From Rhodopirellula sp. P2 (lineage in GTDB: Bacteria; Planctomycetota; Planctomycetia; Pirellulales; Pirellulaceae), in assembly GCF_028768465.1 (NCBI RefSeq), contig NZ_CP118225.1, positions 2,275,001-2,339,000 of the forward strand: a stretch of DNA of 64,000 nt, given 5' to 3'. The position numbers and the translations under genes were made by a program. A model generated the notes under the pieces. That model saw only the letters and a list, made by a program, of their open reading frames with translations. It was not told the DNA's origin and searched no databases. This document shows, in pieces, positions 1-64,000 of this stretch (its first letter is position 1; the number at the start of each line of letters is the position of its first letter).

Positions 1-1544
1 ACCGGTTCATCGGATGGAATGCCGTACTTGGGGTCGAAGGTTTGGGTGTGCAGGACTTCCTTCGCCATTTCGTTCCACTTCCGGGCCATGCGAGTCAGGC
101 GGTCACGATGTTGGTGAGCGAGGTTGTGCTGCTCGATTCGGTCGGTCGCGATGTTGTAGAGTTCCCACGGTTCCTTGCGGAAGCTCACGATTTTCCAGTC
201 GCCATCGCGAAGGCCTCGGTCGGATGAAAACAGCAAGTGAATCGGTTGCTCACGCTCGATGGTTTCACCTTGGAAGATCGGCAGCAACGATTGGCCCGAG
301 ACGGGGCGTAAATCACGATCGGCGAACTCGGTTGGGATCGTGCTTCCGGCCGCATCAGCGATGGTTGGCAAAATGTCGATCAAGTGAGCCGGGCTGCGCT
401 GGATGCTGCCGGCTTGGGTTTTCAGACCCGCTGGCCAATGAACGATCGCCGGCGTGCTGATACCACCTTCGGTTTGATTTTGTTTGTACAGCCGGAACGG
501 TGAGTTGCGAGCCCAGGCCCATCCGGTTGAATCGCTCCAGGAGACATCGCCACGGGTGGGTTCTGCTTCAATCTTTTGGCTGATTCGATCGTACGGGCAA
601 GCACCGTTGTCCGAAACGAACCAGATCAATGTGTTGTCGAGTTCACCGGTTTCTTCAAGATGTTCGATCAACCGGCCGACCTCTTGGTCCACGCGATCGA
701 TCATGCCCGCCAAAGCGGTCATGCGTTTGTTCTCAAACGTTTGACGTTTCTCGGACAAAGTGTCCCAGGCGGGAATGTGCGCAGGTCGCTCGCTGGGTTC
801 GGACGTCTTCGGCAGAAGACCGAGTTCGTGTTGACGCTGGACACGTCGCTCGCGAATTTTGTCCCAACCTTCGTCGTAGCGACCTTTGTATTTGGCGTAG
901 TCCTCGGGCAAGGCTTGCAGCGGTGCGTGCGGAGCATTGAAAGCGAGGTAGAGGAACCAAGGGGTGGTGGTTTGTTGTGCTTCGTTCAAAAACTGCATTG
1001 CATAGTCAACATCCGCGACCGTGGTGTAAAAGTCCTGCTCAGGAACCGACCAGGGTTCGCCGTTCAAGCGGAACGTGTCGTCGCCGCGAAAGTAGTTGCA
1101 GGCGCCACTGAGGTGACCAAAGTAACGCTGGAAACCGAAATCGGTGGGCTGTTTGTCGAGGTGCCATTTTCCGGACATGGCGGTGAAGTACCCGTCCGCT
1201 GCGAGCACTTCGGCGCTGGTGACGGCCTGCGACAGCGAGGTATCGCCGGCGGCAATGCAGTACTGCCCGGTCAGCAGCGACACTCGTGAGGAGTGGCATT
1301 TGGCGGTGTTGTAGAACTGCGAGAAACGCAATCCGTTGTCCGCCAACGCGTCCAGGTTGGGTGTCTCAATTTCACTGCCGTAGCACCCCAGATCGGAATA
1401 CCCAAGGTCGTCGACCAGGATCAACAAGACATTGGGACGCGGCGGTTGTTTGCCGTCGGGTTCCGTCGCGAGTGCCGCGGACGTGAGGCTGAGGCACAGT
1501 GCGAACAGGAGAGGTGTGAAGGGCGGTCGCCGGCGGTTCATCAT
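1..1544 (-). CDS. secreted arylsulfatase, 3' end cut by window edge
   Basis: Alkaline-phosphatase-superfamily sulfatase that would hydrolyse sulfate esters, probably of polysaccharides, outside the cytoplasm. The frame is open from the ATG at 1544 to the window edge (about 514 residues), so the C-terminus is missing. Residues 1-26 are a signal peptide (MMNRRRPPFTPLLFALCL then small residues). The metal-binding VDDLGYSDLGCYG follows at about 44-56. The formylglycine motif is C83-H-S-S-R87 in the context AKCHSSRVSLLTGQY; serine stands where most sulfatases have proline, which the family allows (C-x-P/S/A-x-R). It is divergent from a second sulfatase at 1667, sharing a 122-base promoter region. 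Identification as a sulfatase is firm; the substrate is unknown. Confidence 0.93.
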   Translation of the reverse strand, partial: MMNRRRPPFTPLLFALCLSLTSAALATEPDGKQPPRPNVLLILVDDLGYSDLGCYGSEIETPNLDALADNGLRFSQFYNTAKCHSSRVSLLTGQYCIAAGDTSLSQAVTSAEVLAADGYFTAMSGKWHLDKQPTDFGFQRYFGHLSGACNYFRGDDTFRLNGEPWSVPEQDFYTTVADVDYAMQFLNEAQQTTTPWFLYLAFNAPHAPLQALPEDYAKYKGRYDEGWDKIRERRVQRQHELGLLPKTSEPSERPAHIPAWDTLSEKRQTFENKRMTALAGMIDRVDQEVGRLIEHLEETGELDNTLIWFVSDNGACPYDRISQKIEAEPTRGDVSWSDSTGWAWARNSPFRLYKQNQTEGGISTPAIVHWPAGLKTQAGSIQRSPAHLIDILPTIADAAGSTIPTEFADRDLRPVSGQSLLPIFQGETIEREQPIHLLFSSDRGLRDGDWKIVSFRKEPWELYNIATDRIEQHNLAHQHRDRLTRMARKWNEMAKEVLHTQTFDPKYGIPSDEP

Positions 1545-1666
1545 TTGTTTCCCTTGATCGTTGTTCAGCGGGCACGCCGTTTCTCACGTGACTCGGCATG
1601 TTAATCTACGCAGGGGCGTGACTTCCCTGCCCAACCGAATGGATGACTCAGCATTAGAACCGAAAT

Positions 1667-3172
1667 ATGAATCTTGCAACGATTTTCCCAGCACAACGAA
1701 CATTTCAGGCCACGCGTTTGCTTGGGCGAACCGGCGGGCTGATTGTCTGGATTGCGATGGTCTGCCTGTTCGCATCCGCGGAGGAACCCACCCTGGCGGA
1801 TGCTCCTGCGAGCAGTGAGCCACCACGTCCCAACATCATCTATGTGATGGCGGATGACCTTGGTTACGGTGACCTGGGGTGTTACGGCCAAACTCGGATC
1901 CAGACACCCCATTTGGATCAAATGGCGGCGGAGGGCATTCGGTTCACGGACCACTACGCCGGACACACGGTGTGTCGACCGTCGCGGTTGACACTATGGA
2001 CGGGGCAGCATGTTGGCAGCACCGGGTTGATTGGCAACGCGGCTCGCAATCTGGATGGCGAGCAACCGACCGTGGCGTCATTGCTGAAACAAGCTGGGTA
2101 TGCGACGGGCGGGGTCGGCAAGTGGGCGCTCGGTAACGTCGACGTTCCCGATCAGATCGACAACCCTGGTCATCCACTGGCCAATGGATTCGATGCTTGG
2201 ACGGGCTACATGAATCAATCCAATGCTCACAATTATTACCCCCCGTTTTTGTGGCAGAATCGCAAGCAGATTTTTTATCCGGGCAATGTGATCAGCACTG
2301 ATCCGATCGCTCGGGGACGCGTTGCAGTCAAACGAGAAACGTATTCACACGACGTGATGACGGACGCGGCGTTTGATTTCATCCGCGAACACCAGTCCAA
2401 TCCTTTCCTGTTGCACGTCCATTGGACGATCCCTCATGCCAACAACGAGGGCGGCCGATTGAACGGCGACGGAATGGAGGTGCCGGACTATGGCATTTAC
2501 GCCGATGAAGGATGGCCCAACCCAGAAAAAGGATTCGCGGCGATGATCACGCGAATGGATCGCGACATGGGCCGTCTGATGGATCTGCTCGAGGAACTCA
2601 AATTGTCCGAAAAGACGTTGGTGATCTTCACGTCCGACAATGGGCCGCACCACGAAGGTGGCCACAGTGATTTGTTTTTCAACAGCAGTGGTCCGTTGCA
2701 AGGCAGCAAGCGTTCCATGCATGAAGGAGGGATCCGAGTGCCTTTCCTCGCGAAATGGCCGGGAACGATCGAGGCGGGAACCATCAGCGATCACCCCTCT
2801 GCGTTCTGGGATTTCTTGCCGACCGCCTGTGAGCTGGCGGGCGTCGAACCGCCCCCAGAAACCGATGGGATTTCCTATCTGCCGGCTTTGTTGAACCAAA
2901 CCGAGAAGCAATTGCAACACCGTTATTTGTACTGGGCCAGCAGCGAAGGGCCGACGTCGGTCGGGATTCGGTCTGGTCGCTGGAAAGCGGTGAACTACCC
3001 CGGCAAGACAAAGCAACGCCGCAGTCGAAACGGCAAGCCAGTGGTTCGGGAGGACGGTTGGAAGCTGTTTGATCTGACAACCGACCCGGGAGAAAAGCAT
3101 GACTTGGCGAAGGAGCATCCCGAGGAGCTCGAGCGACTGGTCAAAATGGCCCGCGAAGACCAGCTGTTTTAG
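1667..3172 (+). CDS. secreted arylsulfatase
   Basis: Second sulfatase, 501 residues, complete. A long N-terminus with a hydrophobic stretch at about 22-37 (GGLIVWIAMVCLFASA) acts as signal peptide or anchor. PNIIYVMADDLGYGDLGCYG at about 55-74 carries the metal-binding aspartates, and the formylglycine site is the classical C103-R-P-S-R107 followed by LTLWTGQH. A second metal/substrate region is FTSDNGPHHEGG. Length and domain order fit arylsulfatase A-type enzymes of planctomycetes, which are activated by a formylglycine-generating enzyme encoded elsewhere. The ATG at 1667 is the only sensible start. Its divergent partner at 1-1544 suggests shared regulation. Confidence 0.95.
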   Translation: MNLATIFPAQRTFQATRLLGRTGGLIVWIAMVCLFASAEEPTLADAPASSEPPRPNIIYVMADDLGYGDLGCYGQTRIQTPHLDQMAAEGIRFTDHYAGHTVCRPSRLTLWTGQHVGSTGLIGNAARNLDGEQPTVASLLKQAGYATGGVGKWALGNVDVPDQIDNPGHPLANGFDAWTGYMNQSNAHNYYPPFLWQNRKQIFYPGNVISTDPIARGRVAVKRETYSHDVMTDAAFDFIREHQSNPFLLHVHWTIPHANNEGGRLNGDGMEVPDYGIYADEGWPNPEKGFAAMITRMDRDMGRLMDLLEELKLSEKTLVIFTSDNGPHHEGGHSDLFFNSSGPLQGSKRSMHEGGIRVPFLAKWPGTIEAGTISDHPSAFWDFLPTACELAGVEPPPETDGISYLPALLNQTEKQLQHRYLYWASSEGPTSVGIRSGRWKAVNYPGKTKQRRSRNGKPVVREDGWKLFDLTTDPGEKHDLAKEHPEELERLVKMAREDQLF

Positions 3173-3314
3173 CGGCGATTTCGGTTGGGCACAGGTTCGG
3201 TGAATTTTTTGCTGTGCCATCAGCCGCCCCAACTAGGATGGCGATGGAAGAGTCGTATGCAGGATCGACTCTCTCCGATCCCACCTTTTTGACCCACCTT
3301 TGAAGATCGACACC

Positions 3315-4025
3315 ATGAAGAAGACATCGGCCGCCGCGCTCACGCTGGCCCTCTCGTTTTCCGTTCCCAGTTTCGCAGGCGATTGCTTTCTCAAGAGATC
3401 GTGCACACCCAGCTGTGTCCCCTCGACCGTCTGTCCAACCGAAGTGACGAGTTGCTCGTCGGTTGCGGGTGGCATGACCACGCATGACATGGGTGGAATG
3501 GACAACCCCAGTCAGCTGAACGTCGCTCTGACGACGGAACTGGTGGCTCTTCGCGAGCAGGTCGCCACAGCCACTCAGTCCTTGGAAGAAAAGGACGCTG
3601 CGATTGCAGAATCGGGCGAACTGGTTGCTTCGTTGAAAGAGCAATTGGATGCGTTGAAAGCCAAGCTGGATGCCGAAACCAAGCGGGCGGCGAAGGCCGA
3701 GACCGAACTGGCTTCGGTCCGCGAGGAAGCGCACAAAGCTCAAAAGGCTGCTCAGCAACAACAGAAAAAGCTTCAGCAGCAAGTTGCATCGCAGAAGAAG
3801 AATTCGGAAGCTCAAATTGGTGAATTGAAACAGCAACTCACCAGCACCAAAGCGGATTTGGACAAAGCCAACCAGGCATTGCAGCAAGAACGCAAAGAAC
3901 GAGAAGAAGAGCGTCGTCAGCAAGAACAAAAAGCGACGCCTGCACCGGTTGTTCAGCCCAAAGAAGACGAAGCACCTGCTTCGGAAGGCGACCAAGAGCC
4001 GGCTGAGGACGATTCTCAAAACTGA
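3315..4025 (+). CDS. secreted coiled-coil protein
   Basis: A 236-residue exported protein. The ATG at 3315 gives a canonical signal peptide (MKKTSAAALTLALSFSVPSFA) with cleavage before GDCF; a TTG at 3300 would add five residues and is less likely. The mature N-terminus has several cysteines (CFLKRSCTPSCVPSTVC). From about residue 65 to 200 the sequence is a continuous heptad-like coiled coil rich in Glu, Lys, Gln and Ala, and the C-terminus is an acidic, proline-rich tail. No enzymatic domain is visible. It may be a structural periplasmic or envelope protein. It stands alone, followed by a strong hairpin. Confidence 0.8.
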   Translation: MKKTSAAALTLALSFSVPSFAGDCFLKRSCTPSCVPSTVCPTEVTSCSSVAGGMTTHDMGGMDNPSQLNVALTTELVALREQVATATQSLEEKDAAIAESGELVASLKEQLDALKAKLDAETKRAAKAETELASVREEAHKAQKAAQQQQKKLQQQVASQKKNSEAQIGELKQQLTSTKADLDKANQALQQERKEREEERRQQEQKATPAPVVQPKEDEAPASEGDQEPAEDDSQN

Positions 4026-4058
4026 TTTCGCGGTCACGCGACAGAGCTGAATTTCGAT

Positions 4059-4105
4059 CGGCCCGCCAACTTCGATGCTCCAACAGGAGTCGAAGTGGCG
4101 GGCCG
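4059..4105 (+). terminator. hairpin downstream of coiled-coil gene
   Basis: Arms CGGCCCGCCA (4059-4068) plus TTCGA (4071-4075) pair with TCGAA (4090-4094) plus TGGCGGGCCG (4096-4105). It starts 34 bases after the stop codon at 4025. There is no long T-run, so it could be a terminator or an mRNA 3'-end stabiliser. Confidence 0.45.
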
Positions 4106-4243
4106 GTTTCGTAGGTGGGACCGGAATGGCGGTTTAATTTGCGGTTCGGGTCAAGAAGGGGGCTGTTTCGCACGGTGGTTCGTGATCGTGTATTCTAGAG
4201 ACCCCTCCCCGCTCCCCCCTGCCTTTCGCCCGACGGTTCTGTG

Positions 4244-7186
4244 ATGAAGAGTCCGTTCGCCTTCGCTTCATCGCAGCACATGATGGTTGTCTCGAATCGT
4301 GACCCACGAGCTTGGTGCCCGATCCAGTGGTGTGGGTTGGCTGTGTTGACAGGCTGTTTTGCCGTCTTCGCGTCGGCGGACGAAGCAACCGAGGAATCTT
4401 TCGATTTCTTCGAGGCTCGCATCCGCCCGGTCTTGATCGAGCACTGCTACGAATGTCACGCAGCAGAATCGGAAGAGCTGGGTGGTTCGTTGCGTTTGGA
4501 CGTGAAAGCAGGCTGGGAAGTTGGCGGTGACAGTGGGCCGGCCATCCGGCCCGGCGATCCTGCGGCGAGCGAACTGATGGCGGCGATCCGTTACGAATCG
4601 TCCGAGATGCCGCCCGCGGGAAAACTCCCCGACAACATCGTCCGCGATTTCGAAAAGTGGATTCGCGGTGGGGCCGCGGATCCACGATTGATGGACGATG
4701 GCGAGGAATGGGCAAGCTCACAAACGAAGTCGTTCGATTGGGAACAGGCTCGCGAATTTTGGGCGTTCCAACCTCCGCAGTCGAGCGTGAGTCCCGCTGC
4801 ATTTGATTCAGGTTCGGCGATCGATGCGTTCGTGCAAGAGCGCATGACCGCGGAAGGTTTGACCGCGACCCCGATCGCGACGCCGAGTGTACGGCTGCGT
4901 CGTTTGGCGTTTGATCTGACCGGTCTGCCTCCTGATCCTGAAACGCTTCGTCGATTTCAAGCGGATCCCAGCGACGCGCATTGGGAGCGATTGGTGAATC
5001 GCTATCTCTCCAGCCCGCAGTTCGCAGAGCATTGGGCGAGGCACTGGATGGACGTGGCTCGCTATGCCGACAGCAACGGCAGCGATTTCAATGCGACTCA
5101 TCACGACGCTTGGCGATACCGAGACTACCTGGTCCGGTCCTTTGCGGATGACGTGCCGATTGACCGGATGATTCGCGAACAGATCGCGGGCGACTTGATG
5201 CCGGCGACTTCCGAGGAAGATCGACATGACAAATTGGTCGCCACCACGTTCTTGATGATCGGCACCAAGATGCTGAGTGAACGCAACAAGACGAAGTTGC
5301 GGATGGATGTGGTGGACGAACAACTCGACACCGTCGGACGTGCGTTTTTAGGCATGACGTTTGGTTGTGCTCGCTGCCACGACCACAAATTCGATCCAAT
5401 CACCACCCGCGACTACTACGCGATGGCGGGGATCTTTCGCAGCACGCGAACGTTGCACGGCGAGTCCCAGGAATACGTCAGCACTTGGAAGAAGACCCCG
5501 CTTCCAAGTTCGAAAGAGCACAAGGAGGAAATTCGTGAGCACGAACGATTGCTGCAACGCCTCGATCAAGAACTCCAGGGAGTCGAGTCTGAACTCAAGC
5601 TGCTGGCAGAGAAGACGGAACTCGAAGGCATCACCGTCGATGACGTGGATGCGGTGCGAGAAGGCCACTGGGTCGAATCCACCTACACACCAGGGTTCAT
5701 TGGCAAAGGTTATGTGCACGATGAGAACCGCAACAAAGGCGAGGCGTCGATTCGGTTTCCGGCGGTGTTGCCCGAAGCTGGGCGATATGAACTTCGCGTG
5801 CACTACAACTCCAGTGGCAATCGAGCATCGAATCTGCCTGTCACGGTGCAATTGAATGCCAAAACTCATGCCCTCGTGATGAATCAGACGGTTCGTCCAA
5901 CACGGGGCACCTCCAGCGTGCTGGGGAAATTTGATTGTGAGGCAGAGACTCACGCGACGGTCACGTTTTCGAATCGTGGCACCGACGGCTATGTGATTGC
6001 CGACGCCGTGCAGTGGGTGCATGTCGATGAAGACAACGCTGCAGGCGACTCCGCCGAGTTGGCCGAACAAACCCTCGCGATGCGAACCGCGTTGACTCAG
6101 AAGCTCCAACGGTTGAAGTCAGAACGTGCTGATGTGGTCGCCAATGCTCCGCCGCCGGTTCCCACCGCGATGGCGCTCGCGGATTTGCCCAGTGATGAGC
6201 AGGGGGATTGCCCGGTTCACGTTCGGGGTGAGGTGAGCAATTTGGGCGATATCGTTCCGCGAGGGATTCCGCAGGTTTTCAGTGAATCGACCACCGCGTT
6301 TGAACCTTTGGAAGGAAGTGGTCGGTTGGAATTGGCACAGTGGTTGACCGATCCCGATCACCCGCTGACCGCACGCGTCAGTGTCAATCGAATTTGGATG
6401 CACCTGATGGGCGAAGGGTTGGTGCGGACCGTCGACAACTTTGGCGTTCGGGGTGAGAAACCGACTCATCCCGAGTTGCTGGATGCTTTGACGGTCGATT
6501 TCGTTCGCAACGGATGGCGGCAGAAGCGTTTGATTCGAAACATCGTCTGCAGCGACGCGTATTCGAGATCGATGGTTTCGGATGATGACCCGCGAGTCGC
6601 ATTGGATCCGGAGAACCGCTTCCGAAGTCGCGCGGTCCGGCGAAGGATTCCTGCCGAAGCCATTCGGGATGCGATGTTGGTGGCTGCAGGAACACTGGAT
6701 CGGTCTGGGCGGGAGGATTTGATGGACAGCTACGCGACCTTGGTCAGCCAAAACAACGCCCATTCGAAAGTCACCACCAAGTTCGGGTTGGATGATCCGA
6801 AGCGAACGCTGTACCTGCCGTTGATTCGATCGGAGGTGCCACCGTTGTTGGCCAATTTGGACGCGGCGGATCCGGATCTGTTGGTGGGCAAACGACCGAC
6901 CACCAATGTGCCGGCCCAAGCGTTGACGTTGATCGGCAGTCCCGAAGTACGCCAGTGGGCGATGCTGACAACGAAGCGAATGCTGGGCGAAACCAGCACG
7001 GATTCGCAGCGAGTCCGGTGGGCTTGCGAAGTGTTGTTCTCTCGGGATCCTCGTCCGGTCGATGAGCAGGTCCTGCAGGCCTGGCTGGCAAGCCAGGCCG
7101 CTCGCGAGATGTCCAGCGAGGACGAACGCTATCGCGAATGGATCGCGGCGATGTTGGCTAGCACCGAATTTCGATTCTTGGATTGA
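4244..7186 (+). CDS. PSCyt1/DUF1549/DUF1553 planctomycete cytochrome protein with inserted golvesin-like domain
   Basis: A 980-residue secreted protein of the family that is massively expanded in Planctomycetes. The ATG at 4244 (an overlapping GTG at 4241 is one codon upstream) gives a signal segment around 26-46 ([16 protein letters not shown]). The planctomycete cytochrome c-like domain follows, with one heme site CYECH at about 68-72. DUF1549 occupies about 190-400 ([49 protein letters not shown]) and DUF1553 about 695-960. Between them, at about 465-600, lies a beta-sandwich segment ([20 protein letters not shown] ... VIADAVQWV) resembling the golvesin C-terminal-like domain, probably a carbohydrate or cell-surface binding module. 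The DUF1501 gene starts 10 bases after its stop, the typical partner arrangement. Confidence 0.92.
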
Positions 7187-7196
7187 GGCAAGACTG

Positions 7197-8567
7197 ATGA
7201 GCTGGAACCGTCGCGAATGTTTGGTTCAATCGACTTGGACGACCGGTGCGCTGGCTGTGACCGCTTCTGCGGTGCCGGCCTCTGCTGCGTGGGCGAACAC
7301 TTCGGGCGAACCGACACCTGTGCAACATCATTCGGCGAAAGCCAAACGGGTGATCTTCTTGTTCATGCACGGCGGGCCGTCGCACGTCGACACGTTTGAC
7401 TACAAGCCGATGTTGATTCGCGATGACGGCAAGGATCTGCCGTTTGATTTACCGCCACAGATCAATGCCAAGCCAACGTTGCTGGCCAGCCCTTGGAAGT
7501 GGTCCCAGCACGGTGAGGCTGGTTTGTGGGGGACGGATTTATTGCCGGAGATGAACAAGCACTTGGATTCACTGTGCGTTGTCCGGTCCATGCACACTCG
7601 AGGTCAATCGCACGGTCAAGCGGTCGGGATGGTGAACACCGGCAGTGACAACTTTGTTCGCCCCAGCGTGGGCGCTTGGATCAGCTACGCCTTGGGGGCG
7701 GGGCATCCGGATTTGCCGGCGCACGTGGCGATCGCACCGGCGACGGCTCACGGTGGGCCTCGCAACTATGGATCGGCGTTCTTGCCTGCCAAGCATCAAG
7801 CCACCGTGATCGGTAAAAATGGTCAGATTGGTGCGGGGAAAATTGCCTACCTCGATGCCGCTCAGGGACACCAGTTTGAGTTGGTCAATCAAATCAATCG
7901 CGGGCATGCCGAATCCGCCGGGCGAGATCGGGCGACCGACGGTGCGATCGAGGCGGTGGACTTGGCCAATCGGATGCGAGGCACCGCGCCGGAGGTGATG
8001 GATTTGTCAAAGGAAACCGAGGCGACCAAGAAACTGTACGGGATCGGTCAGAAGACGACCGACTCGTTTGGACGCAGTTGTTTGATGGCGCGTCGCTTGG
8101 CGGAATCTGGCGTGCGTTTCATCACCGTCAGCAGCGGGCAAGTGTGGGACCAGCATGGCAATCTGAAGAACGGGCACGAGAAGAACGCCGCCAAGACCGA
8201 CCTGCCAATCGCGGGATTGTTTGCGGATCTGAAACAACGCGGGTTGTGGGAAGACACGTTGGTGGTGTGGGGGGGCGAATTCGGACGAACGCCCGTCGTG
8301 CAGGGGAGCAACGGACGTGACCACAACCCGCAGGGGTTCTCGATGGTGCTGGGCGGTGGCGGCGTTCGGGGAGGCATCACCCATGGAGAGACCGATGATT
8401 ACGGCTATCACGCCGTTCGCGATCGGGTCCACATGCATGATCTGCACGCCACGATGCTGCATCAGTTGGGAATCGACCACGAGCGTCTGACCTTTCCCTA
8501 CGCGGGGCGTGATTTTCGTCTGACAGACGTTCACGGGCGTGTGGTCAGTGAGATTTTGCAGTCCTGA
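7197..8567 (+). CDS. DUF1501 family protein
   Basis: A 456-residue protein starting at the ATG at 7197 ([21 protein letters not shown]), 10 bases after the PSCyt1 gene, so almost certainly co-transcribed. The N-terminus looks like a Tat/Sec signal ending near AASAAWANT. The DUF1501 core begins [20 protein letters not shown] and shows the alkaline-phosphatase-like fold motifs [27 protein letters not shown] near the C-terminus. DUF1501 proteins almost always sit next to PSCyt1/DUF1549/DUF1553 proteins in Planctomycetes; the biochemical activity of the pair is not established. A longer frame starting at 7062 would overlap the previous gene by 125 bases and is rejected. Confidence 0.93.
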
Positions 8568-8656
8568 GCGGTCGTGGTTGGCCAGTTTTGGGATCGGCTG
8601 GTAAGTTGGCGGTCATTGAAGACCGAATTCAAACTTGCTGGCTCGATTGAACTGAA

Positions 8657-9448
8657 ATGAACGCTGCTGAAACTCGCTCCGGGCCCCGCCGGCCAGGTGG
8701 CAAAAAAGCCAAACAGACGACGGTGGCGGGAATCGTCATCGCCGTGATGTTGGGCGGCTACACGCTGCTTCGCCCGTCGATCAACGAGGCGACAGGCTGG
8801 AATTTGCCTGCCTTGCCCGCCAAACAGGTTGCCAAAGACTCGGTTGCGGAAAACACAAACCCACCGATGACGGACCAAGTGTCCGATTCGCGAGCGGTGC
8901 CAAAACCCGCTGATTCGTCGAAGTCGTCGACTCCTCGGGCAGACAGCCAGGCTCAACCGCAAGGCAACGAAACCGTCCCGTCGCCGGGCCCGCTGGCGTC
9001 CAAGATGACGCGTGGGTCGCCAAGTGAGAATGCAAATTCGGCGGCCGAGACGTCTGACCTGAAGTACGGGTTGCTGCGAGAGATCAGCACGGACCGGTTC
9101 CTGTCACCGGCGGGCGTGCTTTACACGCCTGGAAGTGCGGAAGGACACCGCCTGGAACACCTTCGTCGCCACACCCAAGATCAACCCAACCGATCAGGGA
9201 AACATGGCGTCTTTGATGGCGACATGGAGGGAGCGCTGGTGACGATCGACAAAGCCTACGAGAAGGCCCAGGCAAATCAGCGGACCACCAAAGAAGTCGA
9301 CGGGAAGCGAACGATTTACACCATCGACATGGGGAAACGCGTGGGGTTTGTCGGAGGCCGCGATGGTCAGCGCAGTCGCAATCCGATGGCCCGGCGGGTG
9401 CGTTTGGTGTTGGAAGGCAATCGCTTGATCACCGCGTTTCCACTTTAG
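8657..9448 (+). CDS. single-pass membrane protein with conserved-looking C-terminal domain, function unknown
   Basis: 263 residues. A basic N-terminus (PRRPGGKKAKQT) precedes one transmembrane helix at about 26-43 (VAGIVIAVMLGGYTLL), then a low-complexity Pro/Ser/Asp linker to about residue 135, then a compact C-terminal domain. That domain contains GHRLEHLRRH, a central HGVFDGDM, YTIDMGKRVGFVGGRDG and a terminal basic strand. The spacing of His, Arg and Lys residues is reminiscent of small RNase folds of the EndoU/colicin E5 type, but this is only a visual resemblance. It is not obviously co-transcribed with a partner. The ATG at 8657 is a clear start. Confidence 0.75.
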   Translation: MNAAETRSGPRRPGGKKAKQTTVAGIVIAVMLGGYTLLRPSINEATGWNLPALPAKQVAKDSVAENTNPPMTDQVSDSRAVPKPADSSKSSTPRADSQAQPQGNETVPSPGPLASKMTRGSPSENANSAAETSDLKYGLLREISTDRFLSPAGVLYTPGSAEGHRLEHLRRHTQDQPNRSGKHGVFDGDMEGALVTIDKAYEKAQANQRTTKEVDGKRTIYTIDMGKRVGFVGGRDGQRSRNPMARRVRLVLEGNRLITAFPL

Positions 9449-9555
9449 CGGACCTCCTGCATCCATTTGCTCGCCCACCGAAAGCGTCCCTGTGAAGACC
9501 AGCTTTCAACCACCCCCGTCCCCATCCATTTTGTTTCTGCTTGGAACTCAATTCC

Positions 9556-9936
9556 GTGACTCACCCTGATTCCAACTCCGAAGCCCCAGCACCTGACAAT
9601 TCGAATTTGGATTCGAATGCGGGCGTTCGATACAGCGTCGGTTCGTGTCCGATTTGCGAGCAAGGCCTGTGTTCCATCCGCGCGTGTGGGTTGGTCGACA
9701 ACAAACCGTCGCATGGTTTGGTGGTCTGCGATGAATGCGAAGCCATCTGGCTGCAGCCCAACCTCAAGGGCGTGCACATTTATGCGGATGCCGAGACACC
9801 CCAATGCCCGATCGATCAATCGCCGCTCTACCGGGGTAACAACCGTTGGGCGACGCTGGACGACATTGACCGGTTGGGATGGTCCGATGCGGTGGATCCA
9901 GAACGGACCTATCAGCCGGAATCGAATGATTCGTAA
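9556..9936 (+). CDS. small zinc-ribbon-like protein
   Basis: 126 residues from a GTG at 9556; a TTG at 9541 would add five residues. No signal peptide is visible, so it is probably cytoplasmic. The first 30 residues are polar and disordered. The core has paired cysteine motifs CPICEQGLC, CDEC and a single CPIDQSPLY, a pattern for one zinc ribbon similar to transcription-factor-associated zinc-finger proteins. The tail is acidic. It may bind nucleic acid or protein, but nothing specific can be named. Confidence 0.7.
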   Translation: MTHPDSNSEAPAPDNSNLDSNAGVRYSVGSCPICEQGLCSIRACGLVDNKPSHGLVVCDECEAIWLQPNLKGVHIYADAETPQCPIDQSPLYRGNNRWATLDDIDRLGWSDAVDPERTYQPESNDS

Positions 9937-10043
9937 GCCCAAATTGCGAACCCACCTGCCGGAAAAAGCCTCACGCTGCGGGGGACCACCCTGCTCTGCC
10001 CTGCCCTCCCCTGCCCCCTTTTTTATCTTCAACCTTTGGAACT

Positions 10044-11588
10044 GTGACCTTGTCGGAAATCTCCTTTGACCCGATTCTTGCCGCCGGTGCCGACCCGGTT
10101 CAGGCCGGCGTGGCGCTGAAACAACTGGCGGACGATCCCAACTTGGATGGCCAAGCATTGGTGGCCGCACTCGGCGATGAATCCGCCCGGCTGATGGACG
10201 CGGATCCCGCGATCACGGGCGGGTTGCTTCGTCTGATTCACTTGAAAACCTTGGGAGGCGAAGACGATTCGCTGTCGAAGATCGAGCCAGCGACATTGGC
10301 AACCATCTTGGAATCGCTTTCGCCGGAGGTTTCCAATCGCCACCTGATGCTTCAGTTGTTGGCGATGCAACGCACGCCAGAATCGCTGGGGGTGTTGGTC
10401 ACGCAATTGGCTCAGTCACCACCGAAAGGCTGGATGGCCGCGGCCCAGATCCTCAGCCCCTTGATGCAGCACAACGATTGGTCGATTCGAGCGGTGTTCC
10501 CTGCTCTGCTGGATTCGATTTCGGAACCTTCGCTGGCCGCGCCCATCTTGGATTTGGCCGGGCACCTCACGCGAACAGGGCTGGTCAGTCAGCACCCTGC
10601 CAAAGATCGGATCGGTTCCCTCAACGCGTTGCTTGGAAATGTCGCTGGGCGTTTGGCAAAGTTCGAAGAGGACCCACGCAGTTTCGGAACCGAGGTCGAA
10701 CAGGTCCAAGCGGTGCTGGGCGAAGCGGTGGCGTTGGCGGTGTCGCTGTGTGATGCGATCGGTTTGATTGGCGATGAAAGTTCCATTGGTCAATTGAACA
10801 AGACGTTGGATCTGAAGCACCGCCGCGTGCAGTGTGAGGCGGCCGGCGCGCTAGCCAAGCTCGGAGAAGAAACCGGCAAGGAACGTTTGGCCGAACTGGC
10901 GGGGGAACCCGCCGCGCGATTGCGAGCGATCGCCTACGCGGACGAGTTGGGGCTGGATGATTTGATCGAGGAAGAATACCGCGAGCCACGCGCGATTGCC
11001 GAGGCGGAGATGGCGTTGTGGTTGACTCAGCCTCAACAAATGGGGGTTCCGCCAACCGGTGTCGAAGTGGTGGATTCACGGCGGATGTTGTGGCCCAGCT
11101 TTGAAGATCCAGTGGATGTGTTTTTGGTCCGCTTTGAATACAACTTTGGCGAAAAACAATACAGCAACATCGGTGTGACGGGACCGACGATCTTTGCCAT
11201 GTCGTGCGATGTGGCGGACTTTCCGCCCGAAGACATCTATGCGATTTATGCTGGGTGGCATGCTGATCACCGAGACATCTTCACGGTGCCCTCCAAAGAG
11301 TTCAATGAAGCTCAACGCCGGATCATTGAACCGTTGCAGACTTACCTGGAACGGGTTGGGTACGAAGAGGTCAAAGTCGACCGGTTGGGATTCTTCTTGG
11401 ATGAAACGGCGGCTGTGTTCACCGCGGTGCGGAACGACAAAGCATGCGTGGTTGTGACCGATGGTTTGGAGACCATTGATTTGCCGACGGGAGGTCGCGT
11501 GCGTCCGCCCCAGCCCGAAGATTTGTTTCATCTCTACAAAGGCCGCAAGATGCTACGAACGTTCAATCCCAACGGCATCTCGGAGTGA
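10044..11588 (+). CDS. HEAT-repeat-like protein
   Basis: 514 residues from a GTG at 10044 (VTLSEISFDPILAAGADP). The first about 310 residues are helical, Leu/Ala rich and arranged as HEAT/armadillo-like repeats, for example LKHRRVQCEAAGALAKLGEETGKERLAELAG split over two helices. The last about 180 residues form a mixed alpha/beta region (VFLVRFEYNFGEKQYSNIGV ... DIYAIYAGWHADH) of unknown family. No export signal. It lies 7 bases upstream of a small helical protein, suggesting a two-gene unit. Likely a scaffold or regulatory protein. Confidence 0.8.
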   Translation: MTLSEISFDPILAAGADPVQAGVALKQLADDPNLDGQALVAALGDESARLMDADPAITGGLLRLIHLKTLGGEDDSLSKIEPATLATILESLSPEVSNRHLMLQLLAMQRTPESLGVLVTQLAQSPPKGWMAAAQILSPLMQHNDWSIRAVFPALLDSISEPSLAAPILDLAGHLTRTGLVSQHPAKDRIGSLNALLGNVAGRLAKFEEDPRSFGTEVEQVQAVLGEAVALAVSLCDAIGLIGDESSIGQLNKTLDLKHRRVQCEAAGALAKLGEETGKERLAELAGEPAARLRAIAYADELGLDDLIEEEYREPRAIAEAEMALWLTQPQQMGVPPTGVEVVDSRRMLWPSFEDPVDVFLVRFEYNFGEKQYSNIGVTGPTIFAMSCDVADFPPEDIYAIYAGWHADHRDIFTVPSKEFNEAQRRIIEPLQTYLERVGYEEVKVDRLGFFLDETAAVFTAVRNDKACVVVTDGLETIDLPTGGRVRPPQPEDLFHLYKGRKMLRTFNPNGISE

Positions 11589-11595
11589 CCCAGCG

Positions 11596-11847
11596 ATGAA
11601 ACCGTTTGGTACCGGACCGATCCAAGAGACCCAAAACCAACTCCGCCATGAATTCAGTGAATTTGCGGAGCAGTGGCAACGGACCAAGTCGGTTTGGCGC
11701 GACGAGCCGGCACGTCAGTTTGAAGAGCAGTGCTTGGCGGATTTAACGCCCACGCTCAACCGCGTTTCGGCGGCCCTCCAGACCTTGGTCGACGCCATCC
11801 GTCAAGCCGATCGGGTGCTGAAAGACCCCGAGGAAATGTCGGGCTGA
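11596..11847 (+). CDS. small helical protein (WXG100-like shape)
   Basis: 83 residues from the ATG at 11596, 7 bases after the HEAT-repeat gene, so probably co-transcribed with it. It is two amphipathic helices: LRHEFSEFAEQWQRTKSVW, then ARQFEEQCLADLTPTLNRV and following residues, linked by W-R-D-E. Length, the Trp at the turn and the coiled second helix resemble WXG100/ESAT-6-like proteins, but the canonical W-x-G is W-R-D here, so membership is uncertain. It lies just before the 233-base tandem repeats. Confidence 0.65.
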   Translation: MKPFGTGPIQETQNQLRHEFSEFAEQWQRTKSVWRDEPARQFEEQCLADLTPTLNRVSAALQTLVDAIRQADRVLKDPEEMSG

Positions 11848-11868
11848 TCGTGTTTGAGACGAGCGAAG

Positions 11869-12999
11869 GTCGAGCGACGCGAGGGGAGGCCGAACGGTGA
11901 TCCACCGGCCAACAGGATCCTGTCGGAACAAACGCTGCGTTCTATCGCCCGCTGGTGGTGCTGCGCCTGCCTGTTGCCGGAACAGCGCTCCGCTTGGTCC
12001 GGCCTACGTTGATCCGCCGATTTCGCAAGCCATGTAGGCCGTATCAAGGACCGAAGGGACGCAGCTACGGCAGCCATCCACCTTGCCCCTCCTGGCAGGA
12101 GGGTCGAGCGAAGCGAGGAGAGGTCGAAAGGTGATCCACCATCCAACACGATCCTGCCGGAACAGCGCTGCGTTCTATCGCCCGCTGGTGGTGCTGCGCC
12201 TGCTTGCTGCCGGAACAGCGCTCCGCTCGGTCCGGCCTACGTTGCTCCGCCGGCTTCGCAAGCCACGTAGGCCGTATCAAGGACCGAAGGGACGCAGCTA
12301 CGGCAACCATTCACCTTCACCCTCCTGGCAGGAGGGTCGAGCGAAGCGAGGGGAGGTCGAAAGGTGATCCACCAACCAACAGGATCCTGCCGGAACAGCG
12401 CTGCGTTCTATCGCCCGCTGGTGGTGCTGCGCCTGCCTGTTGCCGGAACATCGCTCCGCTTGGTCCGGCCTACGTTGATCCGCCGATTTCGCAAGCCACG
12501 TAGGCCGTATCAAGGACCGAAGGGACGCAGCTACGGCAACCATTCACCTTCACCCTCCTGGCAGGAGGGTCGAGCGAAGCGAGGGGAGGTCGAAAGGTGA
12601 TCCACCAACCAACAGGATCCTGCCGGAACAGCGCTGCGTTCTATCGCCCGCTGGTGGTGCTGCGCCTGCCTGTTGCCGGAACATCGCTCCGCTTGGTCCG
12701 GCCTACGTTGATCCGCCGATTTCGCAAGCCACGTAGGCCGTATCAAGGACCGAAGGGACGCAGCTACGGCAACCATTCACCTTCACCCTCCTGGCAGGAG
12801 GGTCGAGCGAAGCGAGGGGAGGTCGAAAGGTGATCCACCAACCAACAGGATCCTGCCGGAACAGCGCTGCGTTCTATCGCCCGCTGGTGGTGCTGCGCCT
12901 GCCTGTTGCCGGAACATCGCTCCGCTTGGTCCGGCCTACGTTGATCCGCCGATTTCGCAAGCCACGTAGGCCGTATCAAGGACCAAAGGGACGCAGCTA
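11869..12999. repeat. 233-base tandem repeat, five copies (last partial)
   Basis: Copies start at 11869, 12103, 12336, 12569 and 12802, each beginning GTCGAGCGAAGCGAGGGGAG or a variant; the fifth ends at about 12999. Copies 3 and 4 are practically identical, copies 1 and 2 more diverged. Every unit holds an inverted repeat, CGGCCTACGT ... ACGTAGGCCG, with an about 20-base loop. Short open frames of 78-81 codons appear on both strands in each unit only because the unit is GC-rich and repeated; I do not consider them genes. Confidence 0.95.
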
Positions 13000-13001
13000 A
13001 G

Positions 13002-13180
13002 CGTTGTGTCCTGGAAGTGGAAGAAGCAATGAAGGCAAATGACATTCAGGGAGTCGGATGACCGCTCAAGATCTTTTTCTGGATGGCCATGTGGAGACAC
13101 TCGATGCCGTCGTGATCGACCACTGGATTGCGAATGGCTACAATTCTGCGGGCATTGGCAACGCCGTCGCTCCTCGGTAA
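13002..13180 (+). pseudogene. gene-end remnant plus 40-codon ORF
   Basis: Directly after the tandem repeat a frame without a start reads CVLEVEEAMKANDIQGVG and stops, with the stop overlapping the ATG of a 40-codon ORF at 13058-13180 (MTAQDLFLDGHVETLDAVV...). The ATGA overlap and the coding-like composition suggest the tail of one gene and the head of another, both broken by the repeat or by deletion. I recognise neither. Low confidence. Confidence 0.3.
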
Positions 13181-13235
13181 CCCAGTGCGTGTGAATTCAC
13201 AATCCGACAGAACAACTCAAGTGACACAAACCTTC

Positions 13236-13556
13236 ATGAATCGACTTGCAGCCTTGTCCGTCGTTTGGGGTGTTTTTCTAGCGTCAGGTGCAGTTGCGCA
13301 GTCGCCCGTTGATGCGCCCCGAATGATGTTCGCAGATGACGTCAGTGGCAAGCCGATGTCAAAGGACCCGGCTGTCGTCAAATTCAAGGGAAAGTATTGG
13401 CTCTACTACTCGATACCGCCTTTCGATCGCAAGTCGACGACAGGCTGGACAATCGGTGTTGCGACGAGCGGCAACCTCGTGGATTGGGAAAAGGCGGCGG
13501 AACTGCAGAATACAGGGGCAGCAGGGCCGACGCATACGAACGGATTGGTATTCTGA
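13236..13556 (+). pseudogene. truncated glycoside hydrolase (GH43-like beta-propeller), N-terminal fragment
   Basis: 106 codons from the ATG at 13236. A signal peptide (MNRLAALSVVWGVFLASGAV) is followed by RMMFADDVSGKPMSKDPAVV and KFKGKYWLYYSIP ... IGVATSGNLVDWEKA, the first blades of a five-bladed propeller of the GH43/GH117 type. The reading frame ends at NGLVF-stop, whereas such enzymes run to about 320 residues; the rest is absent and the next gene begins 100 bases later. Therefore a 3'-truncated, presumably inactive gene. Confidence 0.6.
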
Positions 13557-13655
13557 GGACTTGCGCGAGGAAGTTGGGTTTCCAGCCGGTCATTCGACGA
13601 CGCATCGCGATCCTTATTCTTGTCGTTCACTCTTCCTTCACTCATTGGTGCCACT

Positions 13656-14795
13656 ATGTCCGACCGTCGATCGTTTCTGAAAACCGGTGTCGTTGCGTCG
13701 GCGGGGGCCGCTGCGTTGGCTCAGTCCGCGACACTTGTGAGCGCAGCCGAAAAAGACGTTGCCGCCGAGTCAAACTTGATCGGGCATGGTGACTTTCGCT
13801 ATCGCGTTCAGAAGGACTGGGCACAGGTCAATCCGGTTCAGACTCCGATCGACAACTGTCACGAGATGGTGCAGGACTCTCAGGGACGGTTGGTGATGAT
13901 TGGCGATGATCCACGCAACAACATCATCATCTTCGACAAGTCCGGCAAAGTCCTCGACAGCTGGGGGACTTACTGGCCCGGAGGTCATGGTTTGACTCTG
14001 GTCAACGAAGGCGGCGAAGACATGCTATACGTCAGCGAAAGTGGTTGGGCTCGGAGTCTGCAAGACGGCGTGACGATGGTCCGCCAAAACGGATACATCG
14101 CCAAGATGACAATCGATGGAAAGATGCTATTCACCATCAGTCACCCGATGACCGTCGGCGCCTACTCGCCTGAGATGGGGTTTCAGCCCACTGAAACGGC
14201 GGTGGCGCCCAACGGTGACATTTATGTTGCCGACGGATATGGATCGGATTACATCCTGCGGTACGACCAACATGGGCAATTCATTCAGAAGTTCGGCGGT
14301 CACGAGAACGAAGACAAAAACTACAACTTGGCCAACGCGCACGGTATTGCCTTGGACAACCGTGATCCAGCGAATCCGAAGCTGATCGTGACCAGTCGTG
14401 CTCAGCGAGCGTTCAAATACTTCACGCTCGATGGCAAGTGGATCAAGACGGTGAAGCTCGCGAATCTGCAGATCTGTCGACCGGTGATCCATGGCGACCA
14501 TGTCTACGCCGGGGTTTGTTGGAGCCACAACAACGCCGACGTCAATCTTCCGAAGCCGTGGCTGTACCAGTCCGGTTTCACCATGGTGATGGACAAGCAT
14601 GACCGAGTCGTCTCGTGCCCCGGAGGCGAGCAACCCGTTTACGAGGACGGGGTTTTGCAAACGGTGAAACAGGACCAGGCACGAACCTTCTACCACGGCC
14701 ACGACGTCTGCATCGACGAGGATGAAAGCGTTTACGTTTGCCAATGGAATGGCGAACGCACGGCTCCGGTGAAGCTTGAGCGGGTTAGCTCTTGA
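13656..14795 (+). CDS. Tat-exported NHL-repeat six-bladed beta-propeller protein
   Basis: 379 residues. The ATG at 13656 gives a Tat signal (MSDRRSFLKTGVVASAGAAA, twin-arginine RRSFLK) with cleavage near LVSAA. The rest is NHL-type propeller blades, for example GRLVMIGDDPRNNIIIFDKS, GDIYVADGYGSDYILRYDQH and GIALDNRDPANPKLIVTSR, similar to peptidyl-alpha-hydroxyglycine lyase-like propellers. It probably folds in the cytoplasm and binds a ligand or metal outside. It is intact although it sits between two broken genes; its last 11 bases overlap the end of the converging pseudogene. Confidence 0.88.
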   Translation: MSDRRSFLKTGVVASAGAAALAQSATLVSAAEKDVAAESNLIGHGDFRYRVQKDWAQVNPVQTPIDNCHEMVQDSQGRLVMIGDDPRNNIIIFDKSGKVLDSWGTYWPGGHGLTLVNEGGEDMLYVSESGWARSLQDGVTMVRQNGYIAKMTIDGKMLFTISHPMTVGAYSPEMGFQPTETAVAPNGDIYVADGYGSDYILRYDQHGQFIQKFGGHENEDKNYNLANAHGIALDNRDPANPKLIVTSRAQRAFKYFTLDGKWIKTVKLANLQICRPVIHGDHVYAGVCWSHNNADVNLPKPWLYQSGFTMVMDKHDRVVSCPGGEQPVYEDGVLQTVKQDQARTFYHGHDVCIDEDESVYVCQWNGERTAPVKLERVSS

Positions 14796-15820
14796 TCAGT
14801 TCTGGGATCACGTGTCCGTGCACATCGGTCAACCCCGCCGCGACCAGTTCGGTGGAGCTGATCTGCGTTTGTTCAAAGGCTGGGATAAAGACGCCGTCGA
14901 TCATTGCCGCATCACATGTCGCGAATCGTCCCGGTTTTCGATCGTCCAGTGCGTTCAGAGACCGTTCTTCCGACTTGCCAGTACGGGGGTCGATCCCTTG
15001 CCCTTTTTTTCCTGATCCAAAACCGTTGCCACCACCAACGACATCGGCCAGATCAATGCCGCGTCCTGTCAAATGCTGAAGCTTCGACTCGATCTCGGCC
15101 AGTTCCGATTCAAGTTGCGTCTTGCTTGCATTGTAGGTCTCTTGGGCAGTTTGACTGACAACCCGGATTCGGATCCGCGACAAACGCCGTGACGGATTCA
15201 GGAGTCGGTGGCAGACCGATCAAATCCATCGACAACCGACGAATCAGTGTGCGACGGCCGGCCGGTGGCGAAGGAGCAATCTTTGCTTGGGCCAATCGGT
15301 GTTGAATGAACCGATCGATCGGGTGCGACGACTGTCCTGCGGAAGGTTCCGGCGGTGAGACGTCTGCAAGTTCCTGGAGCGACCACCACGAAGCATCCGC
15401 CTTGGCCTTGTGCTGAATTTCAAACCCGTTTGGCCAATGGGCGCCCTCGGCGATCCATCGCCTGACCCGATCAACCTGAGTGTCATTCAGGGGAGTGCCT
15501 TCCTCTGGCATCGAAGGCGTCTCACCGTCAGTTGCGTGGATCGTCTCCACCAGATAGCTGCTTTGAGGGTCGCCGGGGACCACATGTCCCAACTCCATCA
15601 GTCCCTCGGCGAACGACAACGAGAGTTCACCACCCTTCTGCGTTTCGTTATGACAATGCAGGCAGTGCTGTTGAAAGATCGGCGCGATCTCGGTCTCGAA
15701 ATCAATGGGAGCCGCGATGGACCAGCCACCTGTTGTCGATCCCCAAGCCGTCAAGCAAAAAATGCAAAGTTGCGTGAAACGCTGAACGCGAGATAGTGAC
15801 GGATTCTGTCGACCAAGGCT
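14785..15820 (-). pseudogene. PSCyt1/DUF1549 protein with internal deletion and frameshift
   Basis: Two pieces of one planctomycete cytochrome gene. The upstream piece has a hydrophobic leader, a heme site CLHCH (codons at about 15664-15650) and the start of DUF1549 (RRLSMDLIGLPPTPESVTAF). Near 15160 it goes out of frame and stops. The downstream piece is open in another frame (YNASKTQLESELAEIESKLQ ... GIDLADVVGGGNGFGSGKKG) and ends at 14785; this is the beginning of a C-terminal LamG/NPCBM-like module. Most of DUF1549 and all of DUF1553 are missing, so roughly 2 kb was probably deleted. No good start codon remains at the 5' end, so the upper boundary is approximate. Confidence 0.7.
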
Positions 15821-16208
15821 GGGGCAAGCGTTGACGGGTCGAAGATGGCGGAATGAGTCCTTTCCTACGCGAGGGTAAGGTTGGATGTCGACGACGAAGT
15901 CTTTCAGCCAAGCCTCACCATCGACTTGGTTGTGCAGCCCCGCGGAGCGAAGTTCTTCCGTGTGTTCTTGCGGCCCGGGGAAGCGTGGCACAAAAACACA
16001 CGGTCGGGTTTCTGCAGTTCCTTGCCTCGAGAAATCCGAGTGGATGCGAGTGCCAGGCTGCATTTTGCGTGTTGCGCTGATGGCTGAAACGAGGGATGCC
16101 CCCGCGTGAAGCGGTCCCTCCAAGTTGCGCCGCGTTCCCAAGAGGTGCGTTTTTACCTAGGATCCTGGCTGCTTTGACGATTTCTGTTCGGCAAAAGATG
16201 GCCAGGAC
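15821..16208. other. intergenic, possible decayed 5' sequence
   Basis: The minus-strand frame of the neighbouring pseudogene stays open to 16141 with partly protein-like sequence (AWLKDFVVDIQPYPRVGKDS) but no recognisable domain or credible start. Short pieces such as CATCCACTCGGATTTC and the PPREAVPPSCAAFPRGA translation look like dispersed intergenic filler. The antiporter promoter must lie near 16150-16208. Confidence 0.3.
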
Positions 16209-17978
16209 ATGGATTTTTTTCCGAACCTTCACTTCGACGACCCGCTTTTCAACATGGCGGTGGTGCTCACTGCCGGTGTGCTGGGGGGCGAGTTATTTGC
16301 CCTGATCCGGCTGCCCAAGGTGACCGGATGGATCGCCACTGGCATTTTGCTACGTCAGCTGCGTTTCCCTGGGTTGGACACCGTTTTGGATCCCCAGGCG
16401 CTGGACCGGTTTGGTCCCTACATGAATTTTGTGTTGGGCTTCATTGCGTTCACGGTCGGTGCCTCGTTGTACTTTGGAAGTCTGCGAAACACGGGCAAAC
16501 GGATCGGGTTGTTGCTGCTGGGCGAAGCCTTGATCACGCCAACGTTGGTTGGCTCGGTGATGTACTTTGGCGGGAGGTGGATGGATCCTTCGATGTCGCT
16601 GCCACCGGCGGCTTTGTTCGCGGCCATTGCCATCGCAGGGGCACCTGGAACAACGGTGTTGGTGATTCAAGAGGCCCGTGCTCGGGGCATCTTGACTCGC
16701 ACGTTGCTGGCGGCGATTGGTCTCATCGACATGGTCGCGGTCGCCGCCTTTGTGTTCATCTCCACGTTTCTGGCGGATCAATCGGGGTGGGTTCACGCGT
16801 TGGAAAGCGTCGGCGTGCAGTTCGCCGTGACGATGGTGATTGGCGCTGCTTGCGCGTTGCTGGCAATTGTTTTGGTTCAGACGGTGGTCAGCGCTGCGTT
16901 CTTGGGGCCGTTGATGGTCGCGGTTGTGCTGGGAGCCTGGGGAGCGGCAGCGAGTTTTGGCACTTCGGGCGGAATCTTGGCGTGCACGTTCGCCGGAATC
17001 ACGCTGACCAATCTTCGGCATGATTTGGTGCGGTCGGGGGAAGCCTATTTGAGTGGGATAGGAGGAGCCTTGTTTGCGCTCTTCTACACCTTCGCGGGGA
17101 TGAAGTTGGACTTCACTCAAATCCCGCCGGTCATTGGTTTGGTTGCCCTTTATTTCCTGTCGCGGTTGTTGGCCAAAACCATCAGCGCCTACACGGCGAT
17201 GAGTTTGTCCGGAGCGACCGACAACGTCCGCAGGTACCTTGGAATGTCGCTGTTGCCACACGGAGGCGTGGCGGTTGGTTTGATCATCTTGGTCGGCAGC
17301 GAGCAGTCAGGTTTCTCCGACGAGATCAAATCGATGGTGACCACGGTCGGCCTGTCGGCTCTGGCGATCAACCAGTTGCTGGGGCCAAGTGCAACGCGGT
17401 TTGCCCTGACCCAAACCGGCGAAGCTCGCAAAGATCGTCCTCGGTTGTTGGACTTCCTGCAGGAGAATCGGATCATGGTGGATCTGGACGGCAACAAGGA
17501 AGAGATCTTTCAGAAACTCACCAACCTGCTGTATGCCACCACGCCAATGAGCACGCCGCAGGATAAGTTTCTGGAAACGGTTCGTACTCGGGAAGCGTCT
17601 CAGACGACGTGTTTGGGGATCGGTTTGATGATCCCTCACGCGATCATCGATGAACCCGGGGCCAATGATGTCAAAGGTGTTCTGGGAATCAGCAAGAAGG
17701 GCATCAAGCTCAATACGCCGGATGGACGGTTGGTGCATGCGGTTTTGTTGTTGGCCACACCTGAGTCGAGCCGCAAGCGTCACTTGGAAATTCTTTCTGC
17801 CTTTGCGACCGCGATCACTCGTGACATCAACATTCGCGAGCAGTTGTACCGGTCTCGCAGCGCCGCTCACGCCTACGAAGTGCTTCACGCCGATGATCTG
17901 AATGATGTGAATTACTTTCTCGAGGACGCTCAGCAACGAGCAGGTTTATTGGAACAAAGTGAGGAACCGACGTCGTGA
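16209..17978 (+). CDS. CPA2-type Na+/H+ (or K+/H+) antiporter fused to PTS EIIA-2 domain
   Basis: 589 residues. Residues about 15-400 hold some 12 hydrophobic helices of the monovalent cation:proton antiporter-2 fold (GWIATGILLRQLRFPG, then GAPGTTVLVIQEARARGILT, GALFALFYTFAGMKLDF). From about 425 to 580 a soluble domain of the PTS EIIA type 2 (mannitol/fructose, PtsN-like) follows, with the putative phosphorylatable His near 475 in GIGLMIPHAIID. The arrangement suggests transport controlled by a PTS-like phosphorylation signal. The stop codon overlaps the GTG of the next gene (GTGA), indicating translational coupling with MoaB. Ion specificity cannot be read from the sequence. Confidence 0.9.
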   Translation: MDFFPNLHFDDPLFNMAVVLTAGVLGGELFALIRLPKVTGWIATGILLRQLRFPGLDTVLDPQALDRFGPYMNFVLGFIAFTVGASLYFGSLRNTGKRIGLLLLGEALITPTLVGSVMYFGGRWMDPSMSLPPAALFAAIAIAGAPGTTVLVIQEARARGILTRTLLAAIGLIDMVAVAAFVFISTFLADQSGWVHALESVGVQFAVTMVIGAACALLAIVLVQTVVSAAFLGPLMVAVVLGAWGAAASFGTSGGILACTFAGITLTNLRHDLVRSGEAYLSGIGGALFALFYTFAGMKLDFTQIPPVIGLVALYFLSRLLAKTISAYTAMSLSGATDNVRRYLGMSLLPHGGVAVGLIILVGSEQSGFSDEIKSMVTTVGLSALAINQLLGPSATRFALTQTGEARKDRPRLLDFLQENRIMVDLDGNKEEIFQKLTNLLYATTPMSTPQDKFLETVRTREASQTTCLGIGLMIPHAIIDEPGANDVKGVLGISKKGIKLNTPDGRLVHAVLLLATPESSRKRHLEILSAFATAITRDINIREQLYRSRSAAHAYEVLHADDLNDVNYFLEDAQQRAGLLEQSEEPTS

Positions 17979-18499
17979 ATCAACCCCAGCCAGAATCCCA
18001 GTGTGGTTGTCCCGACGTCGATCCCGCTCAAGCGGTTCGCGTCGCCGTGATCACGCTCAGCGACACCCGTGGTAAAGCAGAAGACCGCAGCGGTGACCGG
18101 ATTGTCAGTTTGCTTGAGGAGGCCGGCCACTCCGTTGCAAAACGGTTGATTTTGAAAGACGATTCGGAACCGCTCGCGAAGTTGTTGGGGGAACTTGCCG
18201 GAGACGAGTTGCTCGACGCGGTCATCACGACGGGAGGGACCGGCATCGCGCCGCGAGACATGGCGGTCGACGTGATCGAATCCCTGTTGGATGTGACGTT
18301 GCCCGGTTTTGGAGAACACTTTCGAGCCATTTCAATCGCCGAAATCGGTCCCAAGGCGATGCTCAGCCGAGCCACCGCGGGACGGATGAAGTCCAAGGTC
18401 GTGTTCGCGTTGCCGGGGTCAACGGGGGCCGTCACCACCGGGATGAACCAGTGCGTGCTGCCGATTCTCAGGCATGCGGTGTCACTGGCCTCACGCTGA
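17975..18499 (+). CDS. moaB: MoaB/Mog molybdopterin adenylyltransferase family protein
   Basis: 174 residues from the GTG at 17975 that overlaps the preceding stop by four bases. Molybdopterin-binding fold: VRVAVITLSDTRGKAEDRSG at about 23-42, the signature TTGGTGIAPRDMAVD at about 86-100, and KVVFALPGSTGAV near the C-terminus. The family adenylates molybdopterin during molybdenum cofactor synthesis, although MoaB-type members can be inactive. Cytoplasmic. Coupling to an antiporter-EIIA protein is unusual. Confidence 0.92.
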   Translation: MNQPQPESQCGCPDVDPAQAVRVAVITLSDTRGKAEDRSGDRIVSLLEEAGHSVAKRLILKDDSEPLAKLLGELAGDELLDAVITTGGTGIAPRDMAVDVIESLLDVTLPGFGEHFRAISIAEIGPKAMLSRATAGRMKSKVVFALPGSTGAVTTGMNQCVLPILRHAVSLASR

Positions 18500-19162
18500 A
18501 CACTGGGACCGCTTTGGTAGACACCAATGCCGCTTGGGGAGGGGCTTCGCCAGGATTGGCAGCATCCCGGCCCAACACCTGCCATCGCTTCGCGACTTCC
18601 GAGCGGCGGAGGCATCGATTCCTGGGACTTGTGTCCCAGGCTGGTGCCTGCCGTCGCTTTGCGACGTTCGACAAATAAGTGGCATAGGCTTCCAGCCTGT
18701 GAAGGATAAACACAGGCTGGAAGCCTATGCCACAGTGAAGTTCCGCAAGCAGTAAATCGAACGTCCCTTGCGACTTTGAAACCCCAGCCCTGTCGTTGGC
18801 ATTCTCGCGATGATCCGCCTGACGATCCCAATGGCGACAAGCTCGAATCGCCCCCTTTCGCCCCTCCTTAATTGCGGATGCCGTGCCGCGCTAAAAAAGA
18901 GGTTTGGTGGGTGACACCAAACGGACGTCCCGAGCAATCGCCCGAACTGAAAACAGAGTCATGAACTCGTCAGCAGAAGAAGGTCCGTCTCCGACAGGTG
19001 CTCCCGGGACAGCACGAATGCCCTCCCAGACAGAACATTCAGTTCGAACCAGACAGCCGACGCCTCTTCTGCCCGCTCCCTGTGTTTGGGCTTCAGTTGC
19101 GAGCGTCGCGGTGCCGACTTTTTTGAAAAGACACGTGAGCATCTTTCCCAATCGGCAAAGTC
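18500..19162. other. 663-base intergenic region with hairpins
   Basis: No convincing gene. It contains the short hairpin CTGGGAC-ttgt-GTCCCAG near 18622-18639, the 23-base perfect inverted repeat at 18679-18733 and two related copies of a CTGCC(A/G)TCGCTT(C/T)GCGAC segment (about 18581 and 18647). The last 200 bases before the lipase gene have no recognisable signals. Confidence 0.6.
18679..18733. repeat. perfect 23-base inverted repeat, 9-base loop
   Basis: Left arm 18679-18701 begins GTGGCATAGGCTTCCAGCCT and right arm 18711-18733 is its exact reverse complement; the loop is AAGGATAAA. No T-run follows. It resembles dispersed palindromic (REP-like) elements rather than a simple terminator. 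Confidence 0.9.
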
Positions 19163-20914
19163 GTGGCCTCAAAACCTGCACCCAACTTCAATCGACGCTC
19201 ACTTTGCATTCTGCAGGTGTCGCTGATTGCATTGGCATTCCTTGGGTGCTCGACCTTTTCGCCGTACGCGGCATCCTTCTCTCTTTCTGAATGCGACTCC
19301 TGCACAGCAGGCGATGTTCGCCGTCTTGCACAACGGCACCTTCAAACAGCTGACCGCCACGCCAGCCGAGAGGATCCGCAATGCCTCGAAGAATATTCGC
19401 ATGCGATTGCGTTGCTGTGGCCACTGATTCGCGCTGACGACTGTGCCAGCGAATCGGGCGCCGTTGCTGATTACAATCACGCCGTCGATGGATTGCTTGT
19501 ATCCTCACAAGCACTTGACTGCTTTTCGCCGCACATCGGTGTGGTATCGAAACGTGGGGATGAAACGCACGCTATCGCGACCGTGCAGTATGAGGGTTTT
19601 GCATGGGCACCCGAAGAATACCGTTGTTTCCAGCCTGTGAGAGAATACCGGACTTCGGTCGAACGCAAGTGTTGCGGTGGAGTTGGCGTGCCGCTGCTGG
19701 GATTCCACCGTGGTTGCCGAAAGTTCCTTGACCCAAAAGTGCCTTTCGCCGCAACGGCAATTGTTGCACCAAGCGACGTCAATGGTGAGTTGCAGCTTCA
19801 CATCCTCAACCCGCTGAGCCAGAAGACGTTTTTAATTCCGGCAGTCAATCAGGTTGCAACGTGTGAGATTCCGTTGGCGTGGGACACGACGGCGCCCCTC
19901 GCGTACCTGAATGGCGAAGATCGGCTTGAGTTTCTCCAAGGCTTTTTGCGGCCTGACCGTTTTCAAAACGACGCCGAGTTGGTGATGATGCATCCTCATC
20001 ACCCCAGAAAGATTCCTGTTGTTTTTGTGCATGGCCTCGCTTCTGACCCGAAGACTTGGGTCCCCATGGTCAATGAACTGTCGGTTGACTCGGAAATCAA
20101 AGACCAATACGAATTCTGGGCGTTTTACTATGCAACGGGGCGTCCATTTCCTGTCGAAGCGGCGGCGATGCGACAACAGCTGCAAGAGGCGCGTGGGTAC
20201 ATTGATCCAACCTACAGCGATCCGTCGCTCGACAAAATGGTCTTGGTGGGTCATAGCATGGGCGGTCTTGTATCCAAATTGCAAGTCAACAGCAGCGGCA
20301 ACGCCGTTGCCAATTCATTGCAGTTACCGGTGAAAGAGCTGCAATCTTTGACTCAGGAAGAGAAGCACGCGCTCTATTGGCAGCCAGTCTCTAGCGTTCA
20401 GCGTGTCATCTTCATGGCAACTCCGCATCATGGTTCTGAATTGGCCAGCCGACCGATCGGACGTTTCGCATCGAGCCTCGTGCGGTTCGACAGTTCGTCA
20501 TTGGGAAGTTTTGGCAACTTGTATGGGGATAGCCTCAGTCGCTGGACTCAGACTCGCCGCCAGCTGCCAACCGCAATCGACCTCTTGGAACCGAGCAACC
20601 CGACACTGAACGCCATTGCCGGCCTGCCAATTTCGCCTGCGGTATCGACTCACTCGATCATCGGCTACGGCCACAACTGCTGCTTCGCACCACCAGGGGA
20701 CGGAGTGGTGCCGTTGACCAGTTCCAGAATCCCGGGCGTCGAGTCGGAGCTTTTAATCCGGTCCGGCCACGAAGTTCACACAACCCCCCAGGCAATCAAC
20801 GAAGTCAAACGCATCTTACGAGAACACGCAGCCGTTGCCTGGCAAGTCGAGAACGACCCGCAACGGCACGAAACAGCCGCCGTGGTACTGAAAGCCGTCC
20901 AGCGTCCAGAGTAA
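19163..20914 (+). CDS. lipoprotein alpha/beta hydrolase (lipase-like)
   Basis: 583 residues from a GTG at 19163. The leader SLCILQVSLIALAFLGC is a lipobox (L-A-F-L-G-C at about 24-29), so it is probably a membrane-anchored lipoprotein. After a helical N-terminal part and a beta-rich part, an alpha/beta-hydrolase domain starts at IPVVFVHGLASDPKTW (about 285) with the nucleophile elbow VLVGHSMGGL (Ser near 364) and a likely catalytic His in SGHEVHTTP (about 534). The GxSxG context and MATPHHGSELA match the PGAP1/lipase-like esterases. It is the last intact gene before about 1.6 kb of degenerate sequence. Confidence 0.87.
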   Translation: MASKPAPNFNRRSLCILQVSLIALAFLGCSTFSPYAASFSLSECDSCTAGDVRRLAQRHLQTADRHASREDPQCLEEYSHAIALLWPLIRADDCASESGAVADYNHAVDGLLVSSQALDCFSPHIGVVSKRGDETHAIATVQYEGFAWAPEEYRCFQPVREYRTSVERKCCGGVGVPLLGFHRGCRKFLDPKVPFAATAIVAPSDVNGELQLHILNPLSQKTFLIPAVNQVATCEIPLAWDTTAPLAYLNGEDRLEFLQGFLRPDRFQNDAELVMMHPHHPRKIPVVFVHGLASDPKTWVPMVNELSVDSEIKDQYEFWAFYYATGRPFPVEAAAMRQQLQEARGYIDPTYSDPSLDKMVLVGHSMGGLVSKLQVNSSGNAVANSLQLPVKELQSLTQEEKHALYWQPVSSVQRVIFMATPHHGSELASRPIGRFASSLVRFDSSSLGSFGNLYGDSLSRWTQTRRQLPTAIDLLEPSNPTLNAIAGLPISPAVSTHSIIGYGHNCCFAPPGDGVVPLTSSRIPGVESELLIRSGHEVHTTPQAINEVKRILREHAAVAWQVENDPQRHETAAVVLKAVQRPE

Positions 20915-21488
20915 CTTCGAATCATTGACCATGGCATCGCCACACCAGCGGCAGGCCAACCGAGCGAACGGGACGGCTGCGTCGCGGTGGCGATCACTCC
21001 TGATCCCCGGAAGAAGCGGTTGCACCGGGCCCCACGGATCCCGCTCATTCCCTTTGCACCTTCCATCTGCGTTTCCCTTTACCAATCGAAGAATTCTGGT
21101 CCAGGAGAACGATGCGGGCAGCTCTCTTCGCCAGCCACTCACTCAACAAAGACTTGGGTGAAAGAAGAGTGGCCCACGAATCGTTTAGCCGGTAGCCAAA
21201 GGCGTCGCACGCGCCGGGCGTGTCCTCCCGTGACGCTTGCGGTTTCGCGATGAGCGGCAAGGGCCCGAGTTCGCCTGGCAGAAGGGGGCGTCTTTCCATT
21301 ACGTCGGGTGTCCAGCTGGCTTGATCGATCGAGTACCTGGCCGCCGAGGGTTTGTTGAACCTGGAAGAGCGTTGGCACTCGTTTGCATCCTTGCGACGAA
21401 CCGCCTCGTGCGGTCCCGCATGCGAGGTGGTGTGGGAGGGGGCCCGGGCAACCGGGGCCCTATCCCGATACCGATGGTTCTGCTGCTT
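20915..21488. other. intergenic, degenerate; contains a group II intron-like 3' end
   Basis: No convincing gene. Short plus-strand frames around 21237-21400 have partly protein-like stretches (AAEGLLNLEERWHSFASLRR) but no start or conserved domain. The only recognisable structure is the paired hairpins at 21398-21469 described separately. Confidence 0.45.
21398..21469 (+). mobile_element. probable group II intron 3' remnant (domains V and VI)
   Basis: A 34-base hairpin beginning GAACCGCCTCGTGCGG with a TCCC loop is followed by GTGGGAGGGGGCCCGGGCAA and a pairing strand that ends ...TATCCCGAT. The size and order fit group II intron domain V (normally GAGC...GUUC, 34 nt) then domain VI with a bulged A close to the 3' splice site, and the terminal ATCCCGAT resembles the RAY-type 3' ends of bacterial introns. 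No reverse transcriptase or 5' GUGYG end was found nearby, so only a fragment would remain. Domain V positions deviate from consensus (GAAC for GAGC, TCCC for GAAA). Confidence 0.4.
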
Positions 21489-21860
21489 CTATTCCAGACG
21501 TTCGCCATCGAATTGCTCAGCATGCATCCACATGAAACCTGGCAGCTGAGCATCAGCAATCCGAAATTCTTCGTCGGTCGTGATCTTACCACAGTCTACA
21601 CACCCAAGAATGTAGCCTATGGCCAGGCACGCGAAGTCAATCCAGTCAGGAGAGAACCCCTCGCTGTGCAAGTCGGTCTCCAAGCGACCTTCGATAAAGT
21701 CAAGATGTTCGCGGGACCAATGATTCCAGTCCGACGACTGCGAGAAGCCGACTATCGCCAGTTTAATCCTTCGGTGGTCGTCTGGGTTTGGCGACTCCAA
21801 CGCAGCGGCTTGTGCCCGTAGCTCCTTGAACTGGCCAAGCAATCGGGAGTCATCAAGCAA
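21489..21860 (-). CDS. hypothetical protein, possibly 3' part of a frameshifted gene
   Basis: 123 codons on the minus strand with coding-like composition (SSDWNHWSREHLDFIEGRLE, WIDFACLAIGYILGCVDCG, ITTDEEFRIADAQLPG). Only a TTG at 21860 is available as start; the frame is open upstream to 21891 without ATG. A second frame upstream reads NFTDNLSVVDLVRIPGDLGV and then LLTGT, which would join smoothly to YDNLLDDSRLLGQF if one base were added near 21866-21872. I therefore think this is the 3' part of a longer gene reaching about 22000 that carries a frameshift (real or a sequencing error). Family unknown. Confidence 0.4.
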   Translation of the reverse strand: MLDDSRLLGQFKELRAQAAALESPNPDDHRRIKLAIVGFSQSSDWNHWSREHLDFIEGRLETDLHSEGFSPDWIDFACLAIGYILGCVDCGKITTDEEFRIADAQLPGFMWMHAEQFDGERLE

Positions 21861-22158
21861 GTTGTCGTACCTGTGAGCAGAACGCCAAGGTCACCGGGAA
21901 TGCGGACCAGATCGACGACGCTCAAATTGTCAGTGAAGTTTCGGGACCGAAGACGGCTGAACAGCCGCAAGAGCAGCATTCTCCGGTGCACAGCTTTGTT
22001 CGTAGCGTAGCCTGGTTCACGCGCGTAGCGACACCCTACATGCAGTCGACGATACCGCAATCGTACGGAGTCGCCAATTCACACGCAAGCATTTTCGGAC
22101 GTCGAACGGCGCCAATTTGTCGCAACGGATTGAAAGGCCGGAGGCCGACAGATCCCCT

Positions 22159-22480
22159 GCCGGTGGCGTCAGCCCAATGCCATCTACTTTGTAGCGGAAC
22201 GGCGCGAGCCGTCCGGTGATGCGTCGGAAAACACCCGCGATTTACCGGACGGCTTGCGCCGTTCCGCTAACAAAATCCCCTCGGTTGGTTCTAAAGTAGA
22301 TGGCATTGGGCGTCAGCCACCGGAATGAATCCTCAAGTAGCCTCCCAAGCCCAGCGGACGACACATGCCGCGCTGCTGTCCGGCCGGTAAGGATGTGTCG
22401 ACCTCCGGTCTTGCAGCCATCCGTTGAACCGACCACCGGTGGCTGACGCCACCGGCAGTTCATGTGCTGCCCGCTGGGCT
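22159..22480. repeat. nested inverted-repeat cluster
   Basis: Four paired arm sets: 22192-22217 with 22244-22269 (26 bases, one mismatch), 22172-22190 with 22293-22311 (19 bases, perfect), 22159-22174 with 22441-22456 (16 bases, perfect), and 22348-22357 with 22471-22480 (10 bases, perfect). The first two make one long stem-loop whose centre is at about 22230; the others enclose or cross it. It ends exactly at the stop codon of the immunity-like gene on its right. Confidence 0.9.
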
Positions 22481-23129
22481 AGAGGCGTCGGGTGTTGGCC
22501 GAATTGAATCCGTCTACGAATAGCCGCGATAACCGAGTCGCGACGATTGATTTTCCATTGTCAAAAACGACGACTCCGCGACTTCGGTTCATCGCATGGT
22601 TCGCCCTTTTTTCCGGTAATCGCTCACAGTTGAACAATGCAGCCTTGAGCTCATCGTACAGCATCGCAACGTCATCATCCGATTTCGCGGTCACCTCGAT
22701 CGTGGCATCGTCCATACAGCAATCCACTATGCGTTTCGCATCAGCAAGCCCTATTCCGACGTGCTTACGGAGCGATTTCGTTGCCTCGATTTTTCTAGCG
22801 CCGTCCTGGTATCCAGTGATGAGGATCGCGAGTCCCAAGCGACCGTGGGGGTCACCCGTCGTGCGATAGTTGTGAATGTAGTGTTCGATGGAATCGGCAG
22901 TACCGGTCGTAAGCAAATCGCCAGATTCCCGCTCTACGATAAACGGAGCGTTGCCGGCGATTGGCGTTTGATCAGGATCAGTCGAATTGTAGAAAAACAC
23001 CCATCCGAAGTCATATTCAAGTGTGGCCTCGGACGTCAGTGCCAAGGAGAAGCCATCTTTCACGCAGAGGTCCGACATAGAAGCGACATGCTCCGTGGCA
23101 ATCGATTCAGCTTCGTTGCGTGTGATCAT
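22479..23129 (-). CDS. Imm35-like immunity protein with L7/L12-like C-terminal domain
   Basis: 216 residues from an ATG at 23129, no signal peptide. Residues about 5-90 match the Imm35 (YrhB-like) pattern: helix AESIATEHVASMSD, then FGWVFFYNSTDPDQTPIAGN, APFIVERESGDLLTTGTADS and IEHYI-NYRTTGDP. Residues about 98-167 (GARKIEATKSLRKHVGIGLA, DAKRIVDCC, TIEVTAKSDDDVAMLYDELK) resemble the ribosomal L7/L12 C-terminal domain. The last about 45 residues look unstructured and the stop lies at the edge of the inverted-repeat cluster, so the natural C-terminus may have been replaced. Imm35 proteins neutralise polymorphic toxins; no toxin is visible next to it. Confidence 0.75.
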   Translation of the reverse strand: MITRNEAESIATEHVASMSDLCVKDGFSLALTSEATLEYDFGWVFFYNSTDPDQTPIAGNAPFIVERESGDLLTTGTADSIEHYIHNYRTTGDPHGRLGLAILITGYQDGARKIEATKSLRKHVGIGLADAKRIVDCCMDDATIEVTAKSDDDVAMLYDELKAALFNCERLPEKRANHAMNRSRGVVVFDNGKSIVATRLSRLFVDGFNSANTRRL

Positions 23130-23766
<637 letters not shown>

Positions 23767-25002
23767 TTAGCGAGGCACTAAGAAACAGCTGAAGTGGTCA
23801 CGCGAAAGTTGTGCCAGCATGGATTGGGCTTGCTCGGCATAGGTCGGGTCCAGTTGGGCGGCGAGTTGAGCGTTCTCGGCCGCCAATGATGTTTTTTGAT
23901 GTTCTTTGTAGCAAGTCGCCAAAAGGAAATGATGCTCGGCGGTGGGGGCCAGTTGGACCAGCGCTTGATAGGCCTCTTCTTCCAAACGCCGATTGCCCAA
24001 TTGACGGGCTGCGAAAGCGATCCCTTTGTAGGCACTGCTCATCGCCTTGAGTTTGCCGGGGCTGTCCGCTTGCCGTTGCCAGTGTTGAAGCGAACGTTCA
24101 TAGCCTCGCAAGCTTTCGGAAGGTTGATCCAAGCGTTGTTGGCACAGCCCATAGAAGTCGAGGCTGATCGCTTGGAAATGACGACCGGACATCATCGGTC
24201 GAATCCAGCCGAGGGCCTCGTGGTTTCGATCGAGCTGAACCAAGGTGGTGATTCGTCTCCCGATCATGGCGATGGTCAGGTTTCGAGGCAGCGGCTGTTG
24301 GACGACTGATTCCAGTCGAGCCTTCTGTTCGTGGAGATTGCCTTCCAAGGTGGCCAGGTCCGAATCGGCGGTCGTCACGCTGGGATCGAATCGGCGCAAC
24401 TGCCAGCACTGTTTCCAAGCCAAGGCAACGCGATTGCTGCTGAGTGATTCTTGCAGCTTTTTTTCCAGGGATTCCGCTGCTGAGTGCGTGTAGGTGGCGG
24501 GAATCGCGATCGTTGCCGTTCCGAACAAGAGCCATGCCCAAGACGGCCAAACCTGCGGGCCGCCCTGCCCTGCCCTGATGGCATTGGGTTCGAGTTGGGG
24601 AATGGGTTGGGGGGACGCGATCGCGACGCACAGGTTGGCCACGGCGAATGCGGTCAGACAAGACAGCAGTGCTCGAGCGATTGTGATCGACAGCAGGCTT
24701 TCAGGGAGTGAAATTCCCTGACTCATGACCGCCAGGCAAAGGCAACCCGCCAACAAACAAGCACCCAGCAGGAACGCGGATGAACGCGAATTCTTGTCAG
24801 CCCGCCTCGCTCCAGCGAAGCCAATCGGCAATGCGGCAAACATGGAAATGGCGTAGACATCATCTCGACCAAACCACTCCAGATGTCCGTTGTGATCCAG
24901 CAACAGTTGACGAACGGCCAGCAAGACGGCAATCACCGTGGGCGGCCAAAACAACCAGCTTGCCCGAAGGTTTTGCCTTGATGTGTGGTTCGGTGACGTC
25001 AT
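23767..25002 (-). CDS. membrane protein with TPR-like C-terminal half
   Basis: 411 residues from the ATG at 25002, which overlaps the stop of the upstream gene (ATGA). About five hydrophobic helices occupy residues 12-185 (WLFWPPTVIAVLLAVRQLLL, SAFLLGACLLAGCLCLAVMS, ALLSCLTAFAVANLCVAIA, WLLFGTATIAIPATYTHSA). The remaining about 220 residues are helical repeats of TPR type (ALGWIRPMM ... FYGLCQQRLDQPSESLRGYE, AFAARQLGNRRLEEEAYQAL, LATCYKEHQKTSLAAENAQL), presumably facing the periplasm or cytoplasm as a scaffold. It is the last gene of a four-gene operon with a seven-heme cytochrome. Function unknown. Confidence 0.85.
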   Translation of the reverse strand: MTSPNHTSRQNLRASWLFWPPTVIAVLLAVRQLLLDHNGHLEWFGRDDVYAISMFAALPIGFAGARRADKNSRSSAFLLGACLLAGCLCLAVMSQGISLPESLLSITIARALLSCLTAFAVANLCVAIASPQPIPQLEPNAIRAGQGGPQVWPSWAWLLFGTATIAIPATYTHSAAESLEKKLQESLSSNRVALAWKQCWQLRRFDPSVTTADSDLATLEGNLHEQKARLESVVQQPLPRNLTIAMIGRRITTLVQLDRNHEALGWIRPMMSGRHFQAISLDFYGLCQQRLDQPSESLRGYERSLQHWQRQADSPGKLKAMSSAYKGIAFAARQLGNRRLEEEAYQALVQLAPTAEHHFLLATCYKEHQKTSLAAENAQLAAQLDPTYAEQAQSMLAQLSRDHFSCFLVPR

Positions 25003-26162
25003 GCTGCCCCCGCTGAGGAGGAGGATGCGCGGCGTTTGGGTGACTTCCACAGCAGACCGTCAAAGCAGTAATGCCAAAACGCAACGACCAAGTTGATCGT
25101 CACCCAGGCTTCAAAGAAACCACGTGAAAGCAGGTAGTTTCCGAGGCCGATGACAAGAACAAACACGACCAGGAACAGCATCCAAATCTTGGAGAGGCGG
25201 GCCAGTGGATTGGGGTCTGTTTTGGCCCCCGACTTTTTCATCGACCAAGTCACAATGGACATGTATTCCATCGAATGAAAGATGGCGGACGCCAACGCAA
25301 GTTGGATGACCAGTTGACTGTTTTGATAGTGCGCGGCCAACAGCAAGGCTGCGAAGAGGGACATCACGCTCAGCAGGTACAGCATGCTGGCCAAGGCTTG
25401 GTTGCCAAGCCTCACGAAACGATGGATGGCGGAAACGACAAATGTGGCAGGGATCAGCAGCATCCACCAATCCAGAGACTCGACTGCAGAGAACGAAGGG
25501 AACGGTCCTTCGGGCCAACCCAGTCCAGCCACGCGGGCGATCGTGTACAGCAAGAATCCACGGAAGAAGAGTTTCTGAAGCAGTGCTCCTTTGCTTTGAA
25601 TGAATCGCGAAAGCGGATTCGAATGGTGGGAGCCGGCACCGTCGTTTACGGTTCGGTCAAACGGATCGGATGCCTTGGCTTTGGGGGGGCATGACGATTG
25701 GCGTTGATAGATTCGAAAGATGCCGTGATGCTGGGACGAGAAGTGCCAGGCGTTCCAGACATAATCGATCATTCCGAGGCATAGCAGCGACCCGGTGCTC
25801 ATCTGCAACCCGACGCAGACGGTCAAAATCGCGAGTGCCAAAGCTGCGAAGAGCCACCGTCGGTCCTGCGACTTGTGGTGATCGACGGACACCAAAACGA
25901 TCGTGATCCACCGGTGTGGGGCAGTGATGAAATAGATTTGCCAGAACAGCAGGCCTTCATGGGTGGTCGTGCCACCGAAGACATCGACGACGACCAAGAG
26001 CGGCCAAAACAAGTTCGCAATGAAGACGAGGTCGATGAGTGGTGAGAAGAGGAAGCCACTTCGGGGATCGGCAGGGAGGCTTGTGTGCGACGTTTCTTTC
26101 GAACGAGAAGCCGGCGGATCCACCGGCGGACGGGTGCGGCGTGATGGGGCGATGACGCTCAT
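24999..26162 (-). CDS. polytopic membrane protein with conserved histidines
   Basis: 387 residues, ATG at 26162 overlapping the stop of the cytochrome gene (ATGA). After a polar 35-residue N-terminus there are about nine to ten hydrophobic helices. Histidines cluster in or near the membrane: TAPHRWITIVLVSVDHHKSQ, DYVWNAWHFSSQHHGIFRIY, SAIFHSMEYMSIVTW and VVAFWHYCFDGLLWK. Such intramembrane His/Trp/Asp sites suggest heme or di-metal binding, but I cannot assign a family. Placed between a seven-heme cytochrome and a TPR membrane protein, it is a plausible membrane electron-transfer or oxygenase component. Confidence 0.85.
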   Translation of the reverse strand: MSVIAPSRRTRPPVDPPASRSKETSHTSLPADPRSGFLFSPLIDLVFIANLFWPLLVVVDVFGGTTTHEGLLFWQIYFITAPHRWITIVLVSVDHHKSQDRRWLFAALALAILTVCVGLQMSTGSLLCLGMIDYVWNAWHFSSQHHGIFRIYQRQSSCPPKAKASDPFDRTVNDGAGSHHSNPLSRFIQSKGALLQKLFFRGFLLYTIARVAGLGWPEGPFPSFSAVESLDWWMLLIPATFVVSAIHRFVRLGNQALASMLYLLSVMSLFAALLLAAHYQNSQLVIQLALASAIFHSMEYMSIVTWSMKKSGAKTDPNPLARLSKIWMLFLVVFVLVIGLGNYLLSRGFFEAWVTINLVVAFWHYCFDGLLWKSPKRRASSSSAGAA

Positions 26163-27445
26163 GGAGATGCCTCCCGCGTGGTCTCGGCAGCATGCGAGGC
26201 GGTGTCACCAACGATTCGAATCCAGTGATCGCGAAAAGCGATCCCTGGGGTCCAAGGTGTGAGTGGCATGTGGCATTCGATGCAGTCACCCGATGGTGCT
26301 TCAGGGCAAATCGTGGAAGCCTGTGGTTGATGACAGGTTTGGCATTGCTGGATGTATTGTTGGCGATCGTGCGAGGTGGTGTCGTGCGGGTCGTGGCAAG
26401 TCGAGCAGGTGAGTTCACCGGCGGATTGCAGGTAGCATTCGCTTTTCTTCAGACCGTAGGGCTGGAAACGAGCACGTTCTGCTGCCGTTGAATCCGCTGA
26501 GACGGAGCGTTCATCGCGATGGCAAGCGCTGCAGGTTTCCATGTGGGCACTGGCATCGTGTTGGTCGATCATTGGTTTGCTTTGCTCAGGCAAGCCGCGG
26601 CCTGCGAGGATCACATGTTGCTTCCGCGGCCCATGACAGCGCTCGCAACCTACATTGGCGATCATGGTTTGGGATGTCAGCGGCAGCGGTGGAGGCGGGA
26701 CGACGGTGGAGTGGCATCCGATGCAAGACCGCACGTCCATGGCATCCATGGGACGCCCCAAGCACTCAGCTGTGCCATCCCGAAAGGTGTCGTATTGATC
26801 GTGATCGGGAGTCACATTCAGTTGGTCGTCGCCATGGAAGGACGACCAACGCATCTCGATGCCGCGAGAACCATCGTGCTGGATGGCGATGGGGGTCTGG
26901 GCGTGGGTACCGGATCCCAGCAGCCAGTTGACTGCGACCGACACGGTGGATCCGGTTGCCGACGGATCGGAAAAGGGTTTCGTAACCGCCCTGCCCTGCC
27001 CTGTTGAGGTGCTGACCAGAAACTGATTCGCGTTCTTGGTGAAGCGGAACGTTTGGTTGCGAAGCGGATCGTTGTAGTGGCCTTGTTGTAGAAGTTGCTG
27101 AGCCAACTCGGACTCCACCATCGGGGTGGCGGTTCGCGAATGACCGGAGCGAAGATGGGCTTCGTACTCGGCCGGATGGCAGGCTTGGCAAGCTTGATCC
27201 CCTGCGAACTGCGAGGAAACAAATTGGCTCCACTGGGTGACGGCCTTTGAGATCGATGCGGCGGAGTCCTGGGGGGCCAGCGTTCGACGGGCGGCCGAGG
27301 ACGGCGCAGGTGCGATCGACATCAGGTCACGTGCGACACTGGCCGCACAGACTCCGGTCACCAAAAGCACTAAGAGCCCCAGAAACTGGAGGCTCTTGGC
27401 AGAAAGAATCTTGGAGAACAAGGGATGTCTTTGAAGAGGGATCAA
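26159..27445 (-). CDS. membrane-anchored multiheme cytochrome c (seven CxxCH)
   Basis: 428 residues. The only workable start is a TTG at 27445 that overlaps the stop of the upstream lipoprotein gene (TTGA). A membrane anchor or signal lies at about 19-37 (LQFLGLLVLLVTGVCAASVA). Heme-attachment sites are CQACH 86-90, CIGCH 241-245, CERCH 267-271, CSACH 305-309, CSTCH 347-351, CQTCH 368-372 and CIECH 388-392; extra histidines are available as distal ligands. The spacing recalls the octaheme/cytochrome c554-like and doubled CxxCH families, with a long heme-free stretch between sites 1 and 2. A periplasmic electron carrier is most likely. It is second in a four-gene coupled operon. Confidence 0.9.
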   Translation of the reverse strand: MIPLQRHPLFSKILSAKSLQFLGLLVLLVTGVCAASVARDLMSIAPAPSSAARRTLAPQDSAASISKAVTQWSQFVSSQFAGDQACQACHPAEYEAHLRSGHSRTATPMVESELAQQLLQQGHYNDPLRNQTFRFTKNANQFLVSTSTGQGRAVTKPFSDPSATGSTVSVAVNWLLGSGTHAQTPIAIQHDGSRGIEMRWSSFHGDDQLNVTPDHDQYDTFRDGTAECLGRPMDAMDVRSCIGCHSTVVPPPPLPLTSQTMIANVGCERCHGPRKQHVILAGRGLPEQSKPMIDQHDASAHMETCSACHRDERSVSADSTAAERARFQPYGLKKSECYLQSAGELTCSTCHDPHDTTSHDRQQYIQQCQTCHQPQASTICPEAPSGDCIECHMPLTPWTPGIAFRDHWIRIVGDTASHAAETTREASP

Positions 27446-27849
27446 CCCAAAGGAGCTTCTTTGATTTTCCAGTCTTCACCGACGCGTTGCAGCACCCAGT
27501 TTTGAGTGGTGGTGCCAGCTTCCGAAGCCTTTTTCGAGCGATCGCCGCCGGAGGTTGCAAAGACGCCGCCAAAGATTTTGACGGGGACGGTCATTTGGTC
27601 GCCGTCCACTTCACCGTCGCCAGCGATTTCGTAACCACGTTGAGCGTAGTCTTCTTGGTTTTCAGGAACCGCTCCATCGACGAAGACGGTGGCAAACATC
27701 TTGGGGTCGCCAGCGGCATCGCCCAGGCCTTCCACACAAGCGTAAGCGTCTTGTTCGAGGGTGATTTCAGGAGGTGCTGACGAGCCACAACCGATGACGG
27801 TGAGCAACGCGAAAACGGGGATCAGTTGAATGGAGGTTTGAAAGTTCAT
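27442..27849 (-). CDS. small lipoprotein, first gene of cytochrome operon
   Basis: 135 residues from the ATG at 27849 (a TTG at 27861 would add four). The leader MNFQTSIQLIPVFALLTVIG ends in a lipobox (V-I-G-C). The mature part has an N-terminal helix with the AYACVEGLGDAAGDPKMFAT segment and ends TTTQNWVLQRVGEDWKIKEA, typical of a DUF4878/SnoaL-like cystatin fold used by periplasmic lipoproteins. The TTGA overlap with the next gene couples it to the cytochrome. Function unknown. Confidence 0.82.
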   Translation of the reverse strand: MNFQTSIQLIPVFALLTVIGCGSSAPPEITLEQDAYACVEGLGDAAGDPKMFATVFVDGAVPENQEDYAQRGYEIAGDGEVDGDQMTVPVKIFGGVFATSGGDRSKKASEAGTTTQNWVLQRVGEDWKIKEAPLG

Positions 27850-28154
27850 CTGGTTTAACAAGGAGGTGAAAGAGTATTCAAGGGATTGGGAACTCAGCTC
27901 TCCCCTCGCTTCACTCGCCCCTCCCAGCGGGAGAGGCGAGGTCGCACAGCTTTCTTGAAAGCTGTGCGAGATTCCTTCGAGGGAGTGCGACTAAGCAGGT
28001 CGGCAGGGGGCGTTCGGCATTTGAAATATCGTGGCAAGCGTGGTTGTTTCCACGTACAACCGGGGCTAACGCCCAAACGGCTCACATGGTTATGCCCGAT
28101 CATTCTTGCCGACCCGCTTACGCCAGGAGGGCTGGTTTGATGGCGTCAGCTCGA
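27850..28154. other. intergenic region with hairpin
   Basis: It holds the promoter of the cytochrome operon and a 13-base inverted repeat, TCGCACAGCTTTC-tt-GAAAGCTGTGCGA, at 27942-27969, immediately after a CCCTCGCTTCACTCGCCCCT stretch that is related in reverse to the 233-base repeat unit near 12 kb. The rest (28020-28140) shows nothing I recognise. Confidence 0.6.
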
Positions 28155-29249
28155 TCAGGGCATTTCGAAGACTTCGCTGTTCTTCGCGGTTGCCAAAGGA
28201 TGCCAAACGTTTTCTTTGTCGACCGAGTCAGTGATGAATCGAACGGAGCTGTCTGCCATCAGGATATTGACGCCACCGGTGTGGTGACTGCGAGCAGCGG
28301 CCCAGATCTCGGCGGTGTCGCGTTGTTCCAGGCAAGCCAAGTAGGGATTCAGTTTGTCTTCCGGGATGGTTTCATCGCAGGCAGCCAACACGTCTTTTTC
28401 GCGACTGTTGGGGCTGGTGAAAGCGGAGAAGATTGTGGCTCCCATGGCAGGCGACATCCAAGTGCCACGGATGTCCGTTTTGGATTCCGCGTTGAGGATT
28501 TCGCTCATCGCCATCGTGTTGCTCATGCCGTCCAGGAAGTCTTCGCTGCCCATTCCGTTTCGGTTTTGAAAGCGGTCACCGGCGATGCCATCTTTGATGA
28601 TCACATCTTGGTGAACGTAGTAGGTGCCGAAGGCGCCGGAGGTTTGATCGTTTTCCCAAGACAGCATGTCGCCCGAACCCCAGTTGGCCGCGTAGTTGGA
28701 ACCCTTTGCCAAGGCTTCCAAGCCGTAGCTTCCGTCGGAGAATTGAGCGGTCACGCCGGGGGCCGATGGGCAGGCAACAAATGAACCGAGTTGTTCACGA
28801 CCGATGTGTTCGAATTCCGCGAAGTATTCGCAGTGATCGCAGGGGTTCATGGTGTGGCCCGTGACGGAATCTTCGCAGCGGGTGATCAATTCCCAAACAC
28901 CGGGTTGTTCCATGTAAGGGAACAGCATTGGCAACCAGTGCCATCCCAGTTCGTTCTGGCCGTGTTGCCAGCCACCGGTTTTGAAGCGGTTGCCGCTTTC
29001 GTCGTAATTGACGTTGCCGGGAGGAAACGATCCGAAGGCAGCCATGTGGTTGTGCAGCGCGATGCCGAATTGCTTGAAGTTGTTCTGGCACTGCATCCGG
29101 CGGGCGGCTTCACGAGCGGCTTGAACGGCAGGCAGAAGCAGCCCAACCAAGACGCCGATGATCGCGATGACAACCAAAAGTTCGACCAAGGTGAAACCAG
29201 ATCGCGTGGAGGTCCGCCGGTCGCACGTGCGTGGATGTTGGAATTTCAT
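28155..29249 (-). CDS. DUF1559 prepilin-like protein
   Basis: 364 residues. After a short basic leader comes the type IV prepilin/pseudopilin N-terminus [20 protein letters not shown] with the G-F-T-L-V-E processing site, then [20 protein letters not shown], the hallmark of the DUF1559 (SBP_bac_10) family, which is greatly expanded in Planctomycetes. The C-terminus has the H-x9-D motif [16 protein letters not shown], where Ser replaces the usual Gly after Asp. Probably membrane-anchored and surface-exposed; the role is unknown. The ATG at 29249 is well placed. Confidence 0.92.
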
Positions 29250-29648
29250 GAGGTTGTTCTGAAGCTCTCAGGGGAGGAGAAACGAGTTTCTGAAAATGGC
29301 GAGGGATAAAGCTCCAGGGAACGGGTTCTTCCGCGCCCCGGAATCGAGCGCGGGGATTAAACCAGACGGCACTGCCTTGGTTGTTAACGTTGGATGAAGG
29401 AAGTGTGAGAGATGTGCTAGTTTTGAGCGGCTGGGTCCTAAGGGAGTCCCAGGGCGCTTTGAGGGGCTCTTGTGACCATGTGCTTTCCTCTGTCGGTGGC
29501 GAGTTTTGGTGGTTTCTCTGGGATTCAGGGGGCGGTGTCGGCGAGTGGGGGCATGAACGAGCAACGCCACGGAAGATCCGGAGATCCGCCGTGGCGTGGG
29601 TGGTTTGGTTGAGGTGAGGTTCGAGGCAAGTGTGGTGCCTCGTCAGGA
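29250..29648. other. intergenic; contains hairpin 29563-29596
   Basis: No gene. The arms ACGCCACGG (29563-29571) and CCGTGGCGT (29588-29596), with an inner GATC-ccgga-GATC pair, form a hairpin about 50 bases after the stop of the minus-strand gene at 29649 and could be its terminator. The remainder contains only the promoter of the DUF1559 gene, which I cannot place. Confidence 0.5.
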
Positions 29649-31136
29649 TCAGGTGGCGAATGCCCCAGAGACCGGAACGTTGTTGAAGGCGGCTCCCATG
29701 GGCGCCACCATGGCGGCGAGTCGGGATTCCGGAGCGTGGGATTTGCAGCCAAAGATGCCACGTTTCTGAATCACGGTCGCGACCTCTTGGGGAACGTGTT
29801 TCTTCCACTCGTCATCGCCGGATTCGATCATCTTCAGCACTTCCCGAGAGAATGTGGAAAGGTGTTCGGGGTTGTAGGCGTGCAATTGTTCGATGCAGCC
29901 TTTGTCCACCAGGTAGTCGTAGAGCTTCCGTAGTTCCGGAGCGATCTCAAGGTTTTCAACGGTGGTCAGTTCGCCGGTTTCGCGGTCCATCAAGGGATAG
30001 ACGTAAAGCTTCAGGTCGTTTTTGAACATCCGCCCAAATGATTCCAGGATGCCGCCATCCAGTTCGGTGTAGTACTTTTCTTCGAAGAGTTCGTGCAGGC
30101 TGCCGGCGCCCATCGTGATCGCGATTTTCTTCTTGGTGTATTGCGACAGGTAGGCTGCCAATCGGTAGTACTCGAAGTAGTCCGAGATCAGCACGGTCAT
30201 GCCACAGGCCGCCAGCGTGTCGACTCGAGCGAGGAAGTCTTGCAGGTCGATTTCGCCGTTGGCGCGGAGGTTTCGCATCGTGATCTCCGCCAGTGTCACG
30301 ACTTGATTCGGATCCACGTCTTCCTCTTTGCGAAAGCTCTTTTGGGCCGCTTGAACCATGTCCAAGTTCACGTGGGTCACCGGCCGGAAACTGCCGCGTT
30401 CCACCAAGATTGGTTTTTTGTAGAGGACTTCGGCGGGCTGGAGGACTTCTCCATCGGCGGAGAACATCGCCGCCTTGCTGAGTCCCAGTTGCACCAAGCG
30501 AAGACTCATCACGCGGTTGTCGACATGTCGAAAGGCGATGCCCGAAAATTCGATCATGTCGATTTCGATCCGCTGCGTGCTGAGGTTGTCCAGCAACGAT
30601 TCGATCAATTGGTCGGGTTCGTGATTGAGGAAGAAGGCACCGTAAAGCAGGTTGACCCCAACGATGCCGAGAGCTTCTTGCTGGGCCGCGTTGTTGTTGT
30701 CCAGCATGCGGACGTGAAGAATGATTTGGCTGTCTTCATCCCGCGGGTGAGCTTGGAACCGGATGCCCATCCATCCGTGGCACTCGTTGGTGCCGTGGTA
30801 GTTGCGAGCGGAAACGGTGTCAGCAAATGCAAAGAAGGCGGTCGAATCGCCGCGTTGTTCTTTGAGCCGTTCGATGTTCAGCGTGTGTTCTCGGGTCAGC
30901 ATGTCATCCAGACGCTGGCGGCAGACATAGCGTTGGCACTCGCCGTAAATCGCGTCGCTGACGGCCATGTCATACGCCGACATGCTCTTGGCGATCGTGC
31001 CTGCGGCGGCCCCCACGCGAAAGAACCAACGCACGACCTCTTGCCCTGCTCCAATCTCGGCAAACGAACCATACCGCCGCGGATCCAGGTTGATTTGAAG
31101 TGCTTTGCGTTCGGTTGAAGGACGTTCGTTGTTCAT
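29649..31136 (-). CDS. conserved cytosolic protein of unknown function
   Basis: 495 residues, ATG at 31136, no signal peptide or membrane segment. It begins RKALQINLDPRRYGSFAEIG then AGQEVVRWFFRVGAAAGTIA, a pattern I remember from a conserved bacterial family sometimes labelled in databases as TonB-dependent receptor or nicotinate-nucleotide adenylyltransferase; neither label is supported by motifs here. Other blocks are MIEFSGIAFRHVDNRVMSLR, LVQLGLSKAAMF and MTVLISDYFEYYRLAAYL. Length and start agree with my memory of the family. Monocistronic, divergent from the dioxygenase gene at 31401. Confidence 0.85.
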   Translation of the reverse strand: MNNERPSTERKALQINLDPRRYGSFAEIGAGQEVVRWFFRVGAAAGTIAKSMSAYDMAVSDAIYGECQRYVCRQRLDDMLTREHTLNIERLKEQRGDSTAFFAFADTVSARNYHGTNECHGWMGIRFQAHPRDEDSQIILHVRMLDNNNAAQQEALGIVGVNLLYGAFFLNHEPDQLIESLLDNLSTQRIEIDMIEFSGIAFRHVDNRVMSLRLVQLGLSKAAMFSADGEVLQPAEVLYKKPILVERGSFRPVTHVNLDMVQAAQKSFRKEEDVDPNQVVTLAEITMRNLRANGEIDLQDFLARVDTLAACGMTVLISDYFEYYRLAAYLSQYTKKKIAITMGAGSLHELFEEKYYTELDGGILESFGRMFKNDLKLYVYPLMDRETGELTTVENLEIAPELRKLYDYLVDKGCIEQLHAYNPEHLSTFSREVLKMIESGDDEWKKHVPQEVATVIQKRGIFGCKSHAPESRLAAMVAPMGAAFNNVPVSGAFAT

Positions 31137-31400
31137 GTTGTTTGCCCGATTGGAAAAATGGCCCTAAATCACAACAACATCTAGGTGACGATTCGGGGAC
31201 CTCCAAACTCTTTTTCCCGGTCAGGCAAACGCGGGAGCGGGTGGCGCGGTTTGGGCCGTCGCAATCGCTACAAACCGAGAGAGCCGTTCTGAGACCGTTT
31301 GCGGGTGACCGCAGAGAGGTGCTGCGGAGCCTGTGTCCGACTCGTTACAATGCGGGATTGGCCAATTCAGTGAAGTTCGAATTTCCCACAGGTGATCGCG

Positions 31401-32081
31401 ATGAACACGAAGAGGATGTCACGCCGTTGGTTCGCGAGTCGATCTGCCATGGCGATGGGGGGTGCCGCGATGTGGACGACGCCCGGTTTGTTCGCGGAAG
31501 AGTTGCTGAAACCAACGCCGCCATTGACCGAGGGTCCGTTTTACCCCGACCGATTGCCGTTGGATCAGGACAACGATTTGATCGTGATTGGTGATCACAC
31601 AACCCCGGCGGTTGGTGAGGTGACCCATTTGACAGGCCGCGTGCTGACTGCGGCGGGGACGCCGGTTCGCAATGCGACGATTGAAATTTGGCAATGCGAT
31701 GCCAACGCGGTTTATCTGCACACGCGTGACAGCAACGGCAAGAAAGACCAGCAGGACAAGAACTTTCAGGGGTTTGGGCGGTTCGAAACGGCCAGCGACG
31801 GCGGGTATCGTTTTCGCACGATCAAGCCAGTGCCCTACCCCGGTCGCCCCGCCCCCCACATTCACATCAAGGTCAAGCAAGGCGACAAGGACGTGCTGAC
31901 AACACAGTTGTTGATTCGTGGTCATGAAGGCAACCAACGGGATGGTGTTTTTCGCCGGGTGACCGATTCAGCGACACGCGAATTGTTGGTGGCTGATTTC
32001 AAGCCAATGCAAGAGTCCAAGATCGGTGAATTGGCTTGTCAGTTCGATGTGATCTTAGGGCAGACCCCCGCCGACGGTTGA
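31401..32081 (+). CDS. Tat-exported intradiol ring-cleavage dioxygenase-like protein
   Basis: 226 residues from the ATG at 31401 (a GTG at 31392 would add three residues; GGTG lies upstream). Tat-like leader MNTKRMSRRWFASRSAMAMG. The core is the protocatechuate 3,4-dioxygenase fold: TEGPFYPDRLP, LTGRVLTAAGTPVRNATIEI, WQCDANAVYLH, FETASDGGYRFRTIKPVPYP and the metal ligand segment PAPHIHIKV. The family uses Fe(III) bound by two Tyr and two His to open catechol rings; here an exported member perhaps acts on aromatic or redox compounds outside the cytoplasm. Substrate unknown. Confidence 0.9.
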   Translation: MNTKRMSRRWFASRSAMAMGGAAMWTTPGLFAEELLKPTPPLTEGPFYPDRLPLDQDNDLIVIGDHTTPAVGEVTHLTGRVLTAAGTPVRNATIEIWQCDANAVYLHTRDSNGKKDQQDKNFQGFGRFETASDGGYRFRTIKPVPYPGRPAPHIHIKVKQGDKDVLTTQLLIRGHEGNQRDGVFRRVTDSATRELLVADFKPMQESKIGELACQFDVILGQTPADG

Positions 32082-32255
32082 GTCGGGCGGTCGAACCCGG
32101 GCAGTCCAACTCCGTGAGTTGCCAAAAACAGAGAGTTGCTAAAAAACGGGTGGTTGGGTAACAAGGTCTGAATTGCCGCGGTCGGTAATGAACCAGGTCA
32201 CTCGTCGACCGCAGTCATCGCCACCGTTTCACAACCCGTCGAAAAGGCGTCGTCG

Positions 32256-33953
32256 TTGAATTTCCCGTTGTTGTTTCGTTTTCTGGGGACGATCTGCCTG
32301 TTGATTGGCGGGTCGATGGCGTTCAGTCTTCCATTTGCATTCCCTTCGGTTGCCAATCGAACGCATTTGCCTCCGGCGACGGAGTTTGAGTCGGCTGCGG
32401 CGAGCGGTTTGCTGGCGAGCATGGCGATTTGCTTCTTCGTCGGTGCATTCTTTCGGTTTCTGGGCCGCGGTTATCGCGGTGGTGGCGAGCTTTACCAGAA
32501 AGAGGCGATGGCGATCGTGGGGCTGTCGTGGGTCAGTGCCACCGTGCTGGGTGCTCTGCCCTATTTTCTGAGTGGCACGATGATCGCGGAGGATTCGCCG
32601 ATCACGTTCATCGAAGCGATGTTTGAATCGCAGTCCGGTTTCAGCACCACCGGTGCGACGGTTTTGACGGATTTGGAAACGCCCGAACTGGTCCCGCATT
32701 GCATCTTGTTTTGGCGATCGTGGACGCACTTTCTGGGCGGTTTGGGGATCGTGGTTTTGTTTGTCGCAATCCTGGGCCAAGGGTCTGCGGGCAAAGCGAT
32801 GATGCGAGCCGAGATGCCGGGGCCGACCAAGGAAGGCAGCATGCCCCGGATGCAGCACACCGCGTTGGTGTTTGCTGCGATCTATGTTGGGCTGAACATC
32901 TTGCTGACGTTCATTTACATGTTCGAGGGCATGAGTTCGTTTGATGCGCTTTGCCACGCTTTTGGAACCATGGCAACTGGCGGTTTCAGCACCTACAACC
33001 GATCGCTGGGCGGATTTGACAGCCCGTTGATTGAATACACGACGGTGTTGTTCATGATTTTGGCAGGGACCAACTTCACGTTGCTGTATTTGATGCTGTT
33101 GGACGTTCCACGGCGGCCACTGACGGCTGCGCGACGACTCTTTCAGGATGTCGAATTTCGAACGTTTGCGATAGTCATTGGCGTGGTCACGGCGGGTGTG
33201 GTTGCGTTCGGCTTGCGGGCGGAGGATGAGGGATTTGGAACGCTGGCCAAAGGGGTTCAAAACGGATTGTTTCAAGTCGTTTCCGTGATCACGACGACCG
33301 GGTACGGGACGGCAGACTTTGACGAGTGGAATAACTTTGGCCGCGGGATTTTGCTGCTGTTGATGTTCGTCGGGGGATGTGCCGGGAGCACGGGCGGTGG
33401 GATGAAGGTGATCCGGCATGTTTTGTTCTACAAAATTCTCCGATTGGAAATTGAGCGCGCCCACCGTCCCCGCGTGGTCCGGCCTTTGAGGGTGAGCGGT
33501 GTCGCGGTTGATGACCCTCAGTTGGCACACAATATCTTGCTGTACTTCTGCATGGTGTTGGCCATTTTTGTGATGTCGTGGTTGGCTTTGGTCACGTTCG
33601 AACCCAATTCCACGTGGGGAGTGGTGATGACCAACACGCCCCTCGAAGACGTGGTGGATGAATCGATCAGTGCGCGAGAATCCGGTGAGGAAGTGGTGAT
33701 CGTGGACCAATCCCAGGCTGGCAAAGAGTTGTTGCATGGGACGCTGGACGAAAAATTGCTCGATTCCGCGAGTGCCGTCGCAGCGACGTTGAACAACATT
33801 GGTCCGGGATTGGGCGTTGTGGGGGCAACCCGAAATTACGCCGGGTTCAGCCAGGGCGCCAAGTTGTTGTTCGTGTGGCTGATGATGCTGGGGCGAGTTG
33901 AGATCTTCAGCGTGCTACTGCTATTTGTTCCGTCGTTTTGGCGAAGGGTATGA
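32256..33953 (+). CDS. trkH: TrkH-type potassium uptake protein
   Basis: 565 residues from a TTG at 32256. Four repeated membrane-pore-membrane units with selectivity-filter-like segments: [60 protein letters not shown] and [20 protein letters not shown]. It matches TrkH/KtrB superfamily proteins that take up K+ with a TrkA/KtrA regulator; no such regulator lies next to it. An about 50-residue polar loop near 465-515 precedes the last pore unit. Its stop is one base before the start of the NfeD gene, so the two are likely co-transcribed. Confidence 0.93.
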
Positions 33954-33954
33954 G

Positions 33955-35508
33955 ATGATGACTGCAACCCAATCACAGGCAACGCTTCTGGCCACTGATC
34001 GCGGTCCGCGGAGAATCCTGCGTGCCTTGTTCGCGGTGGTTGTGATGGCGGTTGCTTTTGTTCAGTGCACGCCTGCCTCGGCGCAGTCAGGGACGGGGAA
34101 TGCCCCCTCAGGAAAGCGTCGCGGGGTGCTGATTGAGTTCAAAGAGGACATCAATCCGCTCAGTGGTGCGTTGCTCAAACGCAAGTTCAATGCCGCGGTC
34201 GAGTCCGGCGCCGATGTGATCATCCTGGACATTCAATCGCCGGGTGGTTTCACCTCGGTGACGTTTGAGTTGATGGACATGGTGTTGGAAGCCAAGGGGG
34301 TCGAAACGGTCGCATACATCGAAAAGGATGCGATCAGTGGTGCCGCGTTGCTGGCGTTGTCGACGGACACGATTTTGATGCGTCCCGACGCTCGCATGGG
34401 AGATGCTGGGGAGATCGTGATGGGCGAAGATGGGGCGTATCGATACACGCCGGCGAAGAGTCGCAGTGTGCTGGCCCAGAAGGTTCGCGACACAGCCGAA
34501 GCCACCGGTCGGCCGCTCGCGTTGGCGGAGAAGATGACGGACAAGGACATGGTGGTCTATCAGGCGACCAACAAGACGACGGGAGAGAAGCTTTACTTGT
34601 CCGACAAGGATTTGGCATCCCAAGACGACGCCGATCAATGGGAACTCAGCCCACCGATTCGTGAAGCGGGCAAGGAAATGTTCTTCACCGTCAATGGTCG
34701 TCGTGGCGTGGAGCTCGGGATGGTCGATCAGACGGTGGAGGGTCGAGACGAATTGGCCAAGGTCTTGAACCTGCAAGAACCCATCGTCGAGATGGAACGC
34801 AGTTGGACAGACACGTTGGTGTTTTTGCTGAACACTCAGTTCGTCACGTTCCTGCTGTTGCTGATCGGGTTGGTCGCCCTGGCGATTGAGTTGTCGGCAC
34901 CCGGAATCGGCATTGGTGGTTTGACTAGCGTGCTGTGTTTCGGGCTGTTTTTCTGGGCGCGTTTCTTGGGCGGGACGTCGGGATGGTTGGAAGTGGTTTT
35001 GTTCCTTGCGGGGATCCTCTTCATCGCTGCCGAAGTCTTTGTCATCCCCGGATTTGGTGTTGCGGGGATCAGTGGGCTGGCGTTGTCACTGGGGGCATTG
35101 GTGATGGCTTCGCGTCGATTCACGTTGCCCGAGAACGAGATTCAGTGGACTTCGTTGGCTGCGGACATGATGACGGTGATGGGGGCATTCCTTGGTTTCC
35201 TGGTTTGCTTGGCCGTCATGGCGAAGTATCTCGGCGAGATCCCGGGGCTGAGTCGATTGACGCTTCGGCCGCAGGTCATGGTGGCTGCTGATGGTGGTGC
35301 CAGTGCCACCTTGGTCAGTGGCCCGGCTTGGCAGCGAGTGGAGGTCGGTGACACGGGAGCGGCAATGTCGCCTCTGCGTCCGAGTGGCAAGGTTCAGTTT
35401 GGCGATGACGCGGTGGATGTGGTGACCGAGGGGGACTACATCGACCCTGGAACGGAAGTGCGTGTGGTTGGCAAGCAAGGGGCACGCGTCACGGTTCGGA
35501 AAGTTTGA
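33955..35508 (+). CDS. NfeD-type membrane protein with ClpP-class serine protease domain
   Basis: 517 residues from the ATG at 33955 (a second ATG follows directly), one base after trkH. Signal peptide to about residue 44 (VVVMAVAFVQCTPASAQ). The ClpP/crotonase-like periplasmic protease domain includes ADVIILDIQSPGGFTSVTFE and AYIEKDAISGAALLALSTD, with the likely nucleophile Ser in ISGAAL; usual members have S-A-G. About four to five transmembrane helices at 290-425 and a C-terminal OB-fold NfeD domain (GKVQFGDDAVDVVTEGDYID) follow. NfeD1b proteins cleave or organise membrane stomatins; no stomatin/SPFH gene is adjacent. The 3' end overlaps the converging MFS gene by 20 bases. Confidence 0.9.
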   Translation: MMTATQSQATLLATDRGPRRILRALFAVVVMAVAFVQCTPASAQSGTGNAPSGKRRGVLIEFKEDINPLSGALLKRKFNAAVESGADVIILDIQSPGGFTSVTFELMDMVLEAKGVETVAYIEKDAISGAALLALSTDTILMRPDARMGDAGEIVMGEDGAYRYTPAKSRSVLAQKVRDTAEATGRPLALAEKMTDKDMVVYQATNKTTGEKLYLSDKDLASQDDADQWELSPPIREAGKEMFFTVNGRRGVELGMVDQTVEGRDELAKVLNLQEPIVEMERSWTDTLVFLLNTQFVTFLLLLIGLVALAIELSAPGIGIGGLTSVLCFGLFFWARFLGGTSGWLEVVLFLAGILFIAAEVFVIPGFGVAGISGLALSLGALVMASRRFTLPENEIQWTSLAADMMTVMGAFLGFLVCLAVMAKYLGEIPGLSRLTLRPQVMVAADGGASATLVSGPAWQRVEVGDTGAAMSPLRPSGKVQFGDDAVDVVTEGDYIDPGTEVRVVGKQGARVTVRKV

Positions 35509-36790
35509 GCTGGTCGGAAGCGTCGTTGTCGGCCGGGGCCCCTTTCTCGTAGGTGTTTGAGACCCAACTGGATAGCAGGAACCAGGGAATCAATGCCGCC
35601 AACCAGGTCGATGTGATTTGGTTGGGGGTCATGCGGGACGCCAGGAAGAGCAGACCCACCGCCACCAAGGCTTCGATCGACGGTTTGACCACGCCCTTGA
35701 TCAGGAGAATGGTTTCGTTGCGAATGTTGGGTGGCAGGATCGCATAAGCCGAGGTCATGCTGGGTTCGTAAAGCGATCGCTTGAGCACAGTCAGGCCTTG
35801 GCCAAGCGTGAACAGCAAGATCAACACCGTGGGGGATTGGTTGATCAATGCGATCAGCCCGAGAACGCTGAGCAGCAAGGGGTAGGCGCAGAGTGGCATG
35901 CCGATGCCGTAGCGGTCGAGCAATTTGGTTGCGACGGTGAACTGCACCAGGACAATCAGAATGTCATTGATGGCGTAGAAGCCAGCAAAGTAGGTGAGCA
36001 GCTTGTCTTCCAGGAGCAGGTGTTCCCCGGCAATCACCTTCCATTGGTAGTCGACCATCGTGACGGCGAAAACGTTGAACGCGATCAGGCTGACCAATCC
36101 ATACCGGTAGCGATAGACCGATTGGCTGGCAGGGCTTCGCTTCATCGAACGAGTGTTCGGTGGACTCAAACGCTGGGGGCGTTCGAGTCGCGAATGGGGG
36201 GCGACCGTTGATCGTTCCTTCAATGCGGGGACATGGGGGATCCAGCGCAGCAAGACAATCGTGGCTGCGTCCAAACCGATGATGATCTTCAGCCAGGTGG
36301 TGTCTTCCAGCACAGAGGCCCCGTATCCCATGGCCGCTCCCATGGCGATGCCGGCGATCGGGGCGCCGGCGGCAACCAGCACAAAGGGGCGTTTGGAAGT
36401 CGACGAGGCAAACGCATTGTTGACCAACGTCGTGGCGTAGATTGTGTTGACGCAGCCCCGTACCTCCGCGATCACGTACAGAGCGCCCAGCAAGACAAGC
36501 GAATGATGCTCGACCGAGATCATCGCGGTCAGCCAGGCGGTGACCGATGCCAAGCCGATCCAGCTGCCGATGACGCTGAAGCGTGCCGGGAATCTTTGAT
36601 TGATCAGGTGGGTGACTGCGGACACGGCGATCACGGTGACCGCCGACGCGACGAGCGCGACTGGCAGTGCCCCGGAGCCCATCCGCGCGATGAACAGGCT
36701 GACTCCCAATGCCCTGGCAACCGAGTAGGTTGCGGAGGTCAAAAAGGTAAACCCACACAGGGTGAACAGGGTTTGGCGAGGCTGAGTCAA
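35489..36790 (-). CDS. Npt1/Npt2 nucleotide-transporter-like MFS protein
   Basis: 433 residues from a TTG at 36790; an in-frame stop lies a few codons upstream, so no longer start exists. Some 11-12 hydrophobic helices with a polar loop at about 200-235 between halves. The sequence (TSATYSVARALGVSLFIARM, VYVIAEVRG-like LYVIAEVRGCVNTIYATTLV, SLYEPSMTSAYAILPPNIRN) resembles the ATP/ADP-translocase-like MFS family of free-living bacteria rather than sugar MFS proteins. The substrate is not known in free-living hosts. Convergent and overlapping 20 bases with the NfeD gene. Confidence 0.82.
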   Translation of the reverse strand: MTQPRQTLFTLCGFTFLTSATYSVARALGVSLFIARMGSGALPVALVASAVTVIAVSAVTHLINQRFPARFSVIGSWIGLASVTAWLTAMISVEHHSLVLLGALYVIAEVRGCVNTIYATTLVNNAFASSTSKRPFVLVAAGAPIAGIAMGAAMGYGASVLEDTTWLKIIIGLDAATIVLLRWIPHVPALKERSTVAPHSRLERPQRLSPPNTRSMKRSPASQSVYRYRYGLVSLIAFNVFAVTMVDYQWKVIAGEHLLLEDKLLTYFAGFYAINDILIVLVQFTVATKLLDRYGIGMPLCAYPLLLSVLGLIALINQSPTVLILLFTLGQGLTVLKRSLYEPSMTSAYAILPPNIRNETILLIKGVVKPSIEALVAVGLLFLASRMTPNQITSTWLAALIPWFLLSSWVSNTYEKGAPADNDASDQLKLSEP

Positions 36791-36925
36791 AACGGCTAGA
36801 AGCCTCGTGGGACTGGAAGGGAGCGATCCATTTTAATCACCCGTCCAGTTCTCGTTGAGCCGGCCTTCTGCTCGCCAGCTCCCTGTTCCATTCAGGGCGG
36901 CAGGCAGTCTCTGGCAGCGTCACGA

Positions 36926-37366
36926 TCATCGAGTGCGAACGTAAGAAGGCACGTAGTAGATGATGCGGTTGCGGTGCTGGTACTGGCCGAAGTTGCTGTC
37001 CCAGGCAGGACGCAAGTTGGGATTGCTCGCCCAGTAGGAAGCTTCCAGTCGAGCTTGTCGTTGACGAGAGGCTTCGAGAGCACGTGCTTGCCGCAGTTGC
37101 ATCGCCATCGAGGGGATCGCTTCGGCGGTGGAGCCAGGCGAATGGACGAGTTTGCGGTCCGATGGGCTGTTCACTGGTTCTGCTTCTGGAGCAGCTTCGG
37201 CGACGGCGGGTGCCATTGGCGGAAGTGCCAAACGCTCGGCGTTTCGCTGAGGCGTGTCACGCTGAGGCGACGCTGAAAACAGATCGTCCAGGCCCTGTGC
37301 CGAAGCGGCTGGAGCCATGGTTGCGCCAATCAACAAAGCAAATAGATACGGGACGGTCGATTTCAT
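36926..37366 (-). CDS. small secreted protein
   Basis: 146 residues. The ATG at 37366 gives a clear signal peptide (MKSTVPYLFALLIGATMAPAASAQ); a longer frame upstream to 37636 has no supporting features. The mature protein is Pro/Ala/Glu-rich for about 80 residues, then basic and Arg/Gln-rich, ending with an aromatic segment HRNRIIYYVPSYVRTR. No domain recognised. It is divergent from a small lipoprotein gene at 37744. Confidence 0.7.
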   Translation of the reverse strand: MKSTVPYLFALLIGATMAPAASAQGLDDLFSASPQRDTPQRNAERLALPPMAPAVAEAAPEAEPVNSPSDRKLVHSPGSTAEAIPSMAMQLRQARALEASRQRQARLEASYWASNPNLRPAWDSNFGQYQHRNRIIYYVPSYVRTR

Positions 37367-37743
37367 AGGTAAACCCCAGCGAATGGACTGATTTCGTTGG
37401 TGGTATCGTCCGACCTGCCGTGCGGGCTGTTTGGGAACGATCAATTCTCGCCGGATAAAGCGGGGCGTGGGTGGCTCAAATCGATTTTGGCGGAGCGAAC
37501 GAACGCGGTGTTTGGCACATTGAAAGCAGTCGTGACAGCTGTTTTTGTCGGCCATTTTGGGAAGGAAAAATGGTTTACGCGGGTTGCAAGGGTTGGCAGA
37601 TTGCCACGAAACGTCTCTGGCGATGGATTCTGGCAACGACAGGGTGCAATTTATGAACGTTTTGCTAATCTAGAGGTTGGAAACCGAATTCGGGTTGCCG
37701 AATCGATCACAAGTTGTCCCACCTTTTTCCTTCCCGAGTCACC
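37367..37743. other. divergent promoter region, 377 bases
   Basis: No gene. It lies between a minus-strand secreted protein and a plus-strand lipoprotein and should hold both promoters. I see a TATGAACG and a TGCTAATCTAGAGG stretch near 37651-37678 but no clear -35/-10 pair. Confidence 0.4.
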
Positions 37744-37935
37744 ATGATTCAACAAACCCTTCGCTGCGTATTCGCACTTGCATTGCTGGCCACGACCGTT
37801 GGTTGCCCACCGCCAGCACCACCAGCTGACGTGGACGTCGACACCGACACCGCAGCCCCTGTTGTCAGCGACAACGCCACCGGCGCTGCTGAAATGCCTT
37901 CGGACAACGTGACCGGCACCGCAGAAACTCCCTGA
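37744..37935 (+). CDS. very small lipoprotein
   Basis: 63 residues from the ATG at 37744. Leader MIQQTLRCVFALALLATTVG followed by the lipobox Cys (V-G-C-P-P-P). The mature peptide of about 43 residues is acidic and Asp/Thr/Ala rich with a repeated VVSDNATG / PSDNVTG motif. It probably sits in a membrane; function unknown. Its stop is 33 bases before tsaE. Confidence 0.7.
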   Translation: MIQQTLRCVFALALLATTVGCPPPAPPADVDVDTDTAAPVVSDNATGAAEMPSDNVTGTAETP

Positions 37936-37968
37936 GCTTCCGCCCCCACTGGAATTGAACTCAGAGGA

Positions 37969-38472
37969 TTGAATTTGGTCACACTCGACCAAGTTGATTT
38001 GAAAACACTCGCTCGGCTCGCGGACGCTTTTGTTCGCGAGCCGATTGCGTTCCCGGTCTGTTTTGCCGTCACCGGAACACTGGGGGCTGGCAAGACCCGT
38101 TGGACCCAGGAACTCGCCCGAGCGATGGGATTGGACTCGTCCGAAGTGACCAGCCCCACATTCACCTTGCTTCGAACTTATCAGGCAAAGCAACACACGC
38201 TGCATCACGTTGACGCCTACCGGGTCGGTGATGAAGACGAGTGGTGGGAATTGGGGCTGGAAGAGTGCTACCAAGAACCCAACGCCTGGACCGTGATTGA
38301 ATGGGCGGATCGGTTCGCAGACGCAATGCCACCCGAAGCGATTTGGATGCAGATCGACATCCAGGCGGATTCACCCGCGTCCGGAACTCGCGAAATTCAG
38401 TTTCGTTGCGCGGACCCTGAGCGTTGGCGATGGGTCGAGCGTGTCCTCGGTCAGCTTCGTCCAGGGCGCTGA
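37969..38472 (+). CDS. tsaE: tRNA threonylcarbamoyladenosine biosynthesis protein TsaE
   Basis: 167 residues from a TTG at 37969 preceded by AGAGGA. P-loop ATPase: Walker A TGTLGAGKTRWTQELARAMG at about 41-60, Thr/Ser of switch I in SSEVTSPTFTLLRTY, LHHVDAYRVGDEDEWWELGL, and the family signature VIEWADRFADAMPPEAIWM. TsaE is the ATPase that works with TsaB and TsaD to make t6A on ANN-decoding tRNAs. Cytoplasmic. Converges with hisB. Confidence 0.95.
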   Translation: MNLVTLDQVDLKTLARLADAFVREPIAFPVCFAVTGTLGAGKTRWTQELARAMGLDSSEVTSPTFTLLRTYQAKQHTLHHVDAYRVGDEDEWWELGLEECYQEPNAWTVIEWADRFADAMPPEAIWMQIDIQADSPASGTREIQFRCADPERWRWVERVLGQLRPGR

Positions 38473-38526
38473 CGGTCAGGGGCGACGCGATGGGCCTCGC
38501 CCGATCGAACGGATCAGCACGGATTC

Positions 38527-39135
38527 CTACAGCACGCCCTTCGTGCTCGGGATGGCATCGCTGCGAGGGTCGTTTTCAACGGCCATGCGGATCGCTCTCG
38601 CGGTGGCTTTGAAAACACATTCGCTGATGTGGTGAGCGTTGCTGCCGTGATGCAACAAGACGTGCAGGTTGCACTTCGCATTGACGGCGAACGATTGCCA
38701 AAAGTGTTCGACCAATTCGCTGTCAAACGTTCCGATCTTGGACGCTGCGATGGGAGCGTTGTACTCAAACGCGTAGCGTCCGCCCATGTCGACCGCTGAC
38801 GTGACCAAGCACTCATCCATCGGCAATGTGAAGTGGCCGTAGCGACGCACGCCGGCGCGATTGCCGAGAGCCTGATCGACCGCGGTGCCGAGTGCGATTC
38901 CGATGTCTTCGGCCGTGTGGTGATCGTCGACGTGCAGGTCGCCCTTGGCTTCCACGGTCAAGTCAATCAAGGCATGTTTGGCCAGCAGGTCCAGCATGTG
39001 ATCGAGAAAGCCGATCCCGGAATTGCGTTTGCCAGCGCCGCTGCCGTCGAGGTTGACCGACAACTGGATGTCGGTTTCGCCCGTTTTGCGTTCCAGGCTG
39101 ACTTCGCGTGACGAGTTGGATTGGGGGGAGGTCAT
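38527..39135 (-). CDS. hisB: imidazoleglycerol-phosphate dehydratase HisB
   Basis: 202 residues, ATG at 39135, 11 bases after hisC. Motifs GIGFLDHMLDLLAKH, GDLHVDDHHTAEDIGIALG, RRYGHFTLPMDECLV and CNLHVLLHHGSNAHHISECV provide the histidine and Glu ligands of the Mn site. It catalyses dehydration of imidazole glycerol phosphate in histidine synthesis. Length matches the monofunctional enzyme (about 195-205). A longer frame upstream overlaps hisC and is rejected. Confidence 0.97.
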   Translation of the reverse strand: MTSPQSNSSREVSLERKTGETDIQLSVNLDGSGAGKRNSGIGFLDHMLDLLAKHALIDLTVEAKGDLHVDDHHTAEDIGIALGTAVDQALGNRAGVRRYGHFTLPMDECLVTSAVDMGGRYAFEYNAPIAASKIGTFDSELVEHFWQSFAVNAKCNLHVLLHHGSNAHHISECVFKATARAIRMAVENDPRSDAIPSTKGVL

Positions 39136-39146
39136 GTCGAGTCCGC

Positions 39147-40220
39147 TCAGGCGGGAAGAGTGAAGTTGAGAGATTGCATCGCACGCTCGATCATCAGCAA
39201 GCACGCATCGATTTGTTCGTCGGTCCCGACACTGATTCGCAAGCCATCGCCCCAGTCGGGGAAGTCCATGTATCGGATCAGAATCTGACTTTGTTTGAGG
39301 TACTGGTGAATTTCGGCGTGTTTTCCTTCGGGGTGGCGGCACCACACGAAATTCGCGTGCGATGGTGTCACGTCGAACCCAAGTGCTCGCAAGCCGACGG
39401 TCAAACGTTCTCGCGTGATGTTCATTTTGGCAACGACATCGGCCAGCCAGTCTTGGCACCCCATCGCGGCGGTCGCAGCGGCGATTGAGATTGCGTCGCA
39501 GTTGTAGCTGTCTTTGATCTTGGTCAGTTCCGCGATCACATGCGGCTGAGCCACCAGGAACCCAAACCGGATGCCTGCCAAGCCATACGACTTGCTAAGT
39601 GTTCGGGTGACGAAAATGTTCTCGTTGGACTGCACGAGATCCAGGCAGTTCTCTTCCGCGAAGTCGGCGTAGGCTTCATCGATCACCAACGGGCAATCAA
39701 GCGAAGTTGAAAGTTCGGCGATCTGGCTTTTGGAAACGATTGTTCCGCTGGGGCTGTTGGGGTTGGGCAGCAGCACCAGCTTCAGGTCGTCGCGATTTTC
39801 GCCAAATGACTGCGGGAGTTCCCACGGATCGTTGAATGGGACCTGTTCCCAATTCGCACCTTGGATGTCAGCCAGCGTCCGGTACAGGATGTAGCTGGGG
39901 TAAGGCAGTCGCAGCAACTCACCTTCACCGACAAAACCGCGAACGAGCAAGGTCAGGATTTCGTCGCTGCCGTTGCCGGCGAGCACCCAATCGGGACCAG
40001 GCAATCCCAATGCATCCGCGGCGGCTCGTCGGAACGAGGTCGCCATGGGGTCGGGGTATCGGTTCAGCGGTCCGGTTGCGGCGGACTGGATCGCTGAGAC
40101 CACCGGGGCCGGAGGTGGGTAGGGGTTCTCGTTTGTGTTGAGCTTGATGAATTTGCCCGGTGGCGGTTGTTCCCCCGGGATGTACGGTTTCATCTTGGAA
40201 AGCGCGGGACGGTATTGCAA
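39147..40220 (-). CDS. hisC: histidinol-phosphate aminotransferase HisC
   Basis: 357 residues from a TTG at 40220; this includes the conserved RPALSKMKPYIPGEQPPPGK start of the family, which an ATG at 40193 would cut. PLP fold type I: KLNTNENPYPP, LAGNGSDEILTLLVRGFV, LPNPNSPSGTIVSK, VIDEAYADFAE, and the PLP-lysine motif TRTLSKSYGLAGIRFGF. It carries out the transamination step before histidinol in histidine synthesis. Upstream of hisB in the same operon. Confidence 0.96.
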   Translation of the reverse strand: MQYRPALSKMKPYIPGEQPPPGKFIKLNTNENPYPPPAPVVSAIQSAATGPLNRYPDPMATSFRRAAADALGLPGPDWVLAGNGSDEILTLLVRGFVGEGELLRLPYPSYILYRTLADIQGANWEQVPFNDPWELPQSFGENRDDLKLVLLPNPNSPSGTIVSKSQIAELSTSLDCPLVIDEAYADFAEENCLDLVQSNENIFVTRTLSKSYGLAGIRFGFLVAQPHVIAELTKIKDSYNCDAISIAAATAAMGCQDWLADVVAKMNITRERLTVGLRALGFDVTPSHANFVWCRHPEGKHAEIHQYLKQSQILIRYMDFPDWGDGLRISVGTDEQIDACLLMIERAMQSLNFTLPA

Positions 40221-40288
40221 CGAATCAGCTCGAAGGAGAGTGTCGGAAGGGCCGGCGGGGAACAGGCATTGTAGTCATTTCACGACAA

Positions 40289-40320
40289 CATCCCATTCCG
40301 GGCGAAGCCGAAATGGGATG
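40289..40320. repeat. inverted repeat upstream of hisC
   Basis: CATCCCATT (40289-40297) pairs with AATGGGATG (40312-40320), with CGG/CCG extending the stem inside. It lies between the secreted protein gene ending at 40371 and hisC, on the transcript side of both; it could be a terminator or attenuator-like hairpin. No leader peptide with histidine codons was seen. Confidence 0.45.
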
Positions 40321-40370
40321 CTGGGTTGGACATCGTGGAATTGGAGTGACCGCCAGGCGGCCAGTCAGGT

Positions 40371-41009
40371 TCACCGGTTCGGGAAGAACGGTTGGTTGGA
40401 CGAGGGAACGCTTGTGCCAGGACGTTGGGGGCTTGGCGCCCGATTGCTGGACTGGCCGGTCGGTGAATTCGCTGTGGGGCGTGAAGGTGTGTCCTGCTTT
40501 TGGATATCGCTGAGGTTCCAGCGTTTTCCGTTCAGGCCGTCGGCAGGGTTCCAGGTCAATCCTGGAACGAACATCAGCGACGCGATGCTGGGGCCGTTGA
40601 TCGATGCGGTGCCCCATTCGGTTTCGACTGTGATGAGTTTGACATCGGTCGCTCCGGTGATTGAGTCGCCGTTGAGCATGACCACGGTGGTGGTCGCGTC
40701 GTTGGCGGAGGCAAAGCGGATGCCGGCAACTTCCGACAAGGGGATGCTGGCGGTGCCAAACGAGGTCTGCATTTGCAGTTGAGTCGTGTCGGTCAGCGTG
40801 CCTTCGATTTTGGAATCGTTGACCAGGCCGACGGTCACGCTGAGTGGGCGAGCTTTGGCCGACGTTCCGGCGGCTTGAACCGGGGCCGCCTTGGTCGGTT
40901 CGGCTTTCGCAGGCGATGCCTTGGGAAGTTCTTCGTCTTGGGCGTGGGCCGAGACGGAAACCACTGCCAGCGCGGCAGCCATCAAAAGGTGGAAACAACG
41001 GCGTTTCAT
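40371..41009 (-). CDS. secreted protein with two small beta repeats
   Basis: 212 residues. Signal peptide MKRRCFHLLMAAALAVVSVS with cleavage after AHA. After an Ala/Lys/Pro linker there are two copies of an about 45-residue beta unit, (NDSKIEGTLTDTTQLQMQTS) FGTASIPLSEVAGIRFA and (LNGDSITGATDVKLITVETE) WGTASINGPSIASLMF, resembling repeats that bind around a membrane or other protein. The C-terminus is Pro/Ser-rich. Function unknown; it precedes hisC in the same direction. Confidence 0.8.
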   Translation of the reverse strand: MKRRCFHLLMAAALAVVSVSAHAQDEELPKASPAKAEPTKAAPVQAAGTSAKARPLSVTVGLVNDSKIEGTLTDTTQLQMQTSFGTASIPLSEVAGIRFASANDATTTVVMLNGDSITGATDVKLITVETEWGTASINGPSIASLMFVPGLTWNPADGLNGKRWNLSDIQKQDTPSRPTANSPTGQSSNRAPSPQRPGTSVPSSNQPFFPNR

Positions 41010-41110
41010 CGGGGAGACTCCGAGGAGATAAGCGAAGGAACTGTGCGGCTAAATGTAGGTGGGACTACCGTAGCGAATGTCATCAAGACTTTCGGGAATT
41101 TGTCAAGCAA

Positions 41111-41275
41111 GTCGAAACTCGTGACGAGTTTCGTTACCCGAGCAATGAGGCCAGTCAAAACTCTTGACGAGTTTCGCTACCCGAGCAATGAGGCCAGTCA
41201 AAACTCTTGACGAGTTTCGCTACCCGGGCGATGAGGCCAGCCGAGACTCTTGACGAGTTTCGTTACCCGAACCAT
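41111..41275. repeat. 43-base tandem repeat, about 3.8 units, each with a palindrome
   Basis: Units start at 41111, 41154, 41197 and 41240 (the last ends near 41275). Each contains GTC(A/G)AAACTC-TTG/GTG-ACGAGTTTCG and CTACCCG(A/G)GC(A/G)ATGAGGCCA. In unit 1 GAAACTCGT-g-ACGAGTTTC is a perfect palindrome; the others keep AAACTC/GAGTTT. The units lie downstream of mdh and upstream of the secreted protein. Confidence 0.92.
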
Positions 41276-41319
41276 TCGCTGTCACGGACCACTAGCGTAA
41301 TCGATCCACAGGACGAAAG

Positions 41320-41357
41320 AAGAGAGCCTGCCACTCAAAAGGGTGGAATGCTCTCTT
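41320..41357 (-). terminator. hairpin after mdh
   Basis: AAGAGAGC (41320-41327) pairs with GCTCTCTT (41350-41357); CCACTC and GGGTGG extend it inside with one mismatch. On the minus strand the stem is followed by T-rich CTTTCG, 70 bases after the mdh stop, fitting an intrinsic terminator. Confidence 0.5.
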
Positions 41358-41426
41358 GGCGATTGTGAAATCAGCCCATCTGATGCGACCCGCCTGGATG
41401 CGGCAGGGCGTTTCAGCGTGTCGCTG

Positions 41427-43494
<2,068 letters not shown>

Positions 43495-44379
43495 GTGAAC
43501 GAACTGAACGCGTCTTCCGAACTCGTTTCGAACGAATCGCAAACGCATCGGGATCCCGCTTCAACGGGATCCGATTCTGCCGTTGAACCAAGTTACTGGT
43601 TCAGCGATGAGTACGTTGCACGGATGCGACAAACGCTGGGGCCGGATGCCTGCCGCGCGTTGTCGATCTATCCCCTGCCCGACTCGTTTTGCTTGTCGGT
43701 GATTGTGCCGGTGTACAACGAGTGCTCGACCGTGGAGTCGGTGCTGAATTCGTTGCGGAACACCGGTCTGCCAATGCAGATCATCGTGGTGGATGATGGT
43801 TCCAACGATGGATCCGGGGAATCCTTGCGGCAGTATCAAAGTGACCACAATGTCACTCTGATCAGACACCCCGAAAACCGTGGCAAAGGTGCGGCGATCC
43901 GCACAGCGATCGAAGCCACTCAGGGCGACGTGATCGTGATCCAAGACGCTGACAGTGAGTACGACCCCGGCGATTTTCGGGTCATGTTGCAACCGTTGTT
44001 GGCAGGGGAAGCCGATGTGGTTTACGGCACACGCTATGGTCATTGCGATCGCCAGGTCTCGCCCTGGTGGCATCAAGCCGTCAACGGGTTCATTTCCTGG
44101 TTAGCCAGTGTGGCAATCGGGCCGCGTTTGAGCGATGTCGAAACCTGTTACAAGATGGCTCGTCGCGAGAATTTCTTGGGCATTCTGCCGCAGTTGAAGG
44201 AAAACCGCTTCGGAATTGAGATCGAGTTGACGGCTCGCTGGGCCCGGAAAGGGTTGCGTTTCACAGAACGTCCGATTCGTTATCACCACCGCTGGTACGA
44301 CGAAGGCAAGAAGATCACCTGGCGGGACGGGGTCGCTGCTTTGGGTTGCATTTTTCGTTACGGTTTGCTCCGTCGATGA
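43495..44379 (+). CDS. family 2 glycosyltransferase (DPM1-like)
   Basis: 294 residues from a GTG at 43495. The first 65 residues are polar and not conserved; the GT2 domain begins FCLSVIVPVYNECSTVESVL, with donor-binding IIVVDDGSNDGSGESL at about 96-111, HPENRGKGAAIRTAIE and the metal-binding VIVIQDADSEYDPGDFRVML. C-terminal KMARRENFLGILPQL and RFGIEIELTARWARKGLRF match dolichol/undecaprenyl-phosphate mannosyl/glucosyltransferases. No membrane anchor is visible, so it is probably soluble or peripheral. It likely supplies lipid-linked sugar for envelope glycans. Confidence 0.93.
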   Translation: MNELNASSELVSNESQTHRDPASTGSDSAVEPSYWFSDEYVARMRQTLGPDACRALSIYPLPDSFCLSVIVPVYNECSTVESVLNSLRNTGLPMQIIVVDDGSNDGSGESLRQYQSDHNVTLIRHPENRGKGAAIRTAIEATQGDVIVIQDADSEYDPGDFRVMLQPLLAGEADVVYGTRYGHCDRQVSPWWHQAVNGFISWLASVAIGPRLSDVETCYKMARRENFLGILPQLKENRFGIEIELTARWARKGLRFTERPIRYHHRWYDEGKKITWRDGVAALGCIFRYGLLRR

Positions 44380-44806
44380 TCTGCGAGCAGGGCTGCAACG
44401 CGGAGTGACGCAAGCGAACTGATTGCGATGCAGGATATCCCGCGTTTGGGCTTCAGATTGGGCGGCTGAACAGAACGACACGGTGGAGTCATCGAGTTTC
44501 ACGGCAATCGTGTTTCACGCAGTGGTTGTGTTGTGAAAACGAGAAGCCTGTGACAGGCGTGTTTCACGGCACTCAGCGGTCTCGGAAACGGCTTGCAAGG
44601 GGAGGAATTCGATCCCGTTTCGATCTGTTCTTTTCCAAGCCGAGTTGGGTATGGTCGCAATCGTGAAACGGAGACTCGACGAGGTCTCGAAAGCCAGCTC
44701 ACTGATGGGCTTTCGCGGACGCTGACCAGCGATTGAACGCAGGTCATTGTCTTGTTGGGAATCCGTTTTCGTCAGCCCACCCCATGCGGTGCGAAGGATT
44801 CGCCAA
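44380..44806. other. intergenic, with recurring GTTTCACG motif
   Basis: No gene. The 8-mer GTTTCACG occurs at 44496-44503, 44512-44519 and 44561-44568 and, inverted (CGTGAAAC), at 44662-44669. GCCTGT-g-ACAGGC at about 44546-44558 is a small palindrome. It lies upstream of the AsmA-like gene at 44807. Confidence 0.5.
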
Positions 44807-46246
44807 ATGCACGAACGGACGATGCGAGCCGTGGCTCGAGGTTTGTTCGTTGCCTGCTGCGCGGTTCCGACCTGTGTGACGATGCTGATCATCCTCGTGA
44901 TGTGGTCGCCGTGGTATCACCGTCGGTGCATCCGGGCGACGGAAGCAACGCTCGCGTTGCAAACCGGTTTGGATGTTCGCATCGGTTCGCTGGAACGTGT
45001 CAGCCCAACGACGTGGCAGCTGGGCGACGTTCAATTGCGAGACAATGAAACCAAGCAATCGATCGGCAGAATTCGAATTGTGTCCTGGGTGCAAGAGGAC
45101 GACCGCACGATCGTGCGGTTGAGCCAACCTGAGATTCGCGCGGAGTATCTCGACGACGTGTGGCAGTTGGTTCATGACCGATTTCTTTGTCGGCCTGAGC
45201 ACACGCTGCATCCCATTCGGTTGGCCGCTGATGACCTGACGATTCAGTCCGCCCATTCTCAAATCACGGTTCGTGATTTGGACGGCAGAATCTTACCGGG
45301 CGAGAAGGAAGTCTCTGCCGTTTTGTATTGCATGCTGGCGGGGGAACGTCCCGACATGGAACCGATGGAAATTGAAATCAAGCGTCGCCGTGACGAGGGG
45401 CAACCACGAACCAGCGTTGCGTTGCGAACCGGCGAACTGAACGCACCTCTCGCTTGGTTGGCGGGCTATCATCCCGCGTTCGAAAAACTGGGCGACGAAG
45501 CAACCTTTCATGGTGCAGCCAAGCTATCGCAGGTGCCCAGTCAAGCCGGAATGGGGGCCGCTGGTTTGGTTTGGATGTTGGATCTCAGCAGTGCTCGGAT
45601 CGAGAACATCGACATGGCGAGGATGACAGAGTTCTTGCCGCATCGTTTGGTCGGCAAGGGATCGTTGCAGTTGAACCGTTGCCAGATTGTTCCGGGTGGC
45701 GTGGTGGACGTTGACGGAGTGATTCAGGTCACACGCGGTTGGATCTCCGCGTCGTTGTTGCCGCGTTTGGCAGAAGACTTGGGTTGCCAGTTGGCCACCG
45801 CCGTTCCGGACGACTTTCCATTTGATTTGATTGCGATCGACTTTGATTTGTACGACGGCAAGCTCGCGATGGAAGGTTTGTGCAACAGCCAGCGTGGGTT
45901 TGAAAAGATGCCGCCTGGAACGATGTTGTGTGCCGGGGGCCAGCCGATTGTGAGGACCGGTCCCCAACAGATTGCAGCGACTCAATTGATGCGTTTGTTC
46001 GCGGCTCCGCACAGCGTGTCGGTGCCCGTGTCCGGCCAAACGCTGGAGATGCTATGGTTGCTTCAACCGCCCCGCGGTCCACTCACGTTGAACGATTCCA
46101 TTGGGAACATCCCGGGAACGCCGCCAGTGGATGAATCAGGGCTGCCCATTGGACAAGACGCACCGCGGGTTTCAGGACGCATCAGCGGTTTTCAATCGGC
46201 TCCTGCTCCGAACGACGCGGCATCCCAACCGCGTGGCTATTGGTAG
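44807..46246 (+). CDS. membrane-anchored AsmA-like envelope protein
   Basis: 479 residues from the ATG at 44807 (a TTG at 44747 would add 20). One transmembrane helix near the N-terminus (GLFVACCAVPTCVTMLIILV) followed by SPWYHRRCIRATEATLALQT and GLDVRIGSLERVSPTTWQLG, the start of an AsmA/YhdP-type periplasmic beta-rich scaffold that begins with lipid- or envelope-associated segments. The middle is long beta-strand-rich sequence, and the end (IPGTPPVDESGLPIGQDAPR) is proline-rich. Probably works in outer-envelope assembly; this is inference from the fold pattern. Confidence 0.78.
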   Translation: MHERTMRAVARGLFVACCAVPTCVTMLIILVMWSPWYHRRCIRATEATLALQTGLDVRIGSLERVSPTTWQLGDVQLRDNETKQSIGRIRIVSWVQEDDRTIVRLSQPEIRAEYLDDVWQLVHDRFLCRPEHTLHPIRLAADDLTIQSAHSQITVRDLDGRILPGEKEVSAVLYCMLAGERPDMEPMEIEIKRRRDEGQPRTSVALRTGELNAPLAWLAGYHPAFEKLGDEATFHGAAKLSQVPSQAGMGAAGLVWMLDLSSARIENIDMARMTEFLPHRLVGKGSLQLNRCQIVPGGVVDVDGVIQVTRGWISASLLPRLAEDLGCQLATAVPDDFPFDLIAIDFDLYDGKLAMEGLCNSQRGFEKMPPGTMLCAGGQPIVRTGPQQIAATQLMRLFAAPHSVSVPVSGQTLEMLWLLQPPRGPLTLNDSIGNIPGTPPVDESGLPIGQDAPRVSGRISGFQSAPAPNDAASQPRGYW

Positions 46247-46278
46247 GCAAGACGAGTTGCCGGGCCCTGGGCAACCGT

Positions 46279-48597
46279 TCATTGCGTGGCCGGTGAAAGT
46301 CGCTTCAAGGCTGGGTCGGTGCCGTTGCTGCCCAGGCTCACTCGGTCAGCCAACGCATCATTGCTGTTGATGGAATCCGCGGCTTGTGTGATTCGGTAGA
46401 TACCAGCCAAGCAAGCGGCGGAAACGATGAAGCAGCATGCCGTCCAATAAGGGTGGTACGCCGGTCCATTGGCTGTGTTCTGGATCAGTTCATTCAAGAT
46501 CGGTAAGTCCAACTCCGTGACACGTTGCAGCGACACCGACAGGGCATTGTTGCAGAAGTGAATCGCGATGCCTGGCAACACGCTTCCGGTGCGAAGTGCG
46601 ATCCAGCCGAGCAGCAGTCCCATGAACGTTGCCGAAATCGATTGTTGAAGCACGCCATGCGAGATGCCAAACATCAACGCGGTGACCAAGACGGCTCGCA
46701 ATGGGTGGCCGCCGCGGATCAGGCCGCCAAAGATGAATCCACGGTACGTGAGTTCTTCGCAGATCGCTGGGACAAAAGCCATCAGCAGGATCACTGAGGT
46801 CCACGGGGCCGAGGCGATTTGCTGGGTGAACGGCAGCATTGCCTCGACCGCTTGGTCACTGAGGGGGTACATCGCACTGATCCATCCAGCCAATTGAATG
46901 TATAGCGGATGAAGCATGACGCAGAGCACGCCGATGACTGGCCACGTTCGCCAGTTTGGAAGATTCAGTCGCAGGCTGGTACGCAGGGACGTGGTCAGCA
47001 TGACCGACATCAACAGCGTCGGAGCCAAGATCAATCCAAGTTGGGGGATCAGGACCAGGGTCGCGATGCCCGCAAACGTCGTTGGCATCTCGGTCACGGC
47101 AAGTTTGCCAAAGAAGAGTCCGACGAGCACCACGGCTCCGCATCCAAATGCGACGGTGGGGGTGGCTGCCAATTGGCGGTCACGCCAAAGGTGTCGGAAC
47201 CAAGCCCCGAGTTCCCACTGATCGCCATCACCAAACAAAACGGATTCGGATTCGAACTGACGGCGGGCCCATTGAACGGCCAACCACAGGCAAATGCCCG
47301 TGACAAGTGCAACGGTCGGAACGTACGTCAAGGCTTCGACCATGTGTCCCTCGACCAGGGTTCTGACAAGCAAGAACATTCCGGTGACAGGAATCAAGCT
47401 GGTGCCCAAGCTGAGCGTCGTGCCTGGCAACATCGGTAGCAAGACCAGTGGCAGCGTCAGCATCATCAACGGCATCAGGTAGTACTGGCCTTCCTTGCTA
47501 CTGCGGGCCATGGCGGCGACCGCGAGAGCCAATGCGCTGAACAAGGCTGACAGCGGGATCAGGGCCACGAACAACCACAGCATCGGGATCAAAGGCGGCG
47601 TTCCCATGGAGCCGCCCGCGGGACCAATTGCGATTTGATTGAACACGAACGTGCTGGTGACCAGCATCGAGCAGGCGTTGAGGATTGCAGTCATCATGCT
47701 GAATGACATCACGGCGCCGAGCTTGCCCCAAACAATTTCACTTCGAAGCGTGGGACTGCAGAGCAACGTTTCCAGCGTTCCACGTTCTTTCTCACCAGCG
47801 ACCAAATCGATCGCGGGATAGAACGCGCCGGTCATCGCCCAGATCAGCATGATGAACGGCAGAAGCTTGCTCCAAAACGCGGCTTCGCGAGTTCGCTCGG
47901 GAGCGATGTCGACGTCACGGACTTGGAACGGATCCAAGACCGAAAGCTCCATCCCTGCCGAGGACAATCGGTTGCGAACCCAGGTTCCACGCCAGTGATT
48001 CAAAATCGAGGCCATGCGTTCTCTCGCGACCAGAGACTGGTCCGAGGCAACGTTGTAGAACAGCCCGATGGTGCCCTGTTGGTTGGGCTGCGTGGGGTTG
48101 GTTTCTGACAGGGGTGTTTCAAAGCAGATCACGCAGTCGTAGATGCCGTCGCGAACCCAGGCTTCACTCCGCTCGCTCAGATCTCCGGTGCGTTCCAGTT
48201 CGCTGGTTCGAAAAGTCGTCACGTTGACGTTGCGAACGTCTTCGGAGACCGCATCGGCAAACTGGTACTGTGGCAGTGCTTTCTCGGGCGTGTCAGTGTC
48301 TGCGGCTTCTTTCTCAACCAGCAGCGGAGGGACGTCGCCAGTCGTTGCGGCTTGGACATGTTCCATCCCGATCACGCAAACGGAGATCGGATGTTGTTGA
48401 GTGAACTGCGCGATCTGCAGCAGCAGCATTCCGACGATGGGGTACAGCAAAATTGGCAGAACGATGATCGTGAAGAGCGTGCGCCGGTCTCGCAATTGAT
48501 CTCGCATTTCGCGTGCGTAGATCAAGCCGATGGTTTCCAGTCGCGGTCGATTGGCTTTGGCGGCCCGCTCGCGTTTTTGTTGAGATGATTCGCTCAT
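46279..48597 (-). CDS. ABC exporter permease fused to CPBP intramembrane protease
   Basis: 772 residues, ATG at 48597, overlapping the stop of the ATPase gene by four bases (ATGA). The N-terminal half is a NatB/ABC-2 permease: cytoplasmic helix [20 protein letters not shown], a large periplasmic loop (about 65-240) and helices ending in [20 protein letters not shown], the ABC-2 signature. From about 590 a CPBP (CAAX protease and bacteriocin-processing) domain follows with [24 protein letters not shown] and [15 protein letters not shown], the usual E-E-x-x-x-R, H and H-x-x-x-N catalytic set. It presumably exports Na+ or small molecules and may also process membrane proteins. Confidence 0.92.
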
Positions 48598-49415
48598 TGA
48601 GCTGCCTCCGTGGTAGCGAGCAATTGGTCACTGTCGTGGTCGTTTTTGGACGCTCGATGTTGTTCGTCGGCTTCCGCGGTTTCGTGTTCGCTGAGCAGCG
48701 AGAAGAAGAGTTCTTCAAAGTTCTCTTCTTCGTGGCGGTCAACCAGTTCCCCCAAGGTGCCCGAGTCCAAAATGCGTCCCCGATGCATGATCGCGATTCG
48801 GTCGCACAACCGTTCCACCTCGCTCATGATGTGAGTGGAAAAGATCAGGCACTTGCCCGCCTCTCGTAATTCGCGAATGACTTCCAGCAGGTTGCGAGCG
48901 ACCAGCACGTCCAGTCCAAGCGTTGCTTCGTCAAACACGAGCACCGGCGGGTCGTGCACCAAGGCTCGAGCGATCGAAACTTTTTGCTGCATGCCGGTGG
49001 ACATCTTGCTGCCCGGAACATCGCGGAACTCGTTCATCCGAAGTTGGCTGAACAGTTTTTCAAGCCGATCGTTGAGTTCGTCGCGTTGCATGCCATGCAG
49101 GCGGCCGAAGTAACCGACCATCTCCCAGGCGGTCATGCGGTCGTAAATGGCGGTGTTGTTGCTGACGAAACCGATGCGGCGACGGACTTCCGTCGGCTCA
49201 TGTGACACGTCGTAGCCATTGATCGTGGCGATCCCAGAGCTGGGGCGCAGCACGGTCGAGAGGATCCGCAGAACCGTGGTTTTTCCGGCGCCATTGGGGC
49301 CGAGCAGTCCAAAGATTTCTCCCGGTTTGACACAAAATGAAATGTGGTCAACGGCCAAGAAACGTCCCCGGCGAAGGTCTTCGTAGGCCTTCGTCAGGTG
49401 TTGGACATGAATCAT
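48594..49415 (-). CDS. ABC transporter ATPase (NatA-like)
   Basis: 273 residues, ATG at 49415, stop overlapping the permease gene. Walker [13 protein letters not shown] at about 36-47, a Q-loop region, signature variant [15 protein letters not shown] at 138-152 and Walker [16 protein letters not shown] at about 157-171 with H-loop STHIMSEVE. The signature has T-G-M-Q-Q instead of S-G-G-Q-Q, as in NatA-type proteins. The C-terminus is acidic. It forms the exporter with the downstream fused permease. Confidence 0.95.
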
Positions 49416-49628
49416 GGGGTATCAGCCAGGCTCGAATGCAAACGGTCAGTCAGAGGTCCCCCGTGCTTGCACGCGGGTTCCTTTGGGAACCGTAACTCTC
49501 AGTGACGTGTCAGGCGTGATTCCATTCGTCGAATGCGGCCTGCTGGAGTCAAACCGACGACGTGATGGGCCGTTTGTTGGGACTGGTCCGATCAAACCGA
49601 TTGTGTCGATGAAGGGTCAGCTTGAGAA

Positions 49629-50813
49629 TCATTGGCGTCTCAGCACCAGACAATCCGGTTGGAGACGAAGGGTGATCCCACCTGGAAAGGGGCCACGATG
49701 CATGCTTGTGTCAGTCGCTGGGAATGTCGTGGTCGCTGCCGTGGCAAGCTGGGCCAATCGTTGCCAATGTTCCATCGTCATGGCGCCGCGCGGCCAGCCC
49801 AGTCGGTCCCACGCCAGTTGGCTAGCAGTCACGATGATCGGGCGTTCCGTCGTCCAGTCGTGAGTGGTCGCCACTTCATCGCTCGGCACCTTGGCCTGGG
49901 TGGAATTCGCCAGTCGCCGTGTGTGAATGATCCACTGGTCGTCTGCGAACCCCGAGTACGTTTCCAGCCACTGGTCAGCCAAGCGGCGTAGCATTTCATT
50001 GGTCTCGCGTTGCAGTCGAGCGGCGCGATGCATTGCCTCGATCGCAGTCGGGTATCGGTCCTCGATCAGCGGCAGCACATCATGCCGAAGCCAGTTGCGG
50101 GTGTAGTGAGTGAGTTGGTTGCTGGCGTCTTCCCGCCAGGTTTGTCCGATTTCACGAAGCCCTGCTCGCAACGTTTCGCGACGGACTTGGAGGAGCGGAC
50201 GCCGCACCACCAGGTCCGTGTCCAGGTCCGATGTTTCGGCGATGCCGGCCAACCCCAGTGGTCCCGTGCCGCGGATGAAATGGTGCAGCATCGTTTCGGC
50301 TTGATCGTCGGCGGAATGAGCCAACGCCACATACCGGCAGCCATGTTGCTGTGCTGTTTGTTGGAAGAATTTGCGTCGGATTTGACGCAAGGTGCCCTCG
50401 TCGTTGGCCGGGGGGGAAGCGTCGGTTTCGTTCGGCACACAAACGGAATGCGTCAGGCAGGGCAATTGCAATTGCTGGCAGAGTTCACGGACGAAAGCTT
50501 CGTCGGCATCGGATTCTTCGCCACGAAGGCCGTGGTTGCAATGAGCGACGATCAGCGGGGCGGTGACGCGAGCCCGGTTTGGTTCCCTGGTGTGGATGGC
50601 AGCGGAGTCCTCCGCCCACAATTCCGCGAGCAGTCGAATCAGCGCGACGCTGTCCGCACCGCCGCTGCATCCGACCAGGGTTGCGACGTCGGAGGATCGG
50701 CCGTGCCGGTTGGGCCACGAACGGCGAATCGCATCCTGCAAGGACCGCCAGTGGGCGGTCGCGTTGAAATGGGAGGGTTCATCGGGAGGGGGTGAATGCA
50801 CGTGGCCGATCAT
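49629..50813 (-). CDS. tilS: tRNA(Ile)-lysidine synthase TilS
   Basis: 394 residues, ATG at 50813. The PP-loop SGGADSVALIRLLAE at about 50-64 binds ATP; APLIVAHCNHGLRGEESDAD and RYVALAHSADDQAETMLHHF are family signatures, and the C-terminal part is a short substrate-binding domain. It modifies the wobble C of tRNA-Ile(CAU) to lysidine, essential in most bacteria. Divergent from rny with a 282-base gap. Confidence 0.95.
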   Translation of the reverse strand: MIGHVHSPPPDEPSHFNATAHWRSLQDAIRRSWPNRHGRSSDVATLVGCSGGADSVALIRLLAELWAEDSAAIHTREPNRARVTAPLIVAHCNHGLRGEESDADEAFVRELCQQLQLPCLTHSVCVPNETDASPPANDEGTLRQIRRKFFQQTAQQHGCRYVALAHSADDQAETMLHHFIRGTGPLGLAGIAETSDLDTDLVVRRPLLQVRRETLRAGLREIGQTWREDASNQLTHYTRNWLRHDVLPLIEDRYPTAIEAMHRAARLQRETNEMLRRLADQWLETYSGFADDQWIIHTRRLANSTQAKVPSDEVATTHDWTTERPIIVTASQLAWDRLGWPRGAMTMEHWQRLAQLATAATTTFPATDTSMHRGPFPGGITLRLQPDCLVLRRQ

Positions 50814-51095
50814 TTGGTGGTATGGGGGCGTCCAAGGGGCTCGTGTCCGTTTCCTGCGTCAGTTGGGTCGGTTACACTCGCGATTCCGTCTTAACACCAC
50901 CGCTTTCAATCCCGTGCTTTGCATTGGACGTTTTGCTCATGTGGCTGATAATTTATCTGCTGTTCCCTCGCTTTGCGACAGTTGGCGCTCTGGTTGCCAA
51001 CCCGATTTCGCTGCGATCATGTGTGAAGCGAGGCGTCTTGCACCACCTCGACCTTTGGTGCACGCCTGGGATGAACAAGCGGCTTCGAGAATCTA

Positions 51096-52664
51096 ATGAA
51101 TCCGCAACTCTCCTCCACCATTCTTTATTGCCTCCTCTGCTTTTTCCTCGGTATTGCTGCCGTGCTGGCTTTTTTCCAGCGTCAGAATGTCAAACGCCGC
51201 GAACGGCTTGAGGCCGAAGCCGAAGCGGTTCTTGAAACCGCTCGCCGAGAAGCTGAAACACGAGGCAATCAAATCATCGTCGACGCTCGCGAAAACGCAT
51301 TGGTCATCAAGGCCAATGCCGATCGCGAAGTGGCTGCGATGCGCGAAACGGAACAAATCCGCGACCGCAAACTGGATGCTCGCGAAGACCAGTTGGCATC
51401 CGGTCAAGAGTCCTTGCGCAAAGCCCAGCGTGGTTTGGAAAGCAGCCAAACGCGTCTCGCCGCGCAAATGCGAAATCTGACCGAGCAACGCGCCGAACTG
51501 GATCGCTTGGTGCAAGAAAGCCAGCGGGCACTCGAGAAGGTCAGCGGCATGACAGAAGAGCAAGCCGCTGAGAAATTGATGCAGTCGCTGCGGCAAGACC
51601 TCGAACACGAAATCGGCTCGACGGTGTTGAAGCATCAGCGTGAGTTGGGCCGACGCGTCGACGCCCAGGCACGCGAAATGTTATTGACCGCGATGCAGCG
51701 TTACGCGTCAGTGCACACCGCCGACACAACGACCAGCACCGTTGGGGTCCCGACCGATGACATGAAGGGCCGGATCATCGGCCGCGAAGGTCGCAACATT
51801 CGCGCGTTTGAAAAAGCCACGGGAGTGGATCTGATCATCGATGACACCCCTGGTGTGGTGGTGGTCAGTGGCTTTGATCCGGTCCGCCGTGAGGTGGCGC
51901 GGATGTCGCTGGAGAAACTGATCGCGGACGGCCGAATTCATCCGTCGAAGATTGAGGAAACGGTCGAACAGGCTGGCAAAGAGATCCAGTCGTTCATCTT
52001 GCAAAAGGGGCAGGAGGCTGCCAGCGAAGTCAACGTGTCGGGGTTGCATGATCGCGTGATCGAAATGCTGGGGCGGCTGCACTTCCGAACCTCCTACAGC
52101 CAGAACGTGTTGCGGCACAGCGTCGAAGTGGCATTTCTGGCCGGCATGATGGCTGAAATGATTGGCTTGGATGGCGATTTGGCACGTCGTTGTGGATTGC
52201 TGCACGACATCGGCAAGGCCGCCGATCATGAACTCGAAGGCGGTCACCCCAAGATCGGTGCCGACCTGCTGCGTCGCAGCAAAGAGAACGAGGAAGTCGT
52301 GCATGCCGCCAAGGGCCACCACGATGAAATCGTGACGGAGTTCCCTTACACGATGCTGGTGGCGACCGCGGATGCCTGCAGTGCGTCACGGCCCGGTGCC
52401 CGTCGCGAATCGCTGGAACGTTACGTCAAACGCATGGAAGAGCTGGAATCGATCGCTCAACGATTCGACGGTGTGCAACAGGCCTATGCCATCTCGGCTG
52501 GTCGTGAGTTGCGAGTGATGGTGGGCAGCCAGCAAGTCAGCGACGAACGAGCCGCCGCAATCTGCCGCGACATCGCCTCCACGTTTGAAAAGGAACTGAC
52601 CTACCCCGGTGAAATCAAAGTCACCGTGGTCCGCGAAGCTCGTTTCACCAACACCGCGAAGTAG
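51096..52664 (+). CDS. rny: ribonuclease Y
   Basis: 522 residues from the ATG at 51096. N-terminal membrane helix ([20 protein letters not shown]), then a long coiled coil at about 30-165, a KH domain ([20 protein letters not shown] at about 216-235) and an HD domain with [20 protein letters not shown] near 366-385 and [10 protein letters not shown]. Full-length for the family. It initiates mRNA decay as a membrane-bound endonuclease. Single gene. Confidence 0.97.
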
Positions 52665-53068
52665 GAATTGCTGTTGCCAATTCGTACGACGGCCTTCCAA
52701 TCGTCTGTTCTTGCTTCCGGCTGCTACCATCCTTCATCCCGGTAGGGATGCAAGATGGTAGCCGGGGGTTGCTGCGTCGCAGCGCACCCCCAGAAAACGA
52801 GTCCCCGAAAACAACACTCACCATCCCGCCGTGGCCGATGGCCACGGCGGGATGGTGAGTGGCGAGGTGGAGTTTACATGTCCGTCGGTGGCGCGATCGC
52901 TTATCGACGGCTACTTTCTGACATCCCTACCGGGATGAAAACTTGCGCAAACCAATGCGCTCCACAACACCGGCCATTTCGCAGTCCAGGCGAACGCCTA
53001 AACGGCTCGCGTCTAACTGCTTCGACGGCCTGGGAAGGCCATCATACATCCAGCTGGCCATCCTTCAC
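52665..53068. other. intergenic with multiple palindromes
   Basis: No gene. It contains CATCCCGGTAGGGATG-type palindromes at about 52733 and, inverted, 52922, a GGGGGT-TGCTGCGTCGCAGCGC-ACCCCC hairpin at about 52765, and the 21-base perfect stem at 52816-52860. It lies between two convergent genes, so strong terminators are expected there; the amount of dyad symmetry is nevertheless large. Confidence 0.7.
52816..52860. repeat. perfect 21-base inverted repeat with 3-base loop
   Basis: Left arm 52816-52836 starts ACTCACCATCCCGCCGTGGC; right arm 52840-52860 is its exact reverse complement; the loop is GAT. Flanked by no T-run. Located between the 3' ends of rny and the gntP-like gene. Confidence 0.92.
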
Positions 53069-54934
53069 TCAGCTGGCCATTGGCACGATTTGGCTGAGGA
53101 TGATCGTGGTGACCAAGCCGCCGATCGACAGTGTGGCCAAGAGCGGCGTCCAGCTCCGCAGGGATTCGCCCTCGGTCAGTCCGCCCATCTTGGTGAACAC
53201 CCAGAATCCGCTGTCGTTCATCCAGCTGCCCATCAGCGATCCGCTGCCCACGGCGGTCGCAACGTAGACCAAGTGGAACGGAGGCTGTTGTTCGCCCAGG
53301 ATCGCCGCCATCATTCCGGCACCGATGATCATGGCGACGGTGCTGCTGCCTTGAGCCACTTTCAAGACCGCCGAAATCGACCAAGCCAGCAAGAGAATCG
53401 CCAGTCCTGCGGCTTCACGGCCTTCGAAGAACTGTTGGATCGTGTCAGCGATGTTGGTCGCGCTGAGCATCGCTCCGAAGGCACCCCCGGCGGCGGTGAT
53501 CAGGATAATGACGCCGCCGCTCATCAGCGATTCTTCCACGTCCACGCCGACTTCTCGCCATGACAATTGACGGACAATCTTGAAGGTCAGGATGGCGGAC
53601 AGGGCGGCCAGCAACAGCGCAAAGTTCGGGTTGCTCCACAGGCCCAGTGCATTGGCTGTTTTTCGCATGGAAGTGTCCCAGCGATGGGGGGCCAGCAATT
53701 CAGGGTAGGCCGAGTCCAGCAGGGCACGGTTCATACGCCGACGGTCGACCGGCTTCATTCGAAGTTGATCGGCGGCCATGAGTTTGCTGCTGACCTCTGG
53801 GATCTCGACGTCGTCAAACGCATCTGCGTCGTAAAAGTCTGGGTCGAGCAGCCCGTCGTTCATCGCGGCCACAAACAAGGATTCTTGTTCGGGGGTGGTG
53901 GGCGGTGTCTTCAGCGTTTGACGTTGTTCTTCGGTCAGTTGGGAACTGCCGAGCAATCGTCCGGCGGGTGACATTTCGCTGGCGTTCACGAATTTTTCGC
54001 TCAGCAGTTCGAAGCTCTCGATATCGGCCGCGGCGATGGCGGCACGATCTTCTTTGTCGGCCAACGTGGTCGCCAGGGTTCCGGCCCCGATCAATGCCAC
54101 TGGCAGGACCACGGGCAGCATCGAGGACCACAGCGACGGCAGTTGTGCTTCGGCCAAGGGTTCGTGTTTGTCTTCGTTGGCGCCCAGCGGACGCATCGGA
54201 ACCGGCATCTTCTTATCGACGATGACCGAGAAAATGAGGCCCAGGATCGCGGAGGGAATGGCGACCGCGGCCCCGACTGCCATCATCATGCCAATGTCCA
54301 CGCCCAAGATCGCGGAGACCAGCAAGGGGCCGGGGGTCGGTGGCACCAGGGTGTGCGTGATCGCGCCGCCCGTGGCGATGGCCATCAAGTACCGCAGGTA
54401 ATGGGATTGGGTTCGTTTGTGAAGGCTGCGGGCCAGCGGAACGAGGAGGTAAAAGACGGTGTCAAAGAACACCGGCACCGCCAGGATGAAACCGCTGATC
54501 ATCAGGCCCAGGGAGGCCTTTTTTTCTCCGGTGACTCCGACCGCGGTGCGGACGATGCGGTCCGCAGACCCGCTGTCCAACATGCATTTGCCGATGATCG
54601 CGGCCATCGCGATGACGATGCCCACCCCGCCTGCGGAGCTTCCGAAGGCGGAGACAACGGCGTTCATCCGAGTGCCCGCGTCGGCATCGGTTTGAAAGCC
54701 CACCAACAGGCTGACGAACAATGCCGAGATGATCAAAGCCAGGAAGGCATTGAGTTTCAACCCGATGATCATCGCCAGCACGCTGACGATGCCGGCCAAA
54801 ACCATCCAAATGGGTGTCATTGAGATCGATTCAGTCGCCTGCAGGCCCACGTCCACGGCGGCGTCCGCGGCAAAAACATCGCCGGCAAAAATCGCGAGCG
54901 AGAACAGACCCAAACAAGCGGCCAAGCGTTTCAT
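53069..54934 (-). CDS. GntP-family permease with signal peptide and about 140-residue soluble insertion
   Basis: 621 residues. The ATG at 54934 gives MKRLAACLGLFSLAIFAGDV with AADA after it, unusual for this family; a TTG at 54976 and ATGs at 54961/54958 are also possible. Membrane segments at about 40-290 and 440-621 fit gluconate:H+ symporters (GGVGIVIAMAAIIGKCMLDS, PPTPGPLLVSAILGVDIG, AQGSSTVAMIIGAGMMAAIL, SGFWVFTKMGGLTEGESLRS). Between them, about 291-430 is an acidic hydrophilic segment (ADIESFELLSEKFVNASEMS ... DADAFDDVEIPEVSSKLMA) absent from ordinary GntP proteins. Probably imports gluconate or related acids. Confidence 0.9.
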   Translation of the reverse strand: MKRLAACLGLFSLAIFAGDVFAADAAVDVGLQATESISMTPIWMVLAGIVSVLAMIIGLKLNAFLALIISALFVSLLVGFQTDADAGTRMNAVVSAFGSSAGGVGIVIAMAAIIGKCMLDSGSADRIVRTAVGVTGEKKASLGLMISGFILAVPVFFDTVFYLLVPLARSLHKRTQSHYLRYLMAIATGGAITHTLVPPTPGPLLVSAILGVDIGMMMAVGAAVAIPSAILGLIFSVIVDKKMPVPMRPLGANEDKHEPLAEAQLPSLWSSMLPVVLPVALIGAGTLATTLADKEDRAAIAAADIESFELLSEKFVNASEMSPAGRLLGSSQLTEEQRQTLKTPPTTPEQESLFVAAMNDGLLDPDFYDADAFDDVEIPEVSSKLMAADQLRMKPVDRRRMNRALLDSAYPELLAPHRWDTSMRKTANALGLWSNPNFALLLAALSAILTFKIVRQLSWREVGVDVEESLMSGGVIILITAAGGAFGAMLSATNIADTIQQFFEGREAAGLAILLLAWSISAVLKVAQGSSTVAMIIGAGMMAAILGEQQPPFHLVYVATAVGSGSLMGSWMNDSGFWVFTKMGGLTEGESLRSWTPLLATLSIGGLVTTIILSQIVPMAS

Positions 54935-55209
54935 CGCCGACCCATTTTCCCAAGGCATCATCCGGTTCGTATCCAATGTCGATTTGAAGGACCAAAGTTT
55001 CTAGGAAGGCAGTTTGCCACCCAGTTTCGGTCGTCGTGTGGTGCGATTCATTCCCTACGTTTCGACCGAGCGTCAGATCGTAGCAGAAACCATCGCTGAG
55101 TTTGGGTTTCGGGCGTCGTTCGCGCCGTTTGGGTGGATTGCTAGGATGGTCGTCCTGACGGTTTTTGCTTTTGATGACCCGTTTCACTCTCAGTTGATCC
55201 AACCACGCC

Positions 55210-56634
55210 ATGACCGATTTTCGAACCGAACGCGACTCGATGGGCGAAGTCCGCGTGCCGCAAAACGCTTACTACGGTGCCCAGACTCAACGTGCGGTCG
55301 AGAACTTTCCGGTCAGCGGATGGCAGCTCCCGCCATCGATGATCGCGGCGATGGGACGTGTCAAGTTGGCGTGTGGGATCGCGAACCGTGATCTCGGAAA
55401 GCTGACCGGTTCTGGCAAGAACCCACTCAGCGATGGGCAAGTCAAATCGATGTTGGCAGCGGCTCAAGAAGTCGCTGATGGAAAGCTGGCCGATCAATTT
55501 CCCGTGGATGTGTTCCAAACGGGCAGCGGCACCAGCAGCAACATGAACGCCAACGAAGTGCTGTCCAATCGCGCGATCGAAATCGATGGCGGCGACCGGA
55601 TGGCCGAGGAAAAGTCGATCCACCCCAACGATCACATCAACATGGGGCAATCGACCAACGACACCTTCCCGACTGCAATTCACGTTGCCGCGGCTTATGA
55701 AATTGAAAATCGCTTGCTGCCCGCGTTGCGACGCATGCACGAGTCGCTGACCGAGAAAGCCCAGGCCTGGGACAAGATCATCAAGATCGGACGCACGCAC
55801 CTGATGGACGCGACCCCCCTGCGGTTGGGGCAAGAGTTCGGTGGCTTTGCACGCCAAGTCGAATTGTCGATCGCCCGCGCCGAAGCGGCTCGCGACGCCG
55901 TTTTGGAATTGCCGGTTGGTGGCACCGCGGTTGGCAGCGGAATCAACACACACCCTGAGTTTGGTGCTCGCGTCGCGGCCAGTTTGTCAGAGCAAACCGG
56001 CATCGCTTTCATCGAGGCGGTCAATCACTTTGAAGGCAACGCCAACCGCGACGGGTTGGTGGATTCGCACGGTGGGCTGAAATGCATCGCTCAGACAATG
56101 CTCGGGTTGGCAAACAACATTCGTTGGTTGGGCAGTGGGCCTCGTTGTGGTTTTTATGAAGTCAAGTTGCCGACTCGCCAACCTGGTAGCTCGATCATGC
56201 CGGGGAAGGTCAACCCGGTGATGTGCGAGTCGTTGATGCAAGTCGCCGCTCGCGTGATTGGCAACGACACTTCCATGACGGTCAGTGGCGGATGTGGCGG
56301 CAACTTCCAGCTCAACATCATGATGCCGGTCATGGCTCACACCATTTTGGAATCCATCGAGTTGTTGGCTGGCGGAGTCACCGCGTTCATCGATTTCTGC
56401 TTGGACGGTATGGAACCCAATGAAGAAGCCTGCGAAGCGGCGGTGGAGCAGAGTCTGTCCATGTGCACCAGCTTGAACCCCTTGATCGGCTACGAGCAAG
56501 CCGCCGCGCTAGCCAAGGAAGCGTTCAAGTCCGGCCAAACGATTCGCGAACTGTGCCAAGAAAAGGGAATCTTGGCCGACGACGTTCTGAGCGAAGCGTT
56601 GGATCCGTGGAAGATGACCGAACCACAAGCGTAG
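55210..56634 (+). CDS. fumC: fumarate hydratase class II
   Basis: 474 residues, ATG at 55210. The class II fumarase signature GSSIMPGKVNPVMCE is at about 323-337; other conserved blocks are FQTGSGTSSNMNANEVLSNR, GQSTNDTFPTA, KIGRTHLMDATPLRLGQEF and GTAVGSGINTHPEF. It hydrates fumarate to malate in the TCA cycle. Oxygen-stable, no iron-sulfur centre. Monocistronic. Confidence 0.97.
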   Translation: MTDFRTERDSMGEVRVPQNAYYGAQTQRAVENFPVSGWQLPPSMIAAMGRVKLACGIANRDLGKLTGSGKNPLSDGQVKSMLAAAQEVADGKLADQFPVDVFQTGSGTSSNMNANEVLSNRAIEIDGGDRMAEEKSIHPNDHINMGQSTNDTFPTAIHVAAAYEIENRLLPALRRMHESLTEKAQAWDKIIKIGRTHLMDATPLRLGQEFGGFARQVELSIARAEAARDAVLELPVGGTAVGSGINTHPEFGARVAASLSEQTGIAFIEAVNHFEGNANRDGLVDSHGGLKCIAQTMLGLANNIRWLGSGPRCGFYEVKLPTRQPGSSIMPGKVNPVMCESLMQVAARVIGNDTSMTVSGGCGGNFQLNIMMPVMAHTILESIELLAGGVTAFIDFCLDGMEPNEEACEAAVEQSLSMCTSLNPLIGYEQAAALAKEAFKSGQTIRELCQEKGILADDVLSEALDPWKMTEPQA

Positions 56635-56708
56635 CTCCGGTTTTCATCGGCTATTTTCGACCAAGCAAGAGAGACGCGACCTCTGCTTGGGACGGGCGAC
56701 GCTGCGGC

Positions 56709-57722
56709 CTACAAATCCAGTTCGTCCAGCGAATCAATCAAGCGATCCAGGTTGTCCTTGGGCTTTTCGTTCAAGGCAGCTTGTCGTTTTTTCAGGTTGT
56801 CGTCGATTCCAACCGCTTCCCGTCCGGTGAGCAGCAGTTGCTCATCGCGTTCTCGGGCGGCGGTCGCGATCGGGTCGCTCTTGTCGGTGGGAGCACCGAA
56901 CAACTGCGACAAGTCGATTTTGAAACCTTCGTCGCCTTCGGTCACGGCACCGGCGATCGCGGGGGCTTTGTGCTGAGGGAAAATGATCGCGTTTTCGGGA
57001 CACACGCGACTGCAAGCCGGGCAACCTTTGCGGCAGTTGTCAGGTTGCTCCACCAGGATGTTTTCGACTCCATCGACGCCGTAGACGCCGAACAAGCAGA
57101 AGTCGATGCATTCCATGCAGTTCGTGCAGCGGCTGAAGTCGATGACGGGGTACCAGCGTCGACTGGTCGTTTCATCGACTTCGACAATCTTGCCGCCGAC
57201 GATGGGCAGCGATCGATCGGCCTCGTCGGCAATGTTCAGGATGCGTTTGATTTCGCCGATGAAATCGTCCACGGACTCGGAGACCTTCAGGTCCAGGCAG
57301 TGAATGGTGCGGTCGGGCCGCGGGTACAGGTCGGTCACCCGGTCGACGGGTTCTTGTTCGTCGGCTGCTGAATCGGAGGATTCAGGATCAGGGAGGGACA
57401 ATTCTTCCTCGTCGTCTTCGTCCGCCCCCAGTTCGACTTCGCCGGTGGCGCCGCCGATTCCGTTGCGGTCCAGGACCCAGTGGGCGGCTCGCGAGAAGAT
57501 CCAGCTGCAGACGATCAGGTCGCCTTCGATTTTTTGCAGCAGTTCCAGGGATTCACCACCCTTGGGCAAATCATAAAGATGAGGCACCATGATGACTTCG
57601 ACGCCGTCGAGCTGGCCCGCGGCCTGTGCGATCGCCGATTCCAGGCCTCGTTTGGCCGGATTGCGAGATTGTCCCTTGGAAACAACCAGCGTGCACGTGG
57701 TGGGTTTGACGGCTGAGATCAT
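56709..57722 (-). CDS. 2[4Fe-4S] ferredoxin-domain protein
   Basis: 337 residues, ATG at 57722. N-terminal about 100 residues (TLVVSKGQSRNPAKRGLESA ... DLIVCSWIFSRAAHWVLDRN) are not iron-binding; a Glu/Asp-rich linker follows. The C-terminal half has two 4Fe-4S motifs, CTNCMECIDFC near 200 and CRKGCPACSRVCP near 230, then a helical tail. The cysteine set fits a bacterial-type ferredoxin module used in electron transfer; the N-terminal part may sense or bind a partner. It is divergent from lutABC with a 191-base gap, and could deliver or accept electrons for that complex. Confidence 0.9.
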   Translation of the reverse strand: MISAVKPTTCTLVVSKGQSRNPAKRGLESAIAQAAGQLDGVEVIMVPHLYDLPKGGESLELLQKIEGDLIVCSWIFSRAAHWVLDRNGIGGATGEVELGADEDDEEELSLPDPESSDSAADEQEPVDRVTDLYPRPDRTIHCLDLKVSESVDDFIGEIKRILNIADEADRSLPIVGGKIVEVDETTSRRWYPVIDFSRCTNCMECIDFCLFGVYGVDGVENILVEQPDNCRKGCPACSRVCPENAIIFPQHKAPAIAGAVTEGDEGFKIDLSQLFGAPTDKSDPIATAARERDEQLLLTGREAVGIDDNLKKRQAALNEKPKDNLDRLIDSLDELDL

Positions 57723-57836
57723 GTTTCATCCGAAGAAAGCAAATGAGGCGGGACTTCATCCTGACTCTTGAGGAGCGACAAATCAACCGGAACCAGTTTC
57801 GCAGCGGACGTTCTCTCCGGCACTGGACCGTTAGTC

Positions 57837-57842
57837 TATACT
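57837..57842 (+). promoter_or_regulatory. possible -10 box for lutABC
   Basis: TATACT, 71 bases upstream of the lutA ATG in the divergent region. No convincing -35 box at 17 bases. Weak. Confidence 0.25.
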
Positions 57843-57913
57843 CTTTGCGTTAGCGCGATCTGTTTGCTCCCCTGCGCGATTTCCCTGCCGTCAGCCCTAT
57901 TTCTCAGCCTCGC

Positions 57914-58708
57914 ATGACTGTTGCTCTGTTCATCCCCTGCTACATCGACCAGTTCTTTCCCAATGTCGCGATCGCGACATTGAATTTACTGGAACGCTTG
58001 GGGGTCCAAGTGGAGTATCCCGCTGGGCAAACCTGTTGCGGGCAACCGATGGCGAACACCGGATGCGATGCCGAAACGGCGCCGGTGGCCAAGCAGTGGG
58101 TGGAGCGATTTGCGGGGTATGACGCGGTCGTGTGCCCTTCAGGCAGTTGCACGTCGATGATTCGGAACCACTACGCCGACTACTTCGATCCCGCTGACAC
58201 CGAATTTCAACACCTCCGTGAAAACACATTTGAGCTGTGCGAATTCATCGTCGATCGCTTGGGAGTTCGTTCCATCTCGGGACGCCTCAATCGCCCGGTG
58301 AGTCTCCATGCCAGTTGCCACGGTTTGCGTGAATTGCGGCTGGGCGCATGCAGCGAAAACATGACGCCGCGGGAAGACAAAATGCGGCTGTTGCTGGAAT
58401 CCCTGGATGGAATCGAGATCAAGCCACTCACCCGCGTGGACGAATGCTGTGGTTTTGGAGGGACGTTTGCGGTTGCTGAACGAGAGACCAGTGTGGCGAT
58501 GGGAATCGATCGCGTGACCGACCACATTTCCTCGGGCAGCGAAGTCATGATCGCCGGTGACATGAGTTGTTTGATGCACATGGGGGGATTGATCCGTCGA
58601 CGCAACATGCCGATGTCGGTCAAGCACGTTGCTGAGGTGTTGATGGAGGCGATCCAGGAAGGTTCCCCTGACGCGGATCGTGCTTCCTCAGCGGTGACGA
58701 ATCCATGA
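57914..58708 (+). CDS. lutA: lactate utilisation protein LutA
   Basis: 264 residues, ATG at 57914. Two CCG (cysteine-rich) domains: GQTCCGQPMANTGCDAETAP and VDECCGFGGTFAVAERETSV with HASCHGLRELRLGAC. LutA is an iron-sulfur or heme-binding subunit of the LutABC L-lactate dehydrogenase complex, oxidising L-lactate to pyruvate at the membrane. First of three consecutive genes. Confidence 0.95.
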   Translation: MTVALFIPCYIDQFFPNVAIATLNLLERLGVQVEYPAGQTCCGQPMANTGCDAETAPVAKQWVERFAGYDAVVCPSGSCTSMIRNHYADYFDPADTEFQHLRENTFELCEFIVDRLGVRSISGRLNRPVSLHASCHGLRELRLGACSENMTPREDKMRLLLESLDGIEIKPLTRVDECCGFGGTFAVAERETSVAMGIDRVTDHISSGSEVMIAGDMSCLMHMGGLIRRRNMPMSVKHVAEVLMEAIQEGSPDADRASSAVTNP

Positions 58709-58769
58709 CCGTTTGACGGTTTCGGCGTGCTTGTTTGTTTGAATGAATTCCAAAGCGAAGTGACTTCTC

Positions 58770-60191
58770 TTGACCTCTACTCTTCCCATCGTCGATCACC
58801 CGAGTGCCGCTCGTGAGTTTGTGACCAATGAGCCTCGCTCGCATTGGCATGATGATTCGTTGTGGTTCGTGCGCAGTAAACGTGACAAGCAAGCTCAATC
58901 GATTCCCGAGTGGGAGTACCTCCGCGAGCAAGCGTCGACGATCAAAAACCACACGATCGCGAAGCTGCCCGAGTACCTGCAACAGTTCGAGGCCAACGCG
59001 ACTCGGTTGGGTGCGGTGGTTCACTGGGCGGCGGACGCGGAAGAACACAACCGCATTGTGTTGGATCTGCTTCGCCGCAACGACACCCTGCGGATCGTGA
59101 AGAGCAAATCGATGCTGACCGAAGAGTGCGGTCTGAACGAATACTTGATCGACAACGGCATCGAAGTTGTCGACACGGACTTGGGCGAACGCATCGTTCA
59201 ATTGCGAGGCGAAACTCCCAGTCACATTGTGTTGCCTGCGATTCACATCAAGAAGGAAGAGGTCGGCGATACCTTTCACAAGTATCTGGGGACGCGGGCG
59301 GGCGAGTCCGATCCGCAGGTGTTGACCGAAGCCGCGCGAGGTCACCTGCGGGGCAAGTTCTTGAGCGGGGAAGTCGGGATCACCGGCGTCAATTTCGCGA
59401 TCGCGGACACCGGCGGTTTGGTCGTTTGCACCAACGAAGGCAATGCCGACCTGGGCGTTTCCTTGCCGCGAATTCACATCGCTTGCATGGGCATCGAGAA
59501 GTTGGTGCCGCGGTTCCAGGATCTCTCAGTCTTCACCCGGTTGCTGGCTCGCAGTGCGACGGGCCAACCGATCACCAGTTACACCTCGCACTTTCACGGG
59601 CCGCGAGACGAGAACAGTGAATTGCACATCGTGTTGGTCGACAACGGTCGCTCCAAAATTCGCGACAGCAAAACATTTCGCGAGTCATTGAACTGCATCC
59701 GCTGCGGCGCTTGCATGAACACTTGCCCGGTGTATCGACGCAGTGGCGGGCACAGCTATCGAGCCACCGTGCCCGGTCCGATCGGCAGCGTGCTGGGGCC
59801 TGCGAAAAACGCCAAGGCACACAAGAGTTTGCCGTTTGCCTGCAGCCTGTGTGGTTCATGCACCGACGTTTGCCCGGTCAAAATTCCGTTGCATCACCAA
59901 TTGCTGGCTTGGAGAAAAGTCTTGGTGGGCAAACGCCTTGTCGCCTGGAACAAGCGAATGGCGATGAAGGCCGCTTCGTTCTTGTTCTGCAACCCAACGT
60001 TGTTTGCTGCGGCGGGGTACTTGGGGCGAGTCAGCCTGAAGGTGCTGCCGAAATCGCTGACTCACAACCCATTCAACACATGGGCCAAGGACCGAGATCT
60101 TCCGGAACCGCCCAAGGAATCGTTCCACGAGTGGTATGCCAAGAACCGACCGTCCGGTTCGGAAACGATTTCGAAGGAGGAGCGATCATGA
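58770..60191 (+). CDS. lutB: lactate utilisation protein LutB
   Basis: 473 residues from a TTG at 58770. The N-terminal about 300 residues carry the LUD domain (EEHNRIVLDLLRRNDTLRIV, KSKSMLTEECGLNEYLIDNG, LGERIVQLRGETPSHIVLPA) and the C-terminal part a double 4Fe-4S ferredoxin, CIRCGACMNTCPVYR at about 308-322 and CSLCGSCTDVCPVKIPLH near 357-374. The stop overlaps the lutC ATG. Together with LutA and LutC it oxidises lactate. Confidence 0.96.
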   Translation: MTSTLPIVDHPSAAREFVTNEPRSHWHDDSLWFVRSKRDKQAQSIPEWEYLREQASTIKNHTIAKLPEYLQQFEANATRLGAVVHWAADAEEHNRIVLDLLRRNDTLRIVKSKSMLTEECGLNEYLIDNGIEVVDTDLGERIVQLRGETPSHIVLPAIHIKKEEVGDTFHKYLGTRAGESDPQVLTEAARGHLRGKFLSGEVGITGVNFAIADTGGLVVCTNEGNADLGVSLPRIHIACMGIEKLVPRFQDLSVFTRLLARSATGQPITSYTSHFHGPRDENSELHIVLVDNGRSKIRDSKTFRESLNCIRCGACMNTCPVYRRSGGHSYRATVPGPIGSVLGPAKNAKAHKSLPFACSLCGSCTDVCPVKIPLHHQLLAWRKVLVGKRLVAWNKRMAMKAASFLFCNPTLFAAAGYLGRVSLKVLPKSLTHNPFNTWAKDRDLPEPPKESFHEWYAKNRPSGSETISKEERS

Positions 60192-60796
60192 GTGAAACGC
60201 ATTCCAGCAGTCGGCAGATCATTTTGGATCGGTTGAAAGGTTGCGTCGTGGACGCACCTGAGTTGCCCACGATTGATCCCGCTCGCGTGATTCAGTTTGA
60301 GGATCGTTTGCAGCAGTTCCAGGACACGTTGGCATCGGTGGGCGGCGAAGCCCATCTGGTCAACACGCCCAGCGAAATTCGCGAGAAATTGCAAACCATC
60401 GAAGTCTTCCAGTCCGCTCGCCGGATCGCCTCGACGGTTCCCGACGCGGTCACGCCGACCGTGGATTTAGCGACCATCGACGACCCGCATGCCTTGTCCA
60501 CGCTGGACTGGACGATCGTTCGCGGCGAGTTTGGTGTGGCCGAGAACGGAGCGATTTGGATCGACGGCAAAACGCTGCCTCACCGTGTCATGATCTTCAT
60601 CGCCCAGTACTTAGCGATCGTGATTTCGCGATCGGATTTGCTGAACAACATGCACGAAGCGTACGCCCGAATTGGCACGCCCGACCCCGGGTTTGGTGTC
60701 TTTGTGTCCGGCCCCAGCAAAACGGCTGACATTGAGCAATCCTTGGTGCTCGGAGCTCATGGCTGCCGCAAGCTACAGGTTTTTCTGCTGCCGTGA
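60188..60796 (+). CDS. lutC: lactate utilisation protein LutC
   Basis: 202 residues, ATG at 60188 overlapping the lutB stop (ATGA). LUD domain: RIASTVPDAVTPTVDLATID, FGVAENGAIWIDGKTLPHRV, then MIFIAQYLAIVISRSDLLNN and VFVSGPSKTADIEQSLVLGA. No iron-sulfur motif, as expected. Third subunit of LutABC. A longer frame starting at 59711 lies inside lutB and is not used. Confidence 0.95.
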   Translation: MSETHSSSRQIILDRLKGCVVDAPELPTIDPARVIQFEDRLQQFQDTLASVGGEAHLVNTPSEIREKLQTIEVFQSARRIASTVPDAVTPTVDLATIDDPHALSTLDWTIVRGEFGVAENGAIWIDGKTLPHRVMIFIAQYLAIVISRSDLLNNMHEAYARIGTPDPGFGVFVSGPSKTADIEQSLVLGAHGCRKLQVFLLP

Positions 60797-60872
60797 GTCA
60801 CGGGGCTTCGCGGGGAAATCGTGTGGCTGTTTTTATTTGAGCGTCGATTGAACGTCTTTCGGGCGAGGATTC

Positions 60873-61289
60873 ATGTTGATTCGCAAGTTCCTCGCCGAAG
60901 ACCGTGATGCCGTCGTGGATCTTTGGTTGGCGGTGTTTCCACGCTCCACTGGGCACAATGATCCGGGCACCTCGATCGATCGCAAAATGGCTGCGGACGA
61001 TGGATTGTTCTTCGTGGCGACGGACGAAGTGAATGTGGCCGGCACGGTGATGGCCGGTTACGACGGGCATCGTGGATGGCTGTATTCCGTTGCGGTGTCG
61101 CCTGCCTTTCGACGCCTTGGCGTGGGAACTCGCTTGGTCCGACATGCCGAATCGGAACTGTCCCGTCAAGGTTGCCCGAAGGTGAACCTGCAAGTGATCG
61201 CCGACAACAGCGAGGTCGTCGCGTTTTATCAATCACTCGGATTTCAAGTGGAAGAACGTATCAACATGGGAAAGCTGACCGGCGAGTGA
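60873..61289 (+). CDS. GNAT-family N-acetyltransferase (YpeA-like)
   Basis: 138 residues, ATG at 60873. Acetyl-CoA fold: IRKFLAEDRDAVVDLWLAVF, VAGTVMAGYDGHRGWLYSVA, the acetyl-CoA signature VSPAFRRLGVGTRLVRHAES and C-terminal ADNSEVVAFYQSLGFQVEER. The YpeA subgroup has this compact length. Substrate unknown. Follows lutC after 76 bases but has its own leader; operon membership is uncertain. Confidence 0.92.
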   Translation: MLIRKFLAEDRDAVVDLWLAVFPRSTGHNDPGTSIDRKMAADDGLFFVATDEVNVAGTVMAGYDGHRGWLYSVAVSPAFRRLGVGTRLVRHAESELSRQGCPKVNLQVIADNSEVVAFYQSLGFQVEERINMGKLTGE

Positions 61290-61947
61290 TCGACTCGTCC
61301 GCCAACACCGTGTGGAAAACATGCATCATTTTGCCCAGCAGACCCCGGTTGGGCGCGGTGCGACGGACCTGGAAGTCAGGCGGACGTCCAACCCTAGATT
61401 GCGAAATGTTTGGTGTGGACATCCCGGTAGCGGATGCCACTTTTCTTCCCCGATAGCACTGAAAAGACAACAATTTTCTCTCACAACCACGCTTTGTGGG
61501 AGAGAGGGGGCCGCGTAGTTTTTCGGTGACATGTTTGGTTGGCTTCCTACAACACCTCCTCCAAAACGAAGTTTCGGCCGGAGGTCGAGCATGGAATGAG
61601 AGTAGAACATTTGTCCTCAAATGTTTGCGTGGTTGGCCGCTGTCGTCGAGCAGCGTGACGCGAACGCTTGGAAATCGGCTTGGTTGCAACGAGGTTTCGC
61701 GGTTGAGCGTTGCTCGAGGGAACAGTTGGGGGCAACGGTTCTGCTGTGACTTCCCTCATCCACCTCCACCCAAAACAAAGTTTCGGCCGGAGGTCGAGCG
61801 ATGCCGTGCAGGCATACGCAAGGGAGGGCTCAGCATTGAATCCGGCGCGTGACCCTCTTCGGCCCGAAGTGGGGAGCCAGGGCAATTCAGATAGAGATTT
61901 GCGCAAACGAAAAGGCTCCGCAGCACCCAAGCTTTCTCAGTCCAGGC
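61290..61947. other. intergenic, 658 bases with a direct repeat
   Basis: No gene. An about 33-base direct repeat, ending AGTTTCGGCCGGAGGTCGAG, occurs at 61558-61590 and 61768-61800 (one mismatch plus an offset at its 5' end). The second copy is followed by CGATGCCGTG. The core GGAGGTCGAGC also occurs in the 233-base tandem repeat near 12 kb. Confidence 0.6.
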
Positions 61948-62310
61948 TCAACCCATGCCTTCGATCATCGCTTTCCGGTGTGCGATCGCTTCCCGCTTGG
62001 TTTTGAACGTCAAGAAACGCTGGACGCCCTCTTCCTGCCAAGTCGCCACCCAGCGGCCGTAGAAGTTTCTGCTGACGCCGGTCACGCCGGACGTGTTGTT
62101 GGTGGGTTTCTTGCGAGGCCCTTTGCGCCATTGTCGCTCGCCGAGCTCTTTGATCTTGGCGTCACGCCATTTCTGGGCCTTGGCCAGCGACTTTCGGATC
62201 CCGCCGTCGGAGAACCGAAAGTATTTGGAATGCTGCTCGCCTTGGCGAACGATCCGAACGGTCCAGCCTTCGAGACCCCGGGAGATGTTTAGGTTTTTGT
62301 TCTTGCTCAT
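61948..62310 (-). CDS. AP2-like DNA-binding protein
   Basis: 120 residues from an ATG at 62310 (a longer frame to 62358 adds 16 residues without support). N-terminus is basic (MSKNKNLNISRGLEGWTVRI, FRFSDGGIRKSLAKAQKWRD), the C-terminal about 50 residues are KPTNNTSGVTGVSRNFYGRW and VATWQEEGVQRFLTFKTKRE, the three-strand-plus-helix pattern of AP2/ERF-type domains (NTSGxxGVS...W.A.....). In bacteria such domains usually belong to HNH homing endonucleases or phage/plasmid regulators; here it stands without a nuclease domain. It may bind DNA. Confidence 0.75.
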   Translation of the reverse strand: MSKNKNLNISRGLEGWTVRIVRQGEQHSKYFRFSDGGIRKSLAKAQKWRDAKIKELGERQWRKGPRKKPTNNTSGVTGVSRNFYGRWVATWQEEGVQRFLTFKTKREAIAHRKAMIEGMG

Positions 62311-62405
62311 GCGATCTACGATAATCTGCCTCTGTCCGGCAATCAACATAGAGTTCACGCACGGTCCCGGGATCGCGTCGAATCAAACTGCTGGGGAACA
62401 GCGAA

Positions 62406-63671
62406 TCAGGGGGATTCCCAACCGACAGGTTGTGTCCAGGCCTGTTGTTTTTGGTCCTTGAACGAAGGGTCTCGGGGAGGTTGGTTGCTGGTCACGACCG
62501 CCCGAACGTACAGTTCCTTCCCCGTCAGCGTGTACTCAGGCTGGAGGCTATCGGACGTTCCCACGGTCACACCGATTCGGTGCTCGTCGATCAATCCATC
62601 CGCTTTGGCCAAGGTGGCGATGAACTTGGTTTGGTACGTCGTGTCGGGTTCCGATTGGATTTTCAGCGAGAGGGTTTTTGATTCGGCGTCGTACTTCATA
62701 TCGTCCAGGCTGACACCGCTGGATGCATAGAAGTCGCCGCGTTTCATCGCCCGAATCAAATGTTCGGGCGTGAGGTATTGGCTGCGGACCATCACCCACC
62801 CGCGGCCAGGACGCGAGCCGGGTTTGCCGTGGTACTCGTGGCTGTCGTCCGTCGCGACGCCCATCATTGGCGGCACGTTCAGCGAAGTTTGACGCAGGGC
62901 GTTGATGATGTCCCACATGCGTTCGATGCTGGGGTGTTCGTCGTCGCCGAGATGATTGACACCCGGGTGCCCGTTGTAGACCTCGAAGAATCGTTCGGAG
63001 ACGACCGAAGCAAGGTCCTCGGCGGTCACGGCGTAGTGAAAGTTGGGGTGATTCACGTGCGGCAGGACTTCTCGGCCGTGAGCTTTTTCGTGTTCGAGGA
63101 TGGCTCGCAGGTTGTTTTCGATCACCTGACGAACCGTGTCGCCGCCGGCGGGTTCGAGGGCTTCGGCCAAGTTCGTTGCGTTGATGTGAACCGGCTTGCC
63201 ATCGCCGCGGTCGCTAATTTCTTCCGCGGGAATCAGGATGAATTGGTGATGCTGTTCGACCAAGTAGCGGAACTCATCGAGCGGTTTGAGTCGCACTTGG
63301 TAGTCGGCTTCGCCTTCTGTGCCCCGAGTTTCAACCCAGGCGTTGCCGAATCGGGCTCGGTAGCGATCCAGGATCCCAGCGTCACTGCGTTGCAGGATTT
63401 TCGAGTAGTCCATCCATCGTGAGCCCTCACTGAGCACGTTGTGGTCGGTCAGGGCCAGGAAGTTGTAGCCCTCCGATTGGTACCAATCCGCAATCATTTC
63501 AGGAAATTGATCTCCGTCACTCCACAGCGAATGCGTGTGGATATTGCCCTTCCACCATTGTGGTGCTGGTTCATCAGCGTGGCACAGCAAGGTGAAACAC
63601 GAAGTGGTGAGGCAAAGTGCAAGGAGGAAAAAAGGAAGGAGGCGAGGATGCAAACGCTGGGAGAGTTTCAT
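62406..63671 (-). CDS. secreted PHP-domain phosphoesterase-like protein
   Basis: 421 residues, ATG at 63671. Signal peptide MKLSQRLHPRLLPFFLLALC with cleavage near CHADE. PHP fold: GNIHTHSLWSDGDQFPEMIA with metal-binding HTHS and DG, NFLALTDHNVL, the inserted HVNHPNFHYAV and MGVATDDSHEYHG with metal ligands D and H. PHP proteins are trinuclear-metal phosphoesterases; exported ones occur in planctomycetes near sulfatases and glycosidases. Substrate unknown. Confidence 0.9.
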   Translation of the reverse strand: MKLSQRLHPRLLPFFLLALCLTTSCFTLLCHADEPAPQWWKGNIHTHSLWSDGDQFPEMIADWYQSEGYNFLALTDHNVLSEGSRWMDYSKILQRSDAGILDRYRARFGNAWVETRGTEGEADYQVRLKPLDEFRYLVEQHHQFILIPAEEISDRGDGKPVHINATNLAEALEPAGGDTVRQVIENNLRAILEHEKAHGREVLPHVNHPNFHYAVTAEDLASVVSERFFEVYNGHPGVNHLGDDEHPSIERMWDIINALRQTSLNVPPMMGVATDDSHEYHGKPGSRPGRGWVMVRSQYLTPEHLIRAMKRGDFYASSGVSLDDMKYDAESKTLSLKIQSEPDTTYQTKFIATLAKADGLIDEHRIGVTVGTSDSLQPEYTLTGKELYVRAVVTSNQPPRDPSFKDQKQQAWTQPVGWESP

Positions 63672-64000
63672 GGTGGAATTCAGGCGAGAGGGTTGGCGGG
63701 AGATCGAGTGCCAGTCACAGAGTAGAACCAGTCACAGAGTTGAACCGTTGTCCCCAACCGCATAGGTGAGAGCTCATTGTCTTTTTGAAACGTCGAGCGA
63801 TCGGGGGGACGCTGGTTCGTCGTGGCAGTTGGTTAAGAGAGGAACGCCGCTTGACGGAACATTGGGGGACAAATGTTCTCCTCTGGGCGGCGAGTTTCAT
63901 GAAAACGTTTCATGATGAGTGCCCTTTGTACTGGAAGCACTCGCAAGAAGCATTCTCTGCCAACCAAATCTTCATGATGAAAGACGTCGAATCCTTGCGA
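63672..64000. other. right-edge intergenic region
   Basis: TCATGAAA-acg-TTTCATGA (63897-63915) is an 8-base palindrome that could be an operator. From 63974 an ATG-ATG-AAA frame (MMKDVESLR) runs to the window end and might be the beginning of the next gene, but 27 bases cannot be judged. Otherwise nothing recognised. Confidence 0.35.

Follow-up and report, generated by a model that had tools for sequence, protein, structure and literature searches.

A conserved planctomycete gene set for a four-histidine membrane protein, possibly a remote relative of the Brp/Blh β-carotene dioxygenases

The described systems closest to the locus reported here are: the Brp/Blh β-carotene 15,15'-dioxygenases (PF15461, BCD): these have four conserved intramembrane histidines and, to our knowledge, no wider kin of this family have been described. 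The cytochrome c554/c7-type multiheme cytochromes (PF13435, PF14522). The planctomycete DUF1559 pseudopilins (PF07596). The planctomycete-specific cytochrome genes, typified by PSCyt2/PSD1 and DUF1501. For Blh, a review reports that replacement of His21, His78, His188 or His192 by alanine leaves <5% of the activity (PMC9227343).

The window, as we call the whole 64,000-nucleotide stretch analysed, comes from the marine planctomycete bacterium Rhodopirellula sp. P2 (NZ_CP118225.1). Four genes follow one another on its minus strand; their products are a lipoprotein (LIPO), a cytochrome with seven CxxCH sites (CYT), a polytopic protein (POLY) and a membrane protein of the TPR type (Table 1). Read off the sequence, the successive genes share a TTGA overlap at LIPO/CYT (27445/27442) and ATGA overlaps at CYT/POLY (26162/26159) and POLY/TPR (25002/24999), which confirms the arrangement given in an earlier, sequence-only reading of this DNA. 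A DUF1559 pseudopilin gene is a further member of the set, absent from that reading's list of four. Promoter and terminator scans gave nothing above chance level, and no paper describing the gene set appeared among those listed by the literature searches.

Table 1. Features of the gene set and its surroundings, in window coordinates
Feature	Position	Strand	Remarks
DUF1559 (SBP_bac_10, PF07596) pseudopilin-like protein, 364 aa	28155..29249	-	upstream member of conserved set
Perfect 13-nt inverted repeat, 2-nt loop	27942..27969	.	within DUF1559-LIPO gap
LIPO, 139 aa from TTG 27861 / 135 aa from ATG 27849	27442..27861	-	lipobox-like ...VIGC
CYT heptaheme cytochrome c, 428 aa, TTG start	26159..27445	-	seven CxxCH; N-terminal hydrophobic anchor 19-37
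POLY, polytopic four-His membrane protein, 387 aa	24999..26162	-	invariant residues in 50 sequences
POLY His motif 1 (P82-H83)	25914..25919	-	sequence and alignment
POLY His motif 2 (W139-H140-F141)	25740..25748	-	sequence and alignment
POLY His motif 3 (F295-H296-S-M-E-Y300)	25263..25280	-	sequence and alignment
POLY His motif 4 (H364-Y-C-F-D368-G369)	25056..25073	-	sequence and alignment
TPR protein, 411 aa from ATG 25002	23767..25002	-	about 5 N-terminal hydrophobic segments, then TPR-like domain

That these genes are made as one set, as the sequence-only reading had proposed, is well supported by their conservation, and they remain together in related genomes. We sampled 90 genomes of the bacterial family: nine, from five genera, have both a close CYT and a close POLY relative, no genome has one without the other, and the two genes adjoin in all nine (9/9). 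The order LIPO-CYT-POLY-TPR is kept at nine loci from named records, and 21/29 related loci include, at some position, a DUF1559 gene from the same cluster. Rhodopirellula and its relatives share the conserved set DUF1559-LIPO-CYT-POLY-TPR, whose wider core is POLY with TPR, sometimes as a single protein. POLY relatives are present in 79 of 392 genomes of the phylum, roughly one in five of those sampled. The plasmids searched had none. A close CYT accompanies close POLY in 8/17 phylum genomes and is missing from 9/17. The frequent occurrence of POLY and TPR without CYT weakens the case for the electron-conduit complex suggested earlier. A chance neighbourhood of envelope genes lacking joint function is a very improbable account of these patterns. 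It would draw on the dozens of DUF1559 and multiheme genes carried by planctomycetes, with 74 DUF1559 copies reported in R. baltica (PMC2754498), and on the Gimesia-type loci (L043, L107), where LIPO and DUF1559 are placed after POLY-TPR rather than before. Against it stand the CYT-POLY adjacency in 9/9 genomes over five genera, the overlapping start and stop codons and the POLY-TPR fusions described below; it is largely refuted for CYT-POLY-TPR and possible for DUF1559-LIPO.

The window DUF1559 protein has the full-length match and N-methylation signal of its family (PF07596, 235 bits against a cut-off of 23.3; N_methyl, 29 bits against 21.2), together with the H-X9-DG model TIGR04294 (38.8 bits; cut-off 19), but unlike DUF1559 proteins in general it is one of a subset located close to POLY. 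LIPO has no Pfam match in the window copy; across 20 aligned sequences G24-C25, F60, W122, W131-K132 and A136-P137 are invariant.

The seven CxxCH sites of CYT (CQACH, CIGCH, CERCH, CSACH, CSTCH, CQTCH and CIECH) bear out the claim of a seven-heme cytochrome. Seven further histidines are kept in 11/12 or 12/12 sequences of alignment A2, all seven hemes have a candidate second histidine ligand, and CYT is probably an all-bis-His heptaheme protein. It passes the curated cut-offs of the c554/c7-type families (PF14522, 32.2 bits against 24.8; PF13435, 27.6 against 20.8; PF14537, 27.8, likewise above cut-off) and weakly matches the solved cytochrome c554 1bvb (E 0.0012, residues 234-313). CYT differs from them in its seven hemes, its membrane anchor, a long CxxCH-free stretch (91-240) and its tie to POLY. 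The AlphaFold2 model (mean pLDDT 47) was unusable. Planctomycete-specific cytochrome genes lie outside the window's four genes, and neither PSCyt2/PSD1 nor DUF1501 Pfam models matched its POLY, TPR or CYT; at one related locus (L098) CYT and POLY are separated by two such genes, one DUF1501 and one PSCyt2-PSD1.

POLY is characterized by twelve residues invariant in 50 aligned sequences: D44, H83, H140, Q144, G147, Y152, H296, Y300, H364, D368, G369 and W372. The four intramembrane histidine motifs noticed earlier are thus real: H83, H140, H296 and H364 are present in 50/50 sequences, the window's included, and in 89, 89, 89 and 88 of 89 in a wider set, where the modal spacing is 57/130/70 (57/156/68 in the window protein itself). 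These data support one near-invariant histidine in each of four separate hydrophobic segments. The sequence-only reading could name no family for POLY, and the window protein indeed matched no Pfam or NCBIfam model and so no characterised family there; nevertheless its four-histidine layout resembles that of Brp/Blh, of which it is not a member. The AlphaFold2 model of POLY (mean pLDDT 82.4) found no fold match with Foldseek (best E 0.39 against the PDB, 0.26 against viral models), and the best VIA-align score, Z 7.6, is of a size that the tool describes as usual among helical bundles; rhodopsin-like rows at Z ~7 were not counted as evidence. At nine loci (L085, L092-L096, L135, L141, L146) POLY has a long N-terminal extension, which we rejected as a fusion: in most, codon-position GC (GC1 > GC3) suggests that an unrelated frame was read through, a signal least clear in L135, and no family was found for those of L093, L094 and L096.

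Both POLY and PF15461 have exactly four highly conserved histidine columns, those of PF15461 being present in 31/31 sequences each at a modal spacing of 57/126/66 in an unfiltered recheck. The window POLY, with 156 residues in its second step, departs widely from the 126 of PF15461, which counts against kinship; the step from His21 to His78 of Blh is the same 57 residues as that from His1 to His2 of POLY. The chance of four random positions falling within 4 residues of 57/126/66 is ~1e-4, a figure we do not use as a probability, since spacing of this kind is more to be expected where helix hairpins are regular. The PH and WHF of Brp/Blh are common, position by position, to the majority of POLY members, with P before His1 in 53/89, W before His2 in 53/89 and F after His2 in 63/89. 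The hydropathy peaks of the two families, counted from His1, run parallel, with some expected helices lacking a peak. The PHGxxD of PF15461 at His1 is not kept: its Gly and Asp are not conserved, and the Asp four residues past His1, invariant in PF15461, is Thr in 70/89 POLY. The second histidine of the catalytic HxxxH pair (His188/His192 of Blh) is Tyr in 83/89, although that position is His in only 10/30 of the PF15461 set used. POLY further has conserved Asp, Gln, Tyr and Asp residues of its own, and TPR and cytochrome partners. A Brp/Blh homologue predicted to have seven rather than ten helices (PMC4110020) was also counted against kinship.

Aligned by hhalign, POLY and PF15461 gave a local P of 7.4e-4 and a global probability of 68% with all four histidines in register, but the probability spans 0.3% to 69% depending on alignment and mode, and the A1-A5 (1.7%, E 0.03) and A1-A4 (0.3%) comparisons were counted against kinship. 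The controls CtaA, fatty acid desaturase and NnrS all score below PF15461 against POLY (global scores: CtaA 7.3 and NnrS 9.6 versus 31.5 for BCD). Reversed-rotated nulls reached the POLY/PF15461 score in 0/80 cases in either mode, whereas forward rotations of PF15461 reached the global score in 5/40 and mixed rotations in 4/60, and coarse block shuffles reached the local score in 2/60; hence the score depends for the most part on the stretch from His1 to His2. In HMMER the PF15461 profile was not significant on POLY proteins (best E 0.11), and the POLY profile reached E 0.05 on PF15461 proteins, with desaturase controls doing better (E 0.012). The window POLY has no PF15461 match at E 1; PF15461 is not among the families listed (25 of 27) for the 50 POLY members, a search of 13 genomes of the genus found no PF15461 gene, and the viral contigs searched gave no PF15461 relatives. 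Sequence profiles offer modest and mixed support for a POLY-Brp/Blh kinship, with some controls against it.

The membrane anchors of multiheme reductases suggest a different use of four histidines, in which POLY would be a b-type heme quinol dehydrogenase, two histidine pairs binding two hemes and passing electrons from menaquinol to the periplasmic CYT. The invariant intramembrane histidines, the adjacency to a multiheme cytochrome in 9/9 family genomes and the candidate second ligands for all seven CYT hemes, as expected of an electron carrier, fit this proposal. It is nonetheless rather unlikely: the window POLY has no Pfam cytochrome b match, its profile scores low against CtaA and NnrS, POLY-TPR is common without the cytochrome, and the histidines appear to lie one per hydrophobic segment at similar depth and not as pairs at two depths.

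The window protein itself is only weakly assigned to the TPR family (TPR_12 16.8 bits and TPR_2 15.5 bits, both below cut-offs, and none at E 0.001), but the homologue at L109 passes (TPR_2 40.1 bits; cut-off 27). Five POLY relatives are fused to C-terminal TPR repeats, the only fusions counted, with a hydrophobic segment between the two parts in 4/5. In cytochrome c maturation, CcmF handles heme through histidines and the periplasmic TPR protein CcmI presents the apocytochrome. A comparable helper, with POLY handling heme, TPR presenting the apocytochrome and CYT as dedicated client, might explain why two fused TPR domains exceed the PF23914 TPR_CcmH_CycH cut-off of 42 (L098, 76.4 bits; L101, 62.8). 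However, many generic TPR models outscore PF23914 on both; L102 (37.9) and L100 (19.8) fall below the cut-off, the window TPR protein has no PF23914 match, the window POLY matches no cytochrome assembly family, and 9/17 close-POLY genomes have no close CYT. We regard such a helper as improbable.

POLY paralogues adjoin a flavin amine-oxidase gene in 3 of 12 scanned loci (L104, L140 and L150, two of one genus), the other nine having none among the neighbours scanned. We consider it unlikely that POLY is no enzyme but carries or senses a metal or lipid in the membrane, with the TPR domain as its partner in signalling: redox neighbours occur in two settings (CYT; flavin amine oxidase), and the constant combination of four His with Asp, Gln and Tyr resembles a metal site. 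In its favour, the TPR domain is an interaction module, catalysis by POLY is so far a prediction, and a divergent POLY (L133) adjoins a STAS-domain gene.

We tentatively favour, at rather less than even confidence, a conserved membrane module in which POLY is a remote Brp/Blh-like intramembrane metal protein working with a periplasmic TPR domain and, in part of its range, a dedicated heptaheme cytochrome. The membrane redox enzyme first proposed remains the leading reading: POLY is probably a non-heme iron oxidoreductase that acts on a membrane lipid, although its metal, its substrate and any electron transfer are inferred. POLY would share the fold and metal-site layout of the Brp/Blh dioxygenases and hold one metal ion, most likely non-heme iron, in mid-membrane, where it could oxidise an isoprenoid, a quinone or another membrane lipid; the TPR domain would lie in the periplasm and dock partners; the anchored CYT, where present, may pass electrons to or from the site; and LIPO and the DUF1559 pseudopilin may be envelope accessories. 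The Blh analogy leaves CYT unexplained, because a dioxygenase needs no outside electrons. The flavin amine-oxidase neighbours of the paralogues, a second redox setting, were counted in favour of this module. A bolder proposal, possible but on the whole doubtful, is that POLY represents a new family, phylum-wide in range, of iron oxidoreductases with four intramembrane histidines, remotely akin to Brp/Blh, with lineage-specific electron partners recruited via the periplasmic TPR dock: the heptaheme CYT here, flavin amine oxidase elsewhere. It would amount to an oxygenase-type membrane metal site driven by a multiheme wire.

If true, this would add a second large family with the Brp/Blh four-histidine layout, linked in part to a seven-heme cytochrome, and widen that fold, and an unnamed gene set would become a set of direct experiments. 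The likeness of POLY's layout to that of a β-carotene-cleaving enzyme suggests that a membrane metal enzyme of a new kind is connected here to an electron carrier, and the planctomycetes would gain a membrane redox pathway open to testing.

The gene set lies on the minus strand in the order: DUF1559 (a pseudopilin-like gene), LIPO (a lipoprotein), CYT (a seven-CxxCH cytochrome), POLY (a polytopic membrane protein of 387 residues) and TPR (a TPR membrane protein). The three gene overlaps that the sequence-only reading had described are present and can be read in the sequence. The genome is a single contig of 7.29 Mb (C1), of which the window is C1:2275001-2339000, and its nearest named relative among the loci fetched from public genomes is Rhodopirellula europaea 6C, with a POLY identity of 82%. 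The gene module is real and conserved, and no description of it was found in the literature searched. Elsewhere in the window (31392-32081, + strand), an ORF with an RRWF-type signal resembles an intradiol ring-cleavage dioxygenase.

Features of the module and of POLY paralogues
Feature	Position	Strand	Remark
DUF1559 protein	28155-29249	minus	full PF07596 match; prepilin signal
LIPO, lipoprotein	27442-27861	minus	
CYT, seven-CxxCH cytochrome	26159-27445	minus	
POLY, polytopic protein	24999-26162	minus	
TPR protein	23767-25002	minus	
Perfect 13-nt inverted repeat	27942-27969		gap between DUF1559 and LIPO genes
Own-genome POLY paralogue	C1:724256-725413 (= L091:4260-5411)		between sulfatase gene and GH63/MGH1-like glycoside hydrolase gene
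Divergent POLY	L133:2238-4816		between STAS-domain gene and nitronate monooxygenase/FabK-like gene, overlapping the latter
Region with POLY paralogue directly after flavin amine-oxidase gene (PF01593)	L104:4472-7230, L140:2894-6999, L150:2536-5441		

When public genomes were scanned with POLY by a pattern-based search, 29 loci came up, all with titles bearing planctomycete names, and CYT is encoded in 10 of them. Nine of these 10 keep the four genes in order: the order DUF1559-LIPO-CYT-POLY-TPR is retained in L032, L034-L039 and L041, and LIPO-CYT-POLY-TPR in L033, on a short contig. L043 (Gimesia) has POLY-TPR-DUF1559-LIPO-CYT. In the other 19 of the 29 loci CYT was not found, but 13 of them have a TPR-cluster gene. 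CYT in L033 and POLY in L038 are split over two frames. Counted over whole loci, some cut by contig ends, TPR-cluster genes occur in 23 of the 29 and DUF1559-cluster genes in 21. In five loci with no CYT neighbor (L040:4175, L042:7439, L044:5635, L106:5656, L109:7078) another short family (159-208 aa) replaces LIPO between DUF1559 and POLY; L044 has an extra gene between this short protein and POLY, and the L106 genome has CYT elsewhere (L105).

Among 90 sampled family genomes, POLY (E 1e-40 or better) is found in 11 and CYT in 15. Close POLY (E 3e-62 or better) and close CYT (E 6e-118 or better) mark the identical nine genomes, of five genera, and adjoin in all nine (less than about 250 bp between them, or overlapping). 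The two genomes with weaker POLY (G274, G507) gave no CYT match, and the six further CYT genomes contain distant CYT paralogues only (E 6e-41 to 1e-47). Across 392 phylum genomes, close CYT (E 1e-160 or better) occurs in eight, three of which (G000, G291, G307) gave rows to the CYT profile and match by construction. All eight have close POLY, within 4 kb in seven and on a separate contig in G257; conversely, 17 genomes have a POLY match at E 1e-110 or better, counted as close, and 8 of these also have close CYT. Paralogue numbers from the phylum searches are lower bounds, because only 4 or 5 candidates were scored per genome. In the sampled genomes, close CYT never occurs without close POLY, and POLY often occurs without CYT. 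About 70 kb before the window, at C1:2204171-2205178, the genome has another CYT-like gene, distantly related to the first at 34% identity.

The core of the module is POLY plus TPR. A POLY domain followed by TPR repeats in one protein, above Pfam cut-offs, is encoded in L098 (13521-15611), L100, L101 and L102; in L023 the region after POLY matches TPR-type NCBIfam models below their cut-offs, and one member of the 50-sequence POLY alignment, presumably L023, has a TPR_2 match (5.7e-8). By hydropathy, a helix separates the two parts in four of the five fusions, and most TPR proteins that are not fused have about five hydrophobic segments ahead of the TPR domain. Given a K/R-rich POLY C-terminus inside, charge and hydropathy would place the TPR domain in the periplasm in both arrangements, where CYT and LIPO are also expected.

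The window POLY has no Pfam or NCBIfam match. Family matches of 50 POLY members are scattered: among 25 of the 27 families matched, the most widespread is found in 8/50 (best E 0.026), and AtpR in 6/50 (best E 6.5e-4). The PDB gave no relative by fold, and none by sequence beyond three profile matches (E 0.018 to 1.3), all taken as chance, to an olfactory receptor and Na/K-ATPase beta chains. Of the 392 phylum genomes, 79 are detected with the POLY profile, to which 23 of the 79 contributed rows; a single-protein search detects 23 of 392. Exactly four columns exceed 90% His in the 89 superfamily members (89, 89, 89 and 88 of 89), accompanied by a fixed Asp and Gln (89/89) and a further Asp (88/89). 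Read from an AlphaFold2 helix list and charges, the histidines (His1-His4: H83, H140, H296, H364) are predicted to be at similar depth, each in a different hairpin and on its second helix (TM2, TM4, TM8 and TM10).

From its motifs, we took the Brp/Blh beta-carotene dioxygenase family (PF15461) to be candidate kin of POLY, and tested this with 30 PF15461 proteins: 29 from phylum genomes and one, annotated Brp/Blh, from a Methylobacterium plasmid, where its gene follows a bacteriorhodopsin gene. The PH (30/30) and HF (30/30) counts are partly selected, as the frame filter required PH and HF-like motifs and excluded L155, which has HW where others have HF. In the unfiltered 31 proteins, the four His columns are present in 31/31 with a modal spacing of 57/126/66, versus 57/130/70 in POLY and 57/156/68 in the window protein. 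Common to both families are P before His1 (53/89 POLY), W before His2 (53/89) and F after His2 (63/89). Hydropathy peaks, counted from His1, lie at -30, +28, +95, +128, +162, +187, +230 and +251 in POLY and at -31, -10, +29, +83, +92, +124, +165, +217 and +244 in PF15461; no separate peak marks some of the assumed helices, namely TM2 and TM4 in POLY and, in PF15461, TM4 and the helix with His3. Blh is reported in a review (PMC9227343) to require His21, His78, His188 and His192.

In a profile comparison (hhalign), the alignment of 89 POLY members was set against the 30 PF15461 proteins. The local score is 34.0 (P 7.4e-4, probability 26%); the global score, from an alignment that keeps the four His in register, is 31.5 (probability 68%). 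The controls score, local/global, 17.1/7.3 (CtaA), 18.2/4.4 (desaturase) and 22.1/9.6 (NnrS). Reversed-rotated nulls attain the score in 0/80, local or global, and block-shuffle nulls in 0/120 globally and 2/120 locally, both with 20-column blocks. Against kinship, however, forward rotations attain the global score in 5/40 and mixed rotations in 4/60. Smaller alignments give probabilities of 0.3% and 1.7%, and direct HMMER between POLY and PF15461 is not significant (E 0.11 one way, 0.05 the other; desaturase controls reach 0.012). The signal is strongest around His1-His2, the remainder depending on layout. POLY is not a PF15461 member; on balance, we lean toward its sharing the Brp/Blh fold and site. 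We place the window POLY in a family with a Brp/Blh-like four-histidine layout; its function is inferred.

Three Pfam cytochrome models match CYT above cut-off. Beyond the CxxCH histidines, H97, H102, H277, H354 and H407 are invariant in 12 aligned sequences, and H181 and H215 are kept in 11/12; CYT thus has as many candidate second ligands as hemes, seven of each, which suggests that it is an electron carrier with all-bis-His ligation and not a catalytic cytochrome. Its anchor is an N-terminal hydrophobic segment (19-37), replaced in L043 by a lipoprotein-like signal.

Other redox genes recur beside POLY: a flavin amine-oxidase, and DUF1501 with PSCyt2-PSD1. The flavin amine-oxidase gene directly precedes POLY paralogues in 3 of 12 scanned paralogue loci, two of them of one genus; its best NCBIfam likeness, far below cut-off, is PigB, and in L104 and L140 it is itself preceded by a spermidine-synthase-like gene (PRK03612 polyamine aminopropyltransferase). 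In L098 (6543-10233), CYT and POLY are separated by DUF1501 and PSCyt2-PSD1 genes, which may connect the module with planctomycete-specific cytochromes. The other scanned paralogue neighbors include genes for STAS, nitronate monooxygenase-like, FloA, cyclophilin, CAP/PKD, polyketide-cyclase-like and DUF2157 proteins, the sulfatase and glycoside hydrolase genes beside the own-genome paralogue, and several without any family.

Four membrane histidines could hold two b-hemes; the arrangement of POLY, in which each helix bears a single His and all four are at similar depth, with fixed Asp, Gln and Tyr, would better suit a single mid-membrane metal site. By analogy with Blh, the metal at such a site would likely be iron, and the site's depth in the membrane points to a lipid-soluble substrate. 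We favor POLY as a putative metal oxidoreductase of the membrane whose electron partners would be interchangeable.
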